Below, piece by piece: positions 1-64,000 of a stretch of 64,000 nt of DNA. This DNA comes from Methanobrevibacter millerae (GTDB lineage Archaea > Methanobacteriota > Methanobacteria > Methanobacteriales > Methanobacteriaceae). The notes below the pieces were generated by a model that was not told where the DNA came from, ran no database searches, and saw nothing but the letters and a program-made list of their open reading frames with translations. Position 1 is the stretch's first letter; each line of letters opens with the position of its first letter. The position numbers were made by a program, and so were the translations under genes. The stretch spans positions 1,782,001-1,846,000 of the forward strand of contig NZ_CP011266.1 in the NCBI RefSeq assembly GCF_001477655.1. The letters run 5' to 3'.

Positions 1-3000
1 ATGAAACAGTTGTGTTAATAGCCGCATCCAATTCAATTGAAATGACTGCATCGTCACCGACATATATTGGACTGTTTGAAGTTACAACAATGTCAGTTGC
101 AATTCTATCCACATTAAATACTTTAGCAGCTGATGAATTTTTATTAAACTTATCATTTCCATTAAATGTAGCAACAACAGTTAAAGTAGCATTATTTAAA
201 GGAGTGTAAGTATAAGTTGCCACATCAGCATTGCTTACTGCAACAGTATAGTTAACACCATTAATAGTAAATACAACATCACCAGTTACAGGCTCATTCA
301 ACTCAGCAGTGAATGTTACTGGAGTACCAACTTTAATATCAGTTACATCATCTAAAGTAACTGTAATATCATGTTTTTCAACATTGAATGTTTTTGATGC
401 ACCTGATCCAGTGTAGTTTTCATCACCGGCTAAAACAGCATTAACAATATATTCACCAGCAGGAAGACCACCATCAATAGTAATCACATTATTAGTTACA
501 GTGTATTCTTTACCATTAATTGTTACAGTAACAGCACCAGTTGAGTTAACAGGATTTAAAGTAATAACAATATCATCACCAACTTTATATAACTCTTTAA
601 CATCAATTCCAATACCTGAAGTATTTTTATTGATATTAAATTTAGCACTTGCAGTTACATTATTATTGTAGTCATCAGTAGAGAAGAACTCAACACTAGC
701 AACTTTAGCTCCTGCAGATAAACCTTCTAAATCAATAGTTCCAACACCATTGGTTACTGTTCCTTTGAATTTCTTACCGTCAACAGTAATGTTAACAGTT
801 CCGTTTGCTTTATTACCAACAGTAATTGTAGCAACAGCCTTAGCAGGATAAGTCACATCATCAACAACAACACTAATTTCAGGAGTTACTCTTGAAACAG
901 TAAATCTAACATTGTTTAATGTTAATTCATCATAGTTATCATCACCATAGAAGACTACAGTAGCAACCTTATCACCAGCTAACAGTTTAGTAGCGCCAAT
1001 AATTCCTTTAACAGTACCATTGTATAACACATCACCATCAACACTAATTGAAACATTACCATTGAAGTCAACTACATCAATAATGAATGTAGTGTTTTGT
1101 TCTACAGTTACATTTTGAGCAGTTACATTTACATTCAATGTAGCATTGCCAACAGTGAATATTGCAGTATCATTGCTTGCAACATACTTATCATCACCAG
1201 CATAAGTTACATTAACTTCATGTTTACCGCTAGTTAATCCGGATGCATTAAATGATCCTTTACCTTTTACGATAGCAACATCATAAAGTTTACCGTCAAC
1301 ACTTAATTTAACAGTAGTGTTGATTGTTGCATTCAATTCAATTGAAATTACTGCATCACTACCATAAGTGATTGGAGTTTTAACAGTAACATCAATTTCA
1401 GTAGGAACTTTGTTGACTTTTAAGGTTAGAATGCTTGAAGAGTTTGTCAAGTATTTTGCATCACCTTTGAATGTAGCATTAATAGTGTAAGTAGCATTAG
1501 CCAAATCACTTAAGTTTAAGCTACCTTTACCGTTTACAATACCTACAATGTATTCTTTACCATTGACTTTTACAGCAACAGTAGTATTTATTGTTTGATT
1601 TAACTCAACAGTCACAACAGCGTTTTCACCCACATTGATTACAGATTTGTCTAAGCTGATATCCACTTCAATTGGAACTTTATTTACTGCTAAATTCTTA
1701 ATAGTAGAAGTGCTTGCAGTGTAGTTTTCATTTCCAGCAAATACAGCTTTGATTGCATAAGTTGTATTGACTACGCCTGAAATAACATATGAACCGTTAC
1801 CGTTTGTAATGACAACAGTGTAGTTGTTGTCGCCGACAGTTAAAATCACAGTTCCGTTGATTTTTTGTCCCATTGAAACATTGATCAATACTTTATCATC
1901 AACAAGTTTTGGAGTTGTGAAGTTCACATCAATGCTTGATGCTGCACGACCAATGACAAATGTAGTTGATTTGGAGGATTTTGAGTAATTTCCATCGCCG
2001 CCATAAGTTGCAGCAAATGTATGTAATCCACCTGAGATGTTGTTTAATGTTAATGTAGCAACACCATTTGCATTTGGTTTTACAGAGTAATTTTTACCGT
2101 CGATTTTGATTGTTACATTTTCTGTTACGTCATTAGGAAGGGTAACAGTGAATATTGTGTTTTCTCCATAAGTATGGTTTTCAACAGCTAAAATGATATC
2201 ATAAGTAGCTGAAGGATTTACCTTGAATATATTGGAATTATTGTTTTTGGAAGCATATTTGTCATCACCAGTGTATGTTACATTTACTTCATATTTTCCA
2301 GCACTTAATCCTGGAACTACAACAGTTGCAACACCATTTACAATAGTGTATGCTTTTTCAGTTCCGTTTACTTTGACAACCAATTTAGTTGGATCAACAT
2401 CAGCAGGTAAAACAACAACAATGGTTTCGTTTTCACCGAAATTAATGTCACCAACAGTTACATTGATGTTATAATCAACTAATTTGTTTACTTTTAATGT
2501 TGTGACATTTGAAACTCCCATGTATTTGTCGTCACCAACAAATATTACATTTATTTCATAAGTCTTGTTAGCAAGTCCAGATACATTAAATGAACCTTTA
2601 CCATTAATGATTGCCACATCATAAGTTTCATCATCAACTTTTAAAGTTACGGTTGTGTTTATTGAAGGATTCATTTCAATGTCAAATACAGCATTTTCAC
2701 CAACATAAATAGGGCTGGTTGTAACATTAATGTCAGTAGAAATTCTACCCACATTAAATTGTTTAACTGCAGATGAATTTTTATTAAACTTATTATTTCC
2801 ATTAAATGTAGCAACAACAGTTAAAGTAGCATTATTTAAAGGAGTGTAAGTATAAGTTGCCACATCAGCATTGCTTACTGCAACAGTATAGTTAACACCA
2901 TTAATAGTAAATACAACATCACCAGTTACAGGCTCATTCAACTCAGCAGTGAATGTTACTGGAGTACCAACTTTAATATCAGTTACATCATCTAAAGTAA

Positions 3001-6000
3001 CTGTAATATCACGTTTTTCAACATTGAATGTTTTTGATGCACCTGATCCAGTGTAGTTTTCATCACCGGCTAAAACAGCATTAACAATATATTCACCAGC
3101 AGGAAGACCACCATCAATAGTAATCACATTATTAGTTACAGTGTATTCTTTACCATTAATTGTTACAGTAACAGCACCAGTTGAGTTAACAGGATTTAAA
3201 GTAATAACAATATCATCACCAACTTTATATAACTCTTTAACATCAATTCCAATACCTGAAGTATTTTTATTGATATTAAATTTAGCACTTGCAGTTACAT
3301 TATTATTGTAGTCATCAGTAGAGAAGAACTCAACACTAGCAACTTTAGCTCCTGCAGATAAACCTTCTAAATCAATAGTTCCAACACCATTGGTTACTGT
3401 TCCTTTGAATTTCTTACCGTCAACAGTAATGTTAACAGTTCCGTTTGCTTTATTACCAACAGTAATTGTAGCAAGAGCCTTAGCAGGATAAGTCACATCA
3501 TCAACAACAACACTAATTTCAGGAGTTACTCTTGAAACAGTAAATCTAACATTGTTTAATGTTAATTCATCATAGTTATCATCACCATAGAAGACTACAG
3601 TAGCAACCTTATCACCAGCAACAGGTAAAATATTACCAATTACAAGAGCTTCAACAGTACCATTGTACAATACATCATCACCGACTTTAATGGAAACATT
3701 TCCATTAAATTTATCAGTAACATTAATTACAAATGAAGTATTTTCTTTAACAGTAACATTTAAAGCAGTCACATTTACATCCAAAGTAGCATTACCCATT
3801 GTAAATGTTGTTGTGTCATTGCTTGCAATATACTTATAATCACCAGCATAAGTTACATTAACTTTATGGATTCCACTGTTTAATCCGGATGCATTGAATC
3901 CGCCTTTACCATTTACAACTGCAACATAATATTCTTTACCGTCAACAGTTAAAGTTACAGTAGTGTTAATTGAAGGATTCATTGTAACTGTAATTACAGC
4001 ATCTTCACCAACCTTAACAGGAACTTTAACAGCAACATCAATGTCAGTAGCGATTTTAGCTACATTAAATTGTTTAGCTGCAGATGAATTTCTATTATAC
4101 TTATCATTTCCATTAAATGTAGCAACAACAGTTAAAGTTGCATTATTTACAGGAGTGTAAGTATATGTTGCCACATTAGCATTGTTTACTGCAACAGTGT
4201 AGTTAACACCATTAATAGTAAATACTACATCACCAGTAACAGTTTCATTCAATGTAGCATTGAAGATGACTTTATTACCAACATAAATTACGGAAGTAAT
4301 GTCTTTTATAGTAATTGTAACATTTTGTTTTTCAATTTCGAAGGTTTCCATTATTCTTGCACTAGTGTAATTTTTATCACCGTTGTAAATAGCTACAACA
4401 TCATTTAATCCAAATGTTAAATTATTTTTCAAGGTTGCATTACCATTGACAAGCTTAATTGTGTATTCATTACCTCTGGTGTAGAATGTTACATTACCTG
4501 TTGTGTTTCCGCTGACAGTAGCAATTAAGTCAGTACCGTTTTGTGTTAAGGTAATTGTAGGAGTTGCCTGAGGAATTGAAGGACGGAACTCTTGTGAGAT
4601 TTTTCCGTAATTCTCATCGCCATCATAATTGACAGTTGCAGAATGTAGACCTGCAGAAAGATTGTTTAATCTTAAGGTAGCACTGTTAGTAGTTCTGTTG
4701 ATAGGAACAACATATGAAACACCATCAATTTTAATGGTTAAGTTTTCACCTTTAATGTCCTGAGGTATGTCTGTTATATTGATTTTTGAATATTCGCCGT
4801 ATGGGTTATATTCAAAATCAGTTATTGTTACTTTCCAGCTTGTATTTGGACCTACATTAAATACAGTATTGTTCTTATCCTTAGGAGTGTATCTAGGACC
4901 ACCGTTGTAAGTTACATTTACAACATGATCTCCACCAACTAAATCGGCAACATCCAAAGTAGCTACACCGTTAGTAAGGTTTACAGTACCTTTGTCAACT
5001 CCGTCAACATAAATTGTAACGTTTCCAACAGCATCAGTAGCAACCAATACCCTTACAGTAGCATTCTGACCGTAAGTGATATTATCAACTTTCACATCAA
5101 TTGTAAAGTTGCCGGTCGGACCAACTTTGAATGTGGCGTCAGTTGAGTTTCCATTGAATTGATTATCTGTAGAGAAGAATGTTACATGAGCAGTGTAAGT
5201 TCCTACATTTAATCCGCTGATGTTGAAGTTTGCAACACCTTCATTAATGTATGCAACATAGATTTGAGATCCGATACGTACTGCAATGAAACCTGTTGCA
5301 TTTTCATTAACGGTTACATTGATTATTTCATTTTCACCGTATGTAATGTTAGTTGTATTTACAGTAATTGTAGTATTCAGCAAGTATACTTCAAAGCTCG
5401 TCTGATTCATTGCATATTTATAATATCCATCTTCAATATAAGTGACAGACATCCAGTAAAGACCAGGATCAAGTATTTGGTCAAATGTTAAATTGAATGT
5501 ACCGTTTACAAGTTGGAAATCCTCATATCTACCATTGAAGTAGATTCTTATTGTTCCGTTACCGTTTGAAGTAATGTTTGCACTTCCGTAAATTCCATAA
5601 GTATAATTCTGGATTGAAATTATAACCCATGTATCACGTAATTTAACAACGAATTGAGTTGTGTTTTGACATTCAAAGTGGTTTACATCACCGGAATACG
5701 TTGCAGTTACATGGTAAGTATTTGCAGTAAGGTTATACAGGTCTAAAGTTGCAATACCCTTAATAAGTTCCCTTATATAAGTTTCACCATTTACATCAAA
5801 TGTTACATTTCCTGTAATAGTGTTTGGATCCTGCGGCACGGTAGCAGTAATAGTAACATGCTCACCTTCATTTATCTGTTCTACATCAAGTAAAAGAGTG
5901 GTATCTACCAAAACGTTCAGCGTACCGTTATATACAGCAGCATTTGGCAGTCCGACATCTTTACCGCTGATGTGGAATGTACCATTGTAATATACCTGAG

Positions 6001-9000
6001 TTGTCCATGCGTTATAGGACATTGGATACCATCCATGTTCAACATCATTGGTTGTGTTTAACTTGCTTACAGAGATGATTGTATTGTTGTTGTCATCATA
6101 AATGCTAGCCCAGAATGTGAAATTGGAATTCCATTCTGCATATACTGTAGTATTGTCCAAAATCTTGATTACTGTAGGAGAATCGATTATTCCTTCATCA
6201 TTAAATATCACACAATCGAAGTTATTCTTATCAAGAGTTAAATTACCGTCATTCCATACAGAGTAAGGGACAGGATTAGTCACAATATTATATGGGGTAG
6301 TTAAGTAAGTCGTATTCTTGTTTTTAATATCTGCAGTAATGTTATTTTTAGTCATTTTAAGAGTTGCATCCTTATTAATCCAGATTGCATCAATACCATC
6401 AAATGATGAATTTGAAAGGGTTGAATTTCCGTTACAGAAGTATATTGCCCCTGCATATCCTGTAGATGCTTTGAAATTAGTAAATGTATCATTATACAAG
6501 GTAACATTACCGTCAATGTATAAAGTTCCACCGTTACCCCATGGAGTTGAAACATCATCGAAATTGGAATTGATGATACGGGCATCATTTATATTTTCAA
6601 CGTATATTGCTCCTCCACGGGAAGTTGCGGAAGAAGATGTAATATTACATAAATCAATAGTTACATTTGTTGAATTGCCCCAGTAAATAGCTCCACCATC
6701 CTGTACAGCCAACATTCCATTGAATGAGGTATTGAATATTGATGAATCATTGACATTGACAATGTATAATGAACCCCCGTATGCGTGAGCCTGAGTATCA
6801 TTAAATTCTGAATTAATAATCTTTAAGTTATTACCGTTTATCCAGGATATTGTTCCACCATCACCATAATATCTGTCTGAAGAGTCAATGTAACCTGCAG
6901 CTACGTTACTGTAAAATTTACAATCGCTAATAGTTGCATTATATGCATCATAAGCGGAAATTACTCCACCACGTTCCAAAGCAACTGAAAACTCAAATAT
7001 GGAGTCAGTAATTGTTGTGTTATTGGACATCAATAGGATTACTCCACCTTCACCTAAAGCACGTGATCCTGTGAAGTTTGATAATGTAATATTCATATTA
7101 TTGGAAGTGATGAATAATGTACCACCAGTATTAGCAAATGAATCTTTGAATGTTGAGTTATAGATATAACCGTTTTCACCAAGCCAGTCAATAGCTCCAC
7201 CTTGACCGTCCTGTACATCATTTACCCTGTTGTTTTCAAAGTATGAATTACGTACTTTACAGTTAGGACTGTCACCTCTTACATAAATTGCTCCACCGCT
7301 TAATTCTGCAGTGTTGTTGATGAATTTATAATTGTTAATGTTAATTCCATCCACACCTAACCATGCAAGAGCTGCACCTGCAATTTCTGCATGGTTTTTG
7401 ATGAATGAATTGTTTCCACCGAATCCTCCGGTAGCATTAGCTTCCCTACATAAAGCAGCACCATACTCACCGGCATAATTGGATATGAATATTGTATTGT
7501 TAAGACCCATCATACTGGCATTACAGTCGATAGCACCACCGTTTTTGGTAGCTCTATTTTCTATGAAGTAAACACTGTTTAATCTGGAATTGCTTGAAAC
7601 ACCGTTTAAGTAAATTCCACCACCATATTCAGCAGTATTTGCTCTAAAATTAATGAATTCGAAAATACCTGCTGATGAAAGCCAGTCAATAGCACCACCG
7701 TGGTCTCCTGCACTGTTATCTTCAAATGTAGTATAACGGATTGTATTGTTTGTACCGTTACCACCGGCATATAGTGCACCACCATGACGTACTGCAGTGT
7801 TGGATTTAAATATTGTATTATTGATAGTTAGGGATTCAGCTTTCAATCCGAGAGCTCCACCGTCACCCATCGCATAGTTTGAAGTGAAGTTGGAATTAAA
7901 TATACGGATATTTTTAGAATCACTAGCCATATAGACTGCACCACCGGTATATGCACCGTTATTTGTAAAGTCAACATAATCGATTGTTAAGTTTTCACCT
8001 CTACAGTCAATAGCACCACCATTGTGACCCTCGGTCAAATTAGTCAAGTAGTTTCCTTCAAATGTACAGTTTTCAATTATATCATTGTTACTGCCTTTAT
8101 TAATAAATATAGCTCCACCACTAGTTTCAGCAGTGTTGTCTATGAATTTATAGTCAACAATATGAATATCAGTTACACCCATCCATGCAAGAGCTGCACC
8201 GGAAATTCCTGCGTGGTTTCTGATGAAGGTATTGTTTGTACCGTGACCGGATGTTGCATTAATTTCCCTACATAAAGCAGCACCGTATTCACCGGCAATG
8301 TTTTCTTCAAATGTCAGGTTGTAAATACCGATGTTGGATGCATTACACTCTATAGCACCACCGTTTTTAACAGCGCTGTTTGATTTGAATGTAGAATTGA
8401 CGACATTTGTATTGGCAGAGTTACCATTGAAGTAAATACCTCCACCCCATCTAGCATTGTTTTGAGTAAATTCTGAATTGTAAATTTCACCAACATATGC
8501 AACCCAGTAAATAGCTCCACCGTAATCGGTAGCATTGTTTCCTCTGAAAATGGATTCATGTACTTTGTTTTCTGTACCTAAACCACCGACATATATTGCA
8601 CTACCGTTTACAGCTAAGTTATCATAGAATTTACCGTCATCAATATGTACACCTGAAGCGTGTAAGTTTACAGCTCCACCACGTTCTAAAGCAACATTGG
8701 ATGTGAATATAGTATGATTAAGAATAGTATGACCTGAAGTAGCACCTACATGTATAGCTCCACCTAATCTTGCACTGCTTCCTGTGAAGTTTGTGTTTTC
8801 AACAGTTGCGTTAGCTCCGTAAATTGTAATTGCTCCACCATTACCTAAAGCATTATCAATATCCTCTTGAGTATTATAATAAAATATGGTTTCAGTAGCG
8901 AATACATCTGCAGTTGCAATTTTGGAAGTGTTAGTGGTCCATTCAGTTACATAATCCATACGTGTACCATCCCATGCAGTCCAACTGAACTGTTCACCAC

Positions 9001-12000
9001 CAGTCCAGCCGTTTGTAATATTAGTTACATAGTTATCTTCAAAGTTACAGTCAATAACGGAACAGTTATGGCTGGTCGGACTTACATAAATAGCTCCTCC
9101 TGCAACATCAGCAGAGTTGTTGATGAATGTGTAATTTTTAATTGTAATACCAATAGATCCCATCCATCCTAAAGCTGCACCAACGACAATTGCATGGTTA
9201 TTTTTGAAAGTGTTATTTGCACCGGAACCTGATTTTGCATTAGTTTCCCTACATAAAGCAGCACCAAATTGTGCAACATTACCGTCAAATACAGTATTTG
9301 TTAAATACATACTAGATGCGTTACAGTCAATAGCACCACCATTATATTTAGCATCGTTTCCTTCGAATAAACAATTTTCAATTCTACTGTTAATTGAATT
9401 TTCACCAAAGTATACTCCACCACCATAGTCCGCATGGTTATCAGTAAATCTGGTATCAACAATAGTACCTGAGGAAGCTACCCAGTAAATTGCTCCACCA
9501 AGACCATTCATTGCTGTTTCAGTAGTACTTATAGCATTATTTCCTTCGAAAACAGATCCATATATGTAATTATCAGTACCTACACCACCAACGAATAATG
9601 CTCCACCTCTAGTAGCATTATTGTTGTAGAAATTGGATGCATTTACAGTAACGGCAGATGCGTTAATACTGATTGCACCACCGGTAGTTACTGCAATGTT
9701 ATCGTGGAAAGTGGATTTGGTAATATTAATTTCACCGGAAGCACTTCCTACATAAATTGCACCACCGTCATATGCACGGTTGTTGGTGAATTCTGAATTG
9801 TAAACTAAACCTTTTTCTGAATACCATTCAATAGCACCACCATGACCGTCAGTTTCATTTTCTACCCAGTTGTTGTCAAATATACAGTTTAATATTTCAC
9901 AGTTTTTACTGCCTTCACCGACATAAATTGCTCCTCCACTGTAACCTACATGGTTATTATAGAAGTGATAATCATCAATGGAAATACGTGTTGCATTTAT
10001 CCATGCAAGAGCTGCACCGGCATATTCTGCATAATTACCAATGAAAGTATTGTTTTTACCGTGACCTTCAGTAGCATTAATTTCCCTACATAAAGCAGCA
10101 CCGATATATGCAAAGTTTCCATCAAATGTAGTATTGAATAATCCCATTCTAGAAGCGTTACAGTCAATAGCACCACCATGGGTAACTGCAGTATTTTCTA
10201 CAAATGTTGTATTTATAATCTGACAATCAGGAGCAGTAACATTGTAATAGATTCCTCCACCGATAGTTGCATTATTGTGTTCAATTATTGAATTTGATAT
10301 GATACCGTTTGGTCCGGCCCAGAATATGGCTCCTCCCATATCAATACGATCACCATATTCACCGCTGGCATTACCTCCAACAAGTATGACATTATCAATT
10401 GTGACATTTGAAGAGGTTATATTGAATATTCTGGAATAACCTGCCGCATCAATAACGAATCCTTCACCGCGAATTGTGAATGCATAAGGAATATTTGTTA
10501 AATTGATACATCTGTCGTCCATATTTTCATGGTTACCTTCGTAAAATGGAGTGAAAGTGAAAGTCCTGTTTAAGACAAGTTCTCTGTCACCACGTTTAAC
10601 AGCATCATCGATTAACTTTTGAAGGAGTTTAAACTCACCAATAATTTCACCGTGAGCCTGTGCCACAGTGGAATTTACTTTATAGAGATAATTGTAATCT
10701 TCAAATGAAACTGTGATATTATAAGTTTCATTCTTTATAAGATTACCGAAACTTGCATAAATCATACCGTCACGTCTGTGAGTATCAATGTTAGATTCAT
10801 TTATAATTATCGTTCTGATTTCTTCATGAGTAGTGGAATTAATTAATTTCATAACAACCCTAAGTCCATAACGATTCCAATCTCTAGGATTATCAATATA
10901 AACAGTAATATATGGGTTTAACCAATCAGAAATAACTCTAAGACGTAACATATAATCTTCATTATATTCAAATAAAGATGTGGAAATGAATTCAATATTT
11001 GTATTATTTGCTTTGACGGTAGTTCTGCCACCATCTACTGGAATACCAATTCCATCAAAGTTATTATAATCTCTGTACTTATCAGGTCCATTACCAACGA
11101 GATATAAAACAGCACCACCATTGTAAATTGCAATGTTTTTAAGGAAAGTATCATTTACTATTTTAAGAGCTCCATCGACATTAGTTGTACCTGCATAATA
11201 GACAGCACCACCATTTTGGGCAAGTGAATTTGTAAATGTTGAATCTGTAATTTTTCCTCCTTGTACTGCAGCGACATAAACAGCACCACCGTCTCCATCA
11301 GCCTTGTTTCCATCAAAGTAACAATTAATAATTTCTTTATCTATATTTGCAACATAAATGGCACCACCATCATCAACAGCACTATTATTAATGAAATTAC
11401 AATCATGAATTTTTCTATTATCATAACCTTTAGATCCGATAAAAATTGCACCACCATCAGCAGCAGCCTTGTTTCCTGTGAAATTTGAATAACCTATGTC
11501 AACACCATTATTACTTACAGGAATAAAGATTGCACCGCCGCGATATGATGCACTATTATTAGTGAAATTATTTTGTGAAATAATTATACTATTTCCAATA
11601 GCATAAATAGCACCACCAGAGTTTGCGGAATTACCTGTGAAAATATTGTTTAAAACATAGACCCAAGATGATGTAGAAGAACCAGCCGGGATAAAGATTG
11701 CACCACCGGAGATAACTGCAGAATTATTTATAAAGGTCATATCCTCAATTGTAACACCAGCCCTATCCCAGTATAATCCACCACCATTAGCTGCTGAATT
11801 ATTTATGAAAGTGAAATTATTATAGGTCATCTCAACATTACTAACATACATTCCTCCACCGTTACGTGCTGCCTCACCATTAGACATAATAAGATTATTC
11901 GCAGTAAATGCCTTTTTAGCATAAATACTTCCACCATCACCACATCCAGTACCAATGGTAGCTTTATTACCATCAAAAGTAGCATTGGTTATACTACACT

Positions 12001-15000
12001 CAGTAATTGAACTATCAATTACGATTCCTCCACCAAAGTTTGCAGAATTGTTTATGAATGTAGCATTAACAATTGTAATTTTTCCAACAGATTTTAATAA
12101 AATTGCTCCACCACCAAGATTAGTATCCTCAGTCTCATTACCATAAGCAGTGTTATTTATAAATGTATTGTTGATTAATGTAATTAGTCCATTTCTATCA
12201 CCAGTTTGCAAGTATAATGCACCTGCTTCCTTTAAAGACCAGCAATTTTGGAAAATATTGTTAGAAATAGTTAAATTAGTACCCGGTCTTGCATACAATA
12301 CCCCGCCTTGAATCCAATTACCCGCAGGACTGGTAGAGTTAGCGAAATTTCCATCAAAAAGACAATGGTCAATAAAAATATGACTACTTTTATCCCATAA
12401 AATAGCTCCACCATCCGCTTTACTATTGGTAACTGCTGAATTATTGAAGAATTTAGAATAACTTATACCACAGTAAGATCCACCTTCTGCGAAGTAGATA
12501 GCTCCACCTCCTTTAGTAGAATGTCCCGGATCTCCTTTAGCAGTATTATTAGTAAAAATGGAACCATTTACATAATTATATTTGGATCCTAGCCAGAAGA
12601 GAGCTCCACCGTCATTTCTAGCAACATTATTTGTAAAGTTGGAATCATAGACATTAGAATTTATACCTTTAGAAAAGTAAGCTCCACCATCACGATATGA
12701 ATAACCTTTATCTAATGATGAGTTAATAACATCACAGAATTGGCCTTGCAAGAAAAGAATACCTCCATAATAAGCAGCTGAATTTGTAAAGCTGGAATTT
12801 CTAATTTTAGCATAATTATCTCCAATATATATTGCACCACCCATATTGGTATTATCTGGAGTAGCTTTAGTTGGGTCAGAATTTCCAGTGAAAGAAGATC
12901 CTAATTTTGCAAGAGTATCACTGAATGCTGAATTTTCAATAGTTGCAGACAGACCTTGAATATATACTGCACCACCAGAATAGGATGCGTTGGACATTGA
13001 AATATTGGAATTATTAATTAGAGCGTTTTTACCAGATATGTAAATTGCTCCACCATGTTGAGCAGCTGAAGTCATATTGAATCTGGATTTTTCAATGGTT
13101 GCATTATATCCAGATACATAGATTGCACCACCATACTTGGATGAAGTCATCATGATATCAGTTCCATAAATATATGCATCTTTACCTGAAACTTCAATTC
13201 CACCACCATTCTCATTAGCATGAGATTGAGATACTTTAGAATTTAAGATATGAGTGCTGTCTCCTTCAACATAAATTGCACCACCATTTACAGTAGCATT
13301 GTTTCTTAAGAAATAAGATGAATCAATAGTAGCATTCACACCTTTTACATAAATACTACCACCATTGGTTTTTGCAAAGTTCATTGTGAAGTTAGTTGTG
13401 TTGATTACTGCATTGACACCTTCAACATAGATAGATCCACCATAATTTTTGGTAGCGTTAGTTCTTGTGATGCTTGATTCGGAAATTGTAGCGTTTGCAC
13501 CCTTAATATAAAAAGCACCACCATCCAATGCATAAGTGAAATCAGTCACTATACCTTTCAAGTTAGCGTTGTTACCTTGAACATAAATTACACCTCCTTC
13601 TTTAGCATTGGACCTTTGGAATGAACAGTTTAAAATATTGGAATAATTACCTAATAAAAAGATAGAACCTCCACCATAAATTTGGTTAGCTTCATTACCT
13701 TGAGTAACCATACATTTTTCAAATTCTGAATTAGTAATGTTTACATAATTACCTGTAGCATAAATTGCCCCACCATCAAATATAGCAGAAGACAATTCAA
13801 ATCTTGATTTGTCCACAACTGCATTATTACCTGTAAGAGCAAGCGTACCACCTTTAGAATGAGCACTTGTTTTGGTTTTACCAGTTACGGTATTGTTGGA
13901 ACATGTAATATTATACATAAAACCGTAATCACCCTCCCAATATATTGCTCCACCGTCATCGCCTGCATGGTTATTTTTAAATGAAGAGTTATACATTTTA
14001 CAGTCATCACCAATAACATATAGTGCACCACCATCTTCTAAAGCGGAACAGTTTTCAAAGGTAGTGTTTTTAATTATAGTATAGTTTCCTGTGACAAACA
14101 TTGCTCCACCCCAGGTTTCATTATCCTTAGCACCAGTATCAGCATATACATTACCCAAAGTGAATTTGGAATTTTCAATAGTAACATTGTTACCTACAAG
14201 ACAGATTGTACCTCCTTTGGAAGTTGAACCTGATTTACCCAAAGCAGTGTTATTATAGAATATTACATTGGATACAGTACATAAATCAGCACCATGGTCA
14301 AAGTTGATTGCACCACCGTCGTCATAAACAGTGTTATTTATAAATTCAGAGTTTTTGATTGTGTTGTTTGTTGAACCTTGATCGAAGTTGATTGCACCAC
14401 CGTTACGGCGAGCGCCGTTGTTGTAAAACTTGACATCAATTATTTTACAGTCTTTAGCATTTACGTCAAATGAAATCGCTCCACCATGACCTGTAAGTCT
14501 ATAGTTAACTTTTGTATCTTCATTATCATCATTTCTTTCTTGAGTATAATTAGGCCAGGTATTGTTTGCTATACCTTTTGCATAGTTGCCTTCAAATATA
14601 CATAATTCAAATGTAGCATTTTTATTATCCTGTAAAAAGACTGCTCCTCCACGACCAACTGAAATACAATCGGTAAATGTTGCATTGTATATGTATAAAT
14701 GGTCACCAGTAATCATAATAGCACCAGCATCTCCACCGGTAGTGTTTGTATCCCAGTGAGAAGAGTCCCATCCAGCATAGTTTACAAGACCGTCTTTACT
14801 GACTTTTAAAGATCCACCATTTGAAGTAGCATTGATAATTGTGATATTTATTATTTCACCATAGTCTCCGTCGTAGTAGATTGCACCAGCAGAACGAGCC
14901 GCTCTTGTATTATTGAATATTGTATTATGAATTTTACCATAGTTAGCTCCAGCTAACCAGTCTACTCCACCACCGTTGGTACCTGAAGTACAGTTAGTGA

Positions 15001-18000
15001 AAGTACAGTTGTTGAATGTTACATAATCACTTCCAGTCATGTATGCTCCACCACCACGACGTGCGGAGTTGGAATCTATGAAAGTACAGTTATATACTAA
15101 ACCTGTATCTCCACTCCAAAGGATAGTACCACCATCTCCGCCGAAGTACTGGTCAGTTGCCCAGTCAACAGGAGAAATAATGGAATCAGTAATATTAATA
15201 ATAGTTTCATCTAATTTTTCCCAGTGATATCCGTCGCCGGTTGCATTTTTAACAGCAACATAAGATACGAAGTAATCACGATTATCAGATAATGTTTCAT
15301 TGATTACATATAATTTATTTAAGTTATCAGCAGTAGGGGTTGTTTTTAAGAAATCCTCGTGAGATTCATTGTATAAAATTATATCCTCTCTGGTGATAGC
15401 CCAGATGTATTCCCAAGAAGTACCTGTTGCCCTGTTATTATTAAATTTGGAATTTTTAACAGTACCATTGTCACCGTGCCAGAATATAGCACCACCATTA
15501 CGTTTAGCTGTGTTGTTAATGAATGTTACATTATCTACAAGACCGTTTTGAGCACCTTCAAACCAATCGATAGCACCACCATTGGTACCTGCTACGTTAT
15601 GGGCAAAGTATGAGTCTTTAAATGTAGTGTTTTCACAAGGTTCGGTTTCACTGCCCTGCAAGAAGATAGCTCCACCACGTTTAGCAGCAGTATTGTTTAC
15701 AAAGTTGGAGTATTCTACATCACCTAAAGCACCAGACCATATGATTGCACCACCATCACCACCATAGGTAACTTTACCATCAGGAGTAGTAGCATTAGCA
15801 ATACCTAAAGCTGTGTTATTATAAAATTTAGACCATGAAATTGTACCGTTATGACCATTCCAGTAAATAGCACCACCAGAACGATTTGCAGTATTGTCTA
15901 TGAATGTAACATTGTATACAATACCATTGTGAGCACCTTTGTTCCAGTCAATAGCACCACCATTAGTACCTGCAGTGTTGTTTTTAAAGTATGAATCAGT
16001 AAAGTTGGTATCTGTACAATTTGCATCAATGGTTCCCTGCAAGTAGACTGCTCCACCACGTTTAGCAGCAACGTTATCTTCAAATCTACAATCATCTACA
16101 CTACCATAAGAACCAATCCAAATGACAGCACCACCGTCACCACCATAAGTAACGACATTAAATGCATCACTAGCATTAGCAATACCTAAAGCCCTGTTAC
16201 CAGTAAAGTTAGCACGAATAATATCACCATACTCACCGTTCCAGTACACAGCACCACCAGATCTTTTTGCAGTGTTATTAATGAAAGTAACATTTTCCAC
16301 AAGACCATCATGAGCACCTTTGTTCCAGTCAATAGCACCACCATTAGTACCTGCAGTATTTCTTATAAATTCAGAGTTAGTAAAGTTAGTGTTAGAACAG
16401 TTTTCACGTCCGTTAGCCTGTAAGTATACAGCCCCACCACGTTTAGCTGCTTCGTTATCTTCAAATGTACAGTTGTCTACTTCTCCTTCAGAACCTATCC
16501 AAATGACAGCACCACCGTCACCACCATAGGTAATGTTGCCGAATGCATCTTTTGCGGATGCAGTTCCTAATGCTTTGTTTCCTGTAAAGTTGGAATGTTT
16601 AATTTCACCGTTTTTACCATTCCAATATATAGCCCCACCTGACCTTTTAGCAGTGTTTTGTTCGAAAACTGCATATAACAAATGACCGTCTTCAGCACCT
16701 TCGTGCCAGTCAATAGCACCACCGTTAGTACCTGCAGTGTTTTCTTTAAAGTAAACATTTGAAAATGTAGTGTTAGTACAATTACCATGACTACAGTTTT
16801 GTAAATATACTGCTCCACCACGCATAGATGCATTATTACCTACAAAACTACAATTGATTACAGTACCATTTAAACCAGACCATATGATTGCACCACCATC
16901 ACCAATATTACCACGAGTATCATTAGTTATACCTTTAGCAACGTTGTTAGTGAAGTTTGAGTGTAATATTTCACCATTGTGACCACTCCAGAATACTGCA
17001 CCACCATTACTATTAGCTATGTTATTAGTGAATGTAGAATAATAAATATTACCTTCGTGTGAACCACTGTTCCAGTCAACAGCACCACCATTTAAACCAG
17101 CATAATTATCATTAAAACTACTATGATCTACAGTAATATTAGTACAGTTTTCAGTACTGTTACCATGCAGAAATATAGCTCCACCACGATTAGCAGCGTA
17201 GTTATTAGTAAAATTACAGTTATCATTAATAAGACCGTGACTACCTACCCATACGATAGCACCACCGTCTCCACCACCATAGATACCACCAATGTAGCTT
17301 TTAACTTCACCAGTAGCATTATTGTTTATAAATGTAGAGTTACTTACAGTACCATAGTGACCACTCCAATGTACTGCACCACCACTACGTTTAGCAGTGT
17401 TATTAGTAAATATTGAATCTATAATATAACCATAATTAGCACCTGCAGCCCAATCAACAGCACCACCATTATAACCAGCAATGTTGTCAATAAAGGTACA
17501 AAGTTCAAAACCAGTATTATTGTTTAAAGGATTATAAGATGTATTGGTTGAAAATACTGCACCACCATGTTGTTTAGCAATATTACCAATAAATGTACAG
17601 TTATATGCATAACTATCCCAACCTCTCATTACCATAGCACCACCATTACCAGGATAAGTGGTAAACTGACCTTTAGCTTCATTATATTTGAAAGTAGAAT
17701 CAGTAATATGGAAATTTTTACTTTGCATACCAATACCACCAGCAGAACCGCCAGCAGTGTTATTGCTTATTGTACAATTAGTTATAGTAACATATTCTAA
17801 ATAATTAGCACTACTACCAATTGCACCACCATTCAAACCAGCTTCATTCTTGATGAAAGTAGAATGACTAATAGCACTATTATTTGCATTTATAAATACT
17901 GCACCAGCACCACCAGACTGTTCATTATTAGGATTCTTTATAGCTTTGTTACCTTCAAAGTAAGAATTGGTAATTGTACTTCCAGAACCAACTAAACATA

Positions 18001-18562
18001 CAGCACCACCATTAGCATAATATGCAGTATTATTAATAAATTTACAATTGTCAATATGAACTACACCTGAACCAAGCACAGCACCACCTTGACCAGGAAT
18101 ACCATTAGCTGCTTGAGAATAACCGTTGATAAATGTAATTCCAGTTAATGTTACTGTATTTGCCTGAGCAATACGGAATGCTCTTGCCTGATTAGAAGCA
18201 TCAATCGTATATCCATTACCAATAATCTCTACATTCCTATTAATTAGAATACCAGTAGCATATGCATCGTCTGTTCCACTGACAAAGGTATAATTCTTAC
18301 CTAATGTAATTACAGAATCTGTACTACCAGCAATTAAATTATTAAGTTCAGTAAATGATCCCCCACCTACACCTAAGGTTTCATTATTTTGAGAAGGCGA
18401 ATACGATAAAAGATCATTACTACTATCGACAACTTCAATTGTTGAAGCTGAAGTTACATTAGTATTTGTGCTATTTGAGCTAACATCAGCAGCCATTACA
18501 GCCTGACAAGAACAAATAAAGCACAATATTATGCAAATTAATATAATTTCTCTTTTATTCAT
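1..18562 (-). CDS. Giant secreted adhesin-like protein, beta-helix plus Ig-like repeats (3' end outside window)
   Basis: I read this frame from the ATG at 18562 to base 1 and found no in-frame stop, so at least 6,187 residues are encoded and the C-terminus lies outside. Residues 1-25 are a signal peptide (hydrophobic IILICIILCFIC, cleavage near VMA-AD). From about residue 65 to 2490, and again from about 2705 to 4100, come beta-helix turns with recurring NNTA..GGAI(Y/F)W motifs; between them lies a non-helical segment of about 200 residues. From about residue 4130 onward it consists of Ig-like (Big_3-type) domains of roughly 88 residues with F.V....Y.G...Y.V patterns. GAGGGATG at 18570-18577 is a plausible ribosome site. 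Such adhesin-like proteins are abundant in Methanobrevibacter and are thought to mediate contact with other cells or surfaces. The cell-wall anchor, if any, is not visible. The role is family inference; the architecture is seen. Confidence 0.93.
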   Translation of the reverse strand, partial: MNKREIILICIILCFICSCQAVMAADVSSNSTNTNVTSASTIEVVDSSNDLLSYSPSQNNETLGVGGGSFTELNNLIAGSTDSVITLGKNYTFVSGTDDAYATGILINRNVEIIGNGYTIDASNQARAFRIAQANTVTLTGITFINGYSQAANGIPGQGGAVLGSGVVHIDNCKFINNTAYYANGGAVCLVGSGSTITNSYFEGNKAIKNPNNEQSGGAGAVFINANNSAISHSTFIKNEAGLNGGAIGSSANYLEYVTITNCTISNNTAGGSAGGIGMQSKNFHITDSTFKYNEAKGQFTTYPGNGGAMVMRGWDSYAYNCTFIGNIAKQHGGAVFSTNTSYNPLNNNTGFELCTFIDNIAGYNGGAVDWAAGANYGYIIDSIFTNNTAKRSGGAVHWSGHYGTVSNSTFINNNATGEVKSYIGGIYGGGDGGAIVWVGSHGLINDNCNFTNNYAANRGGAIFLHGNSTENCTNITVDHSSFNDNYAGLNGGAVDWNSGSHEGNIYYSTFTNNIANSNGGAVFWSGHNGEILHSNFTNNVAKGITNDTRGNIGDGGAIIWSGLNGTVINCSFVGNNASMRGGAVYLQNCSHGNCTNTTFSNVYFKENTAGTNGGAIDWHEGAEDGHLLYAVFEQNTAKRSGGAIYWNGKNGEIKHSNFTGNKALGTASAKDAFGNITYGGDGGAVIWIGSEGEVDNCTFEDNEAAKRGGAVYLQANGRENCSNTNFTNSEFIRNTAGTNGGAIDWNKGAHDGLVENVTFINNTAKRSGGAVYWNGEYGDIIRANFTGNRALGIANASDAFNVVTYGGDGGAVIWIGSYGSVDDCRFEDNVAAKRGGAVYLQGTIDANCTDTNFTDSYFKNNTAGTNGGAIDWNKGAHNGIVYNVTFIDNTANRSGGAIYWNGHNGTISWSKFYNNTALGIANATTPDGKVTYGGDGGAIIWSGALGDVEYSNFVNNTAAKRGGAIFLQGSETEPCENTTFKDSYFAHNVAGTNGGAIDWFEGAQNGLVDNVTFINNTAKRNGGAIFWHGDNGTVKNSKFNNNRATGTSWEYIWAITREDIILYNESHEDFLKTTPTADNLNKLYVINETLSDNRDYFVSYVAVKNATGDGYHWEKLDETIINITDSIISPVDWATDQYFGGDGGTILWSGDTGLVYNCTFIDSNSARRGGGAYMTGSDYVTFNNCTFTNCTSGTNGGGVDWLAGANYGKIHNTIFNNTRAARSAGAIYYDGDYGEIINITIINATSNGGSLKVSKDGLVNYAGWDSSHWDTNTTGGDAGAIMITGDHLYIYNATFTDCISVGRGGAVFLQDNKNATFELCIFEGNYAKGIANNTWPNYTQERNDDNEDTKVNYRLTGHGGAISFDVNAKDCKIIDVKFYNNGARRNGGAINFDQGSTNNTIKNSEFINNTVYDDGGAINFDHGADLCTVSNVIFYNNTALGKSGSTSKGGTICLVGNNVTIENSKFTLGNVYADTGAKDNETWGGAMFVTGNYTIIKNTTFENCSALEDGGALYVIGDDCKMYNSSFKNNHAGDDGGAIYWEGDYGFMYNITCSNNTVTGKTKTSAHSKGGTLALTGNNAVVDKSRFELSSAIFDGGAIYATGNYVNITNSEFEKCMVTQGNEANQIYGGGSIFLLGNYSNILNCSFQRSNAKEGGVIYVQGNNANLKGIVTDFTYALDGGAFYIKGANATISESSITRTNATKNYGGSIYVEGVNAVINTTNFTMNFAKTNGGSIYVKGVNATIDSSYFLRNNATVNGGAIYVEGDSTHILNSKVSQSHANENGGGIEVSGKDAYIYGTDIMMTSSKYGGAIYVSGYNATIEKSRFNMTSAAQHGGAIYISGKNALINNSNISMSNASYSGGAVYIQGLSATIENSAFSDTLAKLGSSFTGNSDPTKATPDNTNMGGAIYIGDNYAKIRNSSFTNSAAYYGGILFLQGQFCDVINSSLDKGYSYRDGGAYFSKGINSNVYDSNFTNNVARNDGGALFWLGSKYNYVNGSIFTNNTAKGDPGHSTKGGGAIYFAEGGSYCGISYSKFFNNSAVTNSKADGGAILWDKSSHIFIDHCLFDGNFANSTSPAGNWIQGGVLYARPGTNLTISNNIFQNCWSLKEAGALYLQTGDRNGLITLINNTFINNTAYGNETEDTNLGGGAILLKSVGKITIVNATFINNSANFGGGIVIDSSITECSITNATFDGNKATIGTGCGDGGSIYAKKAFTANNLIMSNGEAARNGGGMYVSNVEMTYNNFTFINNSAANGGGLYWDRAGVTIEDMTFINNSAVISGGAIFIPAGSSTSSWVYVLNNIFTGNSANSGGAIYAIGNSIIISQNNFTNNSASYRGGAIFIPVSNNGVDIGYSNFTGNKAAADGGAIFIGSKGYDNRKIHDCNFINNSAVDDGGAIYVANIDKEIINCYFDGNKADGDGGAVYVAAVQGGKITDSTFTNSLAQNGGAVYYAGTTNVDGALKIVNDTFLKNIAIYNGGAVLYLVGNGPDKYRDYNNFDGIGIPVDGGRTTVKANNTNIEFISTSLFEYNEDYMLRLRVISDWLNPYITVYIDNPRDWNRYGLRVVMKLINSTTHEEIRTIIINESNIDTHRRDGMIYASFGNLIKNETYNITVSFEDYNYLYKVNSTVAQAHGEIIGEFKLLQKLIDDAVKRGDRELVLNRTFTFTPFYEGNHENMDDRCINLTNIPYAFTIRGEGFVIDAAGYSRIFNITSSNVTIDNVILVGGNASGEYGDRIDMGGAIFWAGPNGIISNSIIEHNNATIGGGIYYNVTAPDCQIINTTFVENTAVTHGGAIDCNASRMGLFNTTFDGNFAYIGAALCREINATEGHGKNNTFIGNYAEYAGAALAWINATRISIDDYHFYNNHVGYSGGAIYVGEGSKNCEILNCIFDNNWVENETDGHGGAIEWYSEKGLVYNSEFTNNRAYDGGAIYVGSASGEINITKSTFHDNIAVTTGGAISINASAVTVNASNFYNNNATRGGALFVGGVGTDNYIYGSVFEGNNAISTTETAMNGLGGAIYWVASSGTIVDTRFTDNHADYGGGVYFGENSINSRIENCLFEGNDAKYNGGAIDCNASSMYLTNTVFDGNVAQFGAALCRETNAKSGSGANNTFKNNHAIVVGAALGWMGSIGITIKNYTFINNSADVAGGAIYVSPTSHNCSVIDCNFEDNYVTNITNGWTGGEQFSWTAWDGTRMDYVTEWTTNTSKIATADVFATETIFYYNTQEDIDNALGNGGAITIYGANATVENTNFTGSSARLGGAIHVGATSGHTILNHTIFTSNVALERGGAVNLHASGVHIDDGKFYDNLAVNGSAIYVGGLGTENKVHESIFRGNNATDYGGAIYWVAYVGEIYNSEFTQNNARWGGGIYFNGNSANTNVVNSTFKSNSAVKNGGAIECNASNIGIYNLTFEENIAGEYGAALCREINATSGHGTNNTFIRNHAGISGAALAWMGVTDIHIVDYKFIDNTAETSGGAIFINKGSNNDIIENCTFEGNYLTNLTEGHNGGAIDCRGENLTIDYVDFTNNGAYTGGAVYMASDSKNIRIFNSNFTSNYAMGDGGALGLKAESLTINNTIFKSNTAVRHGGALYAGGNGTNNTIRYTTFEDNSAGDHGGAIDWLSSAGIFEFINFRANTAEYGGGIYLNGVSSNSRLNSVYFIENRATKNGGAIDCNASMMGLNNTIFISNYAGEYGAALCREANATGGFGGNNSFIKNHAEIAGAALAWLGVDGININNYKFINNTAELSGGAIYVRGDSPNCKVRNSYFENNRVNDVQDGQGGAIDWLGENGYIYNSTFKDSFANTGGTLFITSNNMNITLSNFTGSRALGEGGVILLMSNNTTITDSIFEFSVALERGGVISAYDAYNATISDCKFYSNVAAGYIDSSDRYYGDGGTISWINGNNLKIINSEFNDTQAHAYGGSLYIVNVNDSSIFNTSFNGMLAVQDGGAIYWGNSTNVTIDLCNITSSSATSRGGAIYVENINDARIINSNFDDVSTPWGNGGTLYIDGNVTLYNDTFTNFKASTGYAGAIYFCNGNSTLSNSSFDGIDAIWINKDATLKMTKNNITADIKNKNTTYLTTPYNIVTNPVPYSVWNDGNLTLDKNNFDCVIFNDEGIIDSPTVIKILDNTTVYAEWNSNFTFWASIYDDNNNTIISVSKLNTTNDVEHGWYPMSYNAWTTQVYYNGTFHISGKDVGLPNAAVYNGTLNVLVDTTLLLDVEQINEGEHVTITATVPQDPNTITGNVTFDVNGETYIRELIKGIATLDLYNLTANTYHVTATYSGDVNHFECQNTTQFVVKLRDTWVIISIQNYTYGIYGSANITSNGNGTIRIYFNGRYEDFQLVNGTFNLTFDQILDPGLYWMSVTYIEDGYYKYAMNQTSFEVYLLNTTITVNTTNITYGENEIINVTVNENATGFIAVRIGSQIYVAYINEGVANFNISGLNVGTYTAHVTFFSTDNQFNGNSTDATFKVGPTGNFTIDVKVDNITYGQNATVRVLVATDAVGNVTIYVDGVDKGTVNLTNGVATLDVADLVGGDHVVNVTYNGGPRYTPKDKNNTVFNVGPNTSWKVTITDFEYNPYGEYSKINITDIPQDIKGENLTIKIDGVSYVVPINRTTNSATLRLNNLSAGLHSATVNYDGDENYGKISQEFRPSIPQATPTITLTQNGTDLIATVSGNTTGNVTFYTRGNEYTIKLVNGNATLKNNLTFGLNDVVAIYNGDKNYTSARIMETFEIEKQNVTITIKDITSVIYVGNKVIFNATLNETVTGDVVFTINGVNYTVAVNNANVATYTYTPVNNATLTVVATFNGNDKYNRNSSAAKQFNVAKIATDIDVAVKVPVKVGEDAVITVTMNPSINTTVTLTVDGKEYYVAVVNGKGGFNASGLNSGIHKVNVTYAGDYKYIASNDTTTFTMGNATLDVNVTALNVTVKENTSFVINVTDKFNGNVSIKVGDDVLYNGTVEALVIGNILPVAGDKVATVVFYGDDNYDELTLNNVRFTVSRVTPEISVVVDDVTYPAKALATITVGNKANGTVNITVDGKKFKGTVTNGVGTIDLEGLSAGAKVASVEFFSTDDYNNNVTASAKFNINKNTSGIGIDVKELYKVGDDIVITLNPVNSTGAVTVTINGKEYTVTNNVITIDGGLPAGEYIVNAVLAGDENYTGSGASKTFNVEKRDITVTLDDVTDIKVGTPVTFTAELNEPVTGDVVFTINGVNYTVAVSNADVATYTYTPLNNATLTVVATFNGNNKFNKNSSAVKQFNVGRISTDINVTTSPIYVGENAVFDIEMNPSINTTVTLKVDDETYDVAIINGKGSFNVSGLANKTYEINVIFVGDDKYMGVSNVTTLKVNKLVDYNINVTVGDINFGENETIVVVLPADVDPTKLVVKVNGTEKAYTIVNGVATVVVPGLSAGKYEVNVTYTGDDKYASKNNNSNIFKVNPSATYDIILAVENHTYGENTIFTVTLPNDVTENVTIKIDGKNYSVKPNANGVATLTLNNISGGLHTFAATYGGDGNYSKSSKSTTFVIGRAASSIDVNFTTPKLVDDKVLINVSMGQKINGTVILTVGDNNYTVVITNGNGSYVISGVVNTTYAIKAVFAGNENYTASTSTIKNLAVNKVPIEVDISLDKSVINVGENAVVTVELNQTINTTVAVKVNGKEYIVGIVNGKGSLNLSDLANATYTINATFKGDAKYLTNSSSILTLKVNKVPTEIDVTVKTPITYGSDAVISIELNATINTTVKLSVDGKLYDVAIVKGKGSFNASGLTSGKHEVNVTYAGDDKYVASNDTAIFTVGNATLNVNVTAQNVTVEQNTTFIIDVVDFNGNVSISVDGDVLYNGTVKGIIGATKLLAGDKVATVVFYGDDNYDELTLNNVRFTVSRVTPEISVVVDDVTYPAKAVATITVGNKANGTVNITVDGKKFKGTVTNGVGTIDLEGLSAGAKVASVEFFSTDDYNNNVTASAKFNINKNTSGIGIDVKELYKVGDDIVITLNPVNSTGAVTVTINGKEYTVTNNVITIDGGLPAGEYIVNAVLAGDENYTGSGASKTFNVEKHDITVTLDDVTDIKVGTPVTFTAELNEPVTGDVVFTINGVNYTVAVSNADVATYTYTPLNNATLTVVATFNGNDKFNKNSSAAKVFNVDRIATDIVVTSNSPIYVGDDAVISIELDAAINTTVS
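132..979. repeat. Internal near-identical repeat, copy A, of the adhesin Ig-like region
   Basis: These 848 bases match 2772-3619 at every position except three (154 C versus T, 372 T versus C, 835 C versus G). The offset is exactly 2,640 bp, or 880 codons, so the frame is kept. Sequence on both sides diverges at once. It encodes about three Ig-like domains of the giant adhesin. Confidence 0.95.
2772..3619. repeat. Internal near-identical repeat, copy B, of the adhesin Ig-like region
   Basis: Partner of the copy at 132-979 (three mismatches in 848 bases). A third, clearly diverged relative begins near 4093, half the spacing again (1,320 bp), so the array has a coarse period of about 440 codons. 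Near-identity of only one pair points to recent duplication or gene conversion rather than ancient repeat structure. Confidence 0.95.
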
Positions 18563-18640
18563 AATACAACATCCCTCTTTTATTTTTGACATATATTTAT
18601 TACAATGCCATAGAGAGCTTATAATGACATATATTTATTA
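18563..18640 (-). promoter_or_regulatory. Promoter region of the giant adhesin with two exact 16-bp direct repeats
   Basis: The sequence tgacatatatttatta occurs exactly at 18587-18602 and 18625-18640, 38 bp apart. Read on the minus strand each copy contains a TATA-like AATAAATATA. The proximal copy would place a start site only a few bases before the ATG; the distal one would give a leader of about 45 nt containing the ribosome site at 18570-18577. They may be tandem promoters or paired regulator sites; the sequence cannot decide. Confidence 0.5.
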
Positions 18641-19052
18641 TATTATTAATTAATATAGTTTTACATTTCAAACTAACCTAAAAAAATAAAAAAAATATAA
18701 AAATTAAGATAAAAAATAAACATTACATAAATAAAATGTATACAAAAAAATATTTTTTAAATGATTATTAATATAAATTAAACAACATTTTTTTTAAAAA
18801 AAAATTGAAAAATCATGACTGTTTTCAAAAAGAAATGAAATTTTAAAACATTGCAAAAATAGTATTTTTAAACAAGTGCATGTATATGAAATTTAATCAA
18901 TTTAGTATTTTTTTTAAAAGGTAAAAAATACAAAAAAAGAAGAATGAAAATAAGTCAAAATGAAAAAATCACTTCAAATAAATGAAAGATATATTGCAAA
19001 TAATAAGACAAAATATTAACAAATTTATAATACTGACCTATACAAAATCCGT
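18641..19052. other. Very AT-rich intergenic stretch, no gene seen
   Basis: About 410 bases of A- and T-runs between the adhesin promoter and the end of the zinc-ribbon protein gene. I see no open frame of useful length, no convincing RNA fold and no repeat beyond homopolymer runs. It may hold distal control sequence for the adhesin. Confidence 0.6.
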
Positions 19053-19484
19053 TTAAATTGAATTATTTTGAGCATATGAATTATCCTTGAAAAAATTGCT
19101 GAACGTATCATAGATTTCCGTATCATTCTGTTTTTGGCTAGAAGAGCCATAGGTATATGATGGATAGTAGGTATATTCAACATCTTCTCCAGCGGAAGAT
19201 GCAAGATTATTATTAATAAAATCATCAAATGAAGAGGAACTTCCCTGCACATTGGACGGACTATTAAAGAAAATCCCACTGAAGGCAAAAGATGACAATA
19301 TTATAATGACAACCAAACCCAAAATGGATAAAATCATAATCTGATTTCTAGTGCTTAGATTGAATTTATTTGATTTTGAATCAGAATTCTTATCAAATTC
19401 CATATTATATGGCAATTTAGCACCGCATTTTCTGCAGTATTTTGTTTTATAATCAATCTCGCAACCACATTTCGGGCAATACAT
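19053..19484 (-). CDS. Zinc-ribbon membrane protein, hypothetical
   Basis: The 143-residue product starts with a zinc ribbon: C3-x2-C6 and C17-x2-C20, the second knuckle reading CRKCG. A charged linker follows, then one hydrophobic helix at about residues 48-72 (IMILSILGLVVIIILSSF) and a Ser/Asn/Tyr-rich tail of about 70 residues. This matches the common archaeal layout of a cytoplasmic zinc ribbon, one membrane span and a short outer domain. No enzyme motif is visible and the function is unknown. It lies alone between the adhesin and the GCS2-like gene, about 40 bp downstream of the latter on the same strand, so it could be the last gene of that operon. Fold confidence is high, function confidence none. 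Confidence 0.75.
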   Translation of the reverse strand: MYCPKCGCEIDYKTKYCRKCGAKLPYNMEFDKNSDSKSNKFNLSTRNQIMILSILGLVVIIILSSFAFSGIFFNSPSNVQGSSSSFDDFINNNLASSAGEDVEYTYYPSYTYGSSSQKQNDTEIYDTFSNFFKDNSYAQNNSI

Positions 19485-19522
19485 AATATTATTTATATTA
19501 AGTTCTAATATTTAAATTGAAA

Positions 19523-20920
19523 TTATAATGCTTCTAACTTTCCATAATCTTCAATTATCTTTTCTAATCTTACACCATTATTAATAGAATTAATAAATGA
19601 TTTTCCCGGATTCGTGTGATTTTTAATACGTCCATATAATGTTTTTAAAAAGATTTCTTCACCGATTCCCCTTTCTTTTAATCCGTCACTTGCCAAATCA
19701 ACAATCTCTCTTGTTAACCTGCATAAATCATTTTTATCAATGAATGAGGGAATGTCTCTTTGTATGAATAGCTTTCTAAGTTCACTTGCAGTGTATCCCT
19801 TATGATAAATCACATCATCATTTTTTATTATTTCATCCATTTCATCCAATTTATCCTTAAGACCCAGATGAAATGCCGCAACACACATGGAATCACGAAT
19901 CGGCTGAGTGCAAATGCTTCTAAACTCAATCGTTCCTCTGAATGTTAAATTAATAAACTTGAATGGTCGCAAATAGTTTATGTCCTCAAGGCATGGTCTG
20001 ATATCAATTTTGCGATATTTTCCTTTGCAGTAAATTTCCCCGCTTACAAACTCCCTGGAATAGTAGTCAAGCAAATTTATTGATGGGAAATTGATATAGG
20101 CACCGTCACGCATTACACAATAGATGTTTAAAGACTCGAGATATGCCTGCAAATCATCAAGGTCCTTAAAATCAACATCATACCCCCCGATATTATGTGG
20201 ATTTACTCCGTGCGTTGAATATTCCCATAGGATATCCCTGAAGCATGTCAAGGTATTGTCTTCCCCAAAAAGTACTGAATTTGAAAACAACAGTGCCTTG
20301 ATTGGCTCGATTTTTGAAAAAACATTGATTGTTTTGACCAGATTGTCCTTGTGAACATCCAGCTGTACCTGTGAAGCTGATGAAAACATACCATATTCAG
20401 GATATTCATGAAACTGCATGCGGATATTCTTATAATTCTTATAGGATTTCAAATGATGATAAAGCATCAAATATCTCTCAGAGGGAATTGGCTGATTTAG
20501 ATTATATTTCCTATACGGATTGATTCCCATTCCGGTCAGGGTATGGTTATACTCCTGAAAGGATTTCTTTACAAAATTATAAAACTCACTGAAACGCTCA
20601 TTTATGGAAAACAGATCCTTTTCTTTACCCATTGCAAATTCAATGTTATTGTATGAACAGTCATAGCATAATATATCATCAGTTTTGGAATTTTTCAGGG
20701 AAAATACGTTGCCGTCAAAATCTATCCCGTCAGTTTTAAAATCAGGATACTCATTTTGAAATTTGTCGGTTACCTTATGAACAACATCAAAGTTTACTGC
20801 CTTTTTATCAAGATTGATAATGGGAATTTCAATTTCCACACCAATATAATTCTTCTTTTGGGTTGTTGGCTTTATAAACTCATTATACAATTTATATTTA
20901 ACCAAATCTTCAGTTTTCAT
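19523..20920 (-). CDS. Glutamate-cysteine ligase-like protein (GCS2 family)
   Basis: With the start chosen here the protein has 465 residues. It shows the GCS2 pattern of carboxylate-amine ligases: G27-V-E-I-E31 near the N-terminus, a central GMGINPYRKYNLNQPIPSERY segment, QVQLDV, and GTIEFRSICTQP in the C-terminal third. The family joins an amine to the gamma-carboxyl of glutamate using ATP; gamma-glutamylcysteine is the classical product, but the true substrate cannot be read here. Upstream in-frame starts exist (20947, 20929). I prefer the ATG at 20920 because ATGAAAACTGA overlaps the stop of the preceding amidotransferase gene by 11 bases, the usual sign of translational coupling. The pairing recalls EgtA/EgtC of ergothioneine synthesis, though no other Egt gene is visible. 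Confidence 0.75.
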   Translation of the reverse strand: MKTEDLVKYKLYNEFIKPTTQKKNYIGVEIEIPIINLDKKAVNFDVVHKVTDKFQNEYPDFKTDGIDFDGNVFSLKNSKTDDILCYDCSYNNIEFAMGKEKDLFSINERFSEFYNFVKKSFQEYNHTLTGMGINPYRKYNLNQPIPSERYLMLYHHLKSYKNYKNIRMQFHEYPEYGMFSSASQVQLDVHKDNLVKTINVFSKIEPIKALLFSNSVLFGEDNTLTCFRDILWEYSTHGVNPHNIGGYDVDFKDLDDLQAYLESLNIYCVMRDGAYINFPSINLLDYYSREFVSGEIYCKGKYRKIDIRPCLEDINYLRPFKFINLTFRGTIEFRSICTQPIRDSMCVAAFHLGLKDKLDEMDEIIKNDDVIYHKGYTASELRKLFIQRDIPSFIDKNDLCRLTREIVDLASDGLKERGIGEEIFLKTLYGRIKNHTNPGKSFINSINNGVRLEKIIEDYGKLEAL

Positions 20921-21698
20921 GATTTTCATCCGCAAATTTATCTTCAAAAAATTTTATATGTTCATCTGTAAGTACAAACTCATTTCCATGGTCTTCACTT
21001 TCAAATATTATAATGCCATCAATTAAACCGAATAGCTTATTTAATTCAACGGGTTTCCAGTTTTCATCATCCCCAAGTGGTGTTGAAGCTATAAGAAAAC
21101 CTTCATCATTTTTTAAATAATACAGAGAATCTTTCATGTTGGAATGAATGTAAGTTAAATCCCCATCATATATCATTAAATTGAGTTTATTGTTTCTGGA
21201 TAAATCTGCGACGATTTCTGTTAATAAGTTAAATCGTTCCTTAATTGTTGAAATGGATTTTTTATTATGTTCAAATTCATTGATTCTATCTACTATATAT
21301 AATAGAATTCTTTCGGAATCTGTACTTCCTTTTTCTTTATCCTTATACTTGTCGAGGAGAGGATAATCAAAAATTGTTCCGTTATGTATCAGCATCCATG
21401 ATCTGTTATTATCATCTGCCTCAATGAATGGATGGCAGTTTGGAGATATGATTTCACCAACAGTAGCCAATCTGATATGGGCAAAAATATTTTTTCCAAC
21501 AACCGGATTGGACAATATATTCTTTAAGTTTTCGCTGCATGATGCCTTTACCGGCTCCTTGTTAATATTGAATTCACCAGACTGCATATTAGCTAATCCC
21601 CAACCATGCGGATGCTCATCTGAGTGATTGTAAAAACATTCAAGGCACTGATTAACCTGCTTTGGTTTATCTGAATTAAAACAAAAAATTTCGCACAT
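20910..21698 (-). CDS. Class II glutamine amidotransferase family protein (YafJ/EgtC-like)
   Basis: The 262-residue protein begins MCEIFCF: after loss of Met1, Cys2 is the N-terminal nucleophile of class II (Ntn) amidotransferases. Further family signatures are HPHGWGLA, FAHIRLATVG and LIHNGTIFDYP, the substrate-binding strands of the glutaminase domain. There is no synthetase domain, so like EgtC or YafJ it is a lone amidohydrolase acting on a gamma-glutamyl or amide substrate, or supplying ammonia to a partner. The coupled downstream GCS2-like gene is the natural partner. AGGAGG sits just before the ATG. The promoter carries a palindromic operator candidate at 21732-21745 shared with the ThiS-like and fdhD genes. 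Class is certain; substrate is unknown. Confidence 0.85.
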   Translation of the reverse strand: MCEIFCFNSDKPKQVNQCLECFYNHSDEHPHGWGLANMQSGEFNINKEPVKASCSENLKNILSNPVVGKNIFAHIRLATVGEIISPNCHPFIEADDNNRSWMLIHNGTIFDYPLLDKYKDKEKGSTDSERILLYIVDRINEFEHNKKSISTIKERFNLLTEIVADLSRNNKLNLMIYDGDLTYIHSNMKDSLYYLKNDEGFLIASTPLGDDENWKPVELNKLFGLIDGIIIFESEDHGNEFVLTDEHIKFFEDKFADENHEN

Positions 21699-21731
21699 AT
21701 TATCCTCCTATCGTTCAATAATTATATCTTA

Positions 21732-21751
21732 ATAACAATTGTTATATATTT
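21732..21751 (-). promoter_or_regulatory. Promoter with palindromic operator ATAACAATTGTTAT (amidotransferase/GCS2 operon)
   Basis: A perfect 14-bp palindrome at 21732-21745 overlaps a TATA box, AAATATATAA on the minus strand (21742-21751). The start codon at 21698 is 34 bases away. Its 12-bp core TAACAATTGTTA recurs at 22003-22014 and 24979-24990 in the same arrangement, as expected for a repressor site blocking TBP binding. Confidence 0.65.
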
Positions 21752-21774
21752 TATAGTATATAAATATTTTCAGA

Positions 21775-21978
21775 TTAACCGCCATAGATAATCTGAAGCA
21801 ATTGGATTTCATCGCCCTCTCTAATTATATTATCTTCTATGGACAGTTCACCATTTTGTTTTGCCACAATAGTTTGTGAAGATAACTCTAAATCATTCAA
21901 TAGATTTTTAATTGAATAATTATTACTTTTCAACTCTCGTTTTTCATTTATTTCTTTAAATTTCAATGTAAACTCCAT
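21775..21978 (-). CDS. ThiS/MoaD-like sulfur carrier (ubiquitin-like fold), C-terminal GG
   Basis: This 67-residue protein has the length, the beta-grasp pattern and the C-terminal IIYGG of ThiS/MoaD/SAMP carriers. The last glycine is normally adenylated by an E1-like enzyme and turned into a thiocarboxylate that donates sulfur; in archaea such proteins can also be attached to lysines. An E1-like gene lies at 23370-24122, which is the obvious activator, and a LarE-like sulfurtransferase lies between them. The gene has its own promoter with the TAACAATTGTTA palindrome 25 bases before the ATG, giving a very short leader. Family is well supported. Whether it serves molybdopterin, thiamine, a new cofactor or protein modification cannot be told from sequence. 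Confidence 0.8.
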   Translation of the reverse strand: MEFTLKFKEINEKRELKSNNYSIKNLLNDLELSSQTIVAKQNGELSIEDNIIREGDEIQLLQIIYGG

Positions 21979-22002
21979 ATTTTCACATCACAAAATTATA
22001 GT

Positions 22003-22018
22003 TAACAATTGTTATATT
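22003..22018 (-). promoter_or_regulatory. Promoter with palindromic operator TAACAATTGTTA (ThiS-like gene)
   Basis: A perfect 12-bp palindrome at 22003-22014 abuts the TATA-like AATATAA (22012-22018, minus strand), 25 bases before the ATG at 21978. The geometry matches the copies at 21732 and 24979. An 11-of-12 match, TAACTATTGTTA, lies further out at 22113-22124 in the shared region with larE and could serve either gene. Confidence 0.65.
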
Positions 22019-22221
22019 ATTTTCATCAGTTTTAAATATTACTGTTTAAAAGTTATGAAAAACATGACAAATTATATATAGATGAAATGACTTACTTTAT
22101 TTATGGAAAAAATAACTATTGTTATATAGTTAATAGTTGAAGGGATTCTATTTTTTTCCATATCTCACAAATAATTAATTGTCGATAAATTGATTTATAA
22201 CCTCTAAAAATTAATTTATTG

Positions 22222-22330
22222 ATTAAACACATATTCATAGTTTTTTTCCTTAAAACAGAATACTAATAATTATCCTTAACCCTCCCCAAACTATGAATAT
22301 GTAAAAGAGCATCTTTTTGATGCTCTTATT
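22222..22330 (+). ncRNA. Structured RNA candidate or larE leader with CCTCCCC motif and terminator
   Basis: A 15-bp perfect stem is formed by 22229-22243 (acatattcatagttt) and 22288-22302, closing a 44-nt loop. CCCTCCCC sits directly before the 3' strand of the stem. A 9-bp hairpin at 22305-22327 (aagagcatc, T5 loop, gatgctctt) follows, with TTATT after it, like a terminator. A TATA-like TTTATAA at 22194-22200 is at the right distance for a start near 22222. It could be an independent small RNA, or a leader that ends transcription before larE (start 22350, 20 bases later). A second element of the same layout is at 55220-55430. Structure is seen; function is inferred. Confidence 0.45.
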
Positions 22331-22349
22331 AAAATAATAATGTGATATA

Positions 22350-23360
22350 ATGGATTTGGAAGATAAAATCGATATTGTGAAAAGCATATTGAAAGACAAA
22401 AAAGTAGCGATTGGCTTTTCAGGCGGTGCAGATTCAACACTAATTGCTTATTTATCATCAAAAGTTGCAGCAGACACATTAGCAATAACAATTAACAATC
22501 ATCTTTTGCCTACAGGATTTGTAGAAAATACAAAAAATATTGCTCAAACATTTAACGTTAAGCATGAGATTGCAGATATTGATTTTTATGAGAATAAGTA
22601 TTTTCTCTCCAATACGTCCAGCAGATGCTATGAATGCAGAAAATTAATGTATTCACAAATAAAAAGAATAGCTGAAAAAAGAGGATTTGATTTTATCTGC
22701 GATGGAAACAACATCAGCGATCTGGTGATTGATCGGCCGGGAATTCTAGTGACTTACAAAAATGAATTCAAAACCCCATTTATCGAAGCCAAATTAACTT
22801 CCAAGGAAATCCATGGATATTTAAATAAAAATAATATTCCATATTACAGGTCTACAACATGCCTTGCCACAAGAATTCCTACAGGTACACCCACTACAAG
22901 AGAAAAGATTTCAAAAATAAGGTATTGTGAAGATTTCATTTCATCCAACACCAAATGTGAAATCGTAAAAGTTAGGGATTTGGAAAATATTGCTATAGTT
23001 GAAGTGGATGAGATATCTGGAATATTGAAAGAGGATAAATTTAAACATATAAATGATGAATTAAAAAAGCATGGATTTAAAAAAGTTGCCCTAAATTTAT
23101 CGCAGATTGATGATGATGAAACAATTAAAATCAGTTATCATGAAGGTTCATTTTCATACCTGCTGCCTTATACAATAAATATTGAAAATACAAAAAAGCA
23201 GCTGAAAAATGAAATTACATACATAAATCATGAAAAAATCAGCTTAAAAAATATGGATATAAACAGGAATGGACTGATAAGGGGATATGATTTCAGAGAT
23301 TATGAAAATGCATTAGATTCATTTATGGAATTACTGAAAAAAATTAGGAGAAATGTTTAA
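22350..23360 (+). CDS. larE: LarE-like ATP-dependent sulfur transferase (PP-loop family)
   Basis: The 336-residue protein has the PP-loop SGGADST (residues 24-30) that adenylates a carboxylate. The LarE signatures are SRCYECRK (C93, C96) and TTCLATRIPTGTPTT (C171), with further cysteines C193 and C203. In LarE of Lactobacillus one cysteine in the second motif gives up its sulfur; other LarE proteins, including some from methanogens, use a [4Fe-4S] cluster on three cysteines. C171 is at the sacrificial or cluster position, and C93/C96 are extra candidates. The last 100 residues extend beyond a typical LarE of about 270 and I do not recognise them. No larA, larB or larC is visible, so the product is probably not the nickel-pincer cofactor. 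It is followed 9 bp later by the E1-like gene. Confidence 0.8.
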   Translation: MDLEDKIDIVKSILKDKKVAIGFSGGADSTLIAYLSSKVAADTLAITINNHLLPTGFVENTKNIAQTFNVKHEIADIDFYENKYFLSNTSSRCYECRKLMYSQIKRIAEKRGFDFICDGNNISDLVIDRPGILVTYKNEFKTPFIEAKLTSKEIHGYLNKNNIPYYRSTTCLATRIPTGTPTTREKISKIRYCEDFISSNTKCEIVKVRDLENIAIVEVDEISGILKEDKFKHINDELKKHGFKKVALNLSQIDDDETIKISYHEGSFSYLLPYTINIENTKKQLKNEITYINHEKISLKNMDINRNGLIRGYDFRDYENALDSFMELLKKIRRNV

Positions 23361-23369
23361 GGTGAAAAA

Positions 23370-24122
23370 ATGCCGACTAGATATATAGGTGATGGATATT
23401 GGGAAATTGCATCCAGACAGATGAGTATTGTTACAAGAAGCGAACAGCAAAGATTTAAAGACGCTAAAATCACAGTTATCGGCTGTGGTGGAATAGGCGG
23501 TGAAACGATAGAAATGCTTGCAAGAATGGGAATAGGAAATCTTGTTTTGGTTGATAAAGATGCATTTGATTTATCAAACTTAAACAGACAGACCCTGGCA
23601 AGCCTACCTGATTTGGGTCTTGATAAAAGTTCTGTTGCATCACAAAAGGTCAGGCTGATAAACCCTTATGTCCATGTAGATACATTCAATGAACATGTGG
23701 ATCAGGAAAATATCGATAAGGTTATTGGAGATTCGGATATTGTGATAGATGCTCTGGATAACGTATTGACTAGAGTAATCGTATCAAGAAAAGCAAAAGA
23801 AAAAGGAATTCCATATATTCACGGAGCAATACATGGAACACAAGGTCAGATTACAGTATTCTTGCCCAACACTAAAAGCTATGAAGAAATGTTTAATCTC
23901 CCATCACTTGGAAAGGACTTGACCGAAGAAGTCATGAACGATTTAAAAAATGTTACTTCAGGAGTTCCTCCAGTTATAGGACCTACTCCAAATATTATAG
24001 GTTGTCTTGAAGCCTTTGAAGCATATAAGATAATAACCGGAGTTGGAAAGGTTACTGTAGCACCAAAAATTTTAACATTTGATTTATTGGATTTAGGTTC
24101 ATTTTATTTGAATGAACTTTAA
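23370..24122 (+). CDS. E1-like ThiF/MoeB/HesA family adenylyltransferase
   Basis: The 250-residue protein has the nucleotide-binding VIGCGGIGG, the LVLVDKDAFDLSNLNRQ loop with the arginine that contacts ATP, and DALDNVLTRVIVSRKA, all typical of E1-like enzymes that adenylate the terminal Gly of ubiquitin-like carriers. Two usual features are missing: the paired CxxC zinc motifs, and a cysteine in the loop TSGVPPVIGPTPN where MoeB has its cysteine. It may thus activate a carrier and hand it to another sulfur donor rather than form a thioester itself. It follows larE by 9 bp, almost certainly in one operon, and its probable carrier is the GG-terminated protein at 21775-21978. Confidence 0.85.
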   Translation: MPTRYIGDGYWEIASRQMSIVTRSEQQRFKDAKITVIGCGGIGGETIEMLARMGIGNLVLVDKDAFDLSNLNRQTLASLPDLGLDKSSVASQKVRLINPYVHVDTFNEHVDQENIDKVIGDSDIVIDALDNVLTRVIVSRKAKEKGIPYIHGAIHGTQGQITVFLPNTKSYEEMFNLPSLGKDLTEEVMNDLKNVTSGVPPVIGPTPNIIGCLEAFEAYKIITGVGKVTVAPKILTFDLLDLGSFYLNEL

Positions 24123-24127
24123 TTTTC

Positions 24128-24958
24128 TTATTTTTTAAAATCAATACGTTCTGGTGCAGTATATACAGTAAAACGATTATTTCGAACAAATCCAACCATC
24201 GTTATATTGCCTGCTTCAGCCACATCCACACCGGATGATGCGGGTGATGCATTTGATATTATGATTGGAATTCCAACTCTAATCACTTTAATCAGCATAT
24301 CTGCAGGCATTCTTCCACTATATGAAATGTAACATTTAGAGAAATCATAATTTTCTTTTGAAGCCGCCCCAATTACCTTATCCACTGCAACATGGCGGCT
24401 TACATCCTCTCTGATTATTATTTCATCACCGTACTTCAACTGTGCAACATGAACACCTGCAGTTTCCTGCCAGATTTTTGCCTCATCGGTCAAATGTTGG
24501 ATATCCTTTATTATTTGTGTTGCATTAATTTTTAAATCTGAATCAATAGGATCAATGCTTTTTAACTCGGATCTTATTCCACCAGCATTATCCGAATTTA
24601 CTCCCTGATATTCAAGTAACCTGCATACACAGGCATGTTCACAGTTTCCTTTTCTTTCCTGTACAATCCCTTCCTGTTCCAAATCTTCTTCAGGGTCATG
24701 ACTAAGTGTTGTAGTTACCAAAATATTGGTTCCATCAACTTTAATGTCCATGATATCAGAATAATCTTTAATCAAGCCCTCACCTAAACAGTAGCCTATT
24801 GCAAAATCCTCCAAATCCTTTGGATAAGTTGAAAACTTTCGTGGGGGCAAATAATCGATGAACAGATAAGTATATTCATCTTCTACAGTGTTTTCTTCAA
24901 TTGTTTTACACTCACCACCAATCCATTGAATTACATTACAATTTCTTATAAACTCCAT
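24128..24958 (-). CDS. fdhD: Formate dehydrogenase accessory sulfurtransferase FdhD
   Basis: FdhD delivers a sulfur atom to the molybdenum or tungsten centre of formate dehydrogenase, which is essential for formate use in methanogens. The 276-residue product carries the functional cysteine motif in GNCEHACVCRLLEY, the DVSRHVAVDKVIGA segment, ISYSGRMPADM and the C-terminal ISNASPASSGVDVAEAGN, all family hallmarks. The bacterial enzyme is loaded by a cysteine desulfurase; none is seen here, while LarE-like and E1-like sulfur-transfer genes are convergent neighbours (stops 5 bp apart). The promoter has the same TAACAATTGTTA palindrome as two other genes of the region, 21 bases before the ATG. 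No formate dehydrogenase subunit lies in the window. Confidence 0.93.
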   Translation of the reverse strand: MEFIRNCNVIQWIGGECKTIEENTVEDEYTYLFIDYLPPRKFSTYPKDLEDFAIGYCLGEGLIKDYSDIMDIKVDGTNILVTTTLSHDPEEDLEQEGIVQERKGNCEHACVCRLLEYQGVNSDNAGGIRSELKSIDPIDSDLKINATQIIKDIQHLTDEAKIWQETAGVHVAQLKYGDEIIIREDVSRHVAVDKVIGAASKENYDFSKCYISYSGRMPADMLIKVIRVGIPIIISNASPASSGVDVAEAGNITMVGFVRNNRFTVYTAPERIDFKK

Positions 24959-24978
24959 AGTATCACATATAATAATAT

Positions 24979-24998
24979 TAACAATTGTTATATTTAAA
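24979..24998 (-). promoter_or_regulatory. Promoter with palindromic operator TAACAATTGTTA (fdhD)
   Basis: A perfect 12-bp palindrome at 24979-24990 overlaps the TATA-like TTTAAATATAA on the minus strand (24988-24998), 21 bases before the fdhD ATG. The order TATA box, palindrome, short leader is identical to the promoters of the ThiS-like gene and the amidotransferase operon, tying fdhD to that regulon. Confidence 0.65.
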
Positions 24999-25018
24999 AC
25001 TTAATAAAAAAAATAAAA

Positions 25019-26014
25019 TTATTTTGTATCATTAATAAGGCAGATGCTAGATTTTTTCCAATAACAATTATTACATGTTCTGCATTCAGATACAGAGGAT
25101 TTATTGTTCTTCCAATCTGATAAAAATTCAGGATTGCGAATAAATGGCCTGTACATAGATACAAAATCAATTGAAGTATCATTAATTAAGTTATTTATAC
25201 GATTCATATCTGACATTCCACCACCCAAAATAACTGGAATTGAGACTTCACTAGCAACTTTATCACAAAACTCAACCAGCATGTCTTGATTGGACTGTCC
25301 TTTTCTGAAATATTGTGGAGATAAGAATTTTGTAATCTGTAAACTGTCAGCACCATTCTCAGCAAGTATCTTACATATTTCCAATGAATCTTCCATATCC
25401 TGATATAGATTTACCCTACAGTTAACATGCAAGTCAGTAGCCTTCTTAATCAACTTTATTATTTCAATTGCAATCCTTACACGATTATATGTATTTCCAC
25501 CATAATTATCAGTTCTTTGATTTTCAAAAGGATTAATGATTCTTGAAAGATAATAATTATTTCCAATGCTTAATTGAATACCATCAAAACCTGCAAAAGC
25601 AACTTTTTTAGCGGCAACCAAGTAATCAGCCTGAATTTTTCTAATATCTTCAATAGTAAGGTCATTTACTTCAATCATCTGCTTTCCATTAACATTACAG
25701 TTAACAAAACCTACCTGGGCCAATATAGGAACATTGAATTGATGGACAATAGAAGTAACCTCCTTAAAATCCTTAATGAATAACGGAGAATTGATTGAAT
25801 GGGAATAATCACTGAATCTATCGTGAGAATACAATGAGATTAATTCTGTAGTAATTAATCCGACGTTATTTTTAGCCAAGGTTTCATACCTTAAAAAAAT
25901 ATCCGCAGATAAATTCTTTTGAGACTCGTTTTGGGACTCCCACAAACCTGTTCTTACAATACGACTGTTGAGATTGAACTCACCAAAATTAGGATTATCA
26001 AATATGTCTTTCAT
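25019..26014 (-). CDS. Old yellow enzyme-like flavin oxidoreductase, single domain
   Basis: A 331-residue TIM-barrel protein of the NADH:flavin oxidoreductase/OYE family: N-terminal LNSRIVRTGLWES, the substrate-loop signature NPFENQRTDNYGG, the phosphate-binding VILGGGMSDM and FVSMYRPFIRNPEF. The usual catalytic pair in the GxxIHGAHGYL strand is altered: here it reads GIQLSIGNNYYL, so the first His is Ser and the second is Asn. A C-terminal cysteine group C-x2-C-x2-C-x7-C could hold an Fe-S cluster as in 2,4-dienoyl-CoA reductases, but the NAD(P)H domain of those enzymes is absent. A close paralogue with the same changes lies at 29498-30487. The substrate is unknown. The gene is upstream of fdhD on the same strand, with about 60 bp between them. 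Confidence 0.75.
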   Translation of the reverse strand: MKDIFDNPNFGEFNLNSRIVRTGLWESQNESQKNLSADIFLRYETLAKNNVGLITTELISLYSHDRFSDYSHSINSPLFIKDFKEVTSIVHQFNVPILAQVGFVNCNVNGKQMIEVNDLTIEDIRKIQADYLVAAKKVAFAGFDGIQLSIGNNYYLSRIINPFENQRTDNYGGNTYNRVRIAIEIIKLIKKATDLHVNCRVNLYQDMEDSLEICKILAENGADSLQITKFLSPQYFRKGQSNQDMLVEFCDKVASEVSIPVILGGGMSDMNRINNLINDTSIDFVSMYRPFIRNPEFLSDWKNNKSSVSECRTCNNCYWKKSSICLINDTK

Positions 26015-26084
26015 AGATAATGTATTATAAAAAATAATATAAAAAGAGAAGAGTAATTCAGGAATTACTCTTATAGAGATATAA

Positions 26085-26921
26085 TTATTTAAAATTAGAA
26101 ATCATCTCTACAAATTCCGGAGTATCAATATTGGCTATTGGCTCATTGGTTTGTAAAGATTTGATTTCTTTCATTTCACCATCAGTTAATTCAAAATCAA
26201 AAATATTGAAATTTTCTTCCATTCTTTCGACTTTGACTGATTTTGGAAATACTATTATTCCTCTTTGAGTTAGCCATCTTAGTATTACCTGTGCAACTGA
26301 CTTATCATGATATTCAGCTATTTTGGACAACAATGGATTTTTAAATATGTTGTCCCTGCCTTCAGCCAATGGCCCCCAGGCTTCAACTTTTGTATCAAAT
26401 TTTTTGTAGAACTCTTCAATACCGTCCTGCTGGTAAAATGGATTTACTTCAATCTGATTGACCATTGGAGTTATTTTGGAATTGAGAGCCAAGTTTGTAA
26501 ATCTTGCAGGTGTGAAATTGGATACACCAATAGCTTTAACTTTTCCTTCTTCATATAGTTCTTCAAATGCTCTCCATGTAGCAAACACATCACCAATATT
26601 TTGATGAATCAAATATAAGTCAATGTAATCTGTCTGCAATTTTTCCAATGATTCCTCACATGCTTTTTTAGCATCTTCATAGCTGTGATGGGAATGCCAT
26701 ATTTTAGTGGTAATGAAAAACTCTTCCCTTGGAATTCCACTGTCTGCAATAGCCTGACCGACATCAGATTCATTATAATATGCCTGTGCAGTATCAAAAT
26801 GTCTGTATCCTGCAGAAATTGCATCTTCAACCGCTTTTTTAGTATTTTGTGGAGGTATTTGAAATACACCAAAGCCTAATTGAGGCACTTTTACACCGTT
26901 GCTTAATGTTACATAATCCAT
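26085..26921 (-). CDS. Aldo/keto reductase (AKR family)
   Basis: About 278 residues with the complete AKR tetrad visible: Asp and Tyr in FDTAQAYYNE, Lys in ITTKIWH, His in YLIHQN. The cofactor end is FPKSVKVERMEEN, giving the usual NADP(H) site. Such enzymes reduce small aldehydes and ketones or methylglyoxal; the exact substrate cannot be inferred. Two ATGs lie side by side (26924 and 26921). I prefer the second because the AGGTGAT ribosome site touches the first. The gene lies directly after the remains of an SDR oxidoreductase gene and upstream of an OYE-like gene, all on the minus strand, so the group may once have been a redox operon. Confidence 0.88.
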   Translation of the reverse strand: MDYVTLSNGVKVPQLGFGVFQIPPQNTKKAVEDAISAGYRHFDTAQAYYNESDVGQAIADSGIPREEFFITTKIWHSHHSYEDAKKACEESLEKLQTDYIDLYLIHQNIGDVFATWRAFEELYEEGKVKAIGVSNFTPARFTNLALNSKITPMVNQIEVNPFYQQDGIEEFYKKFDTKVEAWGPLAEGRDNIFKNPLLSKIAEYHDKSVAQVILRWLTQRGIIVFPKSVKVERMEENFNIFDFELTDGEMKEIKSLQTNEPIANIDTPEFVEMISNFK

Positions 26922-26929
26922 CATATCAC

Positions 26930-27148
26930 CTATTGAATGTTAATTACCATCTGTCTGCTTTGAATGGTAGCAATTGTTCCACCATCTATTAATAAATCGA
27001 TTCCAGTAATGAATCCAGCTTTTTCCCATTGATGTCTGCAAGCAATATTTTTTTACCTGCAGATATTCTTTTAATAATGGCCAAATCCATATCTCCTGCA
27101 CCTAATAATGCAACAACCTCTTTATTTTCATTTAAATCTAAATTATAT
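26930..27148 (-). pseudogene. SDR-family oxidoreductase remnant with large internal deletion
   Basis: Translated on the minus strand, the distal part gives NLDLNENKEVVALLGAGDMD followed by LAIIKRISAGKKILLADING, the nucleotide-binding start of a short-chain dehydrogenase. About 40 codons on, in another frame, comes GFITGIDLLIDGGTIATIQS, the classical SDR C-terminus, then a stop at 26930. The roughly 200 residues between them, with the catalytic Tyr-x3-Lys, are gone and the frames do not match. This is a decayed gene, not a small protein gene. Confidence 0.8.
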
Positions 27149-27189
27149 TAATACAATCTTTTCAATTGTTTTATCCACAGAAAGATTTT

Positions 27190-27222
27190 TATAATAATAA
27201 ATAGTAAATTATTATATATAAA
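27190..27222 (+). promoter_or_regulatory. Candidate MarR operator and TATA box of the MFS operon
   Basis: A perfect 9-bp inverted repeat, tataataat (27190-27198) and attattata (27208-27216), spaced by 9 bases, overlaps the TATA-like TTATATATAAA (27213-27222). An operon encoding its own MarR regulator begins at 27270, so an autorepressor site here is plausible. The arms are pure A/T, which weakens the statistics. Confidence 0.45.
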
Positions 27223-27269
27223 ACTTTCCTAATGAAATAGTTATCTTTGTAAAGTGTTAGGTGATAATA

Positions 27270-28421
27270 ATGAAAAATGAAAATATTATAATTTATATCA
27301 TGATGTTAGGTACTTTCGGTGTATTAAGCACTGAAATGGGAGTAGTGGGAATTCTACCCCAAATAGCCGAGTATTTTAATGTAAACATTACACAGGCAGG
27401 ATTATTTGTAAGCCTATTTGCATTGACAATTGCAATATGTGGAATATTCATGCCTCTTGTCTTTTCAAAATTTGACAGAAAAAAAAGCTTCATTTTGGTT
27501 CTTGCAATATTTACCATATTTTCAACAATAGGCGCATTCGTAACAGATTTCAATATTGCTTTAATCTGCAGAATAATTCCAGCAATATTTCACCCAATCT
27601 ACTGCGGACTTGCACTGACAGTAGCCGCGGAAATTGTAGAGCCCGAAAAGGCACAGGATGCTGTAAGTAAGGTAATTATGGGAGTATCTGCAGGAATGAT
27701 TGTAGGAGTTCCTATCACAACATTCGTTGCGACAAACTTCGGCTACCAATATGCAATGATGTGGTTCAGTATCGTGACACTTATAGCATTGATAGCAACA
27801 ATAATATTTTTCCCAAGCCTGCCTGGAAAAGAGCAATCCTATGGAGGCCAAGTATCAGTTGCAAAAACGGGAATTTTTATCATATCCACATTAGGGGTCA
27901 TATTCCTAAATGCAGGAATGTATACATCATATTCATATATTTCAGAGTTTCTAAATGCAATAACAAACATATTCGGAAGCGAATTGAGCATAGTGCTTTT
28001 TATCTATGGAATTGCATCAATTGCAGGAAACTGGATTGGAGCAAAACTGCTCAACTCAAACACCAATAAGACAGTTCTGTCATTTCCAATAATATTTTCA
28101 ATATTGCTTTTGGGCGTATTCACATTCGGATCAATGAAAATACCAACAATAATATTAATGGCATTGTGGGGATTATTGGCCGGAATAGGTAATGATATAG
28201 CCCAATATTGGATGGTATCTGCAGCACCACAGGCACCTGAGTTTGCAAATGGAATATTTTTGAGTATGGGTAATGTGGGCGTAACTATTGGAACAACAAT
28301 AGCTGGAGCAGTTGTATTGAGCATGGGAGTTCAATATGTAATGCTTGCGGCAATAGCCGTCCTTATTCTTGACCTAATACTATTATTTATAAGAACTAAT
28401 AGATATACTACTGAGGCATAA
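27270..28421 (+). CDS. MFS transporter (DHA1-type efflux family)
   Basis: About 383 mostly hydrophobic residues in roughly twelve segments. The family features are GVLSTEMGVVGILPQIAEYF in the first helix, the inter-helix loop SKFDRKKSF, and PEKAQDAVSKVIMGVSAGMIVGVP, resembling AraJ/YdhP-like drug or sugar efflux proteins. An in-frame GTG at 27261 also exists, but it is part of the AGGTGAT ribosome site, so ATG 27270 is taken as the start. The gene is followed after one base by a MarR regulator and then a methyltransferase, the common arrangement of an inducible efflux operon responding to a small toxic compound. The transported substrate is unknown. Confidence 0.85.
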   Translation: MKNENIIIYIMMLGTFGVLSTEMGVVGILPQIAEYFNVNITQAGLFVSLFALTIAICGIFMPLVFSKFDRKKSFILVLAIFTIFSTIGAFVTDFNIALICRIIPAIFHPIYCGLALTVAAEIVEPEKAQDAVSKVIMGVSAGMIVGVPITTFVATNFGYQYAMMWFSIVTLIALIATIIFFPSLPGKEQSYGGQVSVAKTGIFIISTLGVIFLNAGMYTSYSYISEFLNAITNIFGSELSIVLFIYGIASIAGNWIGAKLLNSNTNKTVLSFPIIFSILLLGVFTFGSMKIPTIILMALWGLLAGIGNDIAQYWMVSAAPQAPEFANGIFLSMGNVGVTIGTTIAGAVVLSMGVQYVMLAAIAVLILDLILLFIRTNRYTTEA

Positions 28422-28422
28422 A

Positions 28423-28863
28423 ATGAATCTTCCAGAACAGTTTTACAAAGAGAATTCAGAAAACATTTTCATTTACCACTATGTTGAAGAGATAATTGCC
28501 AGCTTTAGCAGCCACCTGAAAAAAAATCTGGATGAAGAGGACATAAACAAAGCGGAATTTCCATTTTTAATCAGAATACGCTACAGCAAAAAAACAACAC
28601 AAAAAGAGCTTGTTGAGTTATTTAAAGTTAGTGAAGGATATACTGCAAAGCTTTTAAGGAAATTTGAAGATAAAGGCTATATCACAAGACATGAAGACCC
28701 TGACAACAGAAGAATTAAAATTGTAGAGTTGACAAAAAAAGGCATTGAAAAAACAGACAGACTGGCAAAGATAATTGAACAATGGGAAACAAAAGTAACT
28801 ACAGACATGACACAAGAAGAAGTGAAATTATTAAAAAAGCTATTATTTAAGGTAGTTGAGTAA
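28423..28863 (+). CDS. MarR-family transcriptional regulator
   Basis: This 146-residue winged-helix protein contains the MarR core: KKTTQKELVELFKVSEGYTAKL forms the helix-turn-helix and GYITRHEDPDNRRIKIVELTKKG the wing with its conserved DxRxxxxxLT pattern. MarR proteins are dimeric, usually repress their own operon and release DNA on binding a small phenolic or other ligand. The start codon is one base after the MFS stop, so both genes are co-transcribed, and an inverted repeat over the operon's TATA box (27190-27216) is a likely target. The ligand cannot be predicted. Confidence 0.9.
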   Translation: MNLPEQFYKENSENIFIYHYVEEIIASFSSHLKKNLDEEDINKAEFPFLIRIRYSKKTTQKELVELFKVSEGYTAKLLRKFEDKGYITRHEDPDNRRIKIVELTKKGIEKTDRLAKIIEQWETKVTTDMTQEEVKLLKKLLFKVVE

Positions 28864-28864
28864 G

Positions 28865-29479
28865 ATGGTTGCCAAAAAAATTACACAATGCAGGAAACCT
28901 CATGGAAAGGAAGGAATTCAGACAATAAAAAACATGAATGAAAACCATAAGGACATATCCAATTTTGCATTCAAATGCATTGATGTTGGAAAAAACGATA
29001 AAATCCTCGATATAGGCTGTGGTGGAGGAATTAACATTGAAAAATTCCTCAAATTAACAGAAAATAATGTTGATGGTCTTGACTATTCAGAAATATCTGT
29101 GGGAGAGTCAATCAAAAGAAATCAGAAAGCTGTTGATAAAGGAAAGTGTAAAGTAATGCAGGCCGATGTGAGCAGAATGCCTATTGATGATGAAACATAC
29201 GATTTGGTATCTGCATTTGAAACTATATATTTTTGGCCAGATATAGAAAACACATTCAAGGAAGTATCAAGAATCATCACACCCGAAGGAAGATTCATGA
29301 TTGCACAAGGAACAGACGGAAATCATCCTGATGATGAAAAATGGCTAAGCACCGTAGAGGGAATGAATGTATATACAGCGGACATGTTGAAAAAATACTT
29401 ATTGAATGCAGGTTTTTCAAGTGTTAAAAGCTTTAAAAAAGAAAATGACTATATTTTAGTGGTAATTGCACAAAAATAA
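28865..29479 (+). CDS. Class I SAM-dependent methyltransferase
   Basis: About 204 residues with the SAM-binding motif ILDIGCGGGINIEKF, the acidic residue after strand 2 (VDGLDYS), and MQADVSRMPIDDETYDLVSAF as motifs II/III. The N-terminal CRKPHGKEGIQTIKNMNENH is shared by a group of small-molecule methyltransferases of unknown substrate found in anaerobes. I use ATG 28865, which overlaps the MarR stop region; an in-frame TTG at 28856 is less likely. As third gene of the MFS-MarR operon it may modify the compound that the transporter exports. Confidence 0.82.
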   Translation: MVAKKITQCRKPHGKEGIQTIKNMNENHKDISNFAFKCIDVGKNDKILDIGCGGGINIEKFLKLTENNVDGLDYSEISVGESIKRNQKAVDKGKCKVMQADVSRMPIDDETYDLVSAFETIYFWPDIENTFKEVSRIITPEGRFMIAQGTDGNHPDDEKWLSTVEGMNVYTADMLKKYLLNAGFSSVKSFKKENDYILVVIAQK

Positions 29480-29486
29480 TTACCAC
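29459..29486 (+). terminator. Terminator hairpin at the end of the MFS-MarR-methyltransferase operon
   Basis: A perfect 9-bp stem, gtggtaatt (29459-29467) and aattaccac (29478-29486), with a 10-nt loop spans the methyltransferase stop codon and is followed by caaatattttttta. It may also serve the convergent OYE-like gene that ends at 29498. Confidence 0.6.
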
Positions 29487-29497
29487 CAAATATTTTT

Positions 29498-30487
29498 TTA
29501 ATGATAACAAACACTTTTTTTAGTTCTATAACAGTTATTGCACATCAAACATCTGGATTTAGTGCACTCACCAGATTCCCATTTGGCAAGGAAATCATTT
29601 TCAGCCACAAATGGCCTATACATTGAAAGAAATTCAATATCAGTCGAATTCAATATATTATTTATATGTCCCATATCATTAAATCCTCCGCCTAAAATTA
29701 CCGGAACATTTACAGAATCTATTAATTTTTTAGAATAATCCAACAAATCATCTTCCCCAGATAATTTTTTAGTAAAATACAAAGGTGAAAGAGGCCTTGT
29801 TACTTGAATGCTGTCAACACCAACCTTTTCAAGTAATTTACATGCTTCAATACTTTCAGCAGAATTAAAACCATCCTTTCTTTCATCAAAACTGTTTACT
29901 TTACAGCTGATATGTAAATTAAGATTATCTTTCATTACCTTAATCAATTCCAATACAAGACGCATCCTGTTGAATACGCTTCCACCATAATCATCAGTTC
30001 TTTGATTATAATAAGGATTGATGAATTTGGATAAGAAAAAATTATTGCCTATAGATAGCTGAATTCCATCAAAACCAGCAAATTCTAGTTTTTTAGCAGC
30101 TGCAATAATATCTGACTGAATTTTTCGAATATCTTCCATCACTAAATCATTTACAGAAATATCCAAATCAATGCCACGATTGTATTTAATGAATTCTACC
30201 TGACCCAATATCGGAACATCATAACTGTGAGTGATTTCAGCCATTTTACTAGCCATGACCATGAAATTTGTGCTGTCCATCCTATGTGAGTGCTCTACGA
30301 ATTTATCTTTTGGATATATTGAAAACAGTTCAGAAGTTATCAATCCAACACCACTTGAAGCGATTTTATCATACCTATCATAAATGGCATTCAAATCTTT
30401 TTGCTGAGATTCCCAGAGTCCTGTTCTAATGATACGACTGTTAAGTTTAAAATCTCCAAATTTACATTTATCAAATATACTTTTCAT
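29498..30487 (-). CDS. Old yellow enzyme-like flavin oxidoreductase, second paralogue
   Basis: The 329-residue protein parallels the one at 25019-26014 over its whole length: LNSRIIRTGLWESQQ, GIQLSIGNNFFLSKFINP, NQRTDDYGG, VILGGGFNDM, FLSMYRPFVAEN. It repeats the same departures from canonical OYE enzymes, Ser and Asn in place of the two active-site His, and keeps the C-terminal C-x2-C-x2-C-x7-C group. Conservation of these changes in both copies argues for a distinct subfamily and against decay. The two genes flank the AKR, SDR remnant and MFS operon. Reaction unknown; an FMN-dependent reduction of an alpha,beta-unsaturated compound is the family expectation. Confidence 0.75.
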   Translation of the reverse strand: MKSIFDKCKFGDFKLNSRIIRTGLWESQQKDLNAIYDRYDKIASSGVGLITSELFSIYPKDKFVEHSHRMDSTNFMVMASKMAEITHSYDVPILGQVEFIKYNRGIDLDISVNDLVMEDIRKIQSDIIAAAKKLEFAGFDGIQLSIGNNFFLSKFINPYYNQRTDDYGGSVFNRMRLVLELIKVMKDNLNLHISCKVNSFDERKDGFNSAESIEACKLLEKVGVDSIQVTRPLSPLYFTKKLSGEDDLLDYSKKLIDSVNVPVILGGGFNDMGHINNILNSTDIEFLSMYRPFVAENDFLAKWESGECTKSRCLMCNNCYRTKKSVCYH

Positions 30488-30567
30488 AAAAATAATATTG
30501 TTAAAAATAATATAAAAAGAAATAAGTAATTTTAAACTTACTTTAAAAAAAAGATAGTTGAATAGGA

Positions 30568-31368
30568 TTATTCAACTTGAGAAATTTTATTCGTCATGTC
30601 TTCAGAGAGATCCATTTTAGTAAATGATTCCGATGAGGATAGAAGCATGTTAAATTCACTGATAATATCTATGCCTACAGAGGCATTAGTCTTGTTGAAC
30701 TCTAAAACATGACCTCCTTTTGTTTTATCATCAGACAAGAAATGCATATGCCATCCTGCCATATTTACATCACCCATATAATTAGGGAAATGGACTGCGA
30801 CAATTGTTCCTGATTGATTTGTATAGTTAAAAACCTTTTGGTCTGTTTTTGCAACTTCATTAAATTCCTTATATGGCTTATCCTGTTTTTCTATGCTTCT
30901 AACAGTAATGTTTGAAAAATCCCCTTTGATTTTGACTACATACATATTATTTTTTCCCAACTTATCCAACTCTTTATCCAATTGAGAAGTTAAATCGGAA
31001 AAGTTATTGGCTGATATTTTAGGTATTGATGCATCTTCATCAAAATTTGTTACAACCGCAAAAGGTACTCTTTCATTATTTGGCATAACTTGAATACTGC
31101 CGTCAGCTTTTGCCTTGTAGACAACACCATCCAAAACAATCATTTCTCCATCGACGCCCTCAAAGGTTCCAAGACCGGTATCACCATTCAATTTCAAATC
31201 ACCGACAGAAATAACACCCTCATATTCCCCATGCATAAATGCCTGCATTATAGAAACCTGATGAATGCTATCATCCTTCATTACCATCACATTGTCTGCA
31301 GAAACTACAGAAATGGAAAATAATGTTAAAATGATAAGTGTTAGTAAAATTATTTTTTTATTTAACAA
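30568..31368 (-). CDS. budA: Exported alpha-acetolactate decarboxylase
   Basis: The mature part matches acetolactate decarboxylase, a zinc enzyme that converts 2-acetolactate to acetoin: VSIMQAFMHGEYEGVISVGDL near the N-terminus, GTFEGVDGEMIVLDG, and the metal-binding GWHMHFLSDDKTKGGHVLEF, where two His of HMH and the His of GGH are the zinc ligands. Residues 1 to about 25 are a signal peptide (LTLIILTLFSISVVSA), so the enzyme should act outside the membrane, which is unusual. I choose TTG 31368 as start because AGGTGA lies five bases before it; an in-frame GTG at 31377 is part of that ribosome site. No acetoin pathway genes are adjacent. Confidence 0.88.
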   Translation of the reverse strand: MLNKKIILLTLIILTLFSISVVSADNVMVMKDDSIHQVSIMQAFMHGEYEGVISVGDLKLNGDTGLGTFEGVDGEMIVLDGVVYKAKADGSIQVMPNNERVPFAVVTNFDEDASIPKISANNFSDLTSQLDKELDKLGKNNMYVVKIKGDFSNITVRSIEKQDKPYKEFNEVAKTDQKVFNYTNQSGTIVAVHFPNYMGDVNMAGWHMHFLSDDKTKGGHVLEFNKTNASVGIDIISEFNMLLSSSESFTKMDLSEDMTNKISQVE

Positions 31369-31476
31369 ACTTTTCACCTAATTAACTATTTAATTTACAT
31401 GAATTATATAACTTATGAAAAGACATTTAATTTACTAAATGCAACTGATTCGATAAAATCATATACATTGTTTCAT

Positions 31477-33939
31477 TTATGATAAGTTTTTTTCAGCCAA
31501 GTATTTTCCCGTTAGACTTTCAGGAGTATTAATGATATCTTCCAGACCACCTGTGGCTAGAATTTCTCCACCATTATTATCCTCATCGATTCCAATATCA
31601 ATTATGTAATCCGCATTGGCTATCAAGTCCAGATCATGTTCAATTACAATAACTGTAGCTCCCCTGTCAATCAGATTATCAAATACATCAATTAAAACTT
31701 TTACATCTAACGGATGAAGACCAATTGTCGGCTCATCAAAGATGAAAATAGAATTCTTTTGAGATTTTCCAATTTCAGATGCCAATTTCAGTCTTTGAGC
31801 TTCACCACCAGACAGGCTTGGAGTAGCTTCACCCAATGTCAAGTAACCCAATCCCAAATCAGAGAGTTTTTGTAGCTTAGATGTCACTTTTTTAAGACCA
31901 AACAACTCTTCCAATGCTTCATCAACAGTTAAAGTCATGATATCTGCAAGAGACAAACCGTTATAAGTTGTTTTTTCTATATCTTTATTGTATCTTGTAC
32001 CATCACAATCAGGACAAGTCATCTCTACATCAGGCAGAAACTGCACATCCATTGAAACGCTTCCAGTCCCATTACATGTTTCACATCTCAATTTTCCAGT
32101 ATTATATGAAAAATCAGCAGTCTTATACTCATCAGACAACTTTGCAAATTCACGCCTTAAATCATCTAAAACTTTTGAGTATGTTGCAACAGTACTTCTT
32201 ACATTCTTTCCAATAGGAACACTGTCAATCAAATCAATTTTTTTGATATCCTCGCATGAAATATCATAAACATTTTCTGGCAACTCTTCATTGCCAATAT
32301 ATGATTGGACTGCAGGATAAAGTGATTCTAAAAGCAGCGTTGTTTTTCCACTTCCAGAAACTCCAGTTACAGCAGTAAATTTACCTTTTGGAAACTGAAC
32401 ATTCAATGATTTTACATTGTGAATTTTTGAAGTTTTTATATCAATAGAACCATTTCCAAACATGTCCCGAGATTTGTTTCTAATAATAATCTTTTCAGAA
32501 TTTGTTAAAAAAGGTGCAATTTGTGAAGATTCATTGGCTTTAATTTCATCAAGTGAACCCTGAGCTATTATATTTCCGCCATCAGCACCTGCAGTTGGAC
32601 CTAATTCCACCATATAATCTGCAATGCCCAATATTTTTGTATCATGATCAACTAGAATTATTGAATTTCCATCATCTACCAAGCGCCTTATCACACTAAT
32701 TAGGCCATTTACATTATCAGGATGAAGACCAATAGACGGTTCGTCCAAAACATACAATACACCAGTAGTATGATTTCTTAAAGTTTTTGCAAGCTGCACC
32801 CTTTGCAGTTCCCCAGTAGACAATGTATTTGCAGGCCTGTCAAGAGAAATATAACTTAATCCCAAATCAAGTAAAATATTAGCATTATCCAAGAATTCCT
32901 CCAGAATATTTTCTGCCATTTTGCCAACATTCTCCGGAAGCTCGCTTACAACCTTCTGAATCCAAACAACAAGATCTTTTAGATTCATCCGACATGCTTC
33001 ATCAAGACTAATTCCACCCAGAAGAGTTTGTCTTGCCTTGGAATTAAGTCTTGTTCCACCACAATCGGGACAAACCTGCGTAGTCAAATATTTATTTATT
33101 CTTTGAAGTCCTTTTTCTGTCTTTGCTTTTTTAAGAGCTTCTTCAACTGCTTTATGAGCATTCCTATACTCTGCATTCAATTCAAACAGTTTGCCGTTTT
33201 TGGAAGGAATGTTTATATATCTTTTAACTGATGGTCCGTTATAGACAATGTCCTTTTCTTTTTCAGTCAAGTCCTTAAATGGAACATCTACCCTTACTCC
33301 CAGTTCTCCTGCAACATGATACATCCATGAAATTCCAAACATGTTCCATGATTCGACAGCACCATCTTCGAGAGTTTTTGTCTCATCGCCAACTAATTTC
33401 GAATCGTCAATGCCCCTAATATAACCGGTTCCCTCACATGTCGGACATGCACCATCAGAGTTAAATGCATACTCTTCAGCACCTAATCCATAGAATTCTT
33501 CACCACATTCAGAACATTTTATTGGGATTTCACGAGCTACATTAAGTGTTGGCTCTTGCATATGTCCATTTGGACAAAAATAGTTACCGCACCTAGAATA
33601 TAATAATCTCAAAGAGTTTAAAAGTTCTGTGGATGTTCCAAAAGTTGATCTGATATTCGGAACATTAGGGCGCTGATGAAGTGCTAAAGCTGCCGGGACA
33701 TACTGGATTAAGTCAACCTGAGCTTTTTGAGTTTGTGAAATCCTGCGTCTTGTGTAAGTTGAAAGGGCATCCAAATATCTTCGTGACCCTTCAGAGTATA
33801 ATACTCCCAAAGCAAGAGATGATTTTCCGCTTCCGGAAACACCAGAAATAGCAACAATTTTTCCAAGAGGAATATCCACATCAATATTTTTTAAATTGTG
33901 AACTTTAGCTCCCCTTATTATTATCAAATCTTTATACAT
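31477..33939 (-). CDS. UvrA-type ABC excinuclease subunit, short UvrA2-like form
   Basis: The 820-residue protein has two ATP-binding cassettes with Walker A motifs GVSGSGKSSLAL and GVSGSGKTTLLL, two ABC signatures (STGELQRVQLA and SGGEAQRLKLA) and Walker B (YVLDEPSIGLHP and FIFDEPTIGLHP). Zinc-binding pairs are seen in CSECGEEF/CPTCEGTG, CPDCGGTR and CETCNGTG/CPDCDGTR. Standard UvrA has about 940 residues; the shortfall and the sequence after the first Walker A fit UvrA2 proteins, which lack the UvrB-binding domain and have been linked to drug or intercalator tolerance. No uvrB or uvrC is nearby. It stands alone downstream of purA with a gap of 23 bp. Confidence 0.85.
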   Translation of the reverse strand: MYKDLIIIRGAKVHNLKNIDVDIPLGKIVAISGVSGSGKSSLALGVLYSEGSRRYLDALSTYTRRRISQTQKAQVDLIQYVPAALALHQRPNVPNIRSTFGTSTELLNSLRLLYSRCGNYFCPNGHMQEPTLNVAREIPIKCSECGEEFYGLGAEEYAFNSDGACPTCEGTGYIRGIDDSKLVGDETKTLEDGAVESWNMFGISWMYHVAGELGVRVDVPFKDLTEKEKDIVYNGPSVKRYINIPSKNGKLFELNAEYRNAHKAVEEALKKAKTEKGLQRINKYLTTQVCPDCGGTRLNSKARQTLLGGISLDEACRMNLKDLVVWIQKVVSELPENVGKMAENILEEFLDNANILLDLGLSYISLDRPANTLSTGELQRVQLAKTLRNHTTGVLYVLDEPSIGLHPDNVNGLISVIRRLVDDGNSIILVDHDTKILGIADYMVELGPTAGADGGNIIAQGSLDEIKANESSQIAPFLTNSEKIIIRNKSRDMFGNGSIDIKTSKIHNVKSLNVQFPKGKFTAVTGVSGSGKTTLLLESLYPAVQSYIGNEELPENVYDISCEDIKKIDLIDSVPIGKNVRSTVATYSKVLDDLRREFAKLSDEYKTADFSYNTGKLRCETCNGTGSVSMDVQFLPDVEMTCPDCDGTRYNKDIEKTTYNGLSLADIMTLTVDEALEELFGLKKVTSKLQKLSDLGLGYLTLGEATPSLSGGEAQRLKLASEIGKSQKNSIFIFDEPTIGLHPLDVKVLIDVFDNLIDRGATVIVIEHDLDLIANADYIIDIGIDEDNNGGEILATGGLEDIINTPESLTGKYLAEKNLS

Positions 33940-33962
33940 AATTAAAAAAAGAGTTAAAAGAA

Positions 33963-34985
33963 TTATAATAATTCTTTTCTTAAGTCAATAGTATCTTTTA
34001 AATCAGGCCCAGTTGAAATGATAGTTACTGGAACATTTGTTTCTGATTCAATATCATTAATGAATGCTTTTGTTTCAGCAGACAAATCATTGTAATCCTG
34101 TGTTCTTGCACAATCCGGATATAATCTGTCAACACAGGTTAATGCAATTTGAGTTGCACCATTGATTCTGCATGATTCTTTCGCAAGTTCCATATCAAAG
34201 TAACCGATTCTTCTACGACGTCCGGTTACAACACCGTATTCTTCTAATCCTCTGCTTTCAGCTTCTTCCTGAGTCATTTCTGTTGGGAATGGTCCTTCTC
34301 CAACACGTGAAATATAAGCTTTAAATACATCAATGACCTCATCGACTTTGGTTGGACCTACACCAACATCAGCAGCAAATGTGGATGCTGTAGTATCCTT
34401 ACTGGTTACAAAAGGATAGGTTCCATAGTAAAGTGATAAAGCAAAACCTTGGGATCCTTCAATGAATACTTCTTCACCATCATTAATGGCTTCATTTACT
34501 TCTAAGGAAACATCAGTTATATATTCTTCAAGTTCAGGATAATCACGAGCAAGATTTATAGTTCTCATAACTCTATCCGAGTTTGCTGGTCCGCATCCGG
34601 AACCCGTACTTCCTATTTTTTTAGCCAAATGCTCTGAAGATTTATCTCTATCCATATGGTCTTCAGTAATAATTGCACATCGTGAGTCAATTGACATTCT
34701 TTCCTTTACATTATATTTTGCTAAATCATCAAATTCTTTATAAAGTACATCCGGATTCACTAAAACTCCAGCCCCAATCATGAGTTTAGCATCAGTGTGT
34801 ACAAATCCTGATGGGGTTAATCTTAAACCATATTTTTCACCGTTAAACTCGACAGAATGTCCTGCATTCGGACCTACACCTGCACGAGCAATAATGGATG
34901 GTTTGTCATTACTGCAAAGGTAAGTAATACATTTTCCTTTACCTTCATCACCCCATGCTCCACCTACTAAAATACTACAAGTCAT
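33963..34985 (-). CDS. purA: Adenylosuccinate synthetase, short archaeal form
   Basis: PurA forms adenylosuccinate from IMP, aspartate and GTP in AMP synthesis. The 340-residue product shows the GTP/IMP loop [11 protein letters not shown], the [10 protein letters not shown] site, [24 protein letters not shown], and [12 protein letters not shown] near the C-terminus. Bacterial enzymes have about 430 residues; the thermophilic and archaeal forms are around 340, so the length is normal. GGAGTTATTAG precedes the ATG. The gene is divergent from the histidine kinase operon and followed by the UvrA-like gene on the same strand. Identity is secure. Confidence 0.95.
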
Positions 34986-35136
34986 CTAATAACTCCTAAA
35001 AAATTATCATGTGAAAATAAAAATTTTCATAACAATAATATTATATCATTAATGCTTAAAAAACTTTTCCAACATCATTAAATATAACATGAAATATAAA
35101 TATAATATAAATTAAACAAAATCAAGGGTAAATAAT

Positions 35137-37023
35137 ATGCATATTGAAAGACAATTTAGAGAACTGGAAAAAATTGAGGAAATCAGTGCATATAATATAA
35201 ATAAAATTGATTTATTTGAACATGCACCGCAATTCAAAAAGCCAGAAAAGATTCCTCTGTCCAACATAATCAGTTATGTACAATCTGACGTTAATATGTT
35301 TATACCGATAGAAGGTGAAGAAGACTATATTGTCAATAGATTAGGTTGGAATATTCTTCAAAGAGGAAATATTAAATTGGAGGATGTTGAAGGTCGTAAA
35401 CTAAGTGAATGCTCACCGTTTTTCTATAAAATATTTAATGAGCCATTTAAAGAAATCCTAAAGACAAAAGAACCAAAAGCAATGCGAATTTTTTATTATG
35501 TGAGCGATAAAATTCAGACATTAACCAATGTCCAGATACTCTGTGATGAGGGGAATATCTTTGTTATTTCAGATTATGTTGATGGTCTGCATGATGAAAA
35601 AAGCTTAGAAGAGAAAAAAATTGAAGATGATGCAAACAAATCCAATTTAATCGAATACTTCTCTCAGACAGGAAGCTACTATAAAATAAGAAATGAATAT
35701 ACATGGACCCAAGGAATTTATAACATCATCAACAGGTCACCGGAATCCAACGATGCATATTACAATATTATCTTTGATTTAGTAATTCCAGAAGACAAGC
35801 CATTGGTTAAAGAATTGCTTGACACAATGAGTCCAGAAACAGATTCCTATGAAAACATCATCAGAATCAAAACACGCGATGGACATATCAAATATTTGGA
35901 TACATACCTATACTCCAAATTTGATGAAAATAGAAATGAAATCAGCCATTACGGTCTGTTTAAGGACGTGAGTCTTGATTCACATAAACACATGACACGT
36001 CCTGTTGACTTTATGCTGAATGGATTCAATCATAATTCCAGATTATCACTACTTGTTGAACCGTTAAGCAAAAGATATGAATTCAGTGAAGGATTTTATG
36101 ACATTGTCGAAGTACCTCATGAGAAATATATCCACAGTCAGGAAATACTCAAAAATATTGTGGAAGAGGATGTCAAAGAAAACATTAAACAGTTAATCAA
36201 CGGCGAAATTGAAGAAGTAAATACAATTCTTACATACAAGGTCAACGGCAATCCTGAAAACTTGAAGATATGTGAATTGTTTATTGAAGTGTTCAGTTAT
36301 GGAAACAACAAGCACAGCATCGGATTTTTAACCGACATTACAGACATGAAGAAAAAACAGAAGGAACTGATAGAATCCAATGCCAACAAAAACATCCTAA
36401 TAAAAGAGGTGCACCATAGAGTTAAAAACAACTTACAGGTATTGAACAGTTTCTTAAACCTTGAAAGACGTGCTTATGGAAATAATCCGAATAGAATTTT
36501 GGACAATATGCAGGCACGCTTATCATCACTTGCACTGCTGCATGAAAAAACATACAATACAACAGATTTCTTAAATATCAACTTGAAAGAATATATTGAA
36601 GACCAGGATGAAACTCTTCAAGGTTTATTCAGCGCAAAGCACATCAACTTCAAATCAGAAATTGATGAAAACATTCATTTATCCATTCAGATAATTACCC
36701 CATTACTATTAATAGTAGATGAACTTACAATGAATGCTATTAAACATGCATTTCCTGATGAAAATATGGAAAATAAGACTATTACAAAAAGAATTGATTA
36801 TATTGATGAAAATATTTGTGAATTTATCCTAGAAGACAATGGAGTAGGTCTTGAAAGTCCCGAACAACTTATAAACCACAATTTAGGTTGGGAAATAGTA
36901 AAAAGCCTTACAAAACAATTAAACGGAAAAATTGAAATAATGAATACTGAAGTTGGAACAGCATTTAAACTAACATTCCCAACAAGTTTTGATTATTCAC
37001 TAGATGAAAAAGGAGGAAACTAA
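35137..37023 (+). CDS. Soluble PAS-containing sensor histidine kinase (HisKA_2 type), first of a tandem pair
   Basis: A 628-residue protein without membrane segments. Residues 1-160 are a domain I do not recognise, two PAS-like segments follow (about 165-285 and 290-405), and then the HisKA_2 dimerisation helix with EVHHRVKNNLQVLNS, phospho-acceptor His at 426/427, and the ATPase domain with DELTMNAIKHAFP (N box), EDNGVGLESP (G1) and LGWEIVKSL. Such kinases sense cytoplasmic or diffusible signals. The next gene (37024-38898) begins directly after this stop codon and is a full-length paralogue; GGAGG for it lies inside this gene. A receiver protein and a receiver-glycosyltransferase fusion follow, so the likely output is surface polysaccharide synthesis. 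The signal is unknown. Confidence 0.9.
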   Translation: MHIERQFRELEKIEEISAYNINKIDLFEHAPQFKKPEKIPLSNIISYVQSDVNMFIPIEGEEDYIVNRLGWNILQRGNIKLEDVEGRKLSECSPFFYKIFNEPFKEILKTKEPKAMRIFYYVSDKIQTLTNVQILCDEGNIFVISDYVDGLHDEKSLEEKKIEDDANKSNLIEYFSQTGSYYKIRNEYTWTQGIYNIINRSPESNDAYYNIIFDLVIPEDKPLVKELLDTMSPETDSYENIIRIKTRDGHIKYLDTYLYSKFDENRNEISHYGLFKDVSLDSHKHMTRPVDFMLNGFNHNSRLSLLVEPLSKRYEFSEGFYDIVEVPHEKYIHSQEILKNIVEEDVKENIKQLINGEIEEVNTILTYKVNGNPENLKICELFIEVFSYGNNKHSIGFLTDITDMKKKQKELIESNANKNILIKEVHHRVKNNLQVLNSFLNLERRAYGNNPNRILDNMQARLSSLALLHEKTYNTTDFLNINLKEYIEDQDETLQGLFSAKHINFKSEIDENIHLSIQIITPLLLIVDELTMNAIKHAFPDENMENKTITKRIDYIDENICEFILEDNGVGLESPEQLINHNLGWEIVKSLTKQLNGKIEIMNTEVGTAFKLTFPTSFDYSLDEKGGN

Positions 37024-38898
37024 ATGAAAATACAAAGAGAATATTGGAAACTGGAAGACCTTGAAGAAATAAGCATCTATGACATTTCAGAAAGAGAATT
37101 ATTCAAATATGTGGATCCAGTAACCGAAGTACCTCCCATCCCATTCAAAAATACATTAAGAAGCCTTCCATGCGATATGGATGTTTTCATACCATACAAT
37201 GACGGTGAAGATTTTATAATACACATGCTGGGATTGACTGCACTGGAAAGAGGAAACATAAGATTAAAAGATGTTGAGGGAAGATTATTAAGCGAATGCT
37301 CACCGGGATTCCATAGCATTTTCCATAAAGCATTTTATGAAGTTTACAAAACAGAAAAACCTAAAAAATTCCGTGTCAACTATTATGAAAACGATAAACT
37401 GGCAAGACTATCTAATGTGAAAATATTATACGATATGGGAAAAATCATTCTAATATCAGAGCTGAAATACACCAACGAAACCAAATTTTTAGAAGAAAAC
37501 TTTAAAAATTATGATGAAAACAAAGCGAATCTGATTGAATACTTCTCACAAACAGGAAGTTATTATAAAATCAACGATAAATATTCATGGACCCAAGGTG
37601 TCTATAACATTATTAATCGTTCAAGAGAAGAAAATGATGAATATTACAATATTATATTTGATTTGGCAATACCTGAAGACAGACCTTTAATAGATAAAAT
37701 TCAGAAGAAATTGGATAGCGGGGTCGCTGCTTATGAATCAGTCATACGAATTAAGACTCATGACGGTATTTTAAAGTATCTGGATTTGAATTTCTATTCA
37801 AAATTTGATGAAAATGATGAATTGATAAGCCGTTATACTTTAATTAAAGACATTACCAAAAATTCAAACAAGCAAATTACAAGACCCGTTGACTTTTTGC
37901 TGAATGGATTTAAAAAGTCCAAAAAACAGGCTTTGTTAGTCGAGCCGTTAAATCAGAAACAATACGAATACAGCGAAGGCTTTTATGATATAGTGGAAGA
38001 AGATAAAGAGACTTATTCAAACAGAAAAGTAATCATAGAAAATATCGTTGAACAGGAAACTGTAGAAAATTTCAGAAGACTATTCAATAGAGAAATCTCA
38101 GAACTTGAAGAAACATTTACATATAATGTTAAAGGAAATCCAGAAAATCAGAAGATATGTGAAATTTACATTGAAGTCTTTGAATTTGGACAAGAGGAAC
38201 ACAGTATTGGATTTTTAACAGACATTACTGAAGAAAGAAGTAAACAGATTGCTCTTCAAGAGGCAAATGAGCATCAAACCGTATTGATAAAAGAGGTTCA
38301 CCACAGAGTTAAAAACAATCTCCAGATTTTAAACAGTTTCCTGAACTTGGAAAAAAGAGCATATAAAAATCAGCCCAATATAATTATTGACCATATGCAA
38401 TCAAGATTATCTTCACTGGCACTGCTGCATGAAAAAACATACAATACCACCGATTTTAAAAATATTAACTTAAAAGATTATATCATTGATCAGGATAATA
38501 AACTTAAAAGTTTAATAGGCTTAAGAGATGGTATTGAATTTAAATCAACTGTCCAGGACGACATTAATCTTTCAATTGAAATCATTACACCATTGCTTTT
38601 GGTTGTTGACGAATTGACCATGAATGCAATCAAACATGCATTCCCTACAGATTGGCCAAATAAAACAATAAGCAAAGAATTCAGAAAAATTGATGACAAT
38701 ACAGGAGAATTGATTATTAAGGATAATGGTGTGGGTATTGATAAAACCAAAAAAGATATGAAGCACAGTCTTGGATGCGAGATTATTAAAAATCTGACAA
38801 AGCAATTGGATGGAGATATTAAAAATATTGATGTTGAAAAAGGAACTGCATATAGATTACTATTCCCGTTGACAATGGAACATACAATTTCACAATAA
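37024..38898 (+). CDS. Soluble PAS-containing sensor histidine kinase (HisKA_2 type), second of a tandem pair
   Basis: This 624-residue protein matches its upstream neighbour domain for domain: the same unrecognised N-terminal region, the shared NLIEYFSQTGSYYKI segment opening the first PAS-like region, RPVDFLLNGF, then EVHHRVKNNLQILNS, DELTMNAIKHAFP and IKDNGVGIDKT. The pair arose by tandem duplication, but divergence is spread over the whole length, so the event is old. Two kinases converging on one receiver would let two inputs, or a heterodimer, control one output. A 61-bp gap with an AAGGGATA ribosome site separates it from the receiver gene. Confidence 0.9.
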   Translation: MKIQREYWKLEDLEEISIYDISERELFKYVDPVTEVPPIPFKNTLRSLPCDMDVFIPYNDGEDFIIHMLGLTALERGNIRLKDVEGRLLSECSPGFHSIFHKAFYEVYKTEKPKKFRVNYYENDKLARLSNVKILYDMGKIILISELKYTNETKFLEENFKNYDENKANLIEYFSQTGSYYKINDKYSWTQGVYNIINRSREENDEYYNIIFDLAIPEDRPLIDKIQKKLDSGVAAYESVIRIKTHDGILKYLDLNFYSKFDENDELISRYTLIKDITKNSNKQITRPVDFLLNGFKKSKKQALLVEPLNQKQYEYSEGFYDIVEEDKETYSNRKVIIENIVEQETVENFRRLFNREISELEETFTYNVKGNPENQKICEIYIEVFEFGQEEHSIGFLTDITEERSKQIALQEANEHQTVLIKEVHHRVKNNLQILNSFLNLEKRAYKNQPNIIIDHMQSRLSSLALLHEKTYNTTDFKNINLKDYIIDQDNKLKSLIGLRDGIEFKSTVQDDINLSIEIITPLLLVVDELTMNAIKHAFPTDWPNKTISKEFRKIDDNTGELIIKDNGVGIDKTKKDMKHSLGCEIIKNLTKQLDGDIKNIDVEKGTAYRLLFPLTMEHTISQ

Positions 38899-38959
38899 TA
38901 AACATAGTAATATATAATTAATAAAAGATAAAAATAATATATGATAGGAAAGGGATAAA

Positions 38960-39370
38960 ATGAATGAACGCATATTAATTGTTGAAGATGAAGCAATCAC
39001 TGCACTTGACTTGAAGTATAGTTTGGAAGAACTTGGATATGAAGTTATAGATACAGTAGATACAGGTCAAGATGCAATTGATACTGCTGCAGAAACCATT
39101 CCTGATGTTGTATTAATGGATATAAAATTAAAAGGAGATATGGAAGGAATAGAAGCAGAAGAAGTAATTTCTGAACTAAGAATACCTATTGTTTATTTAA
39201 CCGCGAACACAGATATTGACACTTTTGAAAAATCTAATGTGAAAGGATCATACGGATTTATTTCAAAGCCATATGACATTACCAAATTAGATAAAACATT
39301 GAAAATAACAATCAAAAGGTCACAAATGGAAGCAAAAAAAATAAACGATGCACAAGGGTTTAATGAATAG
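38960..39370 (+). CDS. Stand-alone response-regulator receiver protein
   Basis: The 136-residue product is a single CheY-like receiver domain with a complete phosphorylation site: acidic pair E9-D10, phospho-acceptor D54 in VVLMDIKLKG, Thr81 in YLTAN and Lys103 in SKPYD. There is no output domain, so it acts by protein contact, as phosphate shuttle or as partner of the receiver-like domain in the next protein. It probably receives phosphate from the two HisKA_2 kinases upstream. Its stop lies 11 bases before the glycosyltransferase start, so the genes are most likely co-transcribed. Confidence 0.92.
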   Translation: MNERILIVEDEAITALDLKYSLEELGYEVIDTVDTGQDAIDTAAETIPDVVLMDIKLKGDMEGIEAEEVISELRIPIVYLTANTDIDTFEKSNVKGSYGFISKPYDITKLDKTLKITIKRSQMEAKKINDAQGFNE

Positions 39371-39381
39371 TAACTGATAAA

Positions 39382-41142
39382 ATGAATTCTAACGAATTGA
39401 ATGAAGTTACTTCACTTGCAAAATCCCATCCGGACATTTTAGTAATCAGTTCAGATAATGAATTGATTAACCAATTAAGAGAATATATTGAGGATTATGA
39501 CTACAATTTTATAGGATCTGCAGATACCAAAGAGAAGATAAAAGATAAAATTGCAAGATTATCCCCCAATCTTGTTTTACTCGATTCTGAAATCGAAAAT
39601 ATTGATTTAATTAAATTAGCCAAAGATTTAGAAAAATATGATATCCCAGACATAGTCATCGTTGGAGAACGTTTCGATGATATGGTGGATAAAGTATTGA
39701 TGATTACTCCATACGGATATTTATTTAAAGAAATCGATAAAGAAGAGTTACAGCGTGCAATGGCAGTAGCTATTAGAAAACATGAATTGAATAATCAAAA
39801 GATTGTTGAAGCCAAAACTAAAATTGATGAAAAAAATACGGAATTGTTAATTGAAAAGTCAGATTCCAGTTTTCTTTTAGTATTATGTGTTGCATTAATC
39901 ATTATGGCAATTCTATCAAGAAATGCTACCTGGCTTCAATGGGTTTTACTTATTCCTACTGCAGCAATGTTAATTAATGGAATAGCCAGTATTAAAAAAC
40001 CAGCAGAAGTAACATATGATTATGAAAAGCCATTTGTAAGCGTTTTTATACCTGCACACAACGAACAGGCAACAATTGAAATGACTGTTAGAAGCGTGTG
40101 TGAATCCGATTATTATGTTGATGGCAAACCTCATTTTGAAGTTATTGTTATAAATGACGGTTCAACTGACAGAACGGGCGCAATTCTACATGACATCAAA
40201 GAAGATTTGCCTCAATTAAAAATTGTTACAAGAAAACCTCCAGTATCAGGGAAAGGAAAAGGATTTGTACTTAACGATGCATTAACATTATCAAGAGGCG
40301 AAGTAATTGGTGTTTTTGATGCGGACACTAAAATATGTAAAGACTATCTTACTAAAATAGTTGCTTATGTGGCCGATCCCGCAATTGACGGCGTGCAGTC
40401 AAGAGTGAAAATGTATAACCGTGATGAAAATTTTTTAACGCGAATGCAACATGTCGAATTTGCAAGCTTTGGAAATACCCTAAGAGCCAAAGACAATTTG
40501 GGAAATACAGGATTTTTAGGAGGAAACGGCCAATTTGTTAGAAAGCAGTCAATAGTTGACTGTGGAAAATGGGACGGATTTGCTGTAACTGAAGACCTTA
40601 ACCTGGCTGTAAAAATAATGCTTAGAGGTGGAAAAATAAGATACTGTGGTGAAGCAGCTGTTTATCAGGAAGCAATTACCCAATGGAAACCATTTTTCAG
40701 ACAAAGAGTTAGGTGGGCAATCGGTAACTTTGAAACACTTTTCATATATTTGCCGCAAATCTTAAGGTCAAAAGTATCAATTCCTAAAAAATTCGGAATC
40801 ATCGAACACATTTCATTTTACAGTTTCAATTTACTCATATTCTTTGGTTTTATCATAACCATTGCAAATGCAATATCCTGGCTTCTTTTACATGATGTGA
40901 CCATTATAAGAATGGAAGCCCCATTCATTGTAGGTATTTTATCTGCAATTTCATTTTTCCCAGGAATAATGCTTGCATTATCCAGAGACAGTCCAGGAAT
41001 TATAGAATTTATCAAAGATATTGTCAAATATTACATTTACTGTTTCCATTTAATTCCACTGTTTTTCATGACGATGGTTAGTATGATGACAAGAAAAGAG
41101 CGCAAATGGGCTAAAACTGAGCATAAGGGAGGACAAGATTAA
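39382..41142 (+). CDS. Receiver-like domain fused to a membrane processive glycosyltransferase (GT2)
   Basis: Residues 1-140 form a receiver-like domain: D68 in LVLLDSEIE aligns with the phospho-acceptor and K in GYLFKEI is kept, but the acidic pair has become SSD and the Thr position is Gly, so phosphorylation is doubtful. Two membrane helices follow (about 160-205), then a family 2 glycosyltransferase with VINDGSTDRTG, the metal-binding VFDADT, VTEDLNLAVK and RQRVRW, the D, DxD, TED, (Q/R)xxRW set of cellulose/chitin/poly-N-acetylglucosamine synthases, and three to four C-terminal helices. Full motifs suggest an active processive enzyme making an exported polysaccharide; the sugar is unknown. 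The fusion and the adjacent kinases suggest direct two-component control of polymer synthesis. Its stop overlaps the next start by one base. Confidence 0.88.
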   Translation: MNSNELNEVTSLAKSHPDILVISSDNELINQLREYIEDYDYNFIGSADTKEKIKDKIARLSPNLVLLDSEIENIDLIKLAKDLEKYDIPDIVIVGERFDDMVDKVLMITPYGYLFKEIDKEELQRAMAVAIRKHELNNQKIVEAKTKIDEKNTELLIEKSDSSFLLVLCVALIIMAILSRNATWLQWVLLIPTAAMLINGIASIKKPAEVTYDYEKPFVSVFIPAHNEQATIEMTVRSVCESDYYVDGKPHFEVIVINDGSTDRTGAILHDIKEDLPQLKIVTRKPPVSGKGKGFVLNDALTLSRGEVIGVFDADTKICKDYLTKIVAYVADPAIDGVQSRVKMYNRDENFLTRMQHVEFASFGNTLRAKDNLGNTGFLGGNGQFVRKQSIVDCGKWDGFAVTEDLNLAVKIMLRGGKIRYCGEAAVYQEAITQWKPFFRQRVRWAIGNFETLFIYLPQILRSKVSIPKKFGIIEHISFYSFNLLIFFGFIITIANAISWLLLHDVTIIRMEAPFIVGILSAISFFPGIMLALSRDSPGIIEFIKDIVKYYIYCFHLIPLFFMTMVSMMTRKERKWAKTEHKGGQD

Positions 41143-41768
41143 TGAGAAGACAAGACGTGATTCGTAGTATAATCTTAGCAATCATTATCATATTCCTTGC
41201 TGCAAACATTAATGGAATCAACAGTTTTTTAAGTGTTCAAACTGATAGGACAATTGATTTTGACCACAGCGTTACAGTAGTTCCTCAGGCATGGAACACA
41301 ACAGAAGAATTAAATCAAACAAACCAATCCAAAACTCCACATGCAATTACAAATGAATATGTATATATTGACCATTGGGATGATTGGCCAGAAGACCATA
41401 TCACATCAATATCGAATGAAAAATTCGCATCTATGGAAAATGGTGGTTTTGAAGTATTGAAAGTTGAAAATACTACACTCAGTGGCGTTCCAGTCTCTAA
41501 AGAATATTTCACCAATCCATCCAGAGACAATAATATTACATGGAGTCATATTGGAGTTAATTATGTTTTCCCTAAGGAAGATACCAATTATTCCATACAG
41601 GTTCATTACTTTACAAGTCATGACTATAACAACACTACATTTTTAAAAGAAGTTGATGACCGCATAGAAGATGATATGTCAAATATCCACAATAATCACT
41701 ACAATGGATTTTTCTCAGGAATCAGAGGAATATACAATTTCTTTTCAAACATGATTAAACAAAAATAG
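41142..41768 (+). CDS. Membrane-anchored extracytoplasmic protein, hypothetical
   Basis: The 208-residue product has an N-terminal hydrophobic helix (about residues 8-28, IILAIIIIFLAANINGINSF) and then an outer domain with many Asn-x-Thr/Ser sequons (NTT, NQT, NNT). I do not recognise the domain; it includes WDDWPEDHITSI and a mixed alpha/beta-looking C-terminal half. The start overlaps the glycosyltransferase stop (TAATG), so the two are translationally coupled and the protein probably assists export, modification or display of the polymer. That role is inferred from position only. A short run of A/T with no clear terminator follows. Confidence 0.7.
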   Translation: MRRQDVIRSIILAIIIIFLAANINGINSFLSVQTDRTIDFDHSVTVVPQAWNTTEELNQTNQSKTPHAITNEYVYIDHWDDWPEDHITSISNEKFASMENGGFEVLKVENTTLSGVPVSKEYFTNPSRDNNITWSHIGVNYVFPKEDTNYSIQVHYFTSHDYNNTTFLKEVDDRIEDDMSNIHNNHYNGFFSGIRGIYNFFSNMIKQK

Positions 41769-41870
41769 CTATCATAATTTGATGGCTATTGCCATAACCA
41801 TTAAAAATAATTAAATGAAATTTTAATTAAATCCATTATTTATTTAAAAAAATAAAAAAAGTTAAGACAT

Positions 41871-42170
41871 CTATCTGTTGAAAGGATGATTTTCACACAT
41901 AGGATCTTTTATAAGATTTCTTTTTTGATGATAAGTTAAATAATACATCATCCACTGATTAGACAACTCTTTCAAGATATCATCATTCAATCTTTCTGTA
42001 GGAGTAAAGAAATCCATTTCATTTCCTCCAACAGCAATTGCAACGTTTCCAAATTCAATTAAACAGAAGAAATCTGTACGGATATTATGAACATCAAATT
42101 CGGATTCTAAAGAAAAGTCTTTTTCTTTCTGATAATTATAAAAGAAAGTGTTTAAATATTCAAAATCCAA
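41871..42170 (-). CDS. Hypothetical protein, uncertain start
   Basis: A 99-residue frame that begins at a TTG, five bases after the preceding stop, with no ribosome site; the first ATG is at codon 52. The sequence is aromatic and acidic, with no motif I recognise. It could be a real small protein translated by coupling, or the tail of a longer gene broken from the frame just upstream (42176-42454). It is the last member of the cassette that starts behind dapL. Codon use and composition resemble its neighbours. Confidence 0.5.
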   Translation of the reverse strand: MDFEYLNTFFYNYQKEKDFSLESEFDVHNIRTDFFCLIEFGNVAIAVGGNEMDFFTPTERLNDDILKELSNQWMMYYLTYHQKRNLIKDPMCENHPFNR

Positions 42171-42175
42171 AAATT

Positions 42176-42454
42176 TTATTTTTTGATATTTAAAACAATT
42201 TCCTCCTGTAAAAAATGATTTTTATAATTGAAATTTGAAACAAAATCTATATCCCAAATATTATCATAAAAAACTGTGAAAAATGAATTTTTAGCAAATC
42301 GTACAGATAATGATAATACTTCATCATTTTTTGGATTGCCCAGCTCGACATCAATAAATTCCAAATAAATAGAATCGCCCGAAATCTCAATAGAAGCCAA
42401 TTTAGCAAAATTACCAATAACATCTTCAATCAATCTTAAAGAATCATTTTTCAT
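42176..42454 (-). CDS. Hypothetical small protein of the DUF6882/DUF6891 cassette
   Basis: A 92-residue protein with a predicted run of beta-strands (IYLEFIDVELG, VLSLSVRFAKNSFFTVFYDN) and no cysteine or catalytic motif. The start ATGAAAAATGATTC overlaps the stop of the gene before it by 11 bases, showing translational coupling. I do not recognise the family. The cassette (43734 down to 41871) consists of four tightly packed small soluble proteins, a pattern also seen for immunity-type or stress-type gene groups, but no toxin gene is present. Confidence 0.65.
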   Translation of the reverse strand: MKNDSLRLIEDVIGNFAKLASIEISGDSIYLEFIDVELGNPKNDEVLSLSVRFAKNSFFTVFYDNIWDIDFVSNFNYKNHFLQEEIVLNIKK

Positions 42455-43040
42455 TCATAACACCTGTAAATAATTCATAAGCACCTTCAATTTCATATTC
42501 TGTATCTTCACTATATTTCTTATCCCACTTAAAGTTAATAATTTCAATAGGAGAATTGACAGTATTGTCCCAATTGACTTTAAATTTTGCATCAATTAAC
42601 TTTTGATAAACTATTTCACCTATTTCCAAAGATTTATTTTCATCTCTTTGAAAATCACCGAAAGTTAATTTGAGAATATCCCTCTCAATAGCTTGTTCCA
42701 CATCTTCAAATGTATAAAAGCAGAACCCTAAAGCAGAATATTTGTTGTTAATTAGATGAACATACAATTCGTAAATATCATCAACACCTTCTTTAAAGTC
42801 ATATCCGCAGTTGTGTACACAAATGATTGCTTTTTCAGATAATTTTTTAAAGGTTTTCTCCAGAACAGAGAAATTATTGTTGTTAAAATCATTTGGAGAA
42901 ATATCAAACTCAGAAAAATCAATTTCATATTCAATGAACTGATCTTCTAAAATTTCCAATATCTCATCTTGTGAAAAAAAACCAGATTTAGTTAATAAAT
43001 CTATCATGTATTCTATTTCATCAACTAAATCCTGATTCAT
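42444..43040 (-). CDS. DUF6891-like protein
   Basis: About 198 residues. The central AIICVHNCGYDFKEGVDD, LGFCFYTFEDVEQAIERD and LKLTFGDF, and the later KVNWDNTVNSPIEIINFKWDKK, follow the pattern I associate with DUF6891 proteins (a His-Asn-x-Gly-Tyr segment, GxCFY...D.E.A, then F.W..). The function of the family is not known. I use ATG 43040, preceded by GAGTGAT; an in-frame TTG at 43058 would overlap the upstream gene. It sits next to a DUF6882-like protein, and these families tend to be found together. The family assignment is from memory of the pattern and not tested. Confidence 0.6.
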   Translation of the reverse strand: MNQDLVDEIEYMIDLLTKSGFFSQDEILEILEDQFIEYEIDFSEFDISPNDFNNNNFSVLEKTFKKLSEKAIICVHNCGYDFKEGVDDIYELYVHLINNKYSALGFCFYTFEDVEQAIERDILKLTFGDFQRDENKSLEIGEIVYQKLIDAKFKVNWDNTVNSPIEIINFKWDKKYSEDTEYEIEGAYELFTGVMNEK

Positions 43041-43044
43041 GCAA

Positions 43045-43734
43045 TCACTCTTCTTCAAGTAACATTTGAATAGTTTTTACATTTCCTCTTTCAGTAAATC
43101 CGACAATTATGCGGCTTTCTCCCAAACATGCAATATCAAAATCATCATGATGTTTAATGCCATGGCCTTTAAGTTTAGTATAAGCATCAAAAGCTATTTT
43201 TGGATAAATATTGAAATTCTTTTGGAAAGTATAGAAAGTATCTTTAAATTTCTCGACACTATTGACTTCCGGAACATTGCCTTTTTCAATAGCTACAAAT
43301 ATATCCAATCCCTCTTCATTTACAGCATAATATGCATCGAAATCCAAGATTCCAACAGTTGCCATTGCCAATGTATGACAATCATTGAAATCCGCTTGGA
43401 TTACAGAAGTGGAAAATTCTGGAATTCCCGCATCAATTCCTGCTTGTTTCATTTCGATGGCTGCCTTGATTAATTCATCACCGAAAATTTCTTCACTGTC
43501 CCAAGCCCAGGACCATTGTTTTAAATCCTCACGGTAGAATCCTAAAATCTGAATAGGCAATTTAATATCATCAAATATTAAAATACCATTCTCCAAATCT
43601 AAATCTCCTTCAACATCACCAATTAATTCTGATAAATTTTCTTGTTTATCTAGTGCCAAAGCACCATATTTTGATAAGACTACTTTAAATGAATCTCCTT
43701 CACGAATGACAACAGGTTCTTCAATAGTTTTCAA
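43045..43734 (-). CDS. DUF6882-like protein
   Basis: About 229 residues with the aromatic motif LKQWSWAWDSEEIFG after the beta-strand pair IKLPIQILGFYRED, followed by DCHTLAMATVGILDFDAYYAV. The W.WAW segment and its surroundings match the pattern of DUF6882 proteins, soluble proteins of unknown role. The gene follows dapL by a few bases; AGGTGA lies across the dapL stop. Two TTG codons are possible starts (43740 and 43734); the second has the better six-base spacing to AGGTGA and is used. It probably shares the dapL transcript, which says little about function. Confidence 0.6.
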   Translation of the reverse strand: MKTIEEPVVIREGDSFKVVLSKYGALALDKQENLSELIGDVEGDLDLENGILIFDDIKLPIQILGFYREDLKQWSWAWDSEEIFGDELIKAAIEMKQAGIDAGIPEFSTSVIQADFNDCHTLAMATVGILDFDAYYAVNEEGLDIFVAIEKGNVPEVNSVEKFKDTFYTFQKNFNIYPKIAFDAYTKLKGHGIKHHDDFDIACLGESRIIVGFTERGNVKTIQMLLEEE

Positions 43735-43744
43735 AGTCAATCAC

Positions 43745-44980
43745 CTAAAATTCAAGTTTTGAAATTCTTTCCATTGCTTCTTTTGTATTTTCTAAAGTAT
43801 TGAATGCAGTTAATCTTAAATATCCTTCACCACTTGGCCCGAATCCAGATCCTGGAGTACCAATTACGTTAGCCTCATTCAATAGAATATCAAAGAAGTC
43901 CCATGAATCCATATCATTAGGAGTTTTTACCCAAATGTAAGGGGAACTGATTCCTCCATAGACTTCAAGACCCATGTCAGTTAAACTTTCTCTGATTACT
44001 TTAGCGTTTTCCATATAATAATCAAGAACTTCTTTAATTTGAGCTTTACCATCTTCAGAATATGTTGCTTCAGCAGCTTTTTGAACAGGATATGACACTC
44101 CATTGAATTTTGTAGTTTGTCTTCTGTTCCATAATGGATTAACTTCAACTACATTGCCTTCGCCGTCATATGCCATCAATTCTTTAGGAACAACAGTGTA
44201 TGCACAACGGGTTCCGGTAAATCCTGCGGTTTTTGAAAAACTCTTGAATTCAATAGCAACTTCACGAGCCCCTTCAATTTCATAAATTGAATGTGGAACA
44301 TTATCCTCATGAATGAATGCTTCATAAGCCGCATCAAATAATATGATTACTTTATTTTCTTTTGCGTAATCAACAAATACTTTTAACTGGTCTTTAGTTA
44401 ATGTAGTGCCTGTAGGGTTATTTGGGTAACATAAATAAATAATATCAACCGGTTCAGATGGCAATTCAGGAACAAAATCATTGTCAGCATTACATTTGAG
44501 GTAAGTTAATCCTTCATACATTCCATCATCACCCATTTCACCAGTTCTTCCAGCCATAACATTAGTATCAACATATACAGTATACACCGGATCGGTAACT
44601 GCAATTTTATTGTCTAATCCAAAAATTTCCTGGATGTTACCTGTGTCACATTTAGCACCATCGCTTATGAAAACTTCACTGGTATCCAATTCAATACCAT
44701 ATTTTTTGTAGTCATTTTCAATGATAGCTTCAGCTAAAAATCCGTAACCCTGTTCAGGACCGTATCCCATGAAAGTTTCTGCATCGGCCATTTCATCAAC
44801 TGCAGATTTAAATGCATCAACAACAGCAGGAACTAAAGGTTTTGTTACATCACCAATTCCCATCTTAATAATATCTGCATCAGGATTAGCTTCTACAAAT
44901 TCAGCTTCTCTCCTAGCCACTTCAACAAAAAGATAACTACTTTTTAATTTAAGATAATTTTCATTAATTTTAACAACCAT
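43745..44980 (-). CDS. dapL: LL-diaminopimelate aminotransferase
   Basis: DapL converts tetrahydrodipicolinate directly to LL-diaminopimelate with glutamate as amino donor, the lysine route of many methanogens. The roughly 411-residue fold type I PLP enzyme shows [11 protein letters not shown] at the substrate entrance, [27 protein letters not shown], the Schiff-base lysine in [13 protein letters not shown] and [13 protein letters not shown] near the end. The SDGAKCD motif distinguishes DapL from other aminotransferases. ATG 44980 is chosen over TTG 44986, which is closer to the AGAGG site. In Methanothermobacter the gene directly follows gltX; here the 560-residue coiled protein and a small gene separate them. 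Confidence 0.93.
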
Positions 44981-45266
44981 AATCAAACCTCTAAAAAATT
45001 AAAAATTTAATATAATAATAATATAATTTTCAAAATATATAAAATAAATTGTTAAAAAAATTTTTGTTATATTTAGATTACCCTTTTCACAAATTGAATT
45101 CCAAATATAAAATGAGATATACAAAAATAACTTTTTTAAAAGAAAACAGAATAAATTTTTAAAAACAAAAGAATTTTTTTCAAATAACTTGATTTAATAT
45201 AAAACTATATAATAAAGAATTTAGATAAATATATTATGATAAATTGAAAAATAGGAAGTAATATAA

Positions 45267-46949
45267 ATGAATGAAACATTGATTCTAGTGTGGGTAGCAA
45301 TACTGATAATAGGTATAATCGCTATAATAATTGTAAAAATGTATTTTAATGACAAAAAAGATGAAGAAATTGAATATTCGGATTTTACATCCACCCCATT
45401 GCAGGAAATAGTTTCCAAAAATGATAATGAAAATAAACATAAACAACGCACTAACCATATTACAAACTATTTTTCAAAAGAAGAAGAACCAGTCATTAGT
45501 CTTCGTAAAGAAGGAATACAACCAGATAAAGAATTCAATCCATATATTGTTCCAGAGAATAAAATACCAAATAGAAATATTAGTTATTCTTCCCAAAATC
45601 AGGTGTTAATTAATTATGATGACAATGTTCAAAAGTTCCAAGAACCAATAACCGATACCCAGAGAGATATTATGGCCAAAAATAATAAAGATGAAACCAC
45701 AGATATTACTTTCAAAAAGACAACTGAAAGTAAACACGAACTTAAAGATTTATTTACAATTGATGAATTAATTAAAGAATCAAAAAGAAAAGATGACGAA
45801 AGGGAAAAAGAATCTCAAACCATAAAAAAAGAAGCTGAAGATAATAGTGATATTAAAGAAAGCATCAAGAAAAATAAAGAAGCTGAAGAATCTTCAGAAA
45901 ATAAAGATATTACTGATATTAAAAGCAGCATTGAAAAAATGCATGAAATCGCTGCGGCAATCAAATCTACAGGCAGTGATGACTTAGCACCCCAATCAAC
46001 AGCTTCTCAAAAAGATATTGCTGAAGCTATAAATACTGCTACCACAGAAAATGAAAAGGAAAAAGAAGAAATCCCTGAAATTTCTGAAACAAAATCCATA
46101 ACTGATGCAGTAATCAAAAAAGATAGCGAAAAACCAAAAGAAGAAAGTACTGTTCAGGAAACACTCCAAATAGAAGAGGATGAGAAAAAAGTAGAAATAA
46201 CTAAAGAAGCTAAACCTAAAGAAGAAAAAGCGGAAAAAATCAGTGATGCAATTCCTGAAAGTGAAAAAATCAAAACACCTCCTTTAAAAACACCAACTAA
46301 AGTGGAAGAAGACAGCATAAGCATTTTATCTGGTGCTGATGAAGATTATGAATTCGGTGCACCAATTGATTCATCAAACTTATTTGAAGATGAAAACGGT
46401 GAATTAAGCGATCTTGACTATAGAAAAGACTTAGCTAAAATTACAAATACAATTAAAAATTCAAGCATCGTAAAAGATATTCGCGAAAAATTAACTCCAG
46501 AATATGATGATATTGATGAACCTAATGAGGAATTCATCAGAAACGTGAATTCATATACTGAAGAAGCTAACGAATACTATGATGACTATGCACCAATCAT
46601 AAATGAAACTCATGTTGATTATGTAGAACCAACAGAAGAAGAACAATTAAGACAAGAAAACACTCGGAAGGTATTCAATAATGCTAAAAATAATGTGGCT
46701 GAAGAAGTCAGTGCCCCAATCAAAGAAGAAAAAATTCCTACTCCAAAAGCAATACCTGAAAAGTCCAGTCTTAAAGTAGTTATCAACAATAATGAAGAAG
46801 TTCTTCGCAAGGGTGATGAAATCATATTTAACCACGAAGGAGAAACATATTCAAGTAAAGTCTACTCAATTAATGGAGATAACATTAAAGTAAAATACAG
46901 AAGACAAAACATTACCATTAAACCAAAAGACATTAAAAAAATCTATTAA
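45267..46949 (+). CDS. Membrane-anchored, highly charged disordered protein with C-terminal beta domain
   Basis: The 560-residue product has one N-terminal membrane helix (residues about 5-27, LILVWVAILIIGIIAIIIV), then some 450 residues very rich in Glu, Lys, Asp and Ser with coiled-coil-like stretches, and a compact C-terminal piece of about 60 residues (VVINNNEEVLRKGDEI, then YSSKVYSINGDNIKVKYRRQ) that looks like a small beta-barrel of SH3/KOW type. No enzyme motif. The architecture suggests a tether or scaffold projecting from the membrane into the cytoplasm, since the N-terminus lacks a cleavable signal. Family not recognised. It is monocistronic, with a strong terminator overlapping its stop codon. 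Confidence 0.7.
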   Translation: MNETLILVWVAILIIGIIAIIIVKMYFNDKKDEEIEYSDFTSTPLQEIVSKNDNENKHKQRTNHITNYFSKEEEPVISLRKEGIQPDKEFNPYIVPENKIPNRNISYSSQNQVLINYDDNVQKFQEPITDTQRDIMAKNNKDETTDITFKKTTESKHELKDLFTIDELIKESKRKDDEREKESQTIKKEAEDNSDIKESIKKNKEAEESSENKDITDIKSSIEKMHEIAAAIKSTGSDDLAPQSTASQKDIAEAINTATTENEKEKEEIPEISETKSITDAVIKKDSEKPKEESTVQETLQIEEDEKKVEITKEAKPKEEKAEKISDAIPESEKIKTPPLKTPTKVEEDSISILSGADEDYEFGAPIDSSNLFEDENGELSDLDYRKDLAKITNTIKNSSIVKDIREKLTPEYDDIDEPNEEFIRNVNSYTEEANEYYDDYAPIINETHVDYVEPTEEEQLRQENTRKVFNNAKNNVAEEVSAPIKEEKIPTPKAIPEKSSLKVVINNNEEVLRKGDEIIFNHEGETYSSKVYSINGDNIKVKYRRQNITIKPKDIKKIY

Positions 46950-46973
46950 ATCTGTCATAATTATGACAGATTT
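46948..46973 (+). terminator. Intrinsic-type terminator, perfect palindrome with T-run
   Basis: aaatctgtcataa and its exact complement form a 26-base perfect palindrome at 46948-46973, followed by a T-run up to 46977. It begins in the stop codon of the preceding plus-strand gene and lies 41 bases before the convergent gene that ends at 47014. Confidence 0.75.
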
Positions 46974-47013
46974 TTTTATCATTTTTATATCTTAAAAAAA
47001 AGAGAATGACTAA

Positions 47014-47478
47014 TCAGCCATCATTTAATTTATAACCTTCATCACACAAAAGATATTTAGCCTTTTTGATATCCATTGAACGAATGAAATTCAAATAAAA
47101 ATCATCTAATTCTGCATCAGCATAAGGATAGACAAATTCAAATGAATATAAATTATTATCCTGAACATACATGAATTCATTTCTTCTAATCTGGCTTTCC
47201 TTAGTTGATATGGATGATATTATCATATAGTAGATATCATCATTAATAGCTATGAAATCTGCAGTTTGAACATCAATATTCGGATTGGCTTCCAACTGTT
47301 CTTCCATTGCATTTTTTATTTCCGGAAGACCGGCCATAGTGGGAGTAGTTGAAAATTTAATAGTCATTGGAATGTTCGGGTTGACCAATGATAATTCAAC
47401 GAATTCCCCCTTATTAGGGATTGGATCAAAATCCTTTGGTGTTTGCAATGTAACAAATCCATTAGTGAAAAATGTCAT
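47014..47478 (-). CDS. Hypothetical protein, possible PsbP/DcrB-like fold
   Basis: A 154-residue soluble protein without signal peptide. The order of strands (NGFVTLQTPKDFDPIP at the start, MTIKFSTTP, DIYYMIISSIS, NLYSFEFVYPY, then a short helix LDDFYLNFIRSMDI) recalls the PsbP/DcrB alpha-beta fold found in many small archaeal proteins, but no diagnostic residue supports it. The ATG has GGTGG before it and lies nine bases after the gltX stop, so it is probably translated from the gltX transcript. Function unknown. Confidence 0.6.
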   Translation of the reverse strand: MTFFTNGFVTLQTPKDFDPIPNKGEFVELSLVNPNIPMTIKFSTTPTMAGLPEIKNAMEEQLEANPNIDVQTADFIAINDDIYYMIISSISTKESQIRRNEFMYVQDNNLYSFEFVYPYADAELDDFYLNFIRSMDIKKAKYLLCDEGYKLNDG

Positions 47479-47487
47479 CTGACCACC

Positions 47488-49155
47488 CTATTTGTGTGCA
47501 TAGTAAAATATCAATTCATCATCTTTGATTTCATCCAAACGAGCGAATCCTACTCTTTCAAATTGAACAATGTCTCCAACTTTCAAATCACATAATGCAG
47601 ATTCCCCAAGTCCTGTTTTAAGTGATGCATCGTCCATTACAATAGTAACTTTTACATTCTCTTCAACAGGAACCCATTGAATGATTCTGGCCTTCAAGTC
47701 TCTTGCATCTTCAAATGAAGTTGAATTATAGGTCACATCATCTCCTGAAATATCTACATTAACAGCATCCATCAATCGGAATATGCCATCACTGATATCA
47801 TCTTTAGCCAAATAAGCTTTACCGTCAAATGGAAGCAATCTGTTTCCTCTGTCCAAATGGTCTGCATGAAGAGGCCTTTCAATTACGACTTCACCATCTT
47901 CATAATTTTTAACTTCAATTAGCTGAGGATCTTCAACAAAGAAATAACGATTAGCTATTGGTTCCAAAAGATTACGATTTAATCCATATATCTTTTTCCA
48001 GCTGATAGCTGAATCAGCCATTTTAACACCAATTTCTGTAATTAGATTGTAAATAGTTCTTGGATCGATTCCACGTCTTGCAACTGCCCTTAATGTTCCA
48101 AGTCTAGGATCATCCCAGCCGCTATAAGTTCCATTTTCAATACCTTCCAATGCTTTTGAAGTACTTAAAGCAATATCTTCCATTTTTAACCTACCATAAT
48201 GAATGAATTCGGGCAAATCCCATCCCATATGGTCATAAAGGTATTTCTGTTTTTCACTGTTTGCCAAGTGGTCTTTTCCCCTTAAAACATGAGTCATTCC
48301 CATCAAGTGATCATCCACTGCTACAGAGAAATTCATCATTGGATATATTCTGTATTTATTACCTAATCTTGGATGGGTTTCATCAACAAGCCTCATTGCT
48401 ACCCAATCGCGAATTGCAGGATTTTTATGATTTATATCTGTTTTTACTCTTAATACTGCATCTCCAGCATCCATTGTATCAAATTTATCCCATAATTCCA
48501 AATTTTCTTCAACTGAATTATCTCTGCATGGACATGCTTTACAATTGTCTTTAAGTTCTTTGAATGTAGCACCGTCACAGGTACACATGTAAGCTGCACC
48601 TTTTTCTATTAATTGACGAGCATAATCATAATAAATTTCAAATCTGTCAGATTGATAAATTATTTCATCAGGATTGATTCCCAACCATTTCAAATCCTGA
48701 GGAATCATCTCATAAGCATCTTCATAAACTCTTTTAGGATCAGTGTCTTCAATTCTTAAAATCAATTTACCATCATGTCTTTTCACATATTCAGCATTTG
48801 GAACTGCAGCTCTTGAGTGGCCAATATGGAGTGGTCCACTTGGATTTGGAGCAAAACGTAATACAATATTTTCATGAGTTCCAGGAAGCTCCTGAAGTCC
48901 TACTTCCTTAACTTGTTTTTTCTCTTGGACTTCCACATGATATTTTTCCATTTCACTTGCCTGCTCTTCTGCAGATAAATTATTAACTTTTGCTACAATT
49001 TTACCTGCAAGAGGTCCTATTTCTTTTGCTCTACTTCTTAGTTCAGGTTCATTTGCCATTATAGAACCCATAACAGCACCAGGATTTGCACTTCCTTTAT
49101 GTTTAGCTGCATTTAACAAAGCATGTTTATATACAATTTCTTCTAAATCATTCAT
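47488..49155 (-). CDS. gltX: Glutamyl-tRNA synthetase, archaeal type
   Basis: The 555-residue class I synthetase charges tRNA-Glu (and, in methanogens, tRNA-Gln for later amidation). After an N-terminal extension of about 100 residues typical of archaeal GluRS come FAPNPSGPLHIGHSRAA with the HIGH signature, RIEDTDPKRVYEDAYEM, VAVDDHLMGMTHVLRGKDH and LSTSKALEGI as the KMSKS-loop equivalent, and then the anticodon-binding beta-barrels. A CTCDG/CKACPC cysteine group lies in the catalytic domain. Length is normal. In Methanothermobacter it lies between idsA and dapL; here about 7.8 kb of other genes separate it from idsA. Confidence 0.95.
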   Translation of the reverse strand: MNDLEEIVYKHALLNAAKHKGSANPGAVMGSIMANEPELRSRAKEIGPLAGKIVAKVNNLSAEEQASEMEKYHVEVQEKKQVKEVGLQELPGTHENIVLRFAPNPSGPLHIGHSRAAVPNAEYVKRHDGKLILRIEDTDPKRVYEDAYEMIPQDLKWLGINPDEIIYQSDRFEIYYDYARQLIEKGAAYMCTCDGATFKELKDNCKACPCRDNSVEENLELWDKFDTMDAGDAVLRVKTDINHKNPAIRDWVAMRLVDETHPRLGNKYRIYPMMNFSVAVDDHLMGMTHVLRGKDHLANSEKQKYLYDHMGWDLPEFIHYGRLKMEDIALSTSKALEGIENGTYSGWDDPRLGTLRAVARRGIDPRTIYNLITEIGVKMADSAISWKKIYGLNRNLLEPIANRYFFVEDPQLIEVKNYEDGEVVIERPLHADHLDRGNRLLPFDGKAYLAKDDISDGIFRLMDAVNVDISGDDVTYNSTSFEDARDLKARIIQWVPVEENVKVTIVMDDASLKTGLGESALCDLKVGDIVQFERVGFARLDEIKDDELIFYYAHK

Positions 49156-49329
49156 TTAATCATCACAATTCTAAATTTTAATAAAAATAAGATTAATATA
49201 TAATTAGATATGATTTTCTTGTTAAAAATAGTTAATGTTTTTTAAAAATATATATTAATTTAAAAAACAAAAATGAAATAGAGTAGTTATTAAAAAAATG
49301 GAGTTGCATAAAAAATATAGGTCGATAAA

Positions 49330-50331
49330 ATGAGTGATGCTGTAGAACAAGCAAAACTATACATTCAAGATGAAAACTATAAAGAAGCTCTTAAAATAGC
49401 AAAGAAAAGACATTCCAAAGATGATATCGAAGAATATATGACTATTTTGGATTTACTGATTGATGAGGATTACTTACTTGCATTAGAAGAAAAAGGCATG
49501 TATTATCAGTATTATGATGAAACCCATGACAATGGAGATTATGGGGAAAAGTACTTTGATGAATATCTTAAAAAGCAACCTCGCTCCATTAATGCATTAT
49601 GTGATAAGGCAATGTCAAGATTCAATAAGAATAAAGTTGATGAAGCATTGGAATATATGGATAAGGCTGAAGAAAAGTATAAATCTTATTCTCCAATAGA
49701 AAAACCACGTATTTCTAAAAAAGAAATTAAAATGAGTAAAATCGAACTCCTGATTCAAGCAAAACGCTATGAAGAGGCATTAACTAATCTGAATAATTAT
49801 GAAAATACATATGGTGGAGATACAAAATCTGATTTATATAAAGGTCAGATGCTTCAGAAAAATGGTGAAAACAATAAGGCACTTGAATATCTTGAAAGAT
49901 CACTTCAAAACGAAGATACTGTAATTGGATATAATTCAAAGGCAGATGCATTATATGAACTTGGAGAATACAAAGAAGCTTTAAAAAACTATAATCACTG
50001 CATAGAATATGAAAGTAAAATTGATGATTTGGAATTATTAACAAATTTCAATTATAAATCTGCATTCTGTTGCGTAAAACTTAAAGACGAATCCGAAGCA
50101 ATAAAATATTTGAATAAAACAATCAACATGCTGAATAAACATGGCAGACTTCCAAAGGATTTGGAGCAGATTTATCAGAAATGTTCTTTTGAAAAGGAAA
50201 GAATAATGAAAACTGGCGAAGTAAAAGACCGCGAATTTAGAAAAACCAGATTTTTTTCAGCAAGAACATCAATCATAATATTAATAATTATTCTTATAAT
50301 GTATGTAATATTGAAAATGAATGGTTATTAA
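49330..50331 (+). CDS. TPR-repeat protein with C-terminal membrane anchor
   Basis: The 333-residue protein is built of tetratricopeptide-like helix pairs: INALCDKAMSRFNKNKVDEALEYMDKA, YEEALTNLNNYE, NKALEYLERSLQ, YNSKADALYELGEYKEALKNY, and YKSAFCCVKL. Residues about 312-330 (SIIILIIILIMYVILKM) form a single C-terminal membrane helix, so the repeats face the cytoplasm as a tail-anchored protein. Such proteins act as adaptors for protein complexes; the partner is unknown. One base separates its stop from the Fe-S aldo/keto reductase start, so both share a transcript. Confidence 0.8.
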   Translation: MSDAVEQAKLYIQDENYKEALKIAKKRHSKDDIEEYMTILDLLIDEDYLLALEEKGMYYQYYDETHDNGDYGEKYFDEYLKKQPRSINALCDKAMSRFNKNKVDEALEYMDKAEEKYKSYSPIEKPRISKKEIKMSKIELLIQAKRYEEALTNLNNYENTYGGDTKSDLYKGQMLQKNGENNKALEYLERSLQNEDTVIGYNSKADALYELGEYKEALKNYNHCIEYESKIDDLELLTNFNYKSAFCCVKLKDESEAIKYLNKTINMLNKHGRLPKDLEQIYQKCSFEKERIMKTGEVKDREFRKTRFFSARTSIIILIIILIMYVILKMNGY

Positions 50332-50332
50332 A

Positions 50333-51340
50333 ATGAGACTTGGAAAAACAAATTTAGAAGTTAATAAAAATGGATTTGGAGCACTTCCAATCCAAAGAAG
50401 AAATATGGATGATTCAGTTGAAATTCTATTACACGCTTATGAAAATGGCATTGATTTCTATGACACAGCCCATTTTTATACAGACAGTGAAGCCAAACTA
50501 GGCAAAGCATTTGAAGATGTGCGTGAAAACATTTACCTTGCAAGCAAAGGGGCTGCTGAAGAGGTGGATGAATTCTGGAAGCAACTGGAAACTTCCCTAA
50601 AAAGTATGAAAACAGACTATCTTGATTTATATCAATTCCACAATATTTCATTTTGTCCAAAAGGTGATGATGACCTGTATAAAGCCATGTTGGAAGCTAA
50701 AGAAGAGGGATTAATAAAACATATTGGCATTACAACACATAAAATCACATTCGCTCATGAAGCTATTGAATCAGGACTCTACGAAACATTGCAATATCCA
50801 TTCTCATACCTAAGCGGAAAGCAGGAAATTAACTTGGTAAATAAATGTAAAGAGTTTGATGTTGGTTTTATAGCTATGAAAGCAATGGGTGGAGGATTAA
50901 TAACAAATTCAAAAGCATCCTATGCATACATGAATCAATTTGACAATGTTCTTCCAATATGGGGCATACAAAAGCTAGAGGAGCTTAATGAATTTTTATC
51001 ATATGATGAAAACACCATATTAAATGATGAATTGAAAAAAGCCATCACAAAAGATAAAAAGGAACTTGGTGAAGACTTCTGCAGAGGGTGCGGATACTGT
51101 ATGCCATGTCCGCAGGATATTAACATAAGCATGTGTGCAAGAATGTCGCTATGGATTAGAAGATTTCCGGCAGAACCTTACTTAACTGAAGAATATCTGG
51201 AAATAATGGAAAATACAAACGAATGTATTGAATGTTATGCATGTGTGGATAACTGCCCATATGAACTGGACATTCCACGTCTGCTTAAAGAAAACTATGA
51301 AGACTATCAAAATGTATTAGATGGAAAAACCAAGGTGTAA
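50333..51340 (+). CDS. Aldo/keto reductase with C-terminal [4Fe-4S] ferredoxin domain
   Basis: About 335 residues. The barrel part carries the AKR residues Asp and Tyr in FYDTAHFYTDSE, Lys in LASKG and His in LYQFHN. The C-terminus adds two cysteine clusters, CRGCGYCMPCPQDI and CIECYACVDNCPYEL, which fit two [4Fe-4S] centres; this fused family is common in anaerobic archaea and clostridia. It probably links electron transfer from ferredoxin or flavin to an unknown substrate. I use ATG 50333, one base after the TPR stop, in place of the upstream GTG at 50321 that would overlap it. The methyltransferase gene follows by two bases. Confidence 0.87.
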   Translation: MRLGKTNLEVNKNGFGALPIQRRNMDDSVEILLHAYENGIDFYDTAHFYTDSEAKLGKAFEDVRENIYLASKGAAEEVDEFWKQLETSLKSMKTDYLDLYQFHNISFCPKGDDDLYKAMLEAKEEGLIKHIGITTHKITFAHEAIESGLYETLQYPFSYLSGKQEINLVNKCKEFDVGFIAMKAMGGGLITNSKASYAYMNQFDNVLPIWGIQKLEELNEFLSYDENTILNDELKKAITKDKKELGEDFCRGCGYCMPCPQDINISMCARMSLWIRRFPAEPYLTEEYLEIMENTNECIECYACVDNCPYELDIPRLLKENYEDYQNVLDGKTKV

Positions 51341-51342
51341 AC

Positions 51343-52164
51343 ATGAAGCAATGCATTGAAAATCCAAATGAATTGAAATGGGATGAATTTTGGGAAAATG
51401 AATTAAAACAAAAGGAAGACCGTGGAAAAGATTGGGATAAGGCAGCCGTATCTTTTCATAAAAGAGCCAAAAAAGATGACTATCATGAATTATTATTTTC
51501 AAAATTGATTATAGATGAAAATGACAGCGTGCTTGATTTGGGTTGTGGAGAAGGCTCAATTACATTACCCTTAGCTAAAAAAGCAAAAAGTGTTACTGGT
51601 GTCGACTCATCACCTAAAATGCTTGAATTATTAAATCAAAGAGCACAGGAAAGAGGCATTGAAAATGTAAAAACCATTTTAAAACCTCTAGAAGACATTA
51701 CTTATGAAGACGTTGGTGCTCATGATATTGTACTAGCTTCAAGATCACTTAATGGAATAATCCCAATCAAAGAAACCCTGAAAACCATTGATAGAATAGC
51801 CACCAAATATGTATTCATTACGCTCTTTGGTCCTGAAAACTGGAAAATTGAGGGAGAATTTAATGAATACATTGGACGTGAAAACAAGCATTTTCCAGGA
51901 CACAATTACCTATTCAACATACTATTTAATATGGGAATCTATGCAAATGTTGAAAGATTGGACATTAAGGCATATAGGGAATATGACAATATCGAAGAGG
52001 CAATGGACAACGGTAAATTCCGCCTTGATTTATTGAATGATGAAGAAAAAGACAAGCTAAAAGAATACCTTGAAAAAATTTTAACCAAAAATCCTAAAAC
52101 CGGAAAACTATATAACAAAAAAGACAAGGCAGACTGGATTTTGATTTGGTGGAAAAAGGATTAA
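51343..52164 (+). CDS. Class I SAM-dependent methyltransferase
   Basis: The 273-residue protein has the SAM motif VLDLGCGEGSITLPLAKKA, VTGVDSSPKMLELL with the acidic residue that holds the ribose, and AHDIVLASRSLNG as motif II. The N-terminal part, PNELKWDEFWENELKQKE followed by DRGKDWDKAAVSFHKRA, resembles a group of methanogen methyltransferases annotated as small-molecule enzymes of unknown substrate. AAGGTG precedes the ATG, two bases after the aldo/keto reductase stop; the three genes from 49330 form an operon. Substrate unknown. Confidence 0.82.
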   Translation: MKQCIENPNELKWDEFWENELKQKEDRGKDWDKAAVSFHKRAKKDDYHELLFSKLIIDENDSVLDLGCGEGSITLPLAKKAKSVTGVDSSPKMLELLNQRAQERGIENVKTILKPLEDITYEDVGAHDIVLASRSLNGIIPIKETLKTIDRIATKYVFITLFGPENWKIEGEFNEYIGRENKHFPGHNYLFNILFNMGIYANVERLDIKAYREYDNIEEAMDNGKFRLDLLNDEEKDKLKEYLEKILTKNPKTGKLYNKKDKADWILIWWKKD

Positions 52165-52374
52165 AAATATGGAAATGTTTTAAACACACATATAAATCAA
52201 TTAAGGTAGTTTTTCAAACCCCGAGATTTATAACTAGAAATATCGAATCTAAAAACTCCTATTCAGGCATAATAGGTTAAAAAACAATTTTCACAATACA
52301 AAACATTAAAAACAGTTTATACTACATACAAAAAAAATAGCTAATATGTTAATTATAGAAAAAAGTAAAAAAAT

Positions 52375-52393
52375 ACTATAGATTAAATCTATA
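52375..52393 (-). terminator. Terminator of the hcp-cupin operon
   Basis: ctatagat-taa-atctatag forms an 8-bp perfect stem. Read on the minus strand it follows the cupin stop by about 15 bases and is followed by TATTTTTTTAC, the expected T-run. Confidence 0.65.
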
Positions 52394-52407
52394 GCATTTT
52401 AAAGTCC

Positions 52408-52737
52408 TTAATTTGATTTAATCATGGTTAAAATCATTTTATATGGACTGTTTACTGCTTGAAGTGCATGGGGTTCATTTGCAGGCATAATTATTATTTC
52501 ACCTTTTTTGACAGTATTTTTAACGCCAGAAATTGTAATTTCTGCTTCACCATCAATAATTTGAACCATTGCATCAAAAGGAGCAGAGTGTTCTGATAAT
52601 CCTTGACCTTGATCAAATGCAAAGAAAGTGACTGTGCCTAACTCTTTTTTGATTACTTCACGACTTACTACAGTATCATCCTGGTATTCAACTAATTTTT
52701 CTATATCTAACGCTTTTGCTTTAATATCATCACTCAT
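52408..52737 (-). CDS. Small cupin-domain protein
   Basis: About 109 residues with one cupin barrel: LSEHSAPFDAMVQIIDGEAEI is motif 1 (the usual G(X)5HXH is reduced, with one His in SEHSAP) and IIIMPANEPHALQAV is motif 2 with its His. The metal site therefore looks incomplete but usable. Single-cupin proteins bind small ligands or metals and often accompany redox stress genes. The start region overlaps the hcp stop; three Met codons are possible (52746, 52740, 52737), and I take the last, giving MSDDIKAKALDI. It is co-transcribed with hcp. Confidence 0.8.
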   Translation of the reverse strand: MSDDIKAKALDIEKLVEYQDDTVVSREVIKKELGTVTFFAFDQGQGLSEHSAPFDAMVQIIDGEAEITISGVKNTVKKGEIIIMPANEPHALQAVNSPYKMILTMIKSN

Positions 52738-52742
52738 CATTC

Positions 52743-54047
52743 TCATCCCATAATCTGTTTAATATCTACTAAAGCATTACCAGATATTGGAGTGAGATTA
52801 TAGTTTTCAACTAAAACGTTGATGATATCATCATTACACCATGCAGGGAGGACTGGTCCAATCCACATGTCAGTTTTTCCAAGGTATAATAAAGCCCATA
52901 AAACTGCTGCTGCTTTTTGTTCCATCCAACTTAATACAATTGTTAATGGCAATTCATTTAATTCCATTTCGAATAGGTCACATAAAGCTAATGCTACATC
53001 TACTGCTACAATTGTATCATTACATTGACCAACATCCAATAATCTTGGTATTCCTTCAATATCTCCTAAATCCAAATCATTGAATTTGTATTTTCCACAG
53101 GCTAATGTTAAGATAACAGTGTCTTCAGGTAAGTTTTGTACAAATTCTCTGTAGTAGTTGTTGTGTTTTGCTGCTTTATCACATCCACCGACAACGAAGA
53201 ATCTGGATATTTTGCCGTCCAATACCAATTCTTTAATTTTTTCTGCATGTTCAACAATAGCTCCTGCACTCCAACCAGTAGTGATTGTAGTTAATTCTTC
53301 CGGTTCTAATGATCCTAAGGATTTTGCACATTCAATTACTTCTGAAAAGTCATAATCTTCTACAGTTTTTACTCCTTCTAATTTAGCTACATCCATAGTG
53401 AACATTCTTTCTTTGTAGGAGTCTAATGCTGGAAGTACACAGTTACTGGTTCCAACGATAGCTGCATTGTATTTAGCGAAGATTGTTCTTTGATCATGCC
53501 ATGCTCCACCCAATTGTCCTGCTAAGTTTTCATATTTGTTTAATCCAGGGTAACCATGAGCAGGTAACATTTCAGAGTGAGTGTAAACTTTAATGTCGGT
53601 ACCTTCCACTTGTTTTAATAATTCTTCTAATGCTTTTAAATCGTGACCGGTTACAATAATTGCAGGTCCTTCCTGTGCACCTACTTTTACTTCAACAGGT
53701 TGTGGTTCTCCATATGCTTCAATGTGTGCATCTTTGAGTAATCTCATTACATCTACACTTACTTTTCCTGCTTCTAAAGCAAGAGCAACTAAATCTTCAA
53801 CATCGAAGTTAACATTGGTTAAGGTTGTGTATAAACCTTTGGTTAAGAATTCATCGATTTCAGGGTTTTTCTTACCTAAAACATTTGCATTGTAATTGTA
53901 TGCACTAATACCTTTCATAGTAAAGATTAAATTATCCTGTAATCTTGCTACAGTTGGTTTTTTACCACATACTCCACTTACAGTACATCCAGTTCCCTTT
54001 GCGGTTTGGGAACATTGATAACAAAACATATCTAATCCATCTGCCAT
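52743..54047 (-). CDS. hcp: Hybrid cluster protein / hydroxylamine reductase, short class III form
   Basis: Hcp carries a cubane [4Fe-4S] cluster and a hybrid [4Fe-2O-2S] cluster and reduces hydroxylamine or nitric oxide. The N-terminal cysteines are C9-x2-C12-x8-C21-x5-C27. Hybrid-cluster ligands are visible in [13 protein letters not shown] (His), [14 protein letters not shown] (Cys), [10 protein letters not shown] (Cys), LACGKYKFN (Cys), [12 protein letters not shown] (Cys) and [12 protein letters not shown] (Glu). The 434-residue length fits the class that lacks the second three-helix bundle; bacterial forms have about 540. It leads an operon with the cupin gene and is divergent from a TrmB-type regulator 121 bp away, the probable controller. 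Confidence 0.94.
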
Positions 54048-54086
54048 ATTATTACCTCAAATTAATTTTATAATATATTGTTTAAA

Positions 54087-54120
54087 TTGAAAGGTATATA
54101 AAGATTTTGTAACTTTTCAA
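54087..54120. promoter_or_regulatory. hcp promoter with flanking inverted repeat, candidate TrmB-type operator
   Basis: The hcp TATA box CTTTATATACC lies at 54093-54103 (minus strand). It is bracketed by TTGAAAGGT (54087-54095) and ACTTTTCAA (54112-54120), an inverted repeat matching at 8 of 9 positions. On the plus strand TTAAATA near 54140 would start the TrmB transcript at or next to its ATG, so that mRNA is probably leaderless. Regulator binding here would control both genes. Confidence 0.45.
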
Positions 54121-54168
54121 GGGTTAAAAGTAGAAAACTTAAATAATATAATAAAAATATAATAAAAC

Positions 54169-54957
54169 ATGAATGATGATGTACATTTACTGAAAGGGAT
54201 AGGCTTAACAATGTATGAAGCTCAGGCATATGTAACACTCACCGCATTAATATCAGCAACAGCTGTAGACATATCAGAAAAATCAAACATTCCTCGAAGC
54301 AAAATATATGATGTGCTGAAGAAGTTAAATGAAAAAAATTATATAGAAATAGAGGACGGAAGACCATTAATATATACCGTCAAATCTCCTGTTGAAGTGC
54401 TCACAAGAGAAAAGGAAAGACTTGACCGGAGCATTGAAGATTCAATTACTCGATTGACAAACATTTATGAAAACGGAATCAGTCAGGTTCAGGCACCAAT
54501 ATGGAGAATATACGGTGTTGAAAAAATCATCAATAAGGAACTTGAAATTATCCAACGAGCCAAAAAATCCATAAATATGAGGATTGGCTTTTTATTTAAA
54601 AATGAAGCAAAAATGCTTTTAAAGGAATTTAAAAAAAGAAATGATTTGGATATAAAAATATTGGCTTCACAAACATGTTACATTGACAATGAAGAATTCA
54701 ATATAGTGAAATTCTTTAAAGAAAATGAAATTAATGTGCAAAAGGCAGATATTCCATTTGTGAAATTAGTAATTGCTGATTCAAAGGAAATGATGCACAC
54801 ATATTCCAAATTCACACAAGAAACGCGTGATGTGATTCCAGAAACTGCAATAGGAATCTGGAACCAATATGACGATATAGCAAGAAACTATAATGAGAGA
54901 TTTGAAAACCAATTTAAAAAAATAAGTAAAAAAGCCAAAAATCAAAAAAAGAAATAA
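54169..54957 (+). CDS. TrmB-family transcriptional regulator
   Basis: The 262-residue protein starts with the TrmB winged helix: LLKGIGLTMYEAQAYVTL, then VDISEKSNIPRSKIYDVLKKL as recognition helix and NYIEIEDGRPLIYTVKSP as the wing, followed by a coiled-coil segment and a C-terminal effector part (IWRIYGVEKIINKELEIIQRAKKSINM) of the short TrmB/Lrs14-like type without the full sugar-binding domain. One Cys is in the effector region. It is divergent from hcp with one shared intergenic region, so control of hcp and the cupin gene is the simplest reading. The ligand is unknown. Confidence 0.87.
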   Translation: MNDDVHLLKGIGLTMYEAQAYVTLTALISATAVDISEKSNIPRSKIYDVLKKLNEKNYIEIEDGRPLIYTVKSPVEVLTREKERLDRSIEDSITRLTNIYENGISQVQAPIWRIYGVEKIINKELEIIQRAKKSINMRIGFLFKNEAKMLLKEFKKRNDLDIKILASQTCYIDNEEFNIVKFFKENEINVQKADIPFVKLVIADSKEMMHTYSKFTQETRDVIPETAIGIWNQYDDIARNYNERFENQFKKISKKAKNQKKK

Positions 54958-55219
54958 AAACTAATGCAATGAAAGTTCACCAAATAATATATTTTTGATT
55001 TTTGACTTACTAAATGAGAGATTAACCTCTAATAATACTATTAACCTCATCATTTATAAATCAAACAGTTATTTTATAGATAAATATTGCCTTAACTGAG
55101 TAAAAATTATTACAATTTCATTAAAAGTAACCTTTTGAAATAAAAATTGCTAAAAAGAGGTTATATTGTCTGAAATCAAATAAAAACTCTTAAATACTTC
55201 AAACAACTAAGTATAATAT

Positions 55220-55430
55220 GGCAATAGAAAATATTGCCACAGACAAAAACTTCAATTATGAAAAATCCTATAGTAATGCTTGGCTATATAAAATCATCAT
55301 AAACATAAAGTACAAAACAAAAAAACTTTAACTTGTATCCTCCCCCAAAAGCATTACTTATTGTGAATGATATACTCCATTGAAAAAAAACAAGTTAAAG
55401 AAAAAGGGGCTTTTTTAAGCCCCTACTATT
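55220..55430 (+). ncRNA. Structured RNA candidate with pseudoknot-like pairing and CCTCCCCC motif
   Basis: A TATA-like TTAAATAC (55190-55197) is spaced correctly for a start at 55220, where an 8-bp hairpin begins (55220-55227 with 55233-55240). Two longer pairings interleave: 55273-55282 (agtaatgctt) with 55349-55358, and 55326-55336 (ctttaacttgt) with 55390-55400, which is a pseudoknot topology. CCTCCCCC at 55339-55346 lies just before the 3' strand of the first stem, as in the element at 22222-22330. The terminator hairpin 55405-55424 ends it. A 37-codon frame from 55219 overlaps but has no recognisable product or ribosome site. The remaining gap 54958-55219 shows nothing else. Confidence 0.45.
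55405..55424. terminator. Bidirectional terminator hairpin
   Basis: aggggctt-tttt-aagcccct, an 8-bp GC-rich stem, has ATTTTT beyond it on the plus strand and TTTTTC on the minus strand. It sits two bases after the ADP-ribosylglycohydrolase stop (minus) and at the end of the RNA candidate (plus), so it can serve both. Confidence 0.7.
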
Positions 55431-56214
55431 TTTCAAATCTTTCGTGGAAATCAATGAAAAATTCAAGTAAATTATTATCAAGACGCTTAATGGATCTTGA
55501 AGCAATATTTGACGGAACATCCCAATATGCAGAGGCAATACTTCCAGCAATGGCCGCCTGCGTATCTGCATCACCACCCAAAGATACTGCATTTCTGACT
55601 GTATCCTCAAAATCATCAGCTTCCAGAAAACAGATTATTGATTCAGGAACTGATCCCCTACAGGACACATCAAAATCATAATGAGGCCTAATGTCATCAA
55701 GTTTCCTGTTCAAGTCATATCCGTAATTACTTTCAACATGTTTTTTAATTTTATTTTTACTTTTGCCTATTTTAGCTAAAAATATGGCGTCATTAGTTGC
55801 TAAAGCTCCTTTTATACCTTCAGGATGGTCATGGGTAACAATAGCTGACATGCGAGCAAGCTTTTGTGACTCCTCAAGTGAATCGGCAACCCATGCAACA
55901 GGACTGACTCTCATCGCAGACCCGTTTGCCCAACTTCCATATGGTTTAGGATTGTCCTGAGTCAGCCATTTTTTAAACATTCCACCATAACCTGCATGAG
56001 GATACTTTAAACCAAAAGCCTTAATTTCAGAAACTAAAACATCCATAGATGATTTGTCTTTCATTAACCATGAAGCAATTGCCAATGTCATTACAGTATC
56101 ATCAGTAAATGTCGAATAGCCATTATATAACCTAAAGTCTTTAGTTTTAATGGGTCTGAACTCACGACTTGAACCTATTATATCTCCACAAATTGCACCT
56201 ATTATACCTTTCAT
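55426..56214 (-). CDS. ADP-ribosylglycohydrolase family protein (DraG/ARH-like)
   Basis: About 262 residues. GAICGDIIGS at the N-terminus, TFTDDTVMTLAIA with the metal-binding acidic pair, GYGGMFKKW, GSAMRVSPVAW, SAIVTHDHPEG and the C-terminal SLGGDADTQAAIAGSIASAYW are the complete signature of the family, which uses two Mg ions to remove ADP-ribose from proteins or small molecules. ATG 56214 gives the standard MKGIIGA start; an in-frame TTG at 56220 is less likely. No ADP-ribosyltransferase is seen in the window, so the substrate is unknown; nitrogenase control as for DraG cannot be supported here. Confidence 0.9.
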   Translation of the reverse strand: MKGIIGAICGDIIGSSREFRPIKTKDFRLYNGYSTFTDDTVMTLAIASWLMKDKSSMDVLVSEIKAFGLKYPHAGYGGMFKKWLTQDNPKPYGSWANGSAMRVSPVAWVADSLEESQKLARMSAIVTHDHPEGIKGALATNDAIFLAKIGKSKNKIKKHVESNYGYDLNRKLDDIRPHYDFDVSCRGSVPESIICFLEADDFEDTVRNAVSLGGDADTQAAIAGSIASAYWDVPSNIASRSIKRLDNNLLEFFIDFHERFEK

Positions 56215-56271
56215 AATCAATAATTATATCAAAAAATTAATTTAAATATATTGAAAAATAAAATGATTATT

Positions 56272-56943
56272 ATGAAACAAAAGCAAATTTTAATCATTTT
56301 AATTGTTTTAATTATAGCCATACTTGCTTGTTTAACAGCATATATATTTGTTAATTCAAATACTGGTGATTATACTACCCTCAGAATAAGCAATAGCTGT
56401 ACTATAGAAGTTCCAAATGAAAACAACACAATGGAACATATGAACGGTGGTGTTTCCAAGTATTCATTTAAATCAGGAAATTTAAATATCACTCATCAGA
56501 AATCTGCAAACAATAGTGAAATTAAATCAATTTATGAAGAACAAATTAAAAATTCGAAAAAAATTGAAGATAATATTTATCATGATGAAACAAGCGGCAC
56601 ATATTCAATATTCATTGAAAACCAAAATACTGGAGATGCCATACTGATTACATCAAGCAATTTGGATTTATTAAAAAAAGTATCAGGCAGCGTGAAATTT
56701 AAAAAAGCAAATAACCTGAATATGAATAGCAACAATACTACAGACAATTCAACTTCAACCTCAGAAGGTGATGTTTCAGGAGATAATGCTCCTTCCGAAA
56801 CAAATACTCAGCAATCCCAATCCCAACAAAGCTATAATCAAAACAGCAATAATCAAAATATTAATACACCATCACAGGACAATACAAATAACCAGGAAAG
56901 TGAAAAGCAAGAATCAAAATATCCATCATTAATTGAATATTAA
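56272..56943 (+). CDS. Membrane-anchored or secreted protein with Gln/Asn-rich tail, hypothetical
   Basis: About 223 residues. A hydrophobic N-terminal segment (ILIILIVLIIAILACLTAYI) anchors or exports the protein. A small alpha/beta domain of about 110 residues follows (TTLRISNSCTIEVP near its start, VSGSVKFKKAN at its end), resembling the PsbP/DcrB-like outer domains of other methanogen surface proteins, and then a 70-residue low-complexity tail of Asn, Gln, Ser and Thr. I take ATG 56272 (MKQKQIL); ATG 56263 and TTG 56251 are in frame. It is convergent with idsA, 24 bp apart. Family not recognised. Confidence 0.65.
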   Translation: MKQKQILIILIVLIIAILACLTAYIFVNSNTGDYTTLRISNSCTIEVPNENNTMEHMNGGVSKYSFKSGNLNITHQKSANNSEIKSIYEEQIKNSKKIEDNIYHDETSGTYSIFIENQNTGDAILITSSNLDLLKKVSGSVKFKKANNLNMNSNNTTDNSTSTSEGDVSGDNAPSETNTQQSQSQQSYNQNSNNQNINTPSQDNTNNQESEKQESKYPSLIEY

Positions 56944-56967
56944 AAAAAATAAAAAAATAGAAAGAAC

Positions 56968-57960
56968 TTATGAATGTCTTTCTAATACAAAATCAGCAAT
57001 GTCGGAAAGTACTTGTTTACTTGAAGAATCAGGTAATATTTCAAGTACTTCTTTTGCTTGGTCTACGGAATCTTGTGCAAGATTTCTTGCATATTCAATT
57101 GCACCGCATTTTGTTAAAATTTCAATAGCTAAATCTATATCTGCTTGTGAATTATTTTCATCTTTTAAAATTTCCAATAATTTTTCAGAATCATCACCTG
57201 CAGAAGAAAGACCATTGATTGCAATGATGGTCATTTTACCCTTTCCGATGTCTGATCCAATTGGTTTACCCAATGTTTCCTCATCACTGGCAAGGTCAAG
57301 ATAATCATCCTGGATTTGGAAAGCAAGACCAATTAGTCTTCCATATTCATACATTGCATCAATCACTTCATCAGAAGCTCCTCCCATGATAGCTCCAACT
57401 TTTGTAGCGGCAGCAATTAATGCACCAGTTTTTTTGAAAATCATTTCCATGTATTCATCTTCAGTTACATCAAAACGATTTTCGAATCCCATATCAAGAG
57501 CTTGACCCTCACAGATTTTAACACATGCATCGGCAACAGCAGCTAATGCATTATTAATTTGTGCATGAGATGTTAATTCCTTATCAGAATTGATGATAAT
57601 TTCAAATGCTTTTGAAAATAATGTATCACCTGCTAAAATTGCAACGTCTTCACCCCAGACTTTATGAACTGAAGGCATTCCTCTTCTCATGTCATCGTCA
57701 TCCATGATATCATCATGAATTAATGAAAATGTATGAATAAGTTCTATTGCAGAACCTGCCTTAAGTGCATTTTCTTTTTGGCCTCCAACAGCTTCAGCAG
57801 TTATTAAAGATAAAGCCGGCCTAAGCATTTTACCGCCAGCTTTAGTTAAATAAATTGATGCTTCTTGAAGGTTATTTGGAGTAATAACATCTAATTCATC
57901 TTCTATTGTGCCAATAATATCAGATGAATAACTACCTAAAATTTCTTTAACATCACTCAT
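56968..57960 (-). CDS. idsA: Geranylgeranyl/farnesyl diphosphate synthase
   Basis: A 330-residue trans-prenyltransferase that elongates DMAPP with IPP units to the C15/C20 chains of archaeal lipids. The first Asp-rich motif is [15 protein letters not shown] and the second is [19 protein letters not shown] binds the diphosphate of IPP. The motifs are intact. The methanogen homologue makes both FPP and GGPP. It is the last gene of the run mvk - ipk - fni - RNase J - idsA, ten bases after the RNase J gene, linking it by position to its substrate pathway. Confidence 0.95.
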
Positions 57961-57970
57961 ATTATCTCTC

Positions 57971-59314
57971 CTAACTTTTAAAAACTTGTGCTTGTGAATT
58001 TCTTAAAATATGAACATCATAACCAATTCTATATCCTTCCTCTTCAGCCAATTCACCATAAGCTGCAAGCATGGATAAATCTCCGTGTGCAGGAATGATA
58101 TGCTGTGGCTTTAACATGCGTAAAAATTCCCTGTGATCTTCTCTTCCAGCATGTCCTGAAACGTGAGCATTTGGATAAATTCTAGCACCTTTTGATTGCA
58201 ATCTCCTTTCCATAATATGTCTGTTTGCAGCATTTGTTGGATTAGGAATAATAGGTGCTGAAATAATGACATTGTCTCCAGGTTTAATATTGAATGGAGT
58301 TCTTCCACTAGCTATCCTTGGCAACAATGCATCAGGTTCACCCTGGTGACCAGTAGTTACAAGCAAATATTTATCACGAGCTTCATCAGCTTCCATTAAA
58401 GCTCTGTTAACAGCTTTTGGACTTCCATAAATACTAGCATTTTTTGGTAATTTCAAAATTCCGTGCTTTTGTGCAATTCCGCAGAAACGTTCCATAGATC
58501 TGCCCAGGAAAAATATTTCTCTGTGGGATTTTTTAGCAATGTCTGCAATTGCCTGAACTCTTTCCACATGTGATGAAAATGTGGTTACAATCATACCTGT
58601 CTTTTCATGCAGTGGACCTCTCATCACATCCTCCAGGATATTGCGAGCAATACGTTCGGAATGTGTTTTTACCTCATCAAAGTTCTTAGCATTAGTAGTC
58701 TCTACAATTAAAACCAAAACTCCTTTTCTACCTAATTCTTTCAATCTCCTATAATCAGGTGGAGGAGATACTTTTTGGTGATTATCAAATTTAAAATCAA
58801 GTGCATAAACAATAATACCTTCAGGAGTATGCAATACAGGAAATACTGCCTGAGGTATACTGTGGGTTGATTGTACAAATTCCAAAGTAATATTTTTTGA
58901 AAGCTTAATTTTTCCTCCAGGATTTAATACCTTGATTGGATTTTTTACTTTGAACTTACGTTCACCCTTAATTTGTTTTTCAATTAATGCGGCCGTATAT
59001 GGTGTTCCAATCAACGGAGCATCATATCTATGAGCCAATTTAGCTACAGCCCCAATATGGTCCAAGTGACCGTGAGAGAATACTATTCCCTTTACCTTAC
59101 CGTCTACATCTTTCATTAAGGTATCATCAGGAATAACCCCTCTTTCAATTAAATCTAGGCTATGCATTCTGTCAATATCCGTATCTTCATGCATACTTAT
59201 TCTGTCAAGATGAATACCCATATCAAAAATAACAACATCTTCGCCAATCTTGACAGCAGTCATGTTTTTACCGACTTCCTGATATCCCCCTATTGCGATT
59301 ACTTCAACGCTCAT
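57971..59314 (-). CDS. rnj: Archaeal RNase J (beta-CASP metallo-beta-lactamase ribonuclease)
   Basis: From [10 protein letters not shown] the protein has 447 residues. [11 protein letters not shown] provides the metal-binding HxHxDH, followed by the beta-CASP insert and its motifs [30 protein letters not shown] and the C-terminal [10 protein letters not shown] and [10 protein letters not shown] histidines. Archaeal RNase J is a 5'-3' exonuclease in RNA decay. A longer frame reaches 59392, but ATG 59314 has AAGGAGAT six bases before it and gives the family start, so it is used; it begins eight bases after the fni stop. Its place inside the isoprenoid gene run is conserved in related methanogens. 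Confidence 0.93.
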
Positions 59315-59321
59315 ATGTTTC

Positions 59322-60368
59322 CTATCTCCTTGAATAATTCTTAGTGTTAATTCCTCGTTCATTAAGCCATTCTCTTGTTTTTCCGCGTACAACTAATTTT
59401 GATTGTTTTAATTCTTCAATATTATTTGCTCCAACCAAAAACATGGCTATTCTTAAAGAGTCATTGAATTTATGAATAAATTGAGTTAATTCTTCATGTG
59501 AAATTGATTTTTTTAAAAATGGTAATGCCATACCAACACTATCTGCTCCAAGAGCAATAGCTTTAGCAGCTTCAAGACCTGATCTTATACCTCCGGATGA
59601 AATGACCGGAATATCAACATTATTTACAACTTCCGCAGTTGAAATAGCAGTTGGAATTCCCCAATCCCAGAACAATTCACCATAATATCTATCTTCAGCC
59701 CTATATGTTTCAACAGCAGCCCAACTAGTTCCGCCAGCACCTTCAATGTCAATAAAACTAACTCCAGCATCTGCTAACTGTCTTGCAGTATCTCCAGATA
59801 TTCCGCAACCGGTTTCCTTGGCCATTACGGGAATATCAACTGCATCAGTAATTTTTGAAATTAAATCCAAATATCCTCTTGCATCTAAATCACCTTCAGG
59901 CTGAATAGATTCTTGAAGAGGATTTAGATGAATAGCTAAAATATCCGCATCCAAAATTTCAACTGCCTTATTAGCCAAATTTAATTGTGGTGCACCAATG
60001 TTACCTATCAACAAACAGTCGGGAGCATTATCACGAACAACAGAATATGTATCCTCCAATTCAGGATGTTCGCAGGCTGCCCTTTGAGATCCAACACCTA
60101 AAGCAATATTGTTTTCTTCAGCAACAATAGCTAACTGCTCATTAATTTCCTTTGAAGAAGGATGACCTCCAGTGATTGCTGTTATAAATAAAGGAGAATC
60201 CAGTTTTTTACCAAAAACAGATGTGGATAAATCAATATCATTTTTATCTATTTCTGGAAGCGCATTGTGAATTAATTCTATATCTTCAAAACCTGTAGTT
60301 TTATTCTTAAATTCAACATCATAATTTTTACAAATTAATAAATGCTCCAATTTTCTATCAGAAATCAT
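59322..60368 (-). CDS. fni: Isopentenyl-diphosphate delta-isomerase, type 2 (FMN-dependent)
   Basis: The type 2 isomerase interconverts IPP and DMAPP using reduced FMN. The 348-residue TIM barrel shows [57 protein letters not shown] and [22 protein letters not shown], the FMN-phosphate region. Type 2 is the usual form in archaea. Its ATG overlaps the ipk stop by four bases, and the RNase J gene follows closely, so ipk, fni, rnj and idsA are one operon. Confidence 0.95.
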
Positions 60369-61168
60369 GTTTTACTCCTTGAAATAACAGTCCCCTTAAC
60401 ATCATCATTTTCTAAAACTTTATAAATATTATTTTCAATTTCAGCATTTATTATTTTAGATTCTATCCCTAAATCAGCCAAATATAAAAGTTCCTTAATT
60501 TTACCGACCATACCACCGGTTACATCAATATTGGTAGTTCCTTCTAGTGCATCCAAATCTTCAATTGATGAGAATCTTTCATAAAAAACAGCATCATCAT
60601 GAGTTTTTGGATTTTTATTGTAAACTCCATCCACATCAGTACCCAAAACAACTTTACTAGGATTTAGATTACTTGCCAAATATTGTATAATTTGATCTCC
60701 TGAAATAACACAAAATTCCAAATCTTCATCTAAAACAACATCGCCATAAATTATTGGAATAAATCCTTTTGATAAATATTTTTTAAAAATATCTAAGTTT
60801 CCATCAGTAATCCTTTTAGAATTAGCTGTTATGAATGAAGAGGCAGGAACTGCAATCACAGGCAAGCCATGAGATATGAATTCCTCGCAAATCAGCATGT
60901 TTAATTTCTTAACTGCATTCTGAATTTCACAAAAACCTATTCTTTTTTGAGGATACTCATCTTTATCAAAAGATTGTCCTATTTTATATTTTTTTGCAGG
61001 AGGATGGCCAAATGAACCTGCACCATGAACAATAACTAATTCCTTGGAAGAATTATCTAAAGATTTCTTTATCTCAAGAGCGATTCTTTTAAGATTAACT
61101 GAATCAACTTCACTTTCAGGTGCGTCCTTCTTTGTTAAAATACTGCCACCAATTTTTAAAATAATCAT
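60365..61168 (-). CDS. Isopentenyl phosphate kinase
   Basis: IPK phosphorylates isopentenyl phosphate to IPP, the last step of the archaeal version of the mevalonate pathway. About 267 residues of the amino-acid-kinase fold: [13 protein letters not shown] at the start, [15 protein letters not shown] with the catalytic His that separates IPK from other members, [26 protein letters not shown] and [17 protein letters not shown] 61168 is used; an in-frame GTG at 61177 overlaps the mvk stop. It sits between mvk and fni, as in other Methanobacteriales. Confidence 0.94.
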
Positions 61169-61173
61169 GAAAA

Positions 61174-62136
61174 TCACATACGAACTCTAGAAGAAACTCC
61201 ACGTTTGGTAAAATTAACCTGTAATACATTATCTTCTTTTGCAATGCCTCGCGCAACTTCTTTGGATTTTCCAGGACAAAGTGCTATAATACTTCCACCA
61301 CCACCAGCTCCGGTGATTTTAGAACCGATTGCACCACATTCCCTAGCAGCATAAACCATACGAGACAATTCAACAGTATTTACTCCCAAAACATCTAAAA
61401 AACCATGATTAATATTCATCAATTCACCAATTTTGCTATAGTCCTGTTTAAGAATAGCCTGTTTTGCATAATTGGTTAAATTACCCATGGCTGTAATGAC
61501 CGGATTGATAACTTTAGAATTTCTATTTTTAAGAGACCTAACATCCTTTACCATTTTACCTGTATTACCATGTTTATTTGTATAACCCACAACAAAAGGA
61601 GCATTGAAATTAACTCTAAATGGTTCGAAAGTTTTATTTCGTGATAAATAAACAAGCCCACCATATGTTGATACCAAAGTATCCAATGGAGATGCAACAC
61701 CCTGAACCGCCTGTTCAACCATATGCGCATCATGAGCAAGAGATTTCTTGTTAAAACGAATATTGTGATATCTATATAATGCAGCCAGTGTTGCAACAGT
61801 GACTGCTGCAGAAGAGCCTAATCCTGAACCTATTGGTATTTCAGAAGATAAAGTCATTACAATTGGACTATGATCATGAACTCTATAAAAAGCTTCTAAA
61901 ATATATCTAATAATTCCCGGTTTTCCTTTTTTTAAGATATATGACTTATTTCTTGTATCAAGTTCAACTTCAAAATTTAAATCATAAGATTTCAGTATAG
62001 ATTTATCATTATATGATTTTTTAATTTCAACATAAGCTCTCTTATTTACAGCACCCGCAATAGCAGGTTCACCATAAACAACAGAATGTTCTCCAAATAA
62101 AATCATTTTTGCCGGAGCAGAAGCAATAGCCTTCAT
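61174..62136 (-). CDS. mvk: Mevalonate kinase
   Basis: This GHMP kinase phosphorylates mevalonate at O5. The 320-residue product shows ILFGEHSVVYGEPAIAGA, the ATP loop PIGSGLGSSAAVTVATLAAL, QGVASPLDTLVSTYGG with the catalytic Asp, and GSKITGAGGGGSIIALCPG near the C-terminus. All GHMP motifs are intact and the length is typical of archaeal MvK. It starts the isoprenoid part of the block, eight bases after the MEMO-family gene. Confidence 0.95.
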   Translation of the reverse strand: MKAIASAPAKMILFGEHSVVYGEPAIAGAVNKRAYVEIKKSYNDKSILKSYDLNFEVELDTRNKSYILKKGKPGIIRYILEAFYRVHDHSPIVMTLSSEIPIGSGLGSSAAVTVATLAALYRYHNIRFNKKSLAHDAHMVEQAVQGVASPLDTLVSTYGGLVYLSRNKTFEPFRVNFNAPFVVGYTNKHGNTGKMVKDVRSLKNRNSKVINPVITAMGNLTNYAKQAILKQDYSKIGELMNINHGFLDVLGVNTVELSRMVYAARECGAIGSKITGAGGGGSIIALCPGKSKEVARGIAKEDNVLQVNFTKRGVSSRVRM

Positions 62137-62144
62137 AATGACAC

Positions 62145-62993
62145 CTATTTAAAAACACCTGAAGCATACCCAACAACAGAAGTCAAATCACCAGTTACAT
62201 CACCGCTTGTTTTATACTGTAAAATATCGCAATTATGCTTGTTGGACATTTTAGAAACGGCAATTGTAGTCATGACCGGACCATAACCACACATGGTTAT
62301 GTTATACTGAACAACTTCTTCATAAAGTTTAAATTCATTCATATGTTCTATATCCTCTAAAACAAATCCGTCAACGGTATTTGCCTTTTCTTGATTATTA
62401 AAATGAGATAAATCAGTGCTTGCAATAATACAATATGATTTATTTAATTCTTCAGCAGAATCAAAAATTGCCTTTGCAAGATCGCTAGAAGCAGAAAAAG
62501 ATTGGGAGCCCATAACAATAGGCACTATAGTAAAATCATCAGAAAAATATTGTAAAAAAGGAAGCTGAACTTCAATAGAATGTTCAAATAGGTGAGCATC
62601 AAAATCTGCAGATGCCACATTTGAACAAGAAATTATTGAATTTGCAAAATCTTCGTCAATTTTAACACTTCCCAATGGAGTAATCCATTCCCCTTCATTG
62701 AAAACTGAAACTTCACTTCCATAACCAGTATGATTAGGACTTAAAATAACAAAAACTTCAGGAAAACCATTTTGAACTATATGACAATAACTATGCGAAG
62801 CTACTGAACCAGAATATTTAAAACCTGCATGAGGAACCATAACATTTATAGGATAATCTAGCCCATCAAAAGTATTTAGCTTTGGAATGAATCCTACACC
62901 AAATTCATTGACAAAACAATCTTCAATTGTTTTTCTAAGCATTTCCGGATTATCCGGATAAAATGTTCCATCTACAGCAGGTTTTCTTAACAT
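62145..62993 (-). CDS. MEMO-family protein (AmmeMemoRadiSam system protein B)
   Basis: The 282-residue protein opens with LRKPAVDGTFYPDNPEML and contains VMVPHAGFKYSGSVASHSY, VILSPNHTGYGS, SIEVQLPFLQYF and ASTDLSHFN, the histidines and acids that form the metal-type site in the MEMO fold, related to extradiol dioxygenases. Human MEMO1 is a metal-binding redox protein; the archaeal role is unknown, and many prokaryotes encode it with an AMMECR1 protein and a radical SAM enzyme, neither of which is here. Its position between rpsB and mvk is conserved in methanogens. Confidence 0.92.
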   Translation of the reverse strand: MLRKPAVDGTFYPDNPEMLRKTIEDCFVNEFGVGFIPKLNTFDGLDYPINVMVPHAGFKYSGSVASHSYCHIVQNGFPEVFVILSPNHTGYGSEVSVFNEGEWITPLGSVKIDEDFANSIISCSNVASADFDAHLFEHSIEVQLPFLQYFSDDFTIVPIVMGSQSFSASSDLAKAIFDSAEELNKSYCIIASTDLSHFNNQEKANTVDGFVLEDIEHMNEFKLYEEVVQYNITMCGYGPVMTTIAVSKMSNKHNCDILQYKTSGDVTGDLTSVVGYASGVFK

Positions 62994-63002
62994 TCAATTC
63001 AC

Positions 63003-63602
63003 TTAAAATTTAAGTTCGAAATCAGATGCTTCGATATCTAAGTCACCGTCTTCAGGAATGTCTCCTCTTTCTCTTAAAATTTGTCTTGCAAGTAACCAAT
63101 AAACTAAAGCGATAGCTTTTCTACCTTTGTTGTTAACAGGTACTGCGATATCTACAAAACTGAGTAAGTTTTCAGTATCACATAATGCAATTACTGGAAT
63201 ACCATTTTGTTTTGATTCAAGAACTGCTTGTGCATCTGACCTTGGGTCAGTTACAACAATGATTTTTGGTTCAATGAATTTAGCATAATTTGGGTTGGTT
63301 AAAGTTCCAGGAATGAATCTACCAGGAATAGTTTTTGCACCAGTAATTTCACCGAATTTTTTAACAGGAGCTTGACCGTATTGTCTTGTAGCTACTACTA
63401 AAATGTCATCAGGATTGTATTTTGCTAATAATTTTGCGATTTGTCTAATTCTTTCATCAGTTTTTTGAATATCTAATACATATAAACCGTCAGATCTTAC
63501 TCTGAATATGTATTTTTCCATATCGCTAGTTTTTTGTTGGGTTCCGATATGTAAACCTGCTGCTAAGTAGTTATCTAATTCAATTAATAATTCATTTGTC
63601 AT
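63003..63602 (-). CDS. rpsB: 30S ribosomal protein S2
   Basis: A 199-residue archaeal S2 (uS2): [72 protein letters not shown] and [40 protein letters not shown]. All are hallmark segments and the length is normal. It lies between the ferredoxin-like gene and the MEMO gene with ten-base spacing to the latter, within a long operon that starts upstream of the window's right edge. Confidence 0.97.
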
Positions 63603-63626
63603 ATTTAATTCTCCTTTATAGTTTAT

Positions 63627-63821
63627 TTAAAAGTCATCTTCAATTTTTACACATTCTTCAGGACATACATCCATACATACTTCACAATAACTGCATTCAT
63701 CAGGGTCAACTATTTCAATTTTATCTCCTTTAAGGACTAAAACTTCCATAGGACAAACATCAGCACATTCAGCGCAGTCATCGCCTCTACATTTTGAATA
63801 ATCAATAGTTATTTTTGACAT
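63627..63821 (-). CDS. Small 2[4Fe-4S] ferredoxin-like protein
   Basis: The 64-residue protein has two cysteine clusters: C-x4-C-x2-C-x3-CP in KCRGDDCAECADVCP and C-x2-C-x2-C-x3-CP in CSYCEVCMDVCP. The first has two extra residues compared with the classical motif and an Asp-rich insert, which may shift its potential. The rest is very acidic. It is a general electron carrier in form; partners are not evident. AAGGAG precedes the ATG and the gene lies between enolase and rpsB in the core operon. Confidence 0.9.
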   Translation of the reverse strand: MSKITIDYSKCRGDDCAECADVCPMEVLVLKGDKIEIVDPDECSYCEVCMDVCPEECVKIEDDF

Positions 63822-63836
63822 TTTTAAATCTCCTTA

Positions 63837-64000
<164 letters not shown>

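Follow-up and report, generated by a model that had tools for sequence, protein, structure and literature searches.

A candidate closed two-component circuit ending in a receiver-fused polysaccharide synthase of Methanobrevibacter millerae

Fusions of receivers to a BcsA-like glycosyltransferase of family 2 (GT2, PF13641) have been published as REC-BcsA and REC-REC-BcsA, a group of 13 proteins from Methanobacterium, Methanobrevibacter and Methanothermobacter, with MTH_548 as an example (Galperin 2018, PMC5847659). The passages of that paper dealing with these fusions do not take up the state of the pocket or the mechanism and contain no mention of a pseudo-receiver, of an equivalence between a free response regulator and a first receiver (REC1), of a kinase operon, of the accessory gene P5 described below or of a genome with two receivers. 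The synthase described here carries one receiver N-terminal to a PF13641 GT2 domain and belongs to this group (REC-GT2). Its membership stands despite a degenerate receiver pocket, since in those passages the group, with its one or two N-terminal receivers, is defined by architecture and not by pocket.

Analysis of the window, a stretch of 64,000 nucleotides of the M. millerae genome, was performed on the operon listed in Table 1. In a first-pass annotation, two soluble HisKA_2 kinases, a complete receiver and a GT2 synthase with a degenerate receiver had been described, and open reading frames, Pfam searches and hydropathy agree with this description. Both kinases matched HisKA_2 (E-values 1.8e-17 and 2e-16), HATPase_c and PAS_3 in Pfam, and no transmembrane segments were found in either of them by hydropathy. 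The free receiver (RR) matched Response_reg at 8e-20, residues 19-126 of the synthase matched the same family at 2.4e-9 (37.8 bits; cut-off 30.2), and Glyco_tranf_2_3 (1.3e-27) was among several GT2 models matching the synthase. The gene ends, said to overlap or abut, do so for HK1 and HK2, which abut, and for the synthase and P5, which overlap by 1 base, but HK2 and RR are separated by 61 bases and RR and the synthase by 11.

Table 1. Positions in the window of the operon genes and of the fused receiver domain
Feature	Position	Strand	Description	Evidence
HK1	35137..37023	+	soluble sensor kinase: N-terminal region, PAS_3 (189-269), HisKA_2 (424-489), HATPase_c	Pfam, hydropathy, conservation in 20+ genomes
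HK2	37024..38898	+	HK1 paralogue, soluble PAS/HisKA_2/HATPase_c kinase	ORF, Pfam, conservation
RR	38960..39370	+	canonical single receiver, REC1 counterpart of REC-REC-GT2	Pfam, pocket, tree
REC-GT2 synthase	39382..41142	+	pseudo-receiver, linker, 2 TM, processive GT2 catalytic domain (residues 216-455), C-terminal TMs	
Pseudo-receiver domain of REC-GT2	39424..39807	+	residues 15-142	pocket comparison, structure model
P5	41142..41768	+	one N-terminal TM, then soluble domain rich in N-glycosylation sequons	

The domain search for fusions and their neighbours that had been proposed in the annotation yielded 51 REC-GT2 loci from the order and a conserved operon. The gene order purA (opposite strand), HK1, HK2, RR, REC-GT2, P5, aminotransferase (opposite strand) was found, where the contig allows, in about two dozen Methanobrevibacter genomes, among which two loci (L068 and L069) are missing the adjacent kinases. 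More than 20 species-level genomes have the operon in synteny between purA and a gene for a DapL-like aminotransferase, so its arrangement is not due to chance. In the window, the stretch from the operon to the aminotransferase gene contains two genes annotated without a function (DUF6891 and DUF6882; 42444-43740). An 820-aa UvrA-like ABC protein with a UvrA DNA-binding domain is encoded at 31477-33939 and is found near the operon in several relatives too.

The synthase carries the signature of processive GT2 enzymes (D, DxD, TED and QxxRW) as NDGS, DAD, TED and QRVRW, conserved throughout the family alignment, together with transmembrane helices predicted by hydropathy. Its best-characterised relatives in NCBIfam and the PDB are the XrtP-associated glycosyltransferase, PgaC/IcaA and BcsA, with scores far under the equivalog cut-offs: 130.8 bits against a 422-bit cut-off for the poly-GlcNAc synthase PgaC/IcaA (TIGR03937) and 73.8 against 699 bits for the UDP-forming cellulose synthase CelA/BcsA (TIGR03030). 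P5 accompanies REC-GT2 almost obligatorily in Methanobrevibacter and the genera close to it; of 151 genomes 41 contain it, with few exceptions adjoining REC-GT2, and it is absent in the neighbour map beside the double-receiver forms of the Methanothermobacter and Methanobacterium types. Profile searches gave no matches to P5 in Pfam or PDB, and its AF2 model (mean pLDDT 42) gave no identity from structure. The protein is probably an accessory subunit located outside the cytoplasm.

The host genome is a single contig of 2,543,538 bases (99.99% complete), and its receiver domains number exactly two, RR and that fused to the synthase, both inside the operon. That the entire receiver set of a genome consists of one pair in one operon is new here. 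Neither HisKA nor GGDEF was found in this complete 2.54-Mb genome. Three HisKA_2 kinases are encoded, two in the operon and one unlinked paralogue with the architecture of HK1 and HK2 (L104, 6244-8109; G000:C1, about 314 kb), which no receiver adjoins. The remaining HATPase matches can be read as a protein resembling topoisomerase VI B and a small one resembling RsbW. With only two receivers in the genome, two-component output is confined to RR and REC-GT2, barring non-receiver targets, on which the kinases could act. A route from the kinases through some other response regulator was rejected, as the genome has none. HK1 and HK2 combine HisKA_2 with HATPase_c, and the canonical RR is taken as their cognate receiver because all are encoded in one operon and no other receivers are present. 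Across the genus, a receiver is present in 35 of 67 genomes, 33 of these 35 having a REC-GT2 locus, RR and the fused receiver are the sole receivers in 23 of the 67, and HisKA_2 occurs in 33/33 genomes with REC-GT2 versus 4/34 others, all of these counts being inflated by kinship among the genomes.

In the best-supported model, which we consider probable, the two soluble PAS/HisKA_2 kinases, and perhaps the unlinked third one too, would autophosphorylate on the HisKA_2 histidine and pass the phosphate to Asp54 of RR. The docking site of phospho-RR would be the degenerate receiver, at the N-terminal, cytosolic end of the membrane-bound GT2 synthase, and the resulting change would be relayed to the enzyme through the helix between this pseudo-receiver and the first transmembrane segment, turning polymer synthesis on or off. 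The contact between RR and the pseudo-receiver would stand in for the covalent link between REC1 and REC2 of the related double-receiver enzymes. The model builds on domains, pocket states, collinearity and homology with those enzymes and the lack of other receivers, as read from the sequence; the phosphotransfer, the docking, the sign of control, the identity of the glycan and the role of P5 we infer. The M. millerae operon would, in our judgement, probably be a closed signalling circuit with an enzyme as its endpoint.

Comparison of the two receivers suggests a split of roles between a canonical RR and a degenerate fused receiver, which is well supported at the level of sequence. The pocket of RR is canonical (E9/D10, D54, T81, K103). 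In the fused domain S23/S24(/D25) replace the acidic pair and G95 replaces the threonine, just as the annotation had read a partly lost acidic pocket (SSD for the acidic pair, Gly for Thr), so that a phosphorylatable pocket is not present (S23/S24, G95), though D68 and K116 are retained. All 36 RR-type receivers carry the E/D acidic residues, the Asp, a Thr or Ser and the Lys, and both the acidic pair and the switch Thr are gone in each of the 32 single-receiver fusions with an RR upstream; the sole single-receiver fusion without an RR (L083) has a canonical pocket. Since these degenerate fusions with a separate RR form one clade in the glycosyltransferase tree (99/91), the correlation represents essentially one evolutionary event, not 32. 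REC2 of the fused double proteins is canonical in 15 of 17 cases. In two still-fused REC-REC-GT2 proteins (G016 and G017) REC2 is without its Asp and REC1 has kept it, which appears to be the same division of labour within one chain.

The fused domain is nevertheless constrained, though less than RR: its mean column entropy is 1.10 bits versus 0.28, and its dN/dS 0.09-0.10 versus 0.03-0.045 (dN/dS values for HK1, HK2 and P5 are rough, with dS near saturation). The pseudo-receiver thus evolves under purifying selection, and the idea of a decaying leftover was rejected on the dN/dS of 0.09-0.10. In 25 Methanobrevibacter-type copies Asp68, Gly95 and the helix-5 residues E122, R125, A128, V129, K133 and H134 are invariant, and Lys116 is mostly retained. 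The invariant Asp68 and the mostly kept Lys116, together with the canonical pockets in both receivers of Methanothermobacter-like REC-REC-GT2, would suit an arrangement in which the fused receiver acts as phospho-switch in its own right, with Asp68 phosphorylated by the kinases or by phospho-RR via the kinases and RR serving as a phosphate sink or second output. We consider this unlikely: in this lineage Ser-Ser stands in place of the acidic pair required for Mg2+ and Gly in place of the switch Thr, and the related pseudo-receivers of L070, L072, L077 and L079 have lost the Asp as well, so phosphorylation cannot be general there. Residual phosphorylation of the fused domain at Asp68 is also unlikely.

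Whether the fused N-terminal domain folds as a receiver had been named in the annotation as a test, and here the predicted structure agrees. AF2 gave a receiver fold with pLDDT of about 60-87 across residues 16-140 and a helix continuing toward TM1, and Foldseek matched the modelled domain to the KdpE and YycF receivers (target TM 0.85-0.86). In this model of the full synthase, built on an alignment of five close sequences, only the receiver is usable, the GT and TM parts being of low confidence.

The relatives with two receivers help to place both domains. Two-receiver glycosyltransferases of 706-801 aa were found in Methanothermobacter-like and Methanobacterium-like genomes and in some closer genera. 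With one such REC-REC-GT2 protein (G143) as tblastn query, one collinear stretch was obtained across RR, its stop codon and REC-GT2 in several Methanobrevibacter genomes, for example in G076, where query residues 10-710 aligned at 41% identity with two stops inside. In the receiver tree the RRs group with REC1 domains (99/94), and the fused single receivers group with a REC2, that of G017 (96/90); this latter position conflicts with the glycosyltransferase tree and may be due to long-branch attraction. By the collinear tblastn matches and the receiver tree, RR is the counterpart of REC1, and REC2 is the most likely counterpart of the fused pseudo-receiver. The trees are unrooted and give no order of age between the split and fused states. 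The widest search covered 152 Methanobacteriales and near genomes, and the distribution beyond these rests on PMC5847659. Two variants were observed among the relatives: a minimal HisKA_2-HATPase kinase of about 200 aa with no sensor domain directly after REC-REC-GT2 and P5 (L074, 11385-11984; also L075, L076 and L078), and a REC-GT2 of 1396 aa (L071, 5007-9197) with about 820 N-terminal residues without a domain beyond weak coiled-coil-type matches.

The circuit has also been lost or damaged. In G045 (L107, G045:C1:1488000-1504000, around 3271-5224) an intact P5 and the final 45 codons of the glycosyltransferase gene adjoin purA, and the kinases, the receivers and the remainder of the synthase are all missing there, which is most simply explained by one deletion that removed the circuit. 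In G041 (L094, 3385-11732, minus strand) one kinase copy and the glycosyltransferase are interrupted and RR is intact; this locus appears to be an operon in decay. Such joint loss in G045 and the joint breakage of a kinase and the glycosyltransferase in G041 speak against RR acting on a non-receiver partner or feeding back on the kinases, with the operon meaning mere co-expression and the fused receiver being a scaffold or localisation domain. Contacts between proteins are a frequent working mode of single-domain response regulators, as that explanation would have it, but the relatives carry REC1 and REC2 covalently joined to GT2, and we hold it to be improbable. It is very doubtful that the pseudo-receiver binds a small ligand such as c-di-GMP, as in ShkA, with RR acting elsewhere: binding of c-di-GMP by pseudo-receivers has precedent (PMC7010744), but RR is collinear with REC1 and the genome offers it no further receiver or output protein as a target, and c-di-GMP control of the synthase was rejected for a genome without GGDEF.

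Docking of RR on the pseudo-receiver is the reading retained. The annotation's view of the fused domain as a partner and not a phospho-acceptor gains from the REC-REC-GT2 equivalence, the lack of other receivers and the receiver-fold model, as an inferred role. Its proposal that kinase and receiver are coupled to GT2 directly, without a transcription factor, is likewise strengthened by the equivalence and the lack of other receivers, but the novelty of the fusion falls away. Taken to its full extent, the whole two-component signalling of this genome, three kinases and two receivers, would converge on a single membrane polysaccharide synthase as its output, and docking of the phosphorylated free receiver on a pseudo-receiver would switch this enzyme, the two being separated halves of a tandem-receiver enzyme; we give this wider claim about an even chance. 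A processive polysaccharide synthase would then be gated without a nucleotide messenger, and the cell surface of an abundant group of rumen methanogens could be set by this operon. How archaeal two-component systems produce their output has been little tested, and because this genome leaves essentially one candidate for receiver output, five proteins would suffice to test the whole pathway.

Among known systems, BcsA cellulose synthase and PgaC/IcaA share with the M. millerae enzyme the processive GT2 domain with DxD, TED and QxxRW and the flanking transmembrane segments. BcsA, however, is switched by c-di-GMP via PilZ, whereas the regulator here is a receiver in a genome without GGDEF. In CmrR/CmrT of Clostridioides difficile a canonical receiver is likewise co-encoded with a probable pseudoreceiver and the data suggest heterodimers, but both proteins are DNA-binding regulators of the OmpR family with no enzyme output (PMC12548384). 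HfiA of Caulobacter is, like RR in our model, a small protein that directly binds and controls a polysaccharide glycosyltransferase, HfsJ; unlike RR, it is not a receiver, and two-component signalling acts on its transcription, and HfsJ belongs to the WecG/TagA family, not GT2 (PMC3900383). No system joining a canonical receiver/pseudoreceiver pair with a directly bound glycosyltransferase was found described in the open-access literature. The architecture is not new in itself, since the receiver-GT2 fusion is already published, and it is a family-wide trait of Methanobacteriales. New are the two-receiver genome, the REC1/REC2 correspondence, the loss of the pocket in essentially one event and the constrained pseudo-receiver with a modelled receiver fold. 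The REC-REC-GT2 proteins, the forms with a degenerate REC2 and the split forms make up a rare comparative series from a tandem-receiver enzyme to a two-protein switch.
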